Shown: positions 1 to 34,384 of the stretch, piece by piece | How positions within the stretch are numbered: the stretch's first letter is position 1 | How the letters are laid out: every line of letters begins with the position of its first letter | Made by a program: the position numbers and the translations under genes | The notes under the pieces: model-generated | What the model saw: only the letters and a program-made list of their open reading frames with translations | What the model was told of the DNA's origin: nothing | Databases searched by the model: none | Assembly (NCBI GenBank): GCA_021813445.1 | Contig: JAKAKP010000157.1 | Location: 1 to 34,384 of the forward strand | DNA: 34,384 nt | Source of the DNA: Deltaproteobacteria bacterium | GTDB lineage: Bacteria; Desulfobacterota; Desulfobaccia; Desulfobaccales; 0-14-0-80-60-11 | Reading direction: 5' to 3'

Positions 1-53
1 TCCTGAATCTCCTCCTTGGAAAGGTGGGCGATGCACTTGGTAACTTTTCCCAT
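1..53 (-). CDS. N-terminal end of an unidentified protein (partial)
   Basis: An ATG on the minus strand at 53 opens a frame that runs off the left edge; only about 17 residues are visible (starting MGKVTKCIAHL). A G-rich stretch lies about 5 nt upstream and could serve as a ribosome binding site. The short N-terminus is compatible with helix-turn-helix transposase proteins, but that is only an impression. No function can be assigned from this fragment. Confidence 0.3.
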   Translation of the reverse strand, partial: MGKVTKCIAHLSKEEIQ

Positions 54-101
54 GACTGCCCCCTTGAAAATTTTTTGGGCAGTCTACCATATTACTCATT
101 A

Positions 102-208
102 GATGGCAACTTGGCATAATACCAATTCGTAATCAAAGGAGTATTTTCTCATAGGGGCGAACACAAGGTTCGCCCCTACATTTTCACACCTTTTTGATGG
201 CAACTTGG
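102..208. repeat. Small repeat element: hairpin flanked by 13-bp direct repeats
   Basis: A perfect 11-bp inverted repeat (arms 152-162 and 168-178, TAGGGGCGAAC / GTTCGCCCCTA, 5-nt loop) is bracketed by two copies of GATGGCAACTTGG at 102-114 and 196-208. The octamer AATACCAA at 118-125 is also mirrored as TTGGTATT at 205-212. This resembles a short REP/MITE-type intergenic element. It has no coding capacity. Confidence 0.6.
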
Positions 209-215
209 TATTCTG

Positions 216-308
216 TATGAATGTCGGCGGGCCGGTGAGAAGTTGGACCTGCGGCGGCTGGGGATTTACCAAAAATTAAGGGAAGGCCCCGTTTTTAAAA
301 ATTTCTGA
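216..308 (+). pseudogene. Possible C-terminal tail of a lost gene
   Basis: After an in-frame stop at 195-197, one plus-strand frame stays open to a TGA at 306-308 and encodes about 30 residues with protein-like composition (…EKLDLRRLGIYQKLREG…). There is no start codon or ribosome binding site, and it abuts the small repeat element. It may be the end of a gene whose 5' part was lost. The family is not recognised, and chance cannot be excluded at this length. Confidence 0.2.
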
Positions 309-1395
309 TAACCAATACCGAGGAATTTTTACTGCTGCGGCTGCCCCGGGTTTTAAGAGCGGCAACAACCGGACGCCGGTAGACCTGGATGCGGTTGAGG
401 TTGGGCTGCGGCTCCTCTAAACGGGCCATTCTCTGGGGGTACAAGTCTTCGACGCCGACGCCATGGCACAACTGCACCAGGAAATAATAGGGATTCACCA
501 GGTTGTCTTTACATAAGTGATGGTCCGCATAAACCTGAAAATGCAGGTGCGCCGCGGAATTAGAGAGCCCGGTGCGTCCGACATAACCGATCAATTCCCC
601 CGCCCTGACCACCTTCCCCGGCGCGATGCCGGCGGCGTATCCCAGCAGGTGCATATAACCGTAGCCTCTGCCGTCCTGGCCTAGCATCAGCAGGGTGATG
701 CCGGCCGCCGGAAAAGTTGCCAGAGTCTCGATGACCCCGGTGGTGACAGCATAGACCTCCGTTCCCTCCCGGGCAAATATATCCACTGCGTGATGGCGGC
801 GTCTGCCGCCGCTGCGCCAATCGCCCCAGGAATTCCGGAAGGAATAGGGGCCGGCCAGGGGGAAGCAGTAGCCGGAGCTTGGCGGCCATGGGCCCGGTGC
901 GTAACGCGGTTCCTGGGCATATGTGTGGAGGGTGGCCTCCGTCTCCGGGACAAAGCCTTGGGGTTCCTGAAGTAAGGGGATATGCAGCTGGCGGCTGCCG
1001 TCAGACGCGGGCAAAGCCGGAGGAAAAGAGCCGCCTAACTTGGTGAGCCATTTTAAAGGATAGCGCAGGGCGGCCCAAATACTGCCTTTGGCGTCGTCGA
1101 CACCAGCGGCGGGCAAATCAACGGAAGGGTCCGGTGGGACCGGCGTCAAGCCCGGATGGTTTTGGGGAGAGAGGGCTCCGGGATGGAAGGCGGCCTGCGC
1201 CGCCGGGGCGGGGCCATTGGCCGCTGGGTTGGAAATATGAATAATCCGCTGCCGGAATTGGGGGGATTCCTGGCTGGCGAAGTAATAGTAAATAACCCCA
1301 TTTTTGCAGACCCGCAGGTATGACTCGGCCCGCGCCGGCGTCTGACCCAGGAGAAGAACTCCGATGATTAGGAACCAGACTCCCTTGAGGAACAT
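295..1395 (-). CDS. Secreted M23-family (LytM-type) metallopeptidase
   Basis: Predicted zinc endopeptidase acting on peptidoglycan cross-bridges outside the cytoplasm. From the ATG at 1395 (preferred over the TTG at 1425 because GAGAGA lies about 6 nt upstream and the hydrophobic signal starts at once) the product is 366 aa. Residues 1-23 form a signal peptide ending ARA. Residues about 25-185 are a Pro/Ala-rich region without a clear domain. Residues about 190-310 are the M23 domain, with the HxxxD motif (H201, D205), H249 in YMHL, and HLH (H283, H285), the expected zinc and catalytic set. It follows the ORP-type operon on the same strand after a candidate terminator, so it is probably transcribed separately. 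Family assignment is firm; its target in the wall is inferred. Confidence 0.88.
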   Translation of the reverse strand: MFLKGVWFLIIGVLLLGQTPARAESYLRVCKNGVIYYYFASQESPQFRQRIIHISNPAANGPAPAAQAAFHPGALSPQNHPGLTPVPPDPSVDLPAAGVDDAKGSIWAALRYPLKWLTKLGGSFPPALPASDGSRQLHIPLLQEPQGFVPETEATLHTYAQEPRYAPGPWPPSSGYCFPLAGPYSFRNSWGDWRSGGRRRHHAVDIFAREGTEVYAVTTGVIETLATFPAAGITLLMLGQDGRGYGYMHLLGYAAGIAPGKVVRAGELIGYVGRTGLSNSAAHLHFQVYADHHLCKDNLVNPYYFLVQLCHGVGVEDLYPQRMARLEEPQPNLNRIQVYRRPVVAALKTRGSRSSKNSSVLVIRNF

Positions 1396-1508
1396 TGAGA
1401 TTCTCTCTCGGTGCAAATTCTGCAAAAAAAGAGGGGGATTCTTTAGATAACAGGCTAAATAAACGCGGGTGCCTTTCCTCCTTAGCAGATATACCCCTTA
1501 AGGTCAAC

Positions 1509-1533
1509 TGAAAAACGGCTGGAGGCAAAGCCG
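1509..1533 (-). terminator. Candidate intrinsic terminator after the ORP-type operon
   Basis: Read on the minus strand, a GC-rich 5-bp stem (CGGCT / AGCCG, arms at 1529-1533 and 1516-1520) with an 8-nt loop is followed directly by TTTTT (1511-1515). It sits between the DUF364 gene end (1581) and the M23 peptidase start (1395). The stem is short, so strength is uncertain. Confidence 0.5.
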
Positions 1534-1580
1534 ATGACTCTGCAAGCCTGGTGTGATCATGATATTACCGCGTTTGCCGG

Positions 1581-2303
1581 TCAGAGGGATTTGGGGCAGA
1601 ATCGCTCCCAGCCCAGGAGGTAGGCCGCACCGGCAATAGTGGTCCCATAAAAAATCACAGGTTTGTCCAGCAGAAACTGGCCGATGGATTCGTTTACCAG
1701 GGTGGTGCCGGTGACCAGCAGGACATCGGCCCATTGCAGAGCTTCCCGGGTTTTTTCCGGACCTTCCACCGTCACCCCGAATTTCTCGGTGCCAATATGG
1801 TCCACATCCAGGTCCAGGAGGCGCAGCCTCAGAATAGGAGAGATTTCCTGAACTATGCGGGGTTGAAACCCCACCTGAGTTACTTTGACTGCACCAAAAC
1901 GTCTCCTGAGATATCCTGCCAGCTCCCTGGCGCACTCCTGAGGGGCTTGATTGCGGCAATGGATGGTCCCCTTAATTAGCCCCAGATACTTCAGCACCGC
2001 GTTGAGAGTGGCCACGAATACGGCCCGGCGGTAGTTATTTGCCAGAGGCATGGTCAGTATCTCTTCCAGATTTCCCAGGAAATCGCCGCATCGGTCGGTA
2101 TAGGCCTGGCCCGCAGCGCCGCGAAAGTTGGCTTGCATCAGGCGCTCTTTGCCTTTTTGTATAGGGAAGTCCTGTTCTTCCGGATGGCCGATAGCTTCTT
2201 CGGTGGTCAGAGCTAAGGCCCGCACTGCCACCTGCTCGTCCAACAGGTGATTTTGCCGGCACAGCTCCCAGAAACGTGTCTTTAATTCATCGTATACCTG
2301 CAT
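1581..2303 (-). CDS. DUF4213/DUF364 (putative heavy-metal chelation) protein
   Basis: The 240-aa product matches the two-part architecture in which an N-terminal DUF4213 region precedes a Rossmann-like DUF364 domain annotated as putative heavy-metal chelation. Visible cues are ANNYRRAVFVATLNAVL near residues 115-130 and the C-terminal run DVLLVTGTTLVNESIGQFL. Of two adjacent ATGs (2306, 2303) the second is preferred because AGGA lies 6 nt upstream of it. It is the last gene of the leftward NifX/MinD cluster, 49 bp after the receiver-like gene, so a role in metal or cofactor handling with that cluster is plausible but inferred. No catalytic motif is known to me for this family. Confidence 0.78.
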   Translation of the reverse strand: MQVYDELKTRFWELCRQNHLLDEQVAVRALALTTEEAIGHPEEQDFPIQKGKERLMQANFRGAAGQAYTDRCGDFLGNLEEILTMPLANNYRRAVFVATLNAVLKYLGLIKGTIHCRNQAPQECARELAGYLRRRFGAVKVTQVGFQPRIVQEISPILRLRLLDLDVDHIGTEKFGVTVEGPEKTREALQWADVLLVTGTTLVNESIGQFLLDKPVIFYGTTIAGAAYLLGWERFCPKSL

Positions 2304-2352
2304 CATTATTCCTAAGCCATAATGCCGAGTGATTTTCCCGGCCTCCAGGCCA

Positions 2353-2730
2353 TCACCCGGCCCGCCCCAGGATTTGCCGCAGCTTCTGCAGCAGGTCCGC
2401 AGCCTCACCGCTGCCGGGCTCCACCGGCAGCCGGCTCAGGATCCCCAGGCCTTCGCTCACTTCGTGAAATTCTGCCTCCGCCAGAGGACTGACCACGGCC
2501 GTATTCACCATGGCATTGACCAGGAGCAGCTTCTGGATCAGGTGAAAAGGCGCGTAGTCCGGGAGCTCGGCGTCAATGATCACCAGGTCGGGGGCGGCAA
2601 GGCGCGCCGCGTCCAAGGCCGCGGCCCCGGAGGCCACCTCCTGAAGATGCACCTCCGGGTCGGCGGCAAGGGCGGCGCTGAAAGCCCGCAAGGATTCCGG
2701 ACGCGAGGTGGCCAAAATGAGGCGCAACAT
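2353..2730 (-). CDS. Degenerate response-regulator receiver domain protein
   Basis: A 125-aa single-domain protein with the alternating beta/alpha pattern of CheY-like receivers. The phospho-acceptor-like aspartate is present (D53 in LVIIDAELPD). The acidic pair normally found after strand 1 is replaced by LATSRPES, and the conserved lysine near the C-terminus is not seen (GILSRLPVEPG). There is no output domain. It probably does not undergo classical Mg-dependent phosphotransfer and may act as a protein-binding module. It lies 66 bp after the IscU-like gene in the leftward operon. The fold assignment is moderately secure; function is unknown. Confidence 0.65.
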   Translation of the reverse strand: MLRLILATSRPESLRAFSAALAADPEVHLQEVASGAAALDAARLAAPDLVIIDAELPDYAPFHLIQKLLLVNAMVNTAVVSPLAEAEFHEVSEGLGILSRLPVEPGSGEAADLLQKLRQILGRAG

Positions 2731-2796
2731 AGAATCACCTTTCAGCGTAAGAAGAGGCGGGAGCCTTGAACCGCATGCCCATGGCCGTTCTTATCA

Positions 2797-3221
2797 TCAT
2801 CCGTTTGCCCGGCTGGAACCTGGGTGCGCAGCCTGGCTATAATAATCGGCAACGGCCTCCCCCAGGGTATTTACCGTCAGGCGGGCGCAGTGCAGATGAT
2901 CTTCCGGCAGGCCCCCCAGGGAGTCTACCACATCGTAGGGTTCCAACTCCAGGGCGGATTCCAGCTTCCTGCCCTTGGCCAGCTCACTCATGGCGCTGGC
3001 GCAGACCAGGGTATAGACACAACCCCGGGGCAGCACCTTAACGTCGGCAATGGCCCCCGACTCGATCCTGGGCGAAACTTCTAGGGAATCGCCGCACTTA
3101 CCCACCGCCATCCCTCTGCCGTTGGGATGGTCCAGGATACCCAGATTTTTTTGGGAGACCGCGCCAGGCGGAGGAACTGCTCTCCCACTTCGCCTGGCGC
3201 GGGAAAATCACGTTCAGTCAC
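2797..3221 (-). CDS. IscU/NifU-like Fe-S scaffold, interrupted by a frameshift
   Basis: The protein resembles IscU/NifU N-domain scaffolds, with KCGDSLE, a cysteine in GCVYTLVCASAMSELAKG, and HLHCARLTVNTLGEA, giving the three expected Cys-bearing segments. The frame open from ATG 3111 gives 104 aa and lacks the N-terminus. A GTG at 3221, with GGAGGAG 7 nt upstream, opens another frame encoding VTERDFPAPGEVGEQF…LARSPKK. The two frames meet at seven A (3146-3152 on the plus strand as T7): a -1 shift there joins them as …RSPKKNLGILDHPNGRG…, matching the family's N-terminal pattern. Possible explanations are a homopolymer sequencing error, a true mutation, or transcriptional/ribosomal slippage. 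It lies 22 bp after the second NifX-like gene. A role in cluster assembly for neighbouring proteins is inferred. Confidence 0.7.
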
Positions 3222-3243
3222 CTGATTTCTCCTCCCCCGCCGA

Positions 3244-3645
3244 TTAAAACTTCATCATTTGCGGAGCTCCGCCGCCGCCGCCACAGGTGAACTCGGTGCC
3301 AAAGGCCGGCAGCTTACCCTGCAACAGGGCCTCCACGGTCTCGCCCACGGTTTGGGCGCCGTTGCCGAAGAGCACCTGAATCCCTACCTGCTGAAACCCC
3401 ATGAGCGGCCGCAGGCCCATGCCCCCGGCAATGAGGACCTGCACGCCGTTTTGAGCCAAGTGATTGACCGGAGCCATACACCCCCCCTGCTGGTGCGGGA
3501 CGTTGGGCAAGGTGGCGACCTCCAATACTTTACCACCGTCGATTTTCACCAGGGTGTAAAGGTCACAGTGGCCGAAATGGGCCCCCAAGGGGGCCTCGAG
3601 TCCCCCGGGATGGGTGGAGGGAATAGCGACAATCGTACTTTTCAT
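3244..3645 (-). CDS. NifX/NifB-family dinitrogenase iron-molybdenum cofactor-type protein
   Basis: A 133-aa protein of the Nitro_FeMo-Co (PF02579, MTH1175-like) family, which binds iron-molybdenum or related metal-sulfur clusters. It shows the fold's usual landmarks: an N-terminal strand (TIVAIPS), LGAHFGHCDLYTLVKID, and VQVLIAGGMGLRPLMGFQQVGIQVL. The C-terminus has a distinctive CGGGGG tail. AAGGAGAAGAGG just upstream of the ATG is a strong ribosome binding site. It is the second NifX-family member of the operon, 11 bp after the 31-aa His-rich gene. Metal specificity cannot be read from sequence. Confidence 0.87.
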   Translation of the reverse strand: MKSTIVAIPSTHPGGLEAPLGAHFGHCDLYTLVKIDGGKVLEVATLPNVPHQQGGCMAPVNHLAQNGVQVLIAGGMGLRPLMGFQQVGIQVLFGNGAQTVGETVEALLQGKLPAFGTEFTCGGGGGAPQMMKF

Positions 3646-3656
3646 CCTCTTCTCCT

Positions 3657-3752
3657 TTATTTCCTCTTCTCGAATAGTTGCAGGTCCTTATTGAGATAAC
3701 TTTCCATAGATTTCCCGCGGTGGTGGTGACCGGCGTTGCTGTGCTGGTGCAT
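3657..3752 (-). CDS. 31-aa His-rich small protein
   Basis: A 31-codon frame fills the gap between the MinD-type ATPase (ending 3765) and the second NifX-like gene (starting 3645), with 12 bp and 11 bp spacers. The N-terminus has six histidines in its first twelve residues (MHQHSNAGHHHR), followed by a charged, helix-prone tail (MESYLNKDLQLFEKRK). AAGGATAAGAG precedes the ATG. Its position in a tightly packed metal-cofactor operon and its spacing support a real gene. The His cluster suggests metal binding or delivery, which is inference; I do not recognise a named family. Confidence 0.62.
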   Translation of the reverse strand: MHQHSNAGHHHRGKSMESYLNKDLQLFEKRK

Positions 3753-3764
3753 CTCTTATCCTTT

Positions 3765-4643
3765 TTATTGACCCAGGCCGGCCAGGGCGGCAATCCGGGT
3801 CCAGGCCCGCCGCAGATCCCGGCTGAAATCCGTTTCCGGCATCTCGGTTACGACCAACCCCTGGACCATGGCCCTGGTGACCAGGGGATCATGGGGGAGG
3901 TGGGCCACCACCGGGTAATCCCGGTCCCGGCAAAAGGCCTCGATATGATAAGTTTCGTCCTGATTGAGGTCATACTTGTTAATAATGACCGCCAGGGAAA
4001 CCTGGAAATGCCGGGTGAGGTCCGCCACCCGCTCCAGGTCATGACGCCCGGAAGGCGTGGGCTCGGTGACGGCCACGGCCAGGTGCGCCCCCGACAGCGA
4101 GCTGATCACCGGGCAGCCGATGCCCGGGGCGCCGTCGCCCAGAACCAGGGAGGCGCCCCGGGCCTTGGCCAGTTCCTTGGCCTGCTGCTTCAAAAGCATC
4201 ACCAGCCGGCCCGAATTCTCTGCGCCCGGAAAGAGCTGAGCATGGACCAGGGGACCAAAACGGGTGGAGGAGACGTACCATTGCCCGCAGTGTTTCTCCG
4301 GAAAGCGGATGGCCGCAGCCGGACAGAAGGCCACACAGACCTTGCAGCCTTCACAGCGCCGGGGGTCAACCGCCAGCCCGGCCCCGTTCTCCCGAATCGC
4401 CCCGAACTGGCAGAGGGAGGCGCATAAACCGCAGGAGGTGCACTTTTCCGGGTCAATCGCGGCCTCGTGGCCCGAATGGAATTCCTCCTGCCGCTCCCGG
4501 ACCGGCTGCAAGAGCAGGTGCAGGTCGGGGGCATCCACGTCCAGATCGCAGATGATCTTGTCCGCGGCCAGATGGGCGAAAGCCCCGGTGAAAGAAGTCT
4601 TGCCCGTGCCGCCCTTGCCGCTGATGATGATGATCTCACGCAT
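3765..4643 (-). CDS. MinD-type P-loop ATPase with two inserted 4Fe-4S motifs (second copy)
   Basis: A 292-aa MinD-superfamily ATPase carrying a ferredoxin insert, the type found in ORP loci. Starting at ATG 4643, the deviant Walker A motif KGGTGKTS is at residues 10-17 and DLDVDAPD follows. The insert has two Cys sets: C68/C71/C74/C78 and C97/C100/C103/C107 (CxxCxxCxxxC, the second followed by P). The switch-type motif GDGAPGIGCPV and VTEPTPSGRHDLERV complete the ATPase. The start overlaps the previous gene end by 8 nt, indicating translational coupling with its paralogue. It probably works with that paralogue in ATP-dependent assembly or transfer of a metal cluster; the partner relation is inferred. 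Confidence 0.92.
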   Translation of the reverse strand: MREIIIISGKGGTGKTSFTGAFAHLAADKIICDLDVDAPDLHLLLQPVRERQEEFHSGHEAAIDPEKCTSCGLCASLCQFGAIRENGAGLAVDPRRCEGCKVCVAFCPAAAIRFPEKHCGQWYVSSTRFGPLVHAQLFPGAENSGRLVMLLKQQAKELAKARGASLVLGDGAPGIGCPVISSLSGAHLAVAVTEPTPSGRHDLERVADLTRHFQVSLAVIINKYDLNQDETYHIEAFCRDRDYPVVAHLPHDPLVTRAMVQGLVVTEMPETDFSRDLRRAWTRIAALAGLGQ

Positions 4644-5517
4644 GGGCGGCCTGCCGGGGAGCCTTTGAGTTGGCCAAGTGACGCACCCGGTCCCGGAGGG
4701 AGATAAAGGTCTCTTGCAAACGGCCGGATATGCCGGCAATGATCAGGCCCCGGGCATAGGCCTCGGCGATGGCCCGGTCGTAGGGAATCTCGGCCAAAAC
4801 CGGCACGCCCTTCTCCCGGCAAAACTGATAGATGGCGTCATTCCCCAGCCCGGCCCGGTTGACCACCGCGCCCAGGGGTTTCCCCAGGGGACTAAAGGCT
4901 TCCCAGGCCAGTTGAAAGTCATAGAAGCCGAAGGGGGTGGGTTCGGTAACCAGGAGAATCACGTCGCTGTCCAGCACCGCATTGACCGCGGGGCAGCTCA
5001 CGCCCGGCGGCGCGTCGATAATGGCATCCCCGCCGCCGGCGGCCAGCATCTGCTGCAGCCTGGCCTTCACCAAGCGCATCAGGGGCGGGCTCATGGCCTC
5101 GCTGATGCGCAGCCGGCCGCTGAGAAATCCCGCGGCCCCGGCGCGGCCCCAACTGATTTCGCCAAGTTCCCGTTTACCCGGGGCGATGGCCTGTTCCGGG
5201 CAGACTGCGAGACAACCGCCACAGCCGTGACACATCTCGGGAAAGGTGAGGAGGAGTTGCCCCATGACGCTGATGGCCTTGAACCGGCACAGCTCGGAGC
5301 AGGCGCCGCAGTAGGTGCATCTGGCCTCGTCCACCACCGGCACCGGCAGATACGCCGGTTCGCACCCGGCCATGGCCGGGTGCAGAAAGAGGTGGAGGTT
5401 GGGCTCCTCCACATCCAGGTCCACACCCGTCACCGGCTGGTCCCAGACTGCGGCCAGGGACGCGGTGACCGTGGTCTTGCCGGTGCCGCCCTTGCCGCTC
5501 GCCACGGCAACGATCAT
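4636..5517 (-). CDS. MinD-type P-loop ATPase with two inserted 4Fe-4S motifs (first copy)
   Basis: A 293-aa paralogue of the downstream ATPase with the same architecture. The deviant Walker A SGKGGTGKTT is at residues 7-16 and DLDVEEPN at 33-40. Ferredoxin motifs are C67/C70/C73/C77 and C96/C99/C102/C106. Then come DAPPGVSCPA and VTEPTPFGFYD. The start codon overlaps the ORP-like gene stop (ATGA-type, 4 nt), so translation is probably coupled. In Desulfovibrio vulgaris two ATPases of this kind (DVU2103, DVU2104) belong to the orange-protein complex; this is the basis for proposing the same role here. Cytoplasmic. Confidence 0.92.
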   Translation of the reverse strand: MIVAVASGKGGTGKTTVTASLAAVWDQPVTGVDLDVEEPNLHLFLHPAMAGCEPAYLPVPVVDEARCTYCGACSELCRFKAISVMGQLLLTFPEMCHGCGGCLAVCPEQAIAPGKRELGEISWGRAGAAGFLSGRLRISEAMSPPLMRLVKARLQQMLAAGGGDAIIDAPPGVSCPAVNAVLDSDVILLVTEPTPFGFYDFQLAWEAFSPLGKPLGAVVNRAGLGNDAIYQFCREKGVPVLAEIPYDRAIAEAYARGLIIAGISGRLQETFISLRDRVRHLANSKAPRQAAHA

Positions 5518-5876
5518 CGTCCGGCCCGGTTAGCAGCCTGGGCCATTTCGACCTGGCCGCTCTTAAACCGTTCCACGGCCTGGCGTACGGTCAGACCTTC
5601 CAGGTTTTGCGCCACCTTGATGCCCGCAGCCGCCAGGACCCGGAAGGCCTTAGGGCCAACGAAGCCGGTAAGAAGACAACTCACGCCGGCCCGGGCGATC
5701 AGTTCGGCGGCCTGAATGCCCGCCCCCTGAGCCAGCACCTGGGACCCGCCATTATCCAGGTATTGGGTGCCCATGGATTCCAAATCGACGACCACGAAAC
5801 CCGCGGCCCTGCCGAAGCGGGGATCTATCTGATCGTCCAGCGAAGGACCTTCACTCGTCACCGCGATTTTGCTCAT
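5514..5876 (-). CDS. orp: Orange-protein (ORP)-like NifX-family protein
   Basis: A 120-aa member of the Nitro_FeMo-Co/NifX family most like the Desulfovibrio orange protein, which holds a mixed Mo-Cu sulfide cluster non-covalently. Cues are IAVTSEGPSLDDQIDPRFGR, GFVVVDLE, LAQGAGIQAAELIARAGV, LLTGFVGPKAFRVL and QNLEGLTVRQAVERF. It is sandwiched by 4-nt overlaps between the DUF5320 gene and the first MinD-type ATPase, as expected for co-translated partners. NifX-fold membership is clear. Assignment to ORP proper, and the metal content, rest on context and remembered family patterns. Confidence 0.82.
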   Translation of the reverse strand: MSKIAVTSEGPSLDDQIDPRFGRAAGFVVVDLESMGTQYLDNGGSQVLAQGAGIQAAELIARAGVSCLLTGFVGPKAFRVLAAAGIKVAQNLEGLTVRQAVERFKSGQVEMAQAANRAGR

Positions 5877-6208
5877 GCCTGGCTATCCAATTCGGCCAGG
5901 CGCTTCTGGATGGCCTCCAACTCGCCCTTTAAGAAGGCCTCTTCATCCCGCAGGGCCGCGGCTTCATCTTGGGGAGAGGCATAACCGGTCATCCTGCCAG
6001 ACGCGGAGATGCCGAAGCCCCAGGGACCATAGCCCCAGCGGGGCGGCCCCCCCAGAGTGATAAAGGAAGATTGGCCCCGGTCACGGCCGCACCAACGCTG
6101 GCCCCGGCTGCAGCCAGGGCCCCGCCGCAACCCCGCGCCGCAGGGGCCCCGGCCCCGGCCGGCGCCAGGTCTTTGGTCCTTAGGTCCAGTATCGTTAAAA
6201 CCTGGCAT
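5873..6208 (-). CDS. DUF5320 family protein
   Basis: A 111-aa protein starting MPGFNDTGP, the typical opening of DUF5320 proteins. Residues 10-75 are Gly/Arg-rich with several Cys (RGRGPCGAGLRRGPGC), followed by GGPPRWGYGPWGFG. The C-terminus is a charged coiled-coil segment (DEEAFLKGELEAIQKRLAELD). Start choice: the ATG at 6208 has AAAGG about 8 nt upstream and matches the family N-terminus; ATGs at 6214 and 6225 are also possible. It overlaps both neighbours. Proteins of this type commonly sit beside NifX/MinD genes; no biochemical role is known to me. Confidence 0.78.
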   Translation of the reverse strand: MPGFNDTGPKDQRPGAGRGRGPCGAGLRRGPGCSRGQRWCGRDRGQSSFITLGGPPRWGYGPWGFGISASGRMTGYASPQDEAAALRDEEAFLKGELEAIQKRLAELDSQA

Positions 6209-6428
6209 ATTCATTACCTTTTCCATTAGAGATTTCGCCTTTCCCTTCCAACCACAACTCCAAAGTCCTGCCAAAATTGCACAGGGCCTGCAGCACCCGG
6301 GCCTTATCGGCCTCATTCAAGCACTGGCCCAATTGCAAAGTATGGGACTTGCGCAGGCGGCCCTCCCGCAGAGAAGCCGGAGCATCGTCCCAAATATCAA
6401 TGCGAATCCGCGTGCCGGGCATAGTCAT
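6195..6428 (-). CDS. 77-aa protein, first gene of the ORP-type operon
   Basis: A 77-aa protein of unknown family, MTMPGTRIRIDIWDDAP…, with a C-terminal half that reads as helical (NEADKARVLQALCNFGRTLELWLEGKGE). GGAG lies upstream of the ATG at suitable distance. It overlaps the DUF5320 start by 14 nt, so it is the first translated gene downstream of the structured leader and the sigma-54 promoter candidate. I do not recognise it. Coding status is supported by position and overlap. Confidence 0.6.
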   Translation of the reverse strand: MTMPGTRIRIDIWDDAPASLREGRLRKSHTLQLGQCLNEADKARVLQALCNFGRTLELWLEGKGEISNGKGNEYARF

Positions 6429-6490
6429 ACACTCCGTGGGGATATCTATTCAAGATTCAAGCCTTTGTCATCCAAACCTTGGAAGGGAAA

Positions 6491-6548
6491 GCCGGGAGAG
6501 TAAGAGGGAGGAGGCAATGCCGTCGTGGTCCGGCATCCTTCTCCCGGC
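6491..6548 (-). promoter_or_regulatory. Structured 5' leader of the ORP-type operon
   Basis: Nested inverted repeats lie in the untranslated leader between the sigma-54 promoter candidate and the first gene. The outer arms are GCCGGGAG at 6491-6498 and CTCCCGGC at 6541-6548; the inner arms are ATGCCG at 6517-6522 and CGGCAT at 6531-6536. The transcript would form a two-tier hairpin about 60 nt before the first start codon. This could be an attenuator, a metal/cofactor-sensing RNA, or a simple mRNA-stabilising hairpin. No known riboswitch class was recognised. Confidence 0.4.
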
Positions 6549-6599
6549 CTCCCGCCAAGGCCCAAAAGGCAGACTTCAGCATTCTCTTTTATTTCCTTA

Positions 6600-6615
6600 A
6601 TCAATTATTGTGCCA
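6600..6615 (-). promoter_or_regulatory. Candidate sigma-54 promoter of the ORP-type operon
   Basis: On the minus strand the element reads TGGCACAATAATTGAT. This matches the TGGCACR-N4-TTGCW consensus exactly at the -24 box and in spacing; the -12 box has TTGA instead of TTGC, a deviation in the usually conserved GC. It sits about 170 bp upstream of the first operon gene and downstream (in transcription direction) of a sigma-54 activator gene. The context raises its likelihood; the -12 mismatch lowers it. Confidence 0.5.
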
Positions 6616-6675
6616 AAACGACCGCGTGGGCCACCAGGCTGTTTTCTAGAGACGCGTTTAATGAATCAGAAAGGC

Positions 6676-6903
6676 CTTCTAGTATGTCGTCCCAGGCATA
6701 AGTTACAAAATATCCAGCTTTGTATATGGTTAATATTATTCCCTCTCCCCTCGGGAGAGGGTTAGGGTGAGGGGGGCGACTTGGCTAAGTGGCTGTAATC
6801 AGCCAAAAGACACCACCCCCACCCCGACCCTCCCCCCTCGAAGGAGGAGGGAGAAAAGACCGGGTAAGTTATGTATGGTATTCCTGGGACGCCATACTAG
6901 AAG
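6676..6903. repeat. Inverted-repeat element (MITE-like), about 228 bp
   Basis: Terminal arms of 21 bp (6676-6696 and 6883-6903, CTTCTAGTATG/CGTCCCAGG with one mismatch) enclose further hairpins: CCCTCTCCC/GGGAGAGGG at 6741-6761, TTGGCT/AGCCAA at 6781-6806, and an imperfect C-rich mirror at 6813-6852. There is no coding capacity. Its right arm overlaps the left end of the following 133-bp element, suggesting nested insertion or a composite. Confidence 0.6.
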
Positions 6904-7029
6904 CCATTTCAAAACCTCTTTTTCTGTCATCCTGAACGCCGTGAAGGATCTCAAGGCTTCGAAAATACGAGATTCGCTGCGCTCAGAATGACAGTTTAGG
7001 GCAATTTGAGGTTTTGAAATGGCTTCTAG
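6897..7029. mobile_element. 133-bp MITE, copy 1
   Basis: Perfect 22-bp terminal inverted repeats (6897-6918 and 7008-7029, beginning CTAGAAGCCATTTCAAAACC) enclose an imperfect palindrome that contains TCTGTCATCCTGAACG and its near-mirror TCAGAATGACAG. A second copy of the same length lies inverted at 19411-19543. It encodes no protein and is presumably mobilised in trans. It lies between the sigma-54 activator gene and the ORP-type operon promoter. Confidence 0.8.
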
Positions 7030-7106
7030 ATAATGGGAACAAAATACACCCGATTATTTATAAGGTTGGGGGCGATTTGTTCCCATGGAGGAGCAGTGGC
7101 AGGAGA

Positions 7107-8558
7107 TTATTGGGTCAATTTTGGAGGAGAGTCGGCGGCCGGCGGCATCAGGCCCAAACGTTTGATTTTGCGCCGCAGCGTGTTTTTGTCGATTCCCAGC
7201 TCCCGGGCGGTGGCGAGGCGTCGCCAGCCATGGCGCTCCAAAGCCTCCCGGAGGACCCGCTTTTCCTGTTCTTTCAGGGTCAATCCATCTGGAGGCGGGC
7301 TGGAGGGGCTGTCGGGCCGGAGATGTTCGGGCAGGTGCCGCACCTGGATAAAGCCCTGGGGGCAGAGGATAAAGGCGTGTTCAATGGCGTTTTCCAATTC
7401 CCGGATGTTGCCCGGCCAGTCTTGCCCCATGAAAATGGCCAGAACCTCATAGCTCAGGCCCAAGATGTTCTTATTTTGCACCGTGTTAAAGCGCTCGATG
7501 AAGTGCTCCGCCAGCAGGGGAATATCTTCCTTGCGTTCGGCCAGGCGGGGCAACGTGATTTTTACTACATTGATGCGGTAATAGAGATCTTGCCGGAAGA
7601 GGCCCTGTTCCACCAAGTGGATCAGGTTCTTATTGGAAGCGGCGACGATGCGCACGTCGGCCTTGATGCTCTTGGAAGCGCCCAGGGGCGTGTAAGCGCG
7701 CTCTTCCAGGACCCGGAGGAGTCTGACCTGCAGCGCGGGGGAGATGTCACCGATTTCGTCGAGAAAGAGGGTGCCCCCGGCGGCCAGGGCGAAGCGGCCG
7801 GGGCGGTCCCGTTTGGCATCGGTGAAAGCCCCGGCCTTATGGCCGAACAGCTCCGATTCCAGCAGGGTATCGGGCAGGGCGCCGCAGTTCACCGCCACAA
7901 AGGGACCGCGGGCGCGCGAGCTCAAATGGTGCAGCGCCCGGGCTATAAGTTCCTTGCCGGTGCCGCTCTCCCCCTGGATCAACACCGTGCTATCGCTCCG
8001 GGCGATGTCCGGCAGAATGGCGAAAATTTTCTGCATCAGGGGAGACTTGGAAATGATATCGTCCAAGCGGTACTGGCGGTGGATTTCCCGGCGCAGGTCT
8101 TCCACCAGGCTCAGGTCCCGAAAAGTCTCCACCCCGCCAATGATACGGCCCTCTTCATCCTTCAGCAGGGCCGTGCTCACCGTGATGGGAATTTCCTTGC
8201 CATCAGCCCTCAGAATGGCAATGGGCTGGCAGACCACCGGTTTGCCGGTCTCCAGGGTTTGTCTCAAAACACAGGCGGTTTCACAGACGTTGGCCCGAAA
8301 AACCTCCCAGCAGGGACGCCCCAGGGCCTCCAGGGCCGAAATGCCGGTGACTTCTTCCGCGGCCCGGTTAAAGAAGGTGATATTCCAGGAATGATCTACG
8401 GTAAATACACCGTCAGCGATGCTATCCAAGATAGTAGTCGCCTGGATTGGCAGAGAAGATCCTGCAGGGGTGAGGCAGGGTTCTTGGCGGCGCGGGATGC
8501 CGCCTTCTGCAGTAACGGGGGATTTTCCCCGGGACTTTCTGGACGTAGTCTTTCTCAC
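7107..8558 (-). CDS. PAS-AAA-Fis sigma-54-dependent transcriptional activator
   Basis: A 483-aa bacterial enhancer-binding protein that remodels sigma-54 RNA polymerase. Residues about 40-150 are a PAS domain with a cysteine cluster (C83, C92, C96, C110). Residues about 165-395 are the AAA+ domain: Walker A GESGTGKE (196-203), the sigma-54-contacting loop GAFTDA (243-248, a variant of GAFTGA), Walker B GTLFLDEI (262-269) and R-finger region. Residues about 425-470 are a Fis-type helix-turn-helix (RRLATARELGIDKNTLRRKIKRLGL). The start is a GTG at 8558 with no strong ribosome binding site; no better start precedes the PAS domain. It lies between two sigma-54 promoter candidates, so it probably controls the flanking NifX-family units, like DVU2106 in D. 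vulgaris. Confidence 0.93.
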   Translation of the reverse strand: MRKTTSRKSRGKSPVTAEGGIPRRQEPCLTPAGSSLPIQATTILDSIADGVFTVDHSWNITFFNRAAEEVTGISALEALGRPCWEVFRANVCETACVLRQTLETGKPVVCQPIAILRADGKEIPITVSTALLKDEEGRIIGGVETFRDLSLVEDLRREIHRQYRLDDIISKSPLMQKIFAILPDIARSDSTVLIQGESGTGKELIARALHHLSSRARGPFVAVNCGALPDTLLESELFGHKAGAFTDAKRDRPGRFALAAGGTLFLDEIGDISPALQVRLLRVLEERAYTPLGASKSIKADVRIVAASNKNLIHLVEQGLFRQDLYYRINVVKITLPRLAERKEDIPLLAEHFIERFNTVQNKNILGLSYEVLAIFMGQDWPGNIRELENAIEHAFILCPQGFIQVRHLPEHLRPDSPSSPPPDGLTLKEQEKRVLREALERHGWRRLATARELGIDKNTLRRKIKRLGLMPPAADSPPKLTQ

Positions 8559-8663
8559 AGCTTGATAAGCGCCAATTTTAGCGGTTTATTTGAGTTTATC
8601 ATACTCCAACCTGCCTTGATCTTCAACTTGCCCCGGACGCCAGGAAAACAAAAGGAAATAACC

Positions 8664-8699
8664 GCAAAAAGGGCTCCCAGCCTTACCGTGGGAGCCCTT
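8664..8699 (-). terminator. Intrinsic terminator after the zinc-ribbon NifX-like gene
   Basis: A perfect 9-bp stem GGGCTCCCA / TGGGAGCCC (arms 8671-8679 and 8689-8697) is followed on the minus strand by TTTTT (8666-8670). It lies about 35 bp past the stop at 8732 and separates that gene from the sigma-54 activator, supporting a single-gene transcript. Confidence 0.85.
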
Positions 8700-8731
8700 T
8701 CCGTCTTGCAATCACTGGCTAAAATTTACCT

Positions 8732-9355
8732 TTACTCTCGCACCATGGGCTTGCCGCACCGGGGACATTGCACCTGAATGCAAGGAATGCCGCGCTGGTG
8801 CTGGGCCTTGGCCCCACAGGCCGGGCAGATGCAGTTCTCCGGCATACCCTGCCGGGGACCAGATCTAAAGCCGCCTTTGGTGTCAGTGCCTCTTTGGCAG
8901 CCGCGCCCCGATCCAAGGCCTGCGTTTCGACCACCTCTATTTGCTGGCATGCTGCCCTTACCTCCCTGAACTCCCGTGACTGCGGGACAATGGTCTTCCC
9001 ATAACCGCTGGCGGTAACGCTGGGGCCCCCGGCACCCCGGCACCCAAAATTCGGGTTGATCCAAGCGTTTTTGCCAGTATGCCTCCAGCACCTCCGCCAC
9101 CCCTCCTGCTACTCCCGGAATGATCTTTAACCCCAACTGCGCCGCGAAATCCTGCAAACCCGCGCTTAAAGCCCCGCATATCAGGGTGTGCACCCCTTTT
9201 TCCTGCAATAAACATAAACGTTCCTCCGGCCTCTGCTCGGGCAGAAGGAGTTCCTGGGCTTCTGCCTCACCCGGGGTGTCAGGAAAGATCAACATCCGGG
9301 AGCACCAGTTCAACACCGGTGCCACCCGTCCATGCATGATCGGTATGGCGATCAT
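8732..9355 (-). CDS. NifX-family protein with C-terminal zinc ribbon
   Basis: A 207-aa protein. Residues 1-95 match the Nitro_FeMo-Co/NifX fold (IAIPIMHGRVAPVLNWCSRML, HTLICGALSAGLQDFAAQLGLKIIPGVAGG). Residues 100-170 are a Gly/Arg-rich linker with scattered Cys, reminiscent of DUF5320-like segments. Residues 175-200 contain C177-x2-C180 and C197-x2-C200, a likely zinc ribbon. AAGAGAAGAG precedes the ATG. It has its own sigma-54 promoter candidate 40 bp upstream and its own terminator, so it is probably a one-gene unit coregulated with the ORP-type operon. The fusion suggests a metal-cluster protein that also binds zinc or a nucleic acid/protein partner. Confidence 0.85.
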   Translation of the reverse strand: MIAIPIMHGRVAPVLNWCSRMLIFPDTPGEAEAQELLLPEQRPEERLCLLQEKGVHTLICGALSAGLQDFAAQLGLKIIPGVAGGVAEVLEAYWQKRLDQPEFWVPGCRGPQRYRQRLWEDHCPAVTGVQGGKGSMPANRGGRNAGLGSGRGCQRGTDTKGGFRSGPRQGMPENCICPACGAKAQHQRGIPCIQVQCPRCGKPMVRE

Positions 9356-9394
9356 CTCTTCTCTTGATGGCTGTTACCTTTTTTCAATCATTTG

Positions 9395-9410
9395 AGCATA
9401 ATCTATGCCA
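9395..9410 (-). promoter_or_regulatory. Candidate sigma-54 promoter of the zinc-ribbon NifX-like gene
   Basis: On the minus strand the element reads TGGCATAGATTATGCT. The invariant GG (-24) and GC (-12) are present with correct spacing; two other consensus positions differ. The start codon at 9355 is about 40 bp from the -12 box, leaving a leader of roughly 28 nt. With the activator gene adjacent, this is the better of the two sigma-54 candidates. Confidence 0.68.
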
Positions 9411-9646
9411 TCCATGCTATCTTGGCGAAATTTTCGGATCAGAGCGCGGCCGCAGGAGGCAAATATACCCTCCGATGCATTGGATCAAATAAATTGCCTT
9501 CGAGCCTTTGGCGGGCCTCTAGATTCTGCACGTAATAGTTACTCCTCCAAAAGCTCTTGTGGCATAATCTCAAAAATTGCCGATATCAAATTAACCATCT
9601 GGTATGGACTAGGGCGGCAAGATTGAAGCAATGAGGGAGTTATCAA

Positions 9647-10780
9647 ATGCTTAGCGTTTTTTCTTCCCCGGCCCGCTACACCCAGGGCTTGAATGCGACC
9701 CAGATTCTCGGCAGGGAGATGGCCGGCGTGGGCCTGGAGGGGCCGGCTCTCATGGTTGCGGGTGGATCGGCACGGGCCCAACTCGGCGACACCTGGAAAC
9801 AATCATTGGCAGAGGTGGCTTGCAGTTACAGCATTCACAGTTTTGGGGGCGAGTGTTCTTTGGCGGAAATAATGCGGATCCGGCAGGCGGCTGCAGCCCT
9901 GCCTGCCAGGGTCATCATCGGCGCCGGCGGCGGCAAAGCTCTGGATGCAGCCCGGGCCGCCGCGGCCGAACTCGGCCTGCCCTTTGTGAGCTGCCCTACC
10001 CTGGCTTCCACGGATGCTCCCTGCAGCGCGGTGGCCGTTATCTACACGGAAGCGGGCATCGTGGCAGAAGTTCGTATTCTCCCCAACAATCCGGCGCTGG
10101 TGTTGGTGGATACCCGGGTGATTGTGCAGGCGCCCCCCAGGTTTTTGACCGCGGGCATGGGGGGTGCCCTGGCCACCTGGTTCGAAGCCCGGGCCTGTGC
10201 CGCCTCCCAGGCCCAGAACCTGCGCGGCGGCAGCTCAACGCGCAGTGCCTTGGCTCTGGCTGAACTCTGTTATCGAACCCTTTTGGCGGATGGCGTGGCC
10301 GCCCTTGAGGCCGCGCAGACCCGGACCATCACCCCGGCCTTTGAGCGGGTAGTAGAGGCCAATACCCTGCTTTCAGGGTTGGGTTTTGAGTCTTCCGGCC
10401 TGGCCGCAGCCCACTCCATCCATAATGGCCTGACGGTGGCCCCGCAGACCCGCGCTTTTTACCACGGTGAAAAGGTGGCCTTCGGCACCCTGGTACAACT
10501 AGTAATGGAAGAGAGCCCGCAGGCGGAAATCGATGAGGTGTTGGGCTTTTGCCTGCAAGTCGGGCTCCCCGTGACCCTGGCCCAAATCGGCCTAGGGGAA
10601 ATGTCGCCGGAGATGCTGGAAAGAATCGCGTTGCGCGCCACCCAGGCGGATGAGTCCATTCACCATGAACCCTTCGAGGTGTCCGCCACCCAGGTCGCAG
10701 CCGCCATTCTCAAAGCAGACGCATTGGGGAGATCACAGCCGGACTGCCGGAACGGCACAATTCGCAAACCGGCTCCATAA
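9647..10780 (+). CDS. gldA: Glycerol dehydrogenase-like iron/zinc-family alcohol dehydrogenase
   Basis: A 377-aa protein closely patterned on GldA, which oxidises glycerol to dihydroxyacetone with NAD. NAD-binding GAGGGKALDAA is at residues 92-102 and CPTLASTDAPCS at 116-127. Metal ligands by alignment with E. coli GldA (D171, H254, H271) should be D173, H256 and H273. The histidines are present (LAAAHSIHNG, FYHGEKVAFG), but position 173 is glycine (GMGGALATWFEA instead of GxGDALATWFEA). Loss of a zinc ligand may abolish or change activity. GGGAG lies 8 nt before the ATG. It is followed by a CaiB-type gene on the same strand. The family is firm; activity is doubtful. Confidence 0.9.
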   Translation: MLSVFSSPARYTQGLNATQILGREMAGVGLEGPALMVAGGSARAQLGDTWKQSLAEVACSYSIHSFGGECSLAEIMRIRQAAAALPARVIIGAGGGKALDAARAAAAELGLPFVSCPTLASTDAPCSAVAVIYTEAGIVAEVRILPNNPALVLVDTRVIVQAPPRFLTAGMGGALATWFEARACAASQAQNLRGGSSTRSALALAELCYRTLLADGVAALEAAQTRTITPAFERVVEANTLLSGLGFESSGLAAAHSIHNGLTVAPQTRAFYHGEKVAFGTLVQLVMEESPQAEIDEVLGFCLQVGLPVTLAQIGLGEMSPEMLERIALRATQADESIHHEPFEVSATQVAAAILKADALGRSQPDCRNGTIRKPAP

Positions 10781-10920
10781 GTCGCACTGAGACAGCGGAG
10801 AGGAGAAGCATCGATGAGGAGTGCACTGATATCCTCCCCGAACGTCAGATCCAGAAACCAAAAGGCAAACGAGGGGCCTGGAATGCCACATAATTTCGGG
10901 TAACTGTGGAAGAGAGAGAT

Positions 10921-12067
10921 ATGCGACCATTGGACGGAATCAAAGTAATCGAGATGGCGGGTTTGGCCCCCGCGCCTTATTGCGGTATGCTGCTGGCTGA
11001 CTTCGGGGCCGAGGTGGTCGTGGTTGACCGGCTGGCCCAGGGGCCTCCCGAGATCCCCATTATTACGGAAAAGAACCCCCTTGACCGCGGGAAGCGAGCC
11101 ATCAGGATCAATCTGAAAACCGATCTGGGTCTTGAAATAATCAGAAGGATGATTGCCAATGCCGATGTCCTGGTGGACCCTTACCGGCCCAAGGTTATGG
11201 AGTCCCTGCAATTGGGCCCGAATGAATGTCAGGCGTTGAACCCCAAGCTGATTTATGCCCGTCTCACAGGCTGGGGACAGAATGGCGCCTATGCCAGGAT
11301 GGCCGGCCACGACATTAACTATATCGCCCTTGCGGGGGCGCTTTCCCTTTGCCGGAGAAAAGGGGAGAGGCCGCTGCCGCCTGGTAATCTTCTGGGGGAC
11401 TTTGCCGGCGGGGGTATGTTATGCGCCCTGGGCATCCTGCTGGCCTTGATCGAAAGGCACCATTCCGGCAAAGGCCAGGTGATCGACGCGGCGATGATAG
11501 ATGGTGCGGCCAGCCTTTCCACCTTTTTTTACGGTATGTTGGCTCACCACCTGATGACCCTGGACATCGGCACCAACCTCTTGGACGGCGGCGCCCCCTT
11601 TTACCAGACCTACGAGACCTCTGACGGCAAATTTGTGGCAGTCGGCGCCTTGGAGGGAAGGTTTTATCAGGAACTCCTTAAGGGTCTGGGGGTGGATCCG
11701 GCCCCTCTGTCTGCCGCAAACCTTTGATAGGGGTAAATGGCCGGAGATGACGGAACGCTTCGCCGCCATCTTCAAGACCAAAACCCGGGAGCAATGGGAA
11801 GCCATCTTTGCGGGTAAGGATGCGTGTGTGGTTCCGGTCCTGGAACTGGATGAAGTGGCCAAACATCCCCATCACGCGGCCAGAGGGACCATCATCACTA
11901 TCGAAGACGTGCCGCAGCCGGCGCCTGCCCCCCGACTTTCCCGGACACCGGGCAGGGCCGCAGCCGCGCAGGGGCGGCAGGGCGCCAATACCGCAGAGAT
12001 ATTAACCGGTCTGGGATATTCCAGAGAGGAAATCCAGGGGTTTTTTAAAAATAAGGTGGCAGAATAG
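10921..12067 (+). pseudogene. CaiB/BaiF-family CoA-transferase or alpha-methylacyl-CoA racemase, frameshifted
   Basis: Family III CoA-transferase fold, most like alpha-methylacyl-CoA racemase (DGIKVIEMAGLAPAPYCGMLLADFGAE). The catalytic pair of the racemase branch is visible: H130 (AGHDINY) and D160 (GDFAGGGM). The first frame ends after residue 268 at a TGA (11725-11727); a second frame continues with TFDRGKWPEMTERFAAIFKTKTREQWEAIF to 12067. The break coincides with a tandem TCTG (11706-11709, 11710-11713). Deleting one copy restores …APLPQTFDRGKW…, the family pattern. ATG 10921, preceded by GAGAGAGA, is preferred over GTG 10906. It could be a recent pseudogene or an assembly error. Confidence 0.85.
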
Positions 12068-12135
12068 TAAGAAGTTTCCGGTTTCCCAGAAAAACCGGGT
12101 TGATTGATCCGTCCTCAACTGTGGGGGGAAGTTAG

Positions 12136-13158
12136 ATGAACAGGCCGCAGATTGACGGCATCGAGCCGAATCAGGGATGGCAATTGGACCTGTTCCGACC
12201 CGAGGATGCCCCGGGGGTTACCCGCCTGTTTCGCCTGGTCTATGGCGATGCGTATCCGATCAAGACCTTCCTGGACCCGGAGAGGCTTATTGCCGAGAAT
12301 GCGGCGAGACGGACGATCTCCAGCGTGGCGCGCACTCCCAAAGGCGATATCGTCGGCCATATGGCCATGGTTCAGAGTGCGCCTTCCCAGGACCTCTACG
12401 AAATCTGCTCGGGTCTCGTGGCCCCCGACTATCGCGGGGAGAAGCTGGGGTTCAAGCTGTTCGAGCACCTCGTCACGAAAGTGGCTCCGTTATTCGGGAT
12501 TGCCAGCCTTTTTGGGGAGCCTGTCTGCAATAACCTGGTCATGCAAAAGATTGGGGCCCAGATGGAATTTATGATCGGCGCCCTGGAGGTAGATCTGATG
12601 CCCGCCGAGGTTTACGCCAAAGAGGAGAGCGCCGGGGGGCGGGTGGCCACGTTATTGTACTTCAAGATCATCTCGCCCAAACCGCAGACGATTTATGTCC
12701 CCAGGGCCTACGAGGATGCGGTGCGCTTCCTCTATGGCGGCATGAAGCACGAGTGCCGGTTGGTCCTATCTTCCGGGGTATTGCCCCCGGAGCAGGATAC
12801 CGTGGTGTCCGCCCAAATCTTCGATTTCGCCAAGGTCGCCCGCTTTGCGGTGGGTGCAGCCGGGAGCGACTTCGCCGCGGTTATCGAGGCGGAGGAAAAA
12901 GCGGCCGGCCGGCAGGGCGCGATCGTCCATCAGGTCTGGCTGCAGCTTTCCTGGCCATGGGTGGCTCAGGCGGTGGACCTTTTGCGCTCCCGGGGGTATT
13001 TCCTTGGGGGGGTGCTGCCACGCTGGTTCGACGTGGATGGATTTCTGATGCAGAAGGTCCTCGCTGCCCCCCACTGGGACGCTATCCAGGTTTTCGGGGA
13101 AAGAGCGGGCCGGATTCTCCAAATGGTGAAGGCTGACTGGGAGGAAACGTCTCGTTGA
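12136..13158 (+). CDS. GNAT-family N-acetyltransferase
   Basis: A 340-aa protein with a GNAT domain in residues about 15-150: motif A reads ICSGLVAPDYRGEKLGFKLFEHL, including the acetyl-CoA-binding RGxxLG-type turn. Residues 170-340 form a second region of mixed alpha/beta character with no clear motif (…LSWPWVAQAVDLLRSRGYFLGGVLPRWFDVDGFLMQKV…), which could be a second, degenerate GNAT-like fold. GGGGGAAG precedes the ATG. It lies 68 bp after the CaiB-type gene, so they probably share a transcript. Substrate unknown. Confidence 0.8.
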   Translation: MNRPQIDGIEPNQGWQLDLFRPEDAPGVTRLFRLVYGDAYPIKTFLDPERLIAENAARRTISSVARTPKGDIVGHMAMVQSAPSQDLYEICSGLVAPDYRGEKLGFKLFEHLVTKVAPLFGIASLFGEPVCNNLVMQKIGAQMEFMIGALEVDLMPAEVYAKEESAGGRVATLLYFKIISPKPQTIYVPRAYEDAVRFLYGGMKHECRLVLSSGVLPPEQDTVVSAQIFDFAKVARFAVGAAGSDFAAVIEAEEKAAGRQGAIVHQVWLQLSWPWVAQAVDLLRSRGYFLGGVLPRWFDVDGFLMQKVLAAPHWDAIQVFGERAGRILQMVKADWEETSR

Positions 13159-13290
13159 CTGCGAACCGCCAGCCCCCCTGGCGCCCTTTTTTCCCATCCG
13201 CGGTTGGCTCCCCGCTTACCAGCCCCGGTGGTGGCGGGGCGACCTCTATGCCGGTCTCACCCTCTGGGGGATGCTGGTGCCCGAGGGCTC
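13155..13290 (+). pseudogene. Remnant of a SulP-family anion transporter start
   Basis: A TTG at 13155 overlaps the acetyltransferase stop (coupled start) and opens …PPWRPFFP, then in another frame, after the run of T near 13190, the sequence reads PIRGWLPAYQPRWWRGDLYAGLTLWGMLVPEG. The GDLYAGLTLWGMLVPEG segment is the characteristic first membrane helix of SulP transporters. Similarity ends after VPEG and the rest of the gene is absent. It is a destroyed gene, retaining only its beginning. Confidence 0.6.
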
Positions 13291-13587
13291 TTTGTCATCA
13301 TCATCCCCCCATCTTCCTACTCTGCGGAGGTATCGGGGGCATGGTCCAAAATTCCAAGCACGGAGGCAAAGTTTGAGGACCATAGCACATTTTTCCCTTA
13401 TCTTTTTCCCGTATCCTGCTATCATGATTTACGCTTGTGGTTTACCTAATCGCACCGGACCAGCAAAGTCTATCCGGCTGCAGAACTACTATCTCTCGTC
13501 ACCCTCAGACTTTACGAAGTTTTTCGCGGTGAAACCTGGGAACGCCCGGAGGATGGGCGTCTGGACCCAGGCCTTTGGTAGCCTTAG

Positions 13588-13713
13588 AGCTCTGGGAATT
13601 TCACCTCCTTTCCGGGTAAGGGGCATCTGCATTTCCTAACGCTGCCGGGCAAACATCATGCAGAGCTGCTGGCCGGTGTGAGTCGCCTCAAAAATATTAA
13701 ATCACCCAGGTGA
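13588..13713 (+). pseudogene. Possible C-terminal remnant of an unidentified gene
   Basis: A frame open from after the stop at 13585-13587 to TGA 13711-13713 encodes about 41 residues. Its last part (FPGKGHLHFLTLPGKHHAELLAGV) reads like genuine protein but has no start signal. It may be the far end of the gene whose start was lost upstream, or a separate fragment. The stretch 13290-13588 between the remnants shows no recognisable gene. Confidence 0.25.
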
Positions 13714-13722
13714 TGGAGCATC

Positions 13723-14973
13723 ATGCGCTCACCCCTTTCTGACTTCGATGAGTTATGCCGTTTAGTGAAATTCTCGGCCCTCATCAACTCTTCCCTGGAC
13801 ATCCAGACGGTCCTTAATCAGGCCATGGATTATGTCGAATATCTTCTGGAAGCGGAAGCCAGCTCAATTTTTGAGGTGGATACGGAGAAGGGTGACCTCT
13901 TTTTCCGTTTGGCGAGAGGAGAAAAGGCCTGCGCCATTAAAGAGATGCGCCTGCAAATGGGGGAAGGCATTGCCGGGGCGGTAGCCCTGAGTGAAGAGCC
14001 TCAGCTGGTCATGGACACCTCCAAGGATCCGCACTTTTGTCAAAGGTTTGACGAGCATTCCAGCTTTTGCACCCGTTCGATTTTATGTGTGCCGCTGAAA
14101 TCCAAAGAGCGTCTCATGGGGGTCCTGGAAGTAGTGAATAAAAAAGATCCCCGGGGGTTTGACCAAACGGATCTCGAAATTCTGACGCTGGTGGGCAACC
14201 TGATCGGCACCGCCATGGAAAACGCCCGCCTCTATAGCCGCTTGCAAGACCGGCTGGCGGCTACCATGGACGAGCTAAAAATTGCCCAGGCGAAGCTTCT
14301 GCGCTCCGAACGCCTGGCGGCCCTGGGCAAGCTCTCCCAGGGAGTGGCCCACGAAGTGAGAAACCCCGTGGCCATTATCGGCGGTTTTACCCACCGCCTG
14401 GAAAAAGATTTCGCCTTGGATGCCCCCCAGCAAGAAATATTGGCCCTGATCAGCGCCCAGGTGCACAAATTAGAGCAGATGGTGCGGGAGATTGAAGCCT
14501 TCACCAAGTTGGGCGAGCCGGTGTTGCAGCCTACCAAATTGCCGGGGCTCATCGACCAGTTGCTGGACACCCTGGGCCGCGACTTCCCGGAGCGGCAGAT
14601 CCAGGTTCATAAAGACTTCCCTGAATCTGTGCCGCCGGTGCCCCTGGATCCCCAGCTCCTGTCCCTGGCCTTGAGCAATCTGGTGGCAAATGCCGTGGAG
14701 GCCATGCCCCATGGCGGGCGGCTGGATATCGGCCTGACCGTGGAGCCCAACCGGGTGCATCTGACCCTTAAGGATACGGGGGTGGGAATTGCGCCTGCAG
14801 ACTTGGCGCAGGTTTTCGATCCCTTCTTTTCCACCAAGCCCCAAGGCACCGGCATGGGTTTAACCGTAGCCTACCACATCGTCGCCGGCCATTTGGGAGA
14901 ACTGGAGATTGCCTCTGAACCCGGCCAAGGCACCACTGTGCATGTCTGGCTGCCCAGGTGGCGCCTGGAATAA
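13723..14973 (+). CDS. GAF-domain sensor histidine kinase
   Basis: A 416-aa cytoplasmic histidine kinase with no membrane segment. Residues about 20-170 are a GAF domain. A short coiled coil (175-200) leads to the HisKA domain with phosphorylatable H210 in SQGVAHEVRNPVAIIGG. The ATPase domain shows the N box (N319, N323), G1 DTGVGI (351-356), F box FDPFF (365-369) and G2 GTGMGL (375-380), all intact. GGAG precedes the ATG. No response regulator gene lies beside it, so it is probably an orphan; its signal is unknown. Confidence 0.92.
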   Translation: MRSPLSDFDELCRLVKFSALINSSLDIQTVLNQAMDYVEYLLEAEASSIFEVDTEKGDLFFRLARGEKACAIKEMRLQMGEGIAGAVALSEEPQLVMDTSKDPHFCQRFDEHSSFCTRSILCVPLKSKERLMGVLEVVNKKDPRGFDQTDLEILTLVGNLIGTAMENARLYSRLQDRLAATMDELKIAQAKLLRSERLAALGKLSQGVAHEVRNPVAIIGGFTHRLEKDFALDAPQQEILALISAQVHKLEQMVREIEAFTKLGEPVLQPTKLPGLIDQLLDTLGRDFPERQIQVHKDFPESVPPVPLDPQLLSLALSNLVANAVEAMPHGGRLDIGLTVEPNRVHLTLKDTGVGIAPADLAQVFDPFFSTKPQGTGMGLTVAYHIVAGHLGELEIASEPGQGTTVHVWLPRWRLE

Positions 14974-15040
14974 ATAATCATTGCTGGTTCCGGAGAGGCG
15001 GCGGCCAGGAGCATTGCCCCGGAATCAAAAGAGATAGATT

Positions 15041-15427
15041 ATGACGCCTTGGAAGCTTTTCCATAACCTGTTAGCCCGGAACCCGGGGCTGGCCGAGGAG
15101 GGAAGCCAACCCGAGAGGCTTGCCTGGTTTAAAACTTCGCCGGAGCGGCTGGCCGCGGTAGTCGATGATATTTATTACGGATCGGAGCCCCAAAGCCATG
15201 ATGACCACAGCCTGCCTCATTGCCAGCTTTGGCCTGATTCCCTAACCAATCCTTCCCTTTTTCAAGGTTCGCCTGATCCCGTGTCTTTCAGATGGACAAG
15301 TCAAAACTTGATCATAGATATCCAAGACACAAGTGCCGCTCCCTGCTTCTATGATTCAGAAATTTCCACGTCCAAATCATACCTTTGCTCAACGGGATTT
15401 AATTTTTTATTGGGTGTTCACGATTAG
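15041..15427 (+). CDS. Hypothetical protein, possibly a gene remnant
   Basis: A 128-codon frame. The first half (MTPWKLFHNLLARNPGLAEE…LAWFKTSPERLAAVVDDIYYG) has protein-like composition; the second half (rich in S, D, N, Q and lower in GC) looks like chance translation. A weak AAGAGA lies upstream. It may be the start of a gene whose original 3' part was replaced. No family recognised. Confidence 0.3.
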   Translation: MTPWKLFHNLLARNPGLAEEGSQPERLAWFKTSPERLAAVVDDIYYGSEPQSHDDHSLPHCQLWPDSLTNPSLFQGSPDPVSFRWTSQNLIIDIQDTSAAPCFYDSEISTSKSYLCSTGFNFLLGVHD

Positions 15428-15468
15428 TGAATAAGATATTCAGGTCGCTGCCCATGGAGGTCTGACGG

Positions 15469-15624
15469 AAACCAGTGGGGCAGTGGGCTCACGATTTCAC
15501 CCACCTGCTGGCGGCCATTTTGGGCGATAGTGAATCGTTGTTAATGGACCTGACAGAGAATGATCCGCGGCACCATCTCGGATTTGTTGGCAGCAAGGGT
15601 TCCCTTCTGGTAGAAACCATTTAA
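15469..15624 (+). pseudogene. Remnant of a histidine kinase H-box region
   Basis: A frame without a start codon reads VGQWAHDFTHLLAAILGDSE, SLLMDLTENDP. This closely matches the hybrid-kinase HisKA motif (G-x-AHDFNNLLxAILGxxELLL). Nothing recognisable precedes or follows it, so the rest of the kinase is gone. About 80 bp of AT-richer DNA separates it from the Mla operon. Confidence 0.5.
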
Positions 15625-15744
15625 AATAATCATTTGGTTTAAAAAGTATGCGAGGTATTGGATTCACCGGTAAAGTATGGGACAAGTATCACTTAACTAA
15701 AATTGCGGATTTCTGTTTCATTCTCTCGAGTAAGGAAAACACCC

Positions 15745-16878
15745 ATGACGGCCCCTGGTGCCATGAGCGTGGAGCAACCAGCAGCAGACGCCCTGAAGGT
15801 AATTCTGTCCGGGAGCTGGAAGCTGGGCGGGGAACTGCCTGAGGCCGATGAGGTTCAGAAAGCGCTCCAGGGCCGGGCGGGGGTGCGTCACCTGATCTTC
15901 GACAGCCGGGAACTGGCCGCTTGGGATTCCGGGTTGTTGACCTTCCTGATGAACCTGCACACCCTCTGCACCCAGCAAAAGATCCGCCTGCACCCCGACG
16001 GCCTCCCCCCGGGGGCGCAGAAACTGCTGGAATTGGCCGCGGCAGTGCCGGAAAAGAAGGATGCCCGCCAGGCGGAAGAGCAGGTATCCTTTCTCGGTTA
16101 TTTAGGCAATGAAACCGTCAATTTCTTCCAATCCTGGGGGGAGCTGCTGGCTTTCATCGGGGACGCGGTCATTGCCGTTTCCAGGCTGCTGCGCGGCAAG
16201 GCCCAGTTCCGCCGCGCCGATTTGGGCTTAATCATACAATCCGTGGGCGCCCAGGCCTTGCCCATCGTCTCCCTCATCTGTTTTTTGGTGGGGTTGATCC
16301 TGGCTTTTATCGGCGCCATCCAGCTGAAGCTCTTCGGGGCCCAGATTTATGTGGCCGATTTGGTGGGCATAGCCATGGTGCGCCTCATGGCTGCGATTAT
16401 GACCGGCATCGTCATGGCCGGCCGGACGGGAGGCGCGTTCGCCGCCCAACTGGGGACCATGCAAGTGAACCAGGAGATCGATGCCCTGAAAACCCTGGGC
16501 ATCTCCCCCATGGAATTTCTGGTGCTGCCCCGGATGCTGGCCCTGGCGGTGATGATGCCTCTGCTCTGTCTTTATGCAAATTTTATGGGCATCCTGGGGG
16601 GCATGGCGGTGGCGGTCTGGATGCTGAATATCGGCTTTCTCCAATACTATAACGAGACCGTGAACGCAGTGGGGCTTTGGAATCTGGGTATCGGCCTCTT
16701 TTCCGGCTTTGTCTTCGGCGTGATCGTGGCCCTGGCCGGCTGCATGCGCGGCATGCAGTGCGGCCGCAGCGCCGCGGCGGTGGGGGACGCGGCCACCTCC
16801 GCGGTGGTCACCGCCATTGTGGGCATCATCGTCTCCACCGCAGTCATCACGGTAATCTGCAACTTTCTGGGAATATGA
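15745..16878 (+). CDS. mlaE: MlaE-type ABC permease with fused N-terminal STAS domain
   Basis: A 377-aa permease of the Mla/MCE phospholipid transport system. Residues about 10-100 form a STAS-like domain (VILSGSWKLGG…LIFDSRELAAWDSGLLTFLMNL), functionally equivalent to a fused MlaB. Residues about 130-377 are the MlaE permease with the family's GRTGGAFAAQLGTMQVNQEIDAL signature and about five hydrophobic segments. The ATG at 15745 is preferred over the upstream start at 15703 because AAGGA lies 8 nt before it. It heads an operon with ATPase, MCE and lipoprotein genes. Acts in the inner membrane, moving lipids between inner and outer membrane; direction is not readable from sequence. Confidence 0.93.
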   Translation: MTAPGAMSVEQPAADALKVILSGSWKLGGELPEADEVQKALQGRAGVRHLIFDSRELAAWDSGLLTFLMNLHTLCTQQKIRLHPDGLPPGAQKLLELAAAVPEKKDARQAEEQVSFLGYLGNETVNFFQSWGELLAFIGDAVIAVSRLLRGKAQFRRADLGLIIQSVGAQALPIVSLICFLVGLILAFIGAIQLKLFGAQIYVADLVGIAMVRLMAAIMTGIVMAGRTGGAFAAQLGTMQVNQEIDALKTLGISPMEFLVLPRMLALAVMMPLLCLYANFMGILGGMAVAVWMLNIGFLQYYNETVNAVGLWNLGIGLFSGFVFGVIVALAGCMRGMQCGRSAAAVGDAATSAVVTAIVGIIVSTAVITVICNFLGI

Positions 16879-16932
16879 GTCCATTGCTTTTGCCGGGCGA
16901 CGCCGCCCCTGATCTATCTGGATAACGGCACC

Positions 16933-17715
16933 ATGACGGAACCGGAAGCCCATATCACAGTGCGCCATCTCACCATGGCCTATGGCGATTTTGTCCTCAT
17001 GCGGGACCTGACCTTTACCGTCGACCGGGGGGACATCTTCATCATCATGGGGGGCAGCGGCTGCGGCAAGAGCACCTTGATGAGCATTCTGGTGGGCTTG
17101 AAAGCCCCGGCTCAGGGTCAGGTCTTTTATGGCGGGGTGGATTTTTGGGGGGGCGATCCCCCGACCCGGGACCGCATCCTGCGCCGGGCCGGAGTGATGT
17201 ATCAGAGCGGCGCGCTCTGGAGTTCCATGACCCTGGCCGAAAATATCGCCCTGCCGCTGGAGACCTATACGGATCTGAGTCCGGCCCGGATTCGGGAGGT
17301 GGTGAAACTAAAACTGGCGCTGGTGGGGATGGCCGGCTTCGAAGAGTATTATCCCTCGGAAATCAGCGGGGGTATGCAGAAACGGGCCGGCATAGCCCGG
17401 GCCATGGCCCTCGATCCGGAGATCCTGTTTTTCGATGAGCCCTCCGCCGGCTTGGATCCGGTGAGCGCCCGCCGCCTGGATGACCTGATCCTGGAACTGC
17501 GGGAAAGCCTGGGCACCACCATGGTGGTGGTGACCCATGAGCTGGCCAGCATATTCGCCATTGGCACCAACTCCGTATTTTTAGACGTCTCCAAACGCAC
17601 CATGACCGCCACGGGCAACCCGAACCAGCTTTTGGCCGAAAGTCGTGATCCCAATCTGCACCTGTTTTTAACCCGGGGCGAAATCTTAGATAACAGGATA
17701 GGCAAAGATGGGTAA
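16933..17715 (+). CDS. mlaF: MlaF-type ABC transporter ATP-binding protein
   Basis: A 260-aa ATPase energising the MlaE permease. Walker A GGSGCGKST is near residues 37-45, signature SGGMQKRAGIARAMA near 142-156, Walker B ILFFDEPSAGLDP near 164-176, and the H-loop VVTHE near 199-203. All are intact. It lies 54 bp after the permease and overlaps the MCE gene start by 8 nt, indicating coupled translation. Confidence 0.95.
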   Translation: MTEPEAHITVRHLTMAYGDFVLMRDLTFTVDRGDIFIIMGGSGCGKSTLMSILVGLKAPAQGQVFYGGVDFWGGDPPTRDRILRRAGVMYQSGALWSSMTLAENIALPLETYTDLSPARIREVVKLKLALVGMAGFEEYYPSEISGGMQKRAGIARAMALDPEILFFDEPSAGLDPVSARRLDDLILELRESLGTTMVVVTHELASIFAIGTNSVFLDVSKRTMTATGNPNQLLAESRDPNLHLFLTRGEILDNRIGKDG

Positions 17716-18667
17716 ACAGGCAAACAGAATGATGATCGGCGGTTTTGTGGTCATCGCGGTGATCATCCTGGCGGTCAGCCTGGTGGTCTTCGGTTCCGGC
17801 AAGTTTTTCAAGAGGACCCAGAAATTTGTGTTGTATTTCGATGGTTCCGTCAAAGGGCTGACTTTGGGGTCACCGGTGCTGTTCCAGGGCGTGCAGATCG
17901 GCTCGGTTTACAGCATTGTCATCCAGGCCGACATTGCTAAGTTGGAGGCCAAAATCCCCATTGTTATCGAAGTGGAGCCGGATAAATTTCATGTGGCGGG
18001 AGGCGGCCGAATTCTCACTAATCCCCGGAAGAATTTACCCAGGCTCATCGAGAAGGGTCTGCGGGCCGTCCTGACCACGCAGAGTTTTATTACCGGGCAG
18101 TTGGCCATCGAGCTGGATTTTTATCCCAACTTAAAGGTCTGTTATCCTCCGGCAGTAATCGACAAGGAATATAAGGACCTGATGGTGATTCCCACCTGCG
18201 AGTCCACCACCGAAAGGCTGACCAACGCCCTGGGGAAGCTGGATCTCGAGGCGCTGCGCCGGAAGATAGAATCGACCCTGTCCGGAATTGACCATTTCGT
18301 CAACAACCCGGAACTGCTGGCCAGCGTCAAGGCCTTGAAAGAAACCCTGCAGAGCACCCATAAGCTCGTGGGTAAGGTGGGGCGTCAGGTGGATCCGTTG
18401 GCGGGCGACATGAAAAAAACGGTCAAGGATGTGGGCAAGCTGGCCCGGGATGCCAGCACTCAGATCGGCGCGGTGGCGTCGGGTTTGGAAAAAACCATGT
18501 CTTCCACCAGAGGCGTCATTTCCGAAGACTCGCCGCTGATGGTGCAAATGGATAACACCCTGAAGGAGATTGCCGCCATGAGCCGGTCGCTGCGGCAGTT
18601 GGCCGATTATTTGGACCAGCATCCCGAGGCCTTCCTGCGGGGCAAGGGGAGTTCTGGAGGTAAATAA
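17708..18667 (+). CDS. mlaD: MlaD-type MCE-domain periplasmic substrate-binding protein
   Basis: A 319-aa protein with one N-terminal membrane anchor (residues about 9-30) followed by an MCE domain (about 38-120; YFDGSVKGLTLGSPVLFQGVQIGSV). The C-terminal half (about 150-310) is a long helical region (ALKETLQSTHKLVGKVGRQVDPL…) typical of longer MCE proteins that form a lipid tunnel. It starts inside the mlaF end and stops 1 nt before the lipoprotein gene. Longer than E. coli MlaD (about 183 aa), closer to PqiB/YebT-like or delta-proteobacterial MCE proteins. Confidence 0.93.
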   Translation: MGKQANRMMIGGFVVIAVIILAVSLVVFGSGKFFKRTQKFVLYFDGSVKGLTLGSPVLFQGVQIGSVYSIVIQADIAKLEAKIPIVIEVEPDKFHVAGGGRILTNPRKNLPRLIEKGLRAVLTTQSFITGQLAIELDFYPNLKVCYPPAVIDKEYKDLMVIPTCESTTERLTNALGKLDLEALRRKIESTLSGIDHFVNNPELLASVKALKETLQSTHKLVGKVGRQVDPLAGDMKKTVKDVGKLARDASTQIGAVASGLEKTMSSTRGVISEDSPLMVQMDNTLKEIAAMSRSLRQLADYLDQHPEAFLRGKGSSGGK

Positions 18668-18668
18668 C

Positions 18669-19280
18669 ATGAGAGTGACTTCACTTGTGCGGGGCCTTCC
18701 GGTTATCCTGGCCCTGGCGGTCATCTTTTTGGGCGGCTGCCGGAGTCAATCGCCCCGCTTTTACACCTTGAACCCGATACCGGCAGAGCCGACGAGTTCC
18801 AGGAAAAGCCTGCCCCCAAACACGGTCATCGGCATCGGTCCCGTCGAAATGGCCGATTACCTCGACGAATCCTTGATTGTCACCCGCACAGGGGACAATC
18901 AGGCGGTAAAAGCCCAGTTCGACCGCTGGGTGGGCTCCTTCAAGGATAACTTTGATAATGTGCTGGCCGACAATCTCGGGGTTCTCCTGGGGACCGAGCG
19001 GATCTATCTCTATCCCTGGCGCCTGTCCGTGCCCATCGACTACCAGGTGGTCCTGGATATCATTCGCTGCGATGGCCGCCTGGGCGACGCCGCCTGGCTG
19101 GAGGTGCGCTGGAGTATCTTGCAAGGCCAGGAGAAAAAGCTGGTTAAAATGCATCGATCCAGTATTCGAGAGCCGGTGAGCGGGGCGGATTACGCCGCTT
19201 TGGTCGCGGCCCAGAGCCAGGCGCTGGCCAAGCTCAGCCAGGATATTGCCGCGGCGATTCAAACAGCCGGGAAGAATTAG
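18669..19280 (+). CDS. PqiC-like ABC-transport auxiliary lipoprotein
   Basis: A 203-aa predicted lipoprotein of the PqiC/DUF330 family, which links MCE systems to the outer membrane. The signal peptide ends in the lipobox FLGGC with lipidated C24. The mature part opens RFYTLNPIP, a family landmark, and includes VIGIGPVEMADYLDES and a later YPWRLSVPIDYQVVLDIIRCDG stretch. It is the last gene of the Mla-type operon, 1 nt after the MCE gene. No MlaC or MlaA gene follows; the lipoprotein probably takes the outer-membrane-facing role. Confidence 0.9.
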   Translation: MRVTSLVRGLPVILALAVIFLGGCRSQSPRFYTLNPIPAEPTSSRKSLPPNTVIGIGPVEMADYLDESLIVTRTGDNQAVKAQFDRWVGSFKDNFDNVLADNLGVLLGTERIYLYPWRLSVPIDYQVVLDIIRCDGRLGDAAWLEVRWSILQGQEKKLVKMHRSSIREPVSGADYAALVAAQSQALAKLSQDIAAAIQTAGKN

Positions 19281-19410
19281 ATCCCGCCAGCCCGCCCGTT
19301 AGGGTCCATAGGGTCACTTTCGTAGCTAAGGTGGGATGATGCCGTTCTTCGCCTTTCTCTTCTATTTTATCTAAAAGTGTAATAGTATCTTCCAATCGTT
19401 ATCATGTAGT

Positions 19411-19543
19411 TAGAAACCATTGCAAAACCTCATATTGCCCTAAACTGTCATTCTGAGCGGAGCGAAGAATCTCGTATTTTCGAGTCGTTGAGATCCTTCA
19501 CTACGTTCAGGATGACAGAAAAAGAGGTTTGGAAATAGCTTCT
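19411..19543. mobile_element. 133-bp MITE, copy 2 (inverted relative to copy 1)
   Basis: Imperfect terminal inverted repeats (19411-19431 and 19524-19543, TAGAAACCATTGCAAAACCT type) enclose the same internal palindrome as the element at 6897-7029. The reverse complement aligns along its whole length, and both copies are 133 bp. Terminal repeats have drifted more than in copy 1, suggesting an older insertion. No coding capacity. Confidence 0.8.
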
Positions 19544-19710
19544 CAGGACGGGGGAGCGGCAGTGGTTAGATAGATCCCCCCAAGTATTGTTATCATCGGC
19601 AATGCTGGCTGTTCCCTATCCATGATGATTCTAATTCTTGAGCCGCCGATCAGATAGAACTGAGGTCTTTTTCTCGTCATGGAAGATAGTTCAACCTGGC
19701 AGGCAAAGGA

Positions 19711-20136
19711 ATGTTCGCGGTGATAACGGATTATCTCGGCGGTATGAAAGTGGCCAAGAGTTACGGTCTGGAGCTGCATTATACCCGGCACTTCCGCCAG
19801 GCCACCGGCCGGTTGGTGCAGCAGGTTCTCGATTTTACCCGCACCAACGCGGCCACCCGCCTGTTGTGGGCCCAGGAGGGCCGGGACGAGGAGGAGTTGT
19901 GGGAGGTGCTGCGAATGGCTGCGGCCGCGGATTTCGTGTCCCGCCTGCCCCAGGGGCTGGACACGGTGGTGGGGGACCAGGGGGTACGGCTCTCCGGGGG
20001 GGAGCGCCTGCGCCTGGCCGAACGCATCATCGTCCTGGAGCAGGGCCGGGTGGCCGTGGCAGGAACCTGGGAACAGCTGGCCAGCCAACCCGGGCTGGTC
20101 CGTAACTATGCGTCCAGGTTGGAGCCGGAGAGTTAG
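19711..20136 (+). pseudogene. Collapsed ABC exporter (permease-ATPase) remnant
   Basis: A single 141-codon frame strings together separate pieces of an ABC exporter. Residues 1-52 match the end of a transmembrane domain (LGGMKVAKSYGLELHY). At about residue 53 it jumps into the ATPase domain after Walker A (DEEELWEVLRMAAAADFV…GDQGVRLSGGERLRLA). It then jumps past Walker B and the H-loop to the C-terminal ERIIVLEQGRVAVAGTWEQL. The essential ATP-binding motifs are missing, so it cannot be an active ATPase. The deletions preserve the frame. Upstream, 19545-19710 shows no recognisable gene. Confidence 0.7.
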
Positions 20137-20192
20137 TTTTGATTTAGGGGGCGAAGGGGCTTGACCTGCTAACAACCCAGCATTTCTCCCTT

Positions 20193-20600
20193 CTATTCAC
20201 CAGCAGGTGCCGGGGAGGCAGCGCTCTCTTCCCGGATGATCATCCAGTAGGTCAAGGCTGCGGCCATCACCATGGGGACCACCCCCAGAAAAATGAACAC
20301 CAGGTCGCCGGGCATCCAGCACCATTCGATGAGACGAACGAAGCTGTTGCGGTCTCTCTGGCGATCTTTGTTTCAGTCCGGGGCCATGGAACTGGGAAAG
20401 CGATAGCAGGAGACACCCGGGCCTGGGCCAACACGGAGGCCGCTTCGTCTTCATGGCGATCCAAAACGAATTGATAATCCTTCTGGACGAAACCGTCTGC
20501 GGGCATGGTCGCCAGAAGCGCCAGAAACTCCAGCTCCACGGCAATACGTTTGGCTTCCAGTTTGCAGACTTCCTTGACCGGTTCTGGACCGGGACTTTCT
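20193..20600 (-). pseudogene. Remnant of a membrane protein gene (NorB-like end possible)
   Basis: Two minus-strand frames hold protein-like text. From about 20600 to 20400: EPVKEVCKLEAKRIAVELEF, LALLATMPADGFVQKDYQFV. From about 20360 to the TAG at 20193-20195 in another frame: SFVRLIEWCWMPGDLVFIFL, GVVPMVMAAALTYWMI, ending in a hydrophilic Pro/Ala-rich tail. The second piece recalls the C-terminus of nitric-oxide/quinol oxidase-type large subunits (…MPGD-hydrophobic…), but the match is weak. There is no intact start and at least one frameshift. The rest of the gene is absent. Confidence 0.4.
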
Positions 20601-20721
20601 GGAAAAATTTCCGAAAAATTACAGTTTTTTAAAAGAAATTGTGCAAGTGTACAACCAGCAATAAGGCGTGCTTTTCCGTATAGTTATAAACAATTGCTCC
20701 TGGAGCGTTGTAAGAAATTTT

Positions 20722-20752
20722 TTGACAATAAAATCAGAGATTATCTGATTTT
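20722..20752 (+). promoter_or_regulatory. Operator-like palindrome with TTGACA, upstream of the carboxyltransferase operon
   Basis: TTGACA at 20722-20727 is followed by a perfect 9-bp inverted repeat AAAATCAGA / TCTGATTTT (20730-20738 and 20744-20752) with a 5-nt spacer, in AT-rich DNA about 120 bp before the operon's first ATG. No good -10 box lies 17 nt beyond TTGACA; an extended -10-like TGCCATAAT occurs at 20792-20800. It is a plausible regulator binding site, not a proven promoter. Confidence 0.35.
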
Positions 20753-20873
20753 CTATCCAGCCTACACCTGCTAAAAAATCTCTACAATTCCTGCCATAAT
20801 CTTGGCTCTGAATTTTTCCGTATCCCTTGATTTTAAAAAAAAGGGAAATGCGCCAGATACAGAGGAGTAGCCT

Positions 20874-22427
20874 ATGAAAACCGTGGCCCAGCGGGTCAAA
20901 GAACTGCAGGAGAAAGAGGCCCGGGTGAAGGGGATGGGTGGGTTGAAGGCGGTGGAGAAGCAGCATGCTGCCGGGAAGCTCACGGCCCGGGAGCGGTTGG
21001 ACCTCTTTTTTGATCCCGGGACCTTTCGGGAGACCGATCTGTTTGTCACCCACCGGTGCGTCAACTTCGGCATGGAAAAGGTGGAGATCCCCGCGGACGG
21101 GGTGATCACCGGCTTCGGCAAAGTCCAGGGGCGCCCGGTCTTTGCCTTTTCCCAGGACTTTACGAGCCGGGCCGGGTCCTTGGGGGAGATGCACAGCAAA
21201 AAGATCTGCAAGGTCATGGACCTGGCGCTGAAAGCCGGCGTCCCCTTCGTGGGCTTCAACGACTCCGGCGGCGCCCGCATCCAGGAAGGGGTGGATTCGC
21301 TCTCCGGCTACGGCCAGATTTTCTATAGGAACGCCATCGCCAGTGGGGTCATCCCCCAGATTTCGGCCATCATGGGCCCCACCGCGGGGGGCGCGGTCTA
21401 CTCCCCGGCCATGACGGACTTCATCTTCATGGTGAAAAAGACTTCGTATATGTTCATCACCGGCCCGGACGTGATCAAGAGCGTCACCGGCGAAGAGATC
21501 ACCTTCGAGGACCTGGGCGGGGCCATGGCCCACAACCAGAAGAGCGGCGTGGCCCACTTCGCGGGGGAATCCGACCAGGACACCATCGAGCAGATCAAGA
21601 CGCTGCTGTCGTATCTGCCCAGCAACAACATGGAAGACCCGCCCCTGGTCCCCTGCGCCGACCCGGCGAACCGCCAGGAGCCGGCCCTGGACGCCATCGT
21701 CCCGGACAGCGCCCGGGCCTCCTATGATATGTACGACGTGATCAAGGCCATCGTCGACAACGGCGAGATCTTCGAGCCCCAGGCCTTATATGCCCGGAAC
21801 ATCATCACCGCGTTCGCCCGGTTAGGCGGCCGCTCCGTGGGCATCATCGCCAACCAGCCCACGGTCATGGCGGGGTGTCTCGACGTGGACGCGGCGGACA
21901 AGGCCTGCCGCTTCATCCGCTTCTGCGACGCGTTCAACGTGCCGCTCTTGACCATCGCCGATGTGCCCGGGTATCTGCCTGGCAGCGACCAGGAATGGCG
22001 GGGCATCATCCGGCACGGCGCCAAGCTCCTGTGGTGCTACTCCGAGGCCACGGTGCCCAAGCTCACCCTGGTGACCCGCAAGGACTACGGCGGGTCGTAT
22101 CTGGCCATGTGCTCCCGGGACCTGGGCGCGGACCTGGTCCTGGCCTGGCCCACCGCCGAGATCGCGGTCATGGGCGCGTCCGGCGCGGCCAACGTCATCT
22201 TCCGGAAAGAGATCGCGGCCGCGGCGGACCCCGCGGCCAAGCGCCAGGAGATTATCGACAACTACGAGAACCTGCTCTACAACCCCTACATTGCTGCGTC
22301 CCGGGGTTTTGTGGACCAGGTGATCCTGCCCCGGGAGACGAGGCCGAGGCTGATCGAGGCCCTGGAGACTTTGAGCACCAAGCGGGAGACGCTGCCCGCC
22401 AAGAAGCACGGGAACATCCCGGTTTAA
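20874..22427 (+). CDS. Biotin-dependent carboxyltransferase, 12S/propionyl-CoA carboxylase beta type
   Basis: A 517-aa acyl-CoA carboxyltransferase that moves the carboxyl group between carboxybiotin and an acyl-CoA (propionyl/methylmalonyl-CoA expected). N-terminal crotonase-like half: GGLKAVEKQHAAGKLTARERLD and oxyanion segments FNDSGGARIQEGVDSLSGYG and GPTAGGAVYSPAMTDF. C-terminal half: VADVPGYLPGSDQEWRGIIRHGAKLL and GASGAANVIF, where the second oxyanion hole lies. GAGGAG precedes the ATG by 7 nt. It is followed by a small gene and by a 5S-type subunit fused to a biotin carrier, so the set fits methylmalonyl-CoA:pyruvate transcarboxylase rather than a biotin-carboxylase-dependent enzyme; no biotin carboxylase gene is in the window. 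Confidence 0.93.
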   Translation: MKTVAQRVKELQEKEARVKGMGGLKAVEKQHAAGKLTARERLDLFFDPGTFRETDLFVTHRCVNFGMEKVEIPADGVITGFGKVQGRPVFAFSQDFTSRAGSLGEMHSKKICKVMDLALKAGVPFVGFNDSGGARIQEGVDSLSGYGQIFYRNAIASGVIPQISAIMGPTAGGAVYSPAMTDFIFMVKKTSYMFITGPDVIKSVTGEEITFEDLGGAMAHNQKSGVAHFAGESDQDTIEQIKTLLSYLPSNNMEDPPLVPCADPANRQEPALDAIVPDSARASYDMYDVIKAIVDNGEIFEPQALYARNIITAFARLGGRSVGIIANQPTVMAGCLDVDAADKACRFIRFCDAFNVPLLTIADVPGYLPGSDQEWRGIIRHGAKLLWCYSEATVPKLTLVTRKDYGGSYLAMCSRDLGADLVLAWPTAEIAVMGASGAANVIFRKEIAAAADPAAKRQEIIDNYENLLYNPYIAASRGFVDQVILPRETRPRLIEALETLSTKRETLPAKKHGNIPV

Positions 22428-22432
22428 AAATT

Positions 22433-22506
22433 AGTTCCAAGTTCAAGGTTCAAGGTTCAAAGTTGGACCTGAAAAACCTTGAACCTTGAACTTTGAACCT
22501 TGAACT
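22433..22506. repeat. 74-bp hairpin repeat, copy A
   Basis: A run of TTCAAGG-type heptamers on the left (about 22433-22464) is mirrored as CCTTGAA heptamers on the right (about 22476-22506), giving a long imperfect hairpin. It starts 5 nt after the 12S-type subunit stop. It is 71/74 identical to copy B at 22725-22798 in direct orientation. Confidence 0.85.
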
Positions 22507-22525
22507 CAAAACCGACGAGGTTGAG

Positions 22526-22726
22526 ATGTCCATCAAACCCCAAATTCTAGCGGCCATCAGCGGGGCGATTTCCGCGTATATCGCCGATGAAGAGGCCTGC
22601 CAGGCCGCGGCCTTGGCGGCCAGCGCGGCCCAGGTCCCGGCTCCGCCTGCCAACCTCTGGGGCCTGGCGGGCCGCAGCGCGGCCATGCAGATGCGGCTGC
22701 TGATGCAGCGGCGCTCGTTGAGGTAG
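22526..22726 (+). CDS. 66-aa small protein of the carboxyltransferase operon
   Basis: A 66-aa protein, MSIKPQILAAISGAISAYIA…, with a central Ala-rich, Pro-containing stretch (about 30-45) and a basic tail (NLWGLAGRSAAMQMRLLMQRR). The Ala/Pro linker followed by an amphipathic basic segment recalls small accessory (delta/epsilon/gamma-type) subunits of biotin-dependent decarboxylases, which anchor or assemble the larger subunits. GAGGTTGAG precedes ATG 22526. It lies between the 12S-type and 5S-type genes, bracketed by hairpin repeats; its stop overlaps copy B by 2 nt. Accessory subunit is the best guess. Confidence 0.72.
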   Translation: MSIKPQILAAISGAISAYIADEEACQAAALAASAAQVPAPPANLWGLAGRSAAMQMRLLMQRRSLR

Positions 22727-22798
22727 TTCCAAGTTCAAGGTTCAAGGTTCAAAGTTGGGCCTTAAAAACCTTGAACTTTGAACTTTGAACCTTGAACT
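22725..22798. repeat. 74-bp hairpin repeat, copy B
   Basis: A direct repeat of copy A with three substitutions over 74 bp, again built from TTCAAGG heptamers and their mirror. It begins within the TAG stop of the small gene and ends 68 bp before the 5S-type subunit. Together with copy A it flanks the small gene. Confidence 0.85.
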
Positions 22799-22865
22799 GA
22801 TAGCTGAAATTGGTGCGTAGGACGCACCCTACCGAAGACCGAAAACCGAAAACAGGAGTTTTGAA

Positions 22866-24815
22866 ATGGCCGGAAAAAACCCCATCAAATTCACGGACAC
22901 CACCTTCCGGGACGGCCACCAGTCTTTGCTGGCCACCCGGATGCGCACCGAAGACATCGTGCCCTTCATGGAACGCATGGACCAGATGGGCTATTGGGCC
23001 ATCGAGGTCTGGGGTGGCGCCACCTTTGACACCACCCACCGCTTCCTGGGCGACGACCCCTGGGAGCGCATCCGCACCATCAAGGGGATCTTGAAGAAGA
23101 CCCCCACCATGATGCTGCTGCGGGGCCAAAACCTGGTGGGCTACCGCAACTACGCGGACGACCTCACCTACCGCTTCGTGCGCTACACCGCGGAAGCGGG
23201 CGTGGACGTCTTCCGGGTCTTTGACGCGCTTAACGACATGCGCAACTGGGAAGTGTCGGTGAAGGCCCTGATGGACGCCAAGAAGCAGGGCCTGATGGCC
23301 CATTTCCAGGCCGCGGTCTGCTATTCCCTGACGCAAAGGCGCATGGGCGGCCCCATCTTCAACCTGAAATACTACGTGGACTTCGCCAAGCGTTGCGAAG
23401 ACATGGGCGCGGATTCCTTCGTGCTCAAGGACATGGCGGGCATGGTCTCTCCGAATGACGCCTATGAAATCATCAAGGCCATTAAAGAAACTATAAAAAT
23501 CCCGGTGGAATTCCACACCCACTACACCTCGGGCCAGGGCTCCATGAGCTACTTGAAGGCCATCGAGGCGGGCGTGGACGTGCTGGACACCTGCCTTTCG
23601 CCCTTTGCGCTGCGCACCTCCCAGCCCGCGATCGAGCCCCTGCTGGTGGCGGTGGAGCAGACGGAGCGGGAAACGGACATGGATCTGGCCAAGCTCATCG
23701 AGATCGGCCAGGACCTGGAGAAGGTGGCGGTGAAATACCGGGATCTGCTGGATACCTCGAAGATGGCCCAGATCGACACCGGGGTGCTCCTGCACCAGAT
23801 TCCCGGCGGCATGTACTCGAACCTGGTGAACCAGCTCAAAGAGGCCAACGCCCTGGACCGGATCCTGGAGGTAATGGCGGACCTGCCCCAGACCCGGAAA
23901 GAGCTGGGCTACCCGCCGCTCGTTACCCCCACCTCCCAGATCGTGGGCATCCAGGCGGTGATGAACGTGCTCTTCGGGCGCTACCAGATGGTGCCCGCGG
24001 AGGTCAAGGGCCTGGCCTACGGCCTCTACGGCAAGACGCCCGCGCCCATGGACAAAAAGGTGCAAAAGATCATTTTGAAGGGCTACGAGCGGGGCGAGAC
24101 CCCCACCACCAAGCGGCCCGGGGAGATCCTCGAGCCCGAGTGGGACAAGGCGGTGGCCGACACCAAGGGCCTGGCCAAAAACGACGGCGACGTCCTGATC
24201 TATGCGCTCTATCCCACCACCGGCCAGCGCTTCCTCAAGTGGAAGTATGGGCTGGAGCCCATCCCGGATGAAGTGAAGGCCAAGACCCTGGAGCAGGTGA
24301 AGCTGGAGGACGAGGTCTATTCCACCATCAAGTCCAAAAAGCTCTTCGCCAAGGTCAAGGAGCTCCTGGATTCCCTGGAGAAGGCGGCCCCGGAGAAAGG
24401 CCCGGGCTTGCGCACCTTCAACGTCTTCGTGGACGGGCAGTACTACGCGGTGGAAGTGGAGTGCACCTCCGGCGCGCCGGTCTTGACCGGCGTCACCCCC
24501 ATGCCCATGCCTGGTGGCCCAGGCTTCCAGCCTGTGGCGGTCGCGGCTCCCAAACCCGCGGCCGCGGCCCCCGCGACGGAAGCCACCCTGGCCTCCGGCG
24601 ACGTGCCCTTGCGGGCCCCCATGCCGGGGATGATCATCAGTTACGGGGTGAAAGTGGGCGACAAAGTGGCCACGGGCGACCTGGTCTGCGTGCTGGAGGC
24701 CATGAAGATGCAAAACAGCCTCCCCGCCCCCGCGTCCGGCACCATCAAAGCCATCAACTTCGAACCCGGCGCCAGCGTCGCCAAAGACGCCATCATCCTG
24801 GTCATCGGGAAGTAG
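22866..24815 (+). CDS. Pyruvate/oxaloacetate carboxyltransferase (5S type) fused to biotin carrier domain
   Basis: A 649-aa fusion. Residues about 5-280 are a DRE-TIM-type barrel that carboxylates pyruvate or decarboxylates oxaloacetate: metal/catalytic residues D11 (FTDTTFRDGHQS), K188 (FVLKDMAG, the carbamylated lysine position), H217 and H219 (EFHTHYTSG). Residues about 300-500 are the conserved carboxylase domain (PYC_OADA). A Pro/Ala-rich linker (550-575) leads to a biotinyl domain (about 580-649) with biotin-attachment K614 in EAMKMQN. It resembles OadA and pyruvate carboxylase subunit B. With the 12S-type gene upstream and no membrane beta subunit, transcarboxylase is favoured over a sodium-pumping decarboxylase. 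The AUG is preceded by AGGAG. Confidence 0.93.
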   Translation: MAGKNPIKFTDTTFRDGHQSLLATRMRTEDIVPFMERMDQMGYWAIEVWGGATFDTTHRFLGDDPWERIRTIKGILKKTPTMMLLRGQNLVGYRNYADDLTYRFVRYTAEAGVDVFRVFDALNDMRNWEVSVKALMDAKKQGLMAHFQAAVCYSLTQRRMGGPIFNLKYYVDFAKRCEDMGADSFVLKDMAGMVSPNDAYEIIKAIKETIKIPVEFHTHYTSGQGSMSYLKAIEAGVDVLDTCLSPFALRTSQPAIEPLLVAVEQTERETDMDLAKLIEIGQDLEKVAVKYRDLLDTSKMAQIDTGVLLHQIPGGMYSNLVNQLKEANALDRILEVMADLPQTRKELGYPPLVTPTSQIVGIQAVMNVLFGRYQMVPAEVKGLAYGLYGKTPAPMDKKVQKIILKGYERGETPTTKRPGEILEPEWDKAVADTKGLAKNDGDVLIYALYPTTGQRFLKWKYGLEPIPDEVKAKTLEQVKLEDEVYSTIKSKKLFAKVKELLDSLEKAAPEKGPGLRTFNVFVDGQYYAVEVECTSGAPVLTGVTPMPMPGGPGFQPVAVAAPKPAAAAPATEATLASGDVPLRAPMPGMIISYGVKVGDKVATGDLVCVLEAMKMQNSLPAPASGTIKAINFEPGASVAKDAIILVIGK

Positions 24816-24863
24816 TATTACCGGCAGGGGCGGATGATATCCGCTTCTGCTTCCAAAAGGGGC

Positions 24864-24903
24864 AAGGGAGACTGAGACAGACTCAGCCTCCCTTTGCTGT
24901 TTC
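24864..24903 (+). terminator. Terminator-like hairpin after the carboxyltransferase operon
   Basis: Arms AAGGGAG (24864-24870) and CTCCCTT (24888-24894), with an inner stem CTGAG/CTCAG (24872-24876, 24882-24886), are followed by a T-rich stretch (TGCTGTTTCTC). It lies about 50 bp after the stop. The T tract is interrupted, so efficiency is uncertain. Confidence 0.65.
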
Positions 24904-25050
24904 TCTATCTGGAGGAATTTTCTCCTGGACATTTTTCTCCTGCTGCGCTCACCCCCCTTAACTTATCCCTGGAATTTTGATCTAAAAAATCAGATATTCA
25001 TCTCGAATAGTTTAATATAATGAGCAAACCCCAATCATTTTTGGGGGGAG

Positions 25051-25554
25051 ATGATTTCCTTGCACTTTTTCAGCCTGATGGGTTTGGCAGTTTTGGCGGC
25101 AACCATGGCCATGGGGTGTGTGCCCATGTATCCGCCCTATCCGCCGTCCCAGGACGACGCGGCCTGGAACCGCCTCTCTCCGGAGATGCAGCAGCAATGG
25201 ACGGATTATTATCAGCGGCGGGAACAGGCCCAAAAGGATTATCAGCAACAGCAGCAACAGGCCTGGGACGACTACAACCGCCAGCAGCAGCAACAGTCCC
25301 AGGAGGATTACCAGCGCTGGCGCGAGGATTATTATAAGCAGTATGGCGTTTATCCCGATCAGCAGTCTCCGGACGTCACGCCGCCGCCAGGGGGCAACCA
25401 GCCTCCGGCAACCGCCCAGCCCCCGGCCGCCACGCTCCCGCCCGGCGTCGCTCCGCCTCCAGGGGCATATCCTCCGCCGCGAGCTTATCCGCCTCCGTAC
25501 TATGGTTACTATTATCCCCCGCGACCATATTATCCCTATGGCTACTGGTATTAA
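25051..25554 (+). CDS. Exported Q/P/Y-rich low-complexity protein, probable lipoprotein
   Basis: A 167-aa protein. Residues 1-23 are hydrophobic and end AMGC, a weak lipobox, so a lipidated N-terminus is possible. Residues 45-100 are Gln-rich with repeated DYxxQQQQ units (helical, charged). Residues 105-167 are Pro/Tyr-rich (PPPGAYPPPRAYPPPYYGYY), ending in aromatic repeats. GGGGGGAG abuts the ATG very closely; a TTG at 25060 would have better spacing. No family recognised. It probably sits in the envelope. Confidence 0.65.
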   Translation: MISLHFFSLMGLAVLAATMAMGCVPMYPPYPPSQDDAAWNRLSPEMQQQWTDYYQRREQAQKDYQQQQQQAWDDYNRQQQQQSQEDYQRWREDYYKQYGVYPDQQSPDVTPPPGGNQPPATAQPPAATLPPGVAPPPGAYPPPRAYPPPYYGYYYPPRPYYPYGYWY

Positions 25555-25590
25555 CGCAGCTCCTCAGGGCCGGAAAGTCCCCTGATTTTC

Positions 25591-26562
25591 ATGATCGCCG
25601 CCGCCTCCTGCCGGGAAATCTCATTGAACGCCCTGGACCAGGCAGATCACACTTTTGTCTTTCCCCCGGTACCGGACCTCTCCTCCCTGAAAGCCTCCCT
25701 TCAGGAAGTAGGGTTGCTCAATCCCCCCTGGGTGCGAGCCGTTGACGGAGACCGCTTCCAGGTGGTTACGGGCTGGAAGCGGCTGCTGGCCGCGGTCCGC
25801 CTGGGCTGGGAGGAGGTGACCGCCCGGGTCCTGCCCGCGGATACTCCCGAGGCCCGCTGCCTCCTGATCCACCTCCACGACAACGCCCTCAGCCGGGGGT
25901 TTAATCCTTTGGAACAGGCCCTGCTGGTGGTGCGGCTGCAGCAGCATTGGGACCGCCAGACCGTCATCCAAAAATTTCTCCCGTGTTTGGGGCTGGCGCC
26001 TTCTTTAACTCTTTTAGAGCGGCTCCTGGCGCTGGCCGTCCTGGAGGAGCCTTTGCAGTTACTTGCGGCTCGGGGGCGGCTATCCCTGCCCGCGGCCCAG
26101 ATGCTGGCCTCCTGGGGGCCCCGGGATCGGGGGGCGGTGGCGGCTTTTCTGGAGGAGTTGCCCCTGTCCCAAAGCAAACAGGAGGAATTTCTTCAAGGCC
26201 TTGACCTCCTGGCCCGGCGGGAAGGCGCACCACCGGCGGAGATCCTCTCCCGGGAAGAGTTTCGTCAATATTTGCGGGCGGAGGCCGGGAATCTTCAGGC
26301 CAAGGCCGCGGCCGTGCGCCTGCTGCTCCAGAAACTGGTCTCGCCCCGCTTCTCTGCGGCGCAACAGGGCTTTCAGACCGGGTTACAGCGGCTGGGGTTG
26401 CGGCATCACCCCCGCCTGCGGCTGCAACCGCCCCCGGCCTTTGAAGGCCCGGACTTCCACCTGGAGGTCAAGTTCCGGGATGCTGCGGAGTTGCAAAAAC
26501 TCTTGGAGGAATTGGGACGTCTGGCCCGGGATCAGGAATTTTCCGACCTGACCAGCATCTGA
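25591..26562 (+). CDS. Orphan ParB-like N-terminal domain protein
   Basis: A 323-aa protein whose residues 8-110 resemble the ParB/Spo0J N-terminal domain: LSSLKASLQEVGLLNPPWVR, then VVTGWKRLLAAVRLGW in place of the GERRxRAA box, and HDNALSRGFNPLEQALLV for the ENxQRxDLNPxE motif. Residues 110-210 are helical with a helix-turn-helix-like pattern. The remainder is helical and Leu-rich. The GERR box is altered (GWKR), so CTP binding of true ParB is uncertain. No parA is adjacent, so chromosome partitioning is unlikely; a DNA-binding or regulatory role is inferred. Confidence 0.75.
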   Translation: MIAAASCREISLNALDQADHTFVFPPVPDLSSLKASLQEVGLLNPPWVRAVDGDRFQVVTGWKRLLAAVRLGWEEVTARVLPADTPEARCLLIHLHDNALSRGFNPLEQALLVVRLQQHWDRQTVIQKFLPCLGLAPSLTLLERLLALAVLEEPLQLLAARGRLSLPAAQMLASWGPRDRGAVAAFLEELPLSQSKQEEFLQGLDLLARREGAPPAEILSREEFRQYLRAEAGNLQAKAAAVRLLLQKLVSPRFSAAQQGFQTGLQRLGLRHHPRLRLQPPPAFEGPDFHLEVKFRDAAELQKLLEELGRLARDQEFSDLTSI

Positions 26563-26691
26563 GCCTCCCTTGACTCAAGGCCCTTGGGCCTTAACTTAGC
26601 AATAGCGTTCCCTCAGATCGCCAAATTTCCCGAGGACTGGGAAATCTCAGGGCCGCGTATCTTTGAGCGCCTGTCGGCGCCGGGAGGACCG

Positions 26692-26982
26692 ATGGAAGAA
26701 AAGAAGACCTACTTGCGGAAAATGGCGGAAGCCTTGGAACAGCTGGATGCCAAGGTGGCGGAACTGAAGGCCAAGGCCGCCAAGGCCGGGGAAGAAGCCA
26801 AAGTGGAGATCGATAAAAAAGTGGTGGAATTGACCGCCAAGCAGCAGGAGGCCCGGCAGAAGCTCCAGGAACTGAAGGAAGCCGGCGCGGATAAATGGGA
26901 ATCCCTCAAGGGACGGGCGGAAAAGGCCCGGGAGGGGCTGGAGGATGCCGTAAGCAAGATTTGGACGAAATTTAAAAAATAA
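26692..26982 (+). CDS. 96-aa coiled-coil protein
   Basis: A Lys/Glu/Ala-rich protein with heptad-like spacing throughout (KMAEALEQLDAKVAELKAKA…), predicted as one long coiled coil with no Cys or membrane segment. ATG 26692 is preceded by GGGAGGA at suitable distance; the longer upstream frame (from 26584) lacks a ribosome binding site. Similar small helical proteins are often described as apolipoprotein-like or stress-associated, but I cannot assign a function. Confidence 0.75.
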   Translation: MEEKKTYLRKMAEALEQLDAKVAELKAKAAKAGEEAKVEIDKKVVELTAKQQEARQKLQELKEAGADKWESLKGRAEKAREGLEDAVSKIWTKFKK

Positions 26983-27077
26983 TGAAGTTCCAGGCCCATG
27001 TCTTTTCTGGGAAGGTGGTTGCCCCCAGAAATTGACATACTTAACTTATTCATCTCCTGACCATTGAGGAACCGCCG

Positions 27078-29153
<2,076 letters not shown>

Positions 29154-29386
29154 GGAGAGTGGGCAGTGAGCAGTAATATCTGCCAGTGGCAGTGGGCGCA
29201 TTCATTGATGCGGCCTCCCACGGTGGTAGACGCGGGTCCCCCCTGCAGAAGATTCTCTTTGATGGAAACTTGGGGAATCAAATAGGGGGTCACGAAGGTT
29301 TCCCTTTATCTAAATCACTTGACAATCCTGAAGATAGCGCAGTATTCGTATAATAAATTCGATGCCTTGCGCACCTCCCAGAGGAC

Positions 29387-31210
29387 TTGAAGGAGATGGA
29401 ACAGGATTTCCGGATAGTAATCGACAACTTGCCCGCGGTGCTGTTTAAGGGATACCTGGACGGCTCCATCGATCTTTTCGATCGCAAAGTGGAATCCTTC
29501 ACCGGCTACGCCAAAGAGGAATTCGAATCCCGCCGCTTGAAATGGACCGATTTGATCCTGGAAGAAGATCTGGAGCGTTTCAAGGAGGACTTTATCCAGG
29601 CCCTTAAGGCCGGCGACGCTTATGTCCGGGAGTTCAGGATCAAAAATAAACAGGGCGGCATTGTCTGGATCAGTGAGCGGAGTCATATCATCCGGGATGA
29701 GCAAGGCAAGGCGGCCTATATCACGGGTTTATTTTTCGATATCACCGAGAAGAAGCGGCTGGAGGAGGAACTGCGGCAAACCGAGGAGGAGTTCCGCATT
29801 GTCATCGACAATATCCCCGCGGTCCTGGCCAAAGGCTATCTGGACGGGGCGGTGGATACCTATGACCGCAAGATTGAGTACCTGACCGGTTATTCCAAGG
29901 GGGAGTTTGACTCCCACCGCCTGAAATGGACCGATCTGATTGTTGCGGAAGATCGGGACGAAGCCAAGCATATCTTTGTCCAGGCCCTGAAGGGCGACAA
30001 GACTTATATGCGGGAGTATCGCATAAAGCACCAGCGGGGCGATGTCATCTGGGTGCATGAGCGGGGTCAGATTATCTGCGATCCCGAGGGGCAGGTCCAA
30101 TACATCAGCGGCTTCATCTTTGACATCACCGACCGCAAGGAGCTGGAAGCCACGGTGGCCGAGCAGAACGCCCAATTGAAAGAGGCTAATGAGCGGCTTC
30201 TGGTCTGGTCCAAGGAACTGGAACAACGCAATATCGAGATCAGCCTCCTGGGCCAGATGGGCGAACTCCTGCAAAGCTGCAATACCATTGAAGAAGCCTA
30301 CATCGCCATCAAGCAGTCTCTCCAGCAGTTATTTCCCTATGACTCCGGCGCCCTCTATATCTTTAATCCCTCCCGCACTATGGTGGAGGCCACCGCGGTC
30401 TGGGGCGAGGCGCTGCCGGCGGAGATGGTGGTGGCCCCGGACGAATGCTGGGCCCTGCGCCGCGGCCGGCCCCACGGCGCCGTGGAAATCCGGGCCGGCT
30501 TTAAATGCCGCCATGTGGACCCGGAAAACGAGGCCTATATTTGCGTTCCTTTAGTGGCCCACGGCGAGGCCATCGGTATGTTCCATGTCTTGCTGGGCTC
30601 TCCCGATCCGGCCCAAGCGGGAATCAAGCAGGAACTGGCGGGCAGAGTGTCCGAATACCTGGGATTGGCCCTGGCCAAGTTAAAGCTGCAAGAGACCCTG
30701 CAGCGTCTCTCTATCAGGGACCCCCTCACCGGCCTGTTCAACCGGCGCTACCTGGAAGAATGCATCGAACGGGAGCTGCGCCGGGCGGAACGCCAGGGTA
30801 AGCAAGTGGGGGTCATTATGGTGGATATTGACCATTTCAAGCGCTTTAACGACACCTTTGGCCACGAAGCCGGGGATGCTCTGCTCCGGGAAATGGGCGC
30901 GTTTTTGCAGCGGCATATCCGGGGCAACGATATCGCCTGCCGCTATGGCGGCGAAGAATTCACCCTCATTTTGCGGGATGTTACCACCGAAAGAACGGTG
31001 GAGCGCGCCGAAAAATTGCGGGAAGCCGCCCAACAATTGAGGGTGCTCCACGGGCAGGGATTTCTGGAGCCCATTACCCTTTCTTTGGGAGTGGCCATGT
31101 TTCCGGGGGACGGCACCACCCCCCTGGCAATTCTGCAAGCCGCGGATCTGGCCCTGTACCGGGCCAAACAGGCAGGCCGGGACCGGGTCTGCCTGGCCGG
31201 GACGGATTGA
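29387..31210 (+). CDS. PAS-PAS-GAF diguanylate cyclase
   Basis: A 607-aa enzyme making cyclic di-GMP. Two tandem PAS/PAC modules (about 5-125 and 135-250) are very similar to each other (DFRIVIDNLPAVLFKGYLDG versus EFRIVIDNIPAVLAKGYLDG). A coiled coil (250-285), a GAF domain (about 290-430) and a GGDEF domain (about 440-605) follow. The active site is GGEEF (521-525), and the product-inhibition I-site RGND (512-515) sits five residues before it, so both catalysis and feedback are expected. No membrane segment. The start may be TTG 29387 or ATG 29396; both have close-spaced purine-rich signals. Confidence 0.94.
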   Translation: MKEMEQDFRIVIDNLPAVLFKGYLDGSIDLFDRKVESFTGYAKEEFESRRLKWTDLILEEDLERFKEDFIQALKAGDAYVREFRIKNKQGGIVWISERSHIIRDEQGKAAYITGLFFDITEKKRLEEELRQTEEEFRIVIDNIPAVLAKGYLDGAVDTYDRKIEYLTGYSKGEFDSHRLKWTDLIVAEDRDEAKHIFVQALKGDKTYMREYRIKHQRGDVIWVHERGQIICDPEGQVQYISGFIFDITDRKELEATVAEQNAQLKEANERLLVWSKELEQRNIEISLLGQMGELLQSCNTIEEAYIAIKQSLQQLFPYDSGALYIFNPSRTMVEATAVWGEALPAEMVVAPDECWALRRGRPHGAVEIRAGFKCRHVDPENEAYICVPLVAHGEAIGMFHVLLGSPDPAQAGIKQELAGRVSEYLGLALAKLKLQETLQRLSIRDPLTGLFNRRYLEECIERELRRAERQGKQVGVIMVDIDHFKRFNDTFGHEAGDALLREMGAFLQRHIRGNDIACRYGGEEFTLILRDVTTERTVERAEKLREAAQQLRVLHGQGFLEPITLSLGVAMFPGDGTTPLAILQAADLALYRAKQAGRDRVCLAGTD

Positions 31211-31243
31211 TCCCCAGCCCAGACCTTCACAAAATCCATCTTC

Positions 31244-31344
31244 TGTCATTCTGAACGAAGCGTCGCGGCGTAAAGAATCACTCGTTTGGGCCTTGGCGCG
31301 GCCTGCAGCCGGCGCCAGGCTGCCAGTTTGACGCCACCTGGCAG
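31244..31344. repeat. MITE-related fragment and adjacent hairpins
   Basis: The stretch CTGTCATTCTGAACGAAGCG…AAGAATC at 31244-31280 matches the internal part of the 133-bp element without its ends. Next come two hairpins: TGGCGC/GCGCCA (31294-31299, 31312-31317) and CTGCCAG/CTGGCAG (31320-31326, 31338-31344). The rest of the gap to 31564 is AT-richer and contains T-runs (31421-31440) but no recognisable gene. Confidence 0.5.
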
Positions 31345-31564
31345 AAAAAGATGTAAAAAATATTACCTTGATATTTCCAATAGTTATAAATTCTGATAAG
31401 TTAATCTCTGCGTCCCGCGGGTTTTTTTTCGGTGTTTTTTGCCGCCGACTTCATTAAATTATAAAGAAGAACTTCCCTCGGAGGATTGCGGCTGTGGCCC
31501 GGAGAGGCCGCGGGCCCGCAGTTTTCTGGTCTATGTTACGCGAGTATGAGTAAGGAAAGTACCC

Positions 31565-31789
31565 ATGTCCCGAGTCAAAGAACGCCCCACCCGGGGCCAA
31601 AAATTGGAAATCAAGGTGATCCCCCCTAATTACCTGGACCTGTCCCTGGCAGAGATTGCCAATCTTTTAGGCAACGGACCCCTGCTGTGGCCAGGGGGGG
31701 CCGGCCGGGCCCAGGGGGTGAAATTCGTGCAATATGAACTCAAAAAGAAACGGGGCCGCAAGCCCAAGGCCGAAACCCAGCGTGGCTAA
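31565..31789 (+). CDS. 74-aa small basic protein upstream of uvrA
   Basis: A 74-aa protein with a middle segment LDLSLAEIANLLGNGPLLW of helix-forming character and a C-terminus KKKRGRKPKAETQRG resembling an AT-hook (RGRKPK; the classical core is RGRP). AAGGAAAG lies 5-6 nt before the ATG. Similar basic tails suggest nucleic acid binding. Not a family I recognise; the gene precedes uvrA by 72 bp on the same strand. Confidence 0.6.
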   Translation: MSRVKERPTRGQKLEIKVIPPNYLDLSLAEIANLLGNGPLLWPGGAGRAQGVKFVQYELKKKRGRKPKAETQRG

Positions 31790-31861
31790 ACCAACCCGGG
31801 TCCTGCCGGTAAACACCCGCCCTAAGCCTCACACTGCCGGCCTTTAGGGCCTGATTGAGCG

Positions 31862-34384
31862 ATGTCCCCTAACCAGATTGTTATCCGGGGCGCCCGGGAA
31901 CATAACCTGAAGAATATCGACCTGGAACTGCCCCGGGAGCAGTTGATCGTCATCACCGGGGTGAGCGGTTCCGGCAAATCCACCCTCGCCTTCGATATCC
32001 TCTACGCCGAGGGGCAGCGGCGCTATGTGGAGTCTCTCTCCGCCTACGCCCGCCAGTTCCTGGAACTCATGGACAAGCCGGACGTGGAGTATATCGAGGG
32101 ACTCTCCCCGGCCATCGCCATCGAGCAGCGCAGCGCCTCCCGCAATCCCCGCTCCACTTTGGCCACCGCCACCGAGATTTACGATTACCTCCGGGTGCTC
32201 TTCGCCCGCATCGGCACTCCCTACTGCTATAAGTGCGGCCGGCCCATCGCCTCCTTGAGCGTGCCGCAAATGGTGGACCAGGTCATGGGCCTGCCCGGAG
32301 GGACCAGGATCACCCTCCTGGCCCCGGTGGTGGTCAACCGCAAAGGCGAGCATCAAAAGCTCCTGGAGAGGCTGCAGCGGGAAGGCTACAGCCGCATCCG
32401 CTTGAATGGCGAGGTGGTGGAGCTGGAGGAACTGCCCATCCTGGACAAAAACCGCCGCCATACCATTGAAGCGGTGGTGGACCGGCTGGTGATCAAGCCG
32501 GACCTGGGCCCCAGGCTCACCGATTCCCTGGAACTGGCCCTCAGGTTGGCCGAAGGCGTGGTGCGGGTGGCGGTCTCGGGCGGCGAGGAATTTTTGTACA
32601 GCGAGAAATTCGCCTGCGACCACTGCGGGGTCAGCCTCCCCGAACTCACCCCCCGCCTCTTTTCCTTCAACAGCCCCCAGGGGGCCTGCCCGGGGTGCAG
32701 CGGCCTGGGCACCAAGCTGGTCATTGACCCGGACCTGGTGGTCCCCAATGAAGACCTGAGCCTCCGGGAAGGGGCCATCCGCCCCTGGGCCCACCGCCAT
32801 TCCCTGCGCCACCAGCAGTTGCTGGAGGCCCTGGAGAAGCATTACCACTTCTCCATCCACACCCCCTTCCGGGACCTGGACCCCCGGGTGCAGCAGGTCC
32901 TGCTCTTCGGGTCCCAGGGGGAGCGCATCGATTTCTTCTACGAGCAGGGAGGCCGCCGCTTCTTGGTGCCCCGGCCCTTCCCCGGCGTGATTTCTTTGCT
33001 GCAAGAGCGCTATAAGGAGACGGATTCCCCCCTGATCCGGGAAGAGATCGAGCAGTACATGAGCGTGCAGCCCTGCCCGGAGTGCAAAGGCGCCCGGCTC
33101 CGCCGGGAGGCCCTGGCGGTGAAGATCAACGGCAGCAATATCAGTGAGTTGACCCGCCTCACCGTGGCCCAGACCCTGGAGTGGTTCCGGAACCTGGAAC
33201 TCAATCCCCGGCAGCGGGAGATCGGCCGCCGGGTCCTCAAGGAGGTCGCCGACCGCCTGGGTTTCTTGAAGGAAGTGGGCCTGGATTATCTCTCCCTGGA
33301 CCGGGCCACCGCCACCCTGGCGGGGGGGGAGGCCCAGCGCATCCGCTTGGCCACCCAGATCGGCTCCAAGCTGAGCGGCGTGCTCTATATCCTGGACGAG
33401 CCCAGCATCGGGTTGCACCCCCGGGATACCCAAAAACTCCTGAATACCTTGAAGACACTGCGGGACCTAGGCAATACCGTGATCGTCGTGGAGCACGACC
33501 CGGAAACCATCCGCCAGGCGGACTTCGTGGTGGACATGGGCCCGGGCGCGGGCAGGGAAGGGGGCCAGGTGATCTGCGGGGGCACCCCGGCCCAACTGGT
33601 GCGCCATCCCCAATCTTTGACCGGCCTCTATCTTTCCGGCAAGCGGGAGATTCCCCTCCCCATAGAGAGCCGCAAGCCCAAAGGTTTTATCAGGCTTCAG
33701 GGAGCGCAAGGACACAACCTGAAAGATTTAGAGGTGACCATCCCCCTGGGGGTCTTGAACTGCGTCACCGGGGTCTCCGGCTCCGGCAAGTCCACTCTGA
33801 TCATGGACACCCTGTACGCGGCCCTGCGCCAGAAGCTCTACCGGGCCAAGGTGCCCGCGGCCCCTTACACCGCGCTCGACGGGGTGGAGCAGTTGGACAA
33901 GGTGGTGAACATCGACCAGAGCCCCATCGGCCGCACCCCCCGCTCCAACCCGGGGACCTATAGCGGCCTTTTCACCGAGGTGCGAGAACTCTTCGCCCAG
34001 GTGCCGGAGGCCCGGACCCGGGGCTACAAGCCCGGCCGCTTCAGTTTCAACGTCAAGGGCGGGCGCTGCGAGGCCTGCCGGGGCGAGGGCATCAACAAGA
34101 TCGAGATGCACTTCCTGCCGGACGTCTACGTGCGCTGCGAGGTCTGCCGGGGCCTGCGCTACAACGCCGCCAGCCTGGAGATCCGCTACAAGGGGAAGAA
34201 TATCGCTGAAGTCCTGGAACTCACGGTAGACCAGGCCCTGGAGTTTTTCGGCGCAGTGCCCAGTATCCGGGACAAGCTCCAGACCCTGGCGGACGTGGGC
34301 CTGGGCTACCTGCAACTGGGCCAGGCAGCCACCACCCTGTCCGGCGGCGAGGCCCAGCGCCTGAAACTTTCCCGGGAACTGAGC
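31862..34384 (+). CDS. uvrA: UvrA, excinuclease ABC subunit A (3' end cut by window)
   Basis: Damage-recognition ATPase of nucleotide excision repair; 841 codons are visible and the end is missing. First Walker [10 protein letters not shown] near residues 31-39, zinc module CYKCG…CDHCG…CPGCSGLG, first signature [12 protein letters not shown] (residues 486-497; the usual serine is alanine at 487), Walker [15 protein letters not shown]. Second half: Walker [10 protein letters not shown], the C-terminal zinc finger CEACRGEG…CEVCRG, and [12 protein letters not shown] near the window end. A GCCCTAA/TTAGGGC hairpin (31819-31850) lies 11 bp before the ATG; the ribosome binding site is weak. Cytoplasmic. 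Confidence 0.96.

Follow-up and report, generated by a model that had tools for sequence, protein, structure and literature searches.

What are two almost identical hairpins doing around a small gene in the carboxylase region of a deltaproteobacterial genome: do they serve the genes that they separate, or are they there on their own account? The window analysed here is a stretch of 34,384 nt, which is contig C28 of a host genome of 4.18 Mb in 166 contigs; in it, a 66-aa ORF sits between a carboxyltransferase (PF01039) and a PYC_OADA/biotin_lipoyl carboxylase gene, with one hairpin on either side (Table 1).

Two heptamer hairpins around a small gene

As noted in the preliminary description of the window, two near-identical 74-nt hairpins (71 of 74 positions the same, 3 different) bracket the 66-aa ORF, and one overlaps its stop codon. 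The copies start 292 nt apart and are palindromes built from TTCAARG and CYTTGAA heptamers (TTCAAGG/TTCAAAG); the TAG stop (22724–22726) shares two nucleotides with the second copy. The designation of the 66-aa protein as a "small subunit" was not confirmed, as a Pfam search found no domain in it. Folded as RNA, hairpins 1 and 2 reach −36.1 and −42.2 kcal/mol, with z-scores of −7.1 and −7.9, respectively, against 200 dinucleotide shuffles; their loops measure about 14 nt and contain no ORF for an S23 protein (see below). The window holds five period-7 arrays and none of period 5, 6, 8, 9, or 10. An array overlooked initially, ACCGAAG/ACCGAAA just upstream of the PYC gene, is of the heptamer type flanking one of the S23 genes (L170) of the host genome. 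A known RNA family was considered and rejected: cmscan of positions 22000–23200 returned 35 matches, all under the gathering scores and taken as chance, and almost all were to microRNA-precursor models, which fit any long hairpin.

Table 1. Features of the intergenic stretches around the 66-aa ORF (positions in the window)
Feature	Position	Strand	Context	Basis
Carboxyltransferase gene (context)	20874..22427	+		PF01039
Hairpin 1, TTCAARG	22433..22506		directly after carboxyltransferase stop codon	inverted pairs; RNA fold
Hairpin 1 left arm, + array	22433..22465	+		period-7 array
Hairpin 1 right arm, − array	22474..22506	−		period-7 array
66-aa ORF	22526..22726	+	between hairpins	ORF; relatives in G013, G014
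Hairpin 2, TTCAARG	22725..22798		overlaps 66-aa ORF stop by 2 nt	RNA fold
Hairpin 2 left arm, + array	22725..22757	+		period-7 array
Hairpin 2 right arm, − array	22766..22798	−		period-7 array
Second-family array, ACCGAAG/ACCGAAA	22830..22855	+	near right edge of same intergenic stretch
PYC_OADA/biotin_lipoyl carboxylase gene (context)	22866..24815	+		PF02436, PF00682, PF00364

The site is polymorphic within the genus, not as a clean pair of filled and empty sites. Relatives of the 66-aa ORF are encoded in a genus-mate (G013, 77% identity), which has both hairpins at the matching places, and in a sister genome (G014, 85%), which keeps the gene without TTCAARG hairpins; there, an AGTAGTC/AGTGGCC array directly follows the carboxyltransferase stop and an AGCTATC-type array the 66-aa stop, which indicates that different heptamer families use the same gene edges. 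In G015–G018, no match to the carboxyltransferase stretch was found, so the whole locus, not the small gene alone, is absent or too diverged.

A dispersed repeat with fixed polarity

A genome-wide count of the repeat, suggested earlier as a check, was run: the double-heptamer pattern TTCAARGTTCAARG gave 142+146 matches (288), as compared to 4+6 (10) for the reversed control. The preliminary description had held that a repeat ubiquitous at random intergenic sites, with no effect on transcript levels, would speak against a role at this locus; as far as place is concerned this is largely the case, 80 of 83 arrays lying outside called genes in a partly ascertained sample made up of the window, 40 loci picked for the repeat, and 20 unbiased stretches. 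In the same sample, the left intergenic edge is the nearer one for 36 of 40 + arrays and the right one for 34 of 40 − arrays, independent of gene strand and of whether a start or a stop is at the edge; these edge counts are approximate because the crude ORF caller behind them miscalls some genes (its 80-aa limit misses the 66-aa gene, and in the window it may prefer an antisense ORF to the PYC gene opposite). Per intergenic region, the array order is +− (22), − (17), + (16), or +−+ (1).

Twenty-four +/− array pairs, with loops of 13–329 nt, have sharp ends: AG precedes the first TTCAA and CT follows the last TTGAA, the first outward position being complementary in 23/24 pairs and the second in 18/24, as compared to 6–9/24 at later positions. 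The family of the window hairpins shows both the fixed inward polarity and the AG...CT ends. At 118 loci from many phyla, retrieved with the exact heptamer pattern, neighbouring arrays are ordered +− (37), ++ (19), −− (17), and −+ (2). Interiors of at least 400 nt contain an S23 gene in 3/3 +..− pairs; as a whole, pair interiors are mostly unrelated to each other, and no convincing S23 remnant was found in them. A shared MITE body was considered and dropped, just three pairs of interiors being alike. One of the observations made on the loops is that those of L139 (3548–3774) and L143 (2115–2336) share an 89-nt stretch, 82% identical and rich in the GGGGGATTT palindrome, that is, a second repeat nested inside.

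The proposal that the hairpins set relative subunit expression has to be weighed at this point. Selected RNA elements through which processing or stabilisation adjusts the relative expression of the three genes in the carboxylase region would be very stable, as these hairpins are, and would be kept in a relative, as both are in G013; further, RNase III cuts an element of the same anatomy, the intervening sequence (IVS) of Coxiella, according to the part of PMC4990558 drawn on here, which makes processing of the window hairpins plausible as a by-product. However, the repeat follows intergenic edges genome-wide regardless of gene strand, and in G014 the gene is present, these hairpins are not, and heptamers of other families occupy the two edges; a device dedicated to the subunit ratio is therefore unlikely.

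S23 genes between inverted heptamer arrays

In the 23S rRNA IVS of Coxiella, two to three tandem GACAGAT heptamers precede an S23p ORF, and the terminal repeats pair as a 28-bp stem in which RNase III cuts have been mapped (PMC4990558, in the part used); mobility of the IVS was proposed by Ralph and McClelland in 1993 (cited in the same part). In CPR bacteria, insertions in 16S and 23S likewise contain ORFs for such intervening-sequence proteins (IVP), which the section of PMC11270868 that we used terms functionally uncharacterised. The fold of S23 has been solved (XCC0516 of Xanthomonas campestris, PDB 2gsc).

S23/23S_rRNA_IVP four-helix-bundle genes (PF05635) are generally flanked by inverted heptamer arrays; this holds for the class of the host, for plasmids, and for genomes from several phyla. 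The host genome has four such genes: one (L172/L160) is flanked on both sides by TTCAARG arrays, and the other three by TTTTCGG and GTCTTYG, both as inverted arms, and by AGTGGTC. The window heptamer is identical to the one flanking L172/L160 and other TTCAARG-type S23 genes; within the class, the latter have a − array on both sides, the + array being farther upstream or missing. S23-like ORFs are present at 6 of the 118 exact-pattern loci, each within 39 nt of an array; one of these loci, L123, belongs to a genome of the host's genus.

In a strict tandem test of 67 S23 genes of the class, period-7 arrays were detected upstream of 30, downstream of 31, and on at least one side of 41, as compared to 0/670 shuffles; most of the remaining 26 show degenerate heptamers by eye, which the strict test missed, and a threshold-free best-lag test with controls was therefore added. 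Among lags 4–13, lag 7 is best upstream of S23 genes in 81, 77, and 62% and downstream in 77, 56, and 65% of cases for the class (n = 68), plasmids (n = 16, selected by S23 alone), and other genomes (n = 29, a non-random set since the genomes were reached via TTCAARG loci, the heptamers of their S23 genes being unselected), respectively, while it is best in 11–12% of control genes (n = 404); the runner-up at S23 flanks, lag 8, accounts for 10–20%. The two flanks of the same S23 gene match each other in inverted orientation over at least 15 nt in 43/65 (class), 10/16 (plasmids), and 14/26 (other genomes) cases, as compared to 3, 0, and 0 with swapped partners and 1/120 for control genes. The plasmid loci (from cyanobacteria, Riemerella, Azospirillum, and Gemmatirosa; 16 of 25 records found) include exceptions: L247 has no array, L248, L249, and L254 have a short right array only, and L260 (Gemmatirosa, ~1400–1990) is flanked by a period-8, not a period-7, repeat. 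PF05635 is present in 47 of 50 genomes reached via TTCAARG loci as opposed to 0 of 14 well-known control genomes; tblastn found no S23 match in phages. At L225 (G022:C1:3064000-3068000), whole and partial S23 genes with the heptamer GAGGACT form a tandem cluster, as if amplified in place, with further S23 matches up to C1:3086641.

Heptamers are specific to S23 lineages and diverge in step with S23 itself. The heptamers on the two sides of a single S23 gene, upstream and downstream, are at most one letter apart in 59/64 cases (6/64 when swapped). Heptamers within one letter of each other are found for 70% of S23 pairs with >70% identity, 32% at 55–70%, 7% at 45–55%, and 2–4% below 45%, and a correlation as strong was reached in 0/500 Mantel permutations, the test comprising the 100 of 119 S23 genes with a callable heptamer (19 left out; 6/119 chosen by heptamer). 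For pairs across source groups with >55% identity the share is 52%. The S23 proteins nearest L172 carry TTCAARG or near variants, including L308/L109 from Bacteroidales and L010 from Armatimonadetes. GAGGACT, which flanks S23 in G022, occurs among 29 genomes of the class in G022, G019, and G020, and once in G027, only; TTCAARG was matched just once in G022, against 20 matches for S23.

Most dispersed arrays of the host genome carry the heptamers of S23 flanks. In 400 kb of the host genome unselected for repeats there are 35 period-7 arrays (0–9 for other periods, 1 in a local shuffle), of which 28 are intergenic while ~80% of the sequence is coding. For 26/35 arrays, exactly the same heptamer is present next to an S23 gene somewhere in the class (null mean 2.0, max 18), and for 35/35 one within a single letter of it (null mean 16.6, max 30). 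Outside the TTCAARG family, orientation at the edge is concordant with the S23 flanks in 11 of 18 arrays, with five more not callable. Among 198 genomes of the phylum, which are not independent of each other, 64/110 with PF05635 have array matches as compared to 12/88 without (Fisher 9.6e-11), and 30/110 as compared to 3/88 have at least five (Fisher 4.3e-6). The PF05635-negative genomes G208, G240, and G248 have 7, 10, and 14 TTCAARG double-heptamer matches; incomplete bins or loss of the gene are possible there.

The arrays might also be ordinary heptanucleotide microsatellites (LSSR/STRR) arisen by replication slippage, with adjacency to S23 a matter of chance. The window arrays do qualify as heptanucleotide SSRs, being tandem heptamers longer than chance, and resemble families for which the parts of the publications used here leave the origin unexplained: TAACTGA (PMC4679880), GGGAATC of Xanthomonas, said to be generally not associated with mobile elements (PMC4692102), and the heptamers of Geobacter (PMC2700814). 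These, too, are intergenic, genome-wide, and sometimes inverted, and in the parts at hand none of the three accounts mentions S23 or arrays framing it. Among long simple repeats, those with heptamer units are the commonest type in many bacteria (Mrazek 2007, as cited in the available part of PMC4679880), and their copy number in the IVS varies between Coxiella strains (PMC4990558, same part as above). Yet slippage alone would not produce a fixed polarity, and the sharp ends, the excess at S23 flanks far beyond control genes, the co-variation of heptamer and S23 sequence, and sites empty of both arrays and S23 (see below) further argue against it, which makes this origin improbable. Two S23-flanking heptamers come close to repeats already described: GGGGAGT at L250 (Nostoc edaphicum plasmid) is, if the phase is the same, one letter from the Nostoc 7120 heptamer GGGGA(C/T)T, for which the part of PMC4692102 used gives no explanation, and ACTGATC at L240 (G016:C481) is one letter from a rotation of TAACTGA, the Beggiatoaceae/cyanobacterial repeat.

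Joint insertion and the origin of the window hairpins

Related plasmids provide filled and empty sites. The Trichormus locus L249 has arrays and S23, while two plasmids with flanks 97–98% identical (L343, L344) have neither; at the junctions an 8-nt stretch is repeated with one mismatch. L245 is filled and L352, L354, and L248 are empty exactly at a TAATG stop/start overlap, where 3 nt are shared, and elsewhere in this family of plasmids, at a different site, L248 is filled and L245 empty (5 nt shared). The junction repeats of S23 elements are thus short and unequal (8 nt with a mismatch, 5, and 3), and as the empty sites lack array and S23 alike, both arrive together. The empty alleles of L250, L252, L253, L254, and L257 differ by 11–273 nt, and precise junctions could not be set there. 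S23 genes are also found between cas6 and cas4, between cas10 and a cmr3-family gene, and between ribonucleotide reductase genes, and related plasmids lack them at these cas and ribonucleotide reductase positions; the S23 elements within CRISPR-Cas operons (cas6–cas4, cas10–cmr3) are those of the cyanobacterial plasmids L251, L252, and L257. L349, with a left array and the first part of an S23 gene followed by a break, looks like a decayed copy.

The reverse order of events, in which arrays came first and serve as landing pads into which S23 elements insert, would fit the far greater number of arrays than of S23 genes and, for TTCAARG-type S23 genes in the class, the shared orientation of the arrays to their left and right. 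It is nevertheless hardly likely, since the empty sites for L249, L245, and L248 are free of arrays, array and gene appearing together, and since the heptamer tracks the S23 lineage.

REP/REPIN sequences with their RAYT (Y1) transposases are likewise dispersed palindromes that occur in inverted pairs, and the host genome has five Y1_Tnp matches besides its intergenic palindromes. That RAYTs move the hairpins is nonetheless very improbable: REP/REPINs are built on a single palindrome instead of heptamer arrays, and none of the five Y1_Tnp loci (~3 kb each) has a double heptamer adjoining it, whereas S23 loci have arrays on both sides. Finally, that the direct repeats serve recombinational excision of the 66-aa gene, for which their identity (71/74) and 292-nt spacing speak, can practically be dismissed: no genome was seen with a single hairpin and no gene, and G015–G018 lack a match to the carboxyltransferase as well.

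The best reading is that of an IVS-like mobile family with S23 that lives mostly outside rRNA. As in the IVS of Coxiella, long suspected to be mobile in the part of its description used here, an S23 ORF, adjoining tandem heptamers, and inverted arms forming a long stem belong together; unlike it, the elements described here lie between protein genes, have many copies, are mostly without ORF, and use many lineage-specific heptamers. The window hairpins themselves have the inverted arms with a long stem and the tandem heptamers at the arms, but lie between carboxylase genes, not inside a 23S rRNA gene, and have no S23 ORF between their arms, which other loci do. With MITEs and Correia elements, the latter of which interact with RNase III (PMC2649163, in the part used), they share being small, intergenic, gene-less, and bounded by inverted repeats; they differ in their apparent partner, a four-helix-bundle protein, and in having interiors that are not conserved. 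No transposase with matching ends was found by genome-wide profile searches (PF05635, PF01797); the ends match those of S23 elements. We know of no transposition activity of S23. The Avd protein of diversity-generating retroelements also folds as a four-helix bundle; S23 gave best E-values of 6.6e-5 and 5.3e-5 with its models PF22296 and NF033474, below the curated cut-offs.

We consider it likely, with a probability of roughly 0.7, that the window hairpins belong, as decayed or non-autonomous copies without S23, to a family of small mobile elements whose full form comprises a heptamer array, an S23/23S_rRNA_IVP gene, and an inverted array of the same heptamer. The TTCAARG hairpins would have been spread by, or have decayed from, TTCAARG-type S23 elements, pairs such as those of the window originating from decay or from mobilisation in trans by S23. 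S23 may recognise its own heptamer in DNA or RNA and would have to recruit a host activity, because neither a transposase nor a nuclease domain can be recognised in it; elements inserted at gene edges would be tolerated, as both genes are spared. If transcribed, the arms would pair and RNase III might cut them as in the rRNA IVS, any effect on neighbouring mRNAs being secondary. Counting against this reading are that only one of the four host S23 genes has TTCAARG arrays as compared to 80 and more dispersed arrays, that the three genomes named above bear arrays and are S23-negative, that within the class a − array lies on each flank of the TTCAARG-type S23 genes, that the junction repeats of S23 elements are short and unequal, that the edge orientation of the other families is weak, and that pair interiors lack a convincing S23 remnant; for the TTCAARG hairpin itself, no filled/empty pair with a target-site duplication was obtained.

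A wider proposal is a conjecture to which we give somewhat less than even odds: many phyla might have miniature mobile elements of a class of which S23 proteins are the defining component. Every lineage would disperse arrays of its particular heptamer in inverted pairs that frame gene edges, and would do so with no transposase or reverse transcriptase that can be recognised, perhaps by way of an RNA that RNase III sets free as intermediate; the rRNA IVS would then be one niche, and much of the STRR/LSSR load of bacteria debris. In the open-access literature, we found no report tying S23 genes outside rRNA to heptamer arrays.

For hairpins of this kind, the findings are a warning against treating them as gene-specific regulators. 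The reading given here could join two loose ends, the role of the S23/IVP "four helix bundle protein", a frequent protein in many groups of bacteria, and the excess of intergenic heptamer repeats in bacteria, and may account for the puzzling heptamer repeats of many bacterial genomes. The heptamer beside each S23 gene amounts to a lineage-specific prediction of what the protein binds. If S23 does recognise and spread its own heptamers, it would represent a type of mobile element with a very small coding part, and the new question would be which host enzyme cuts and copies.
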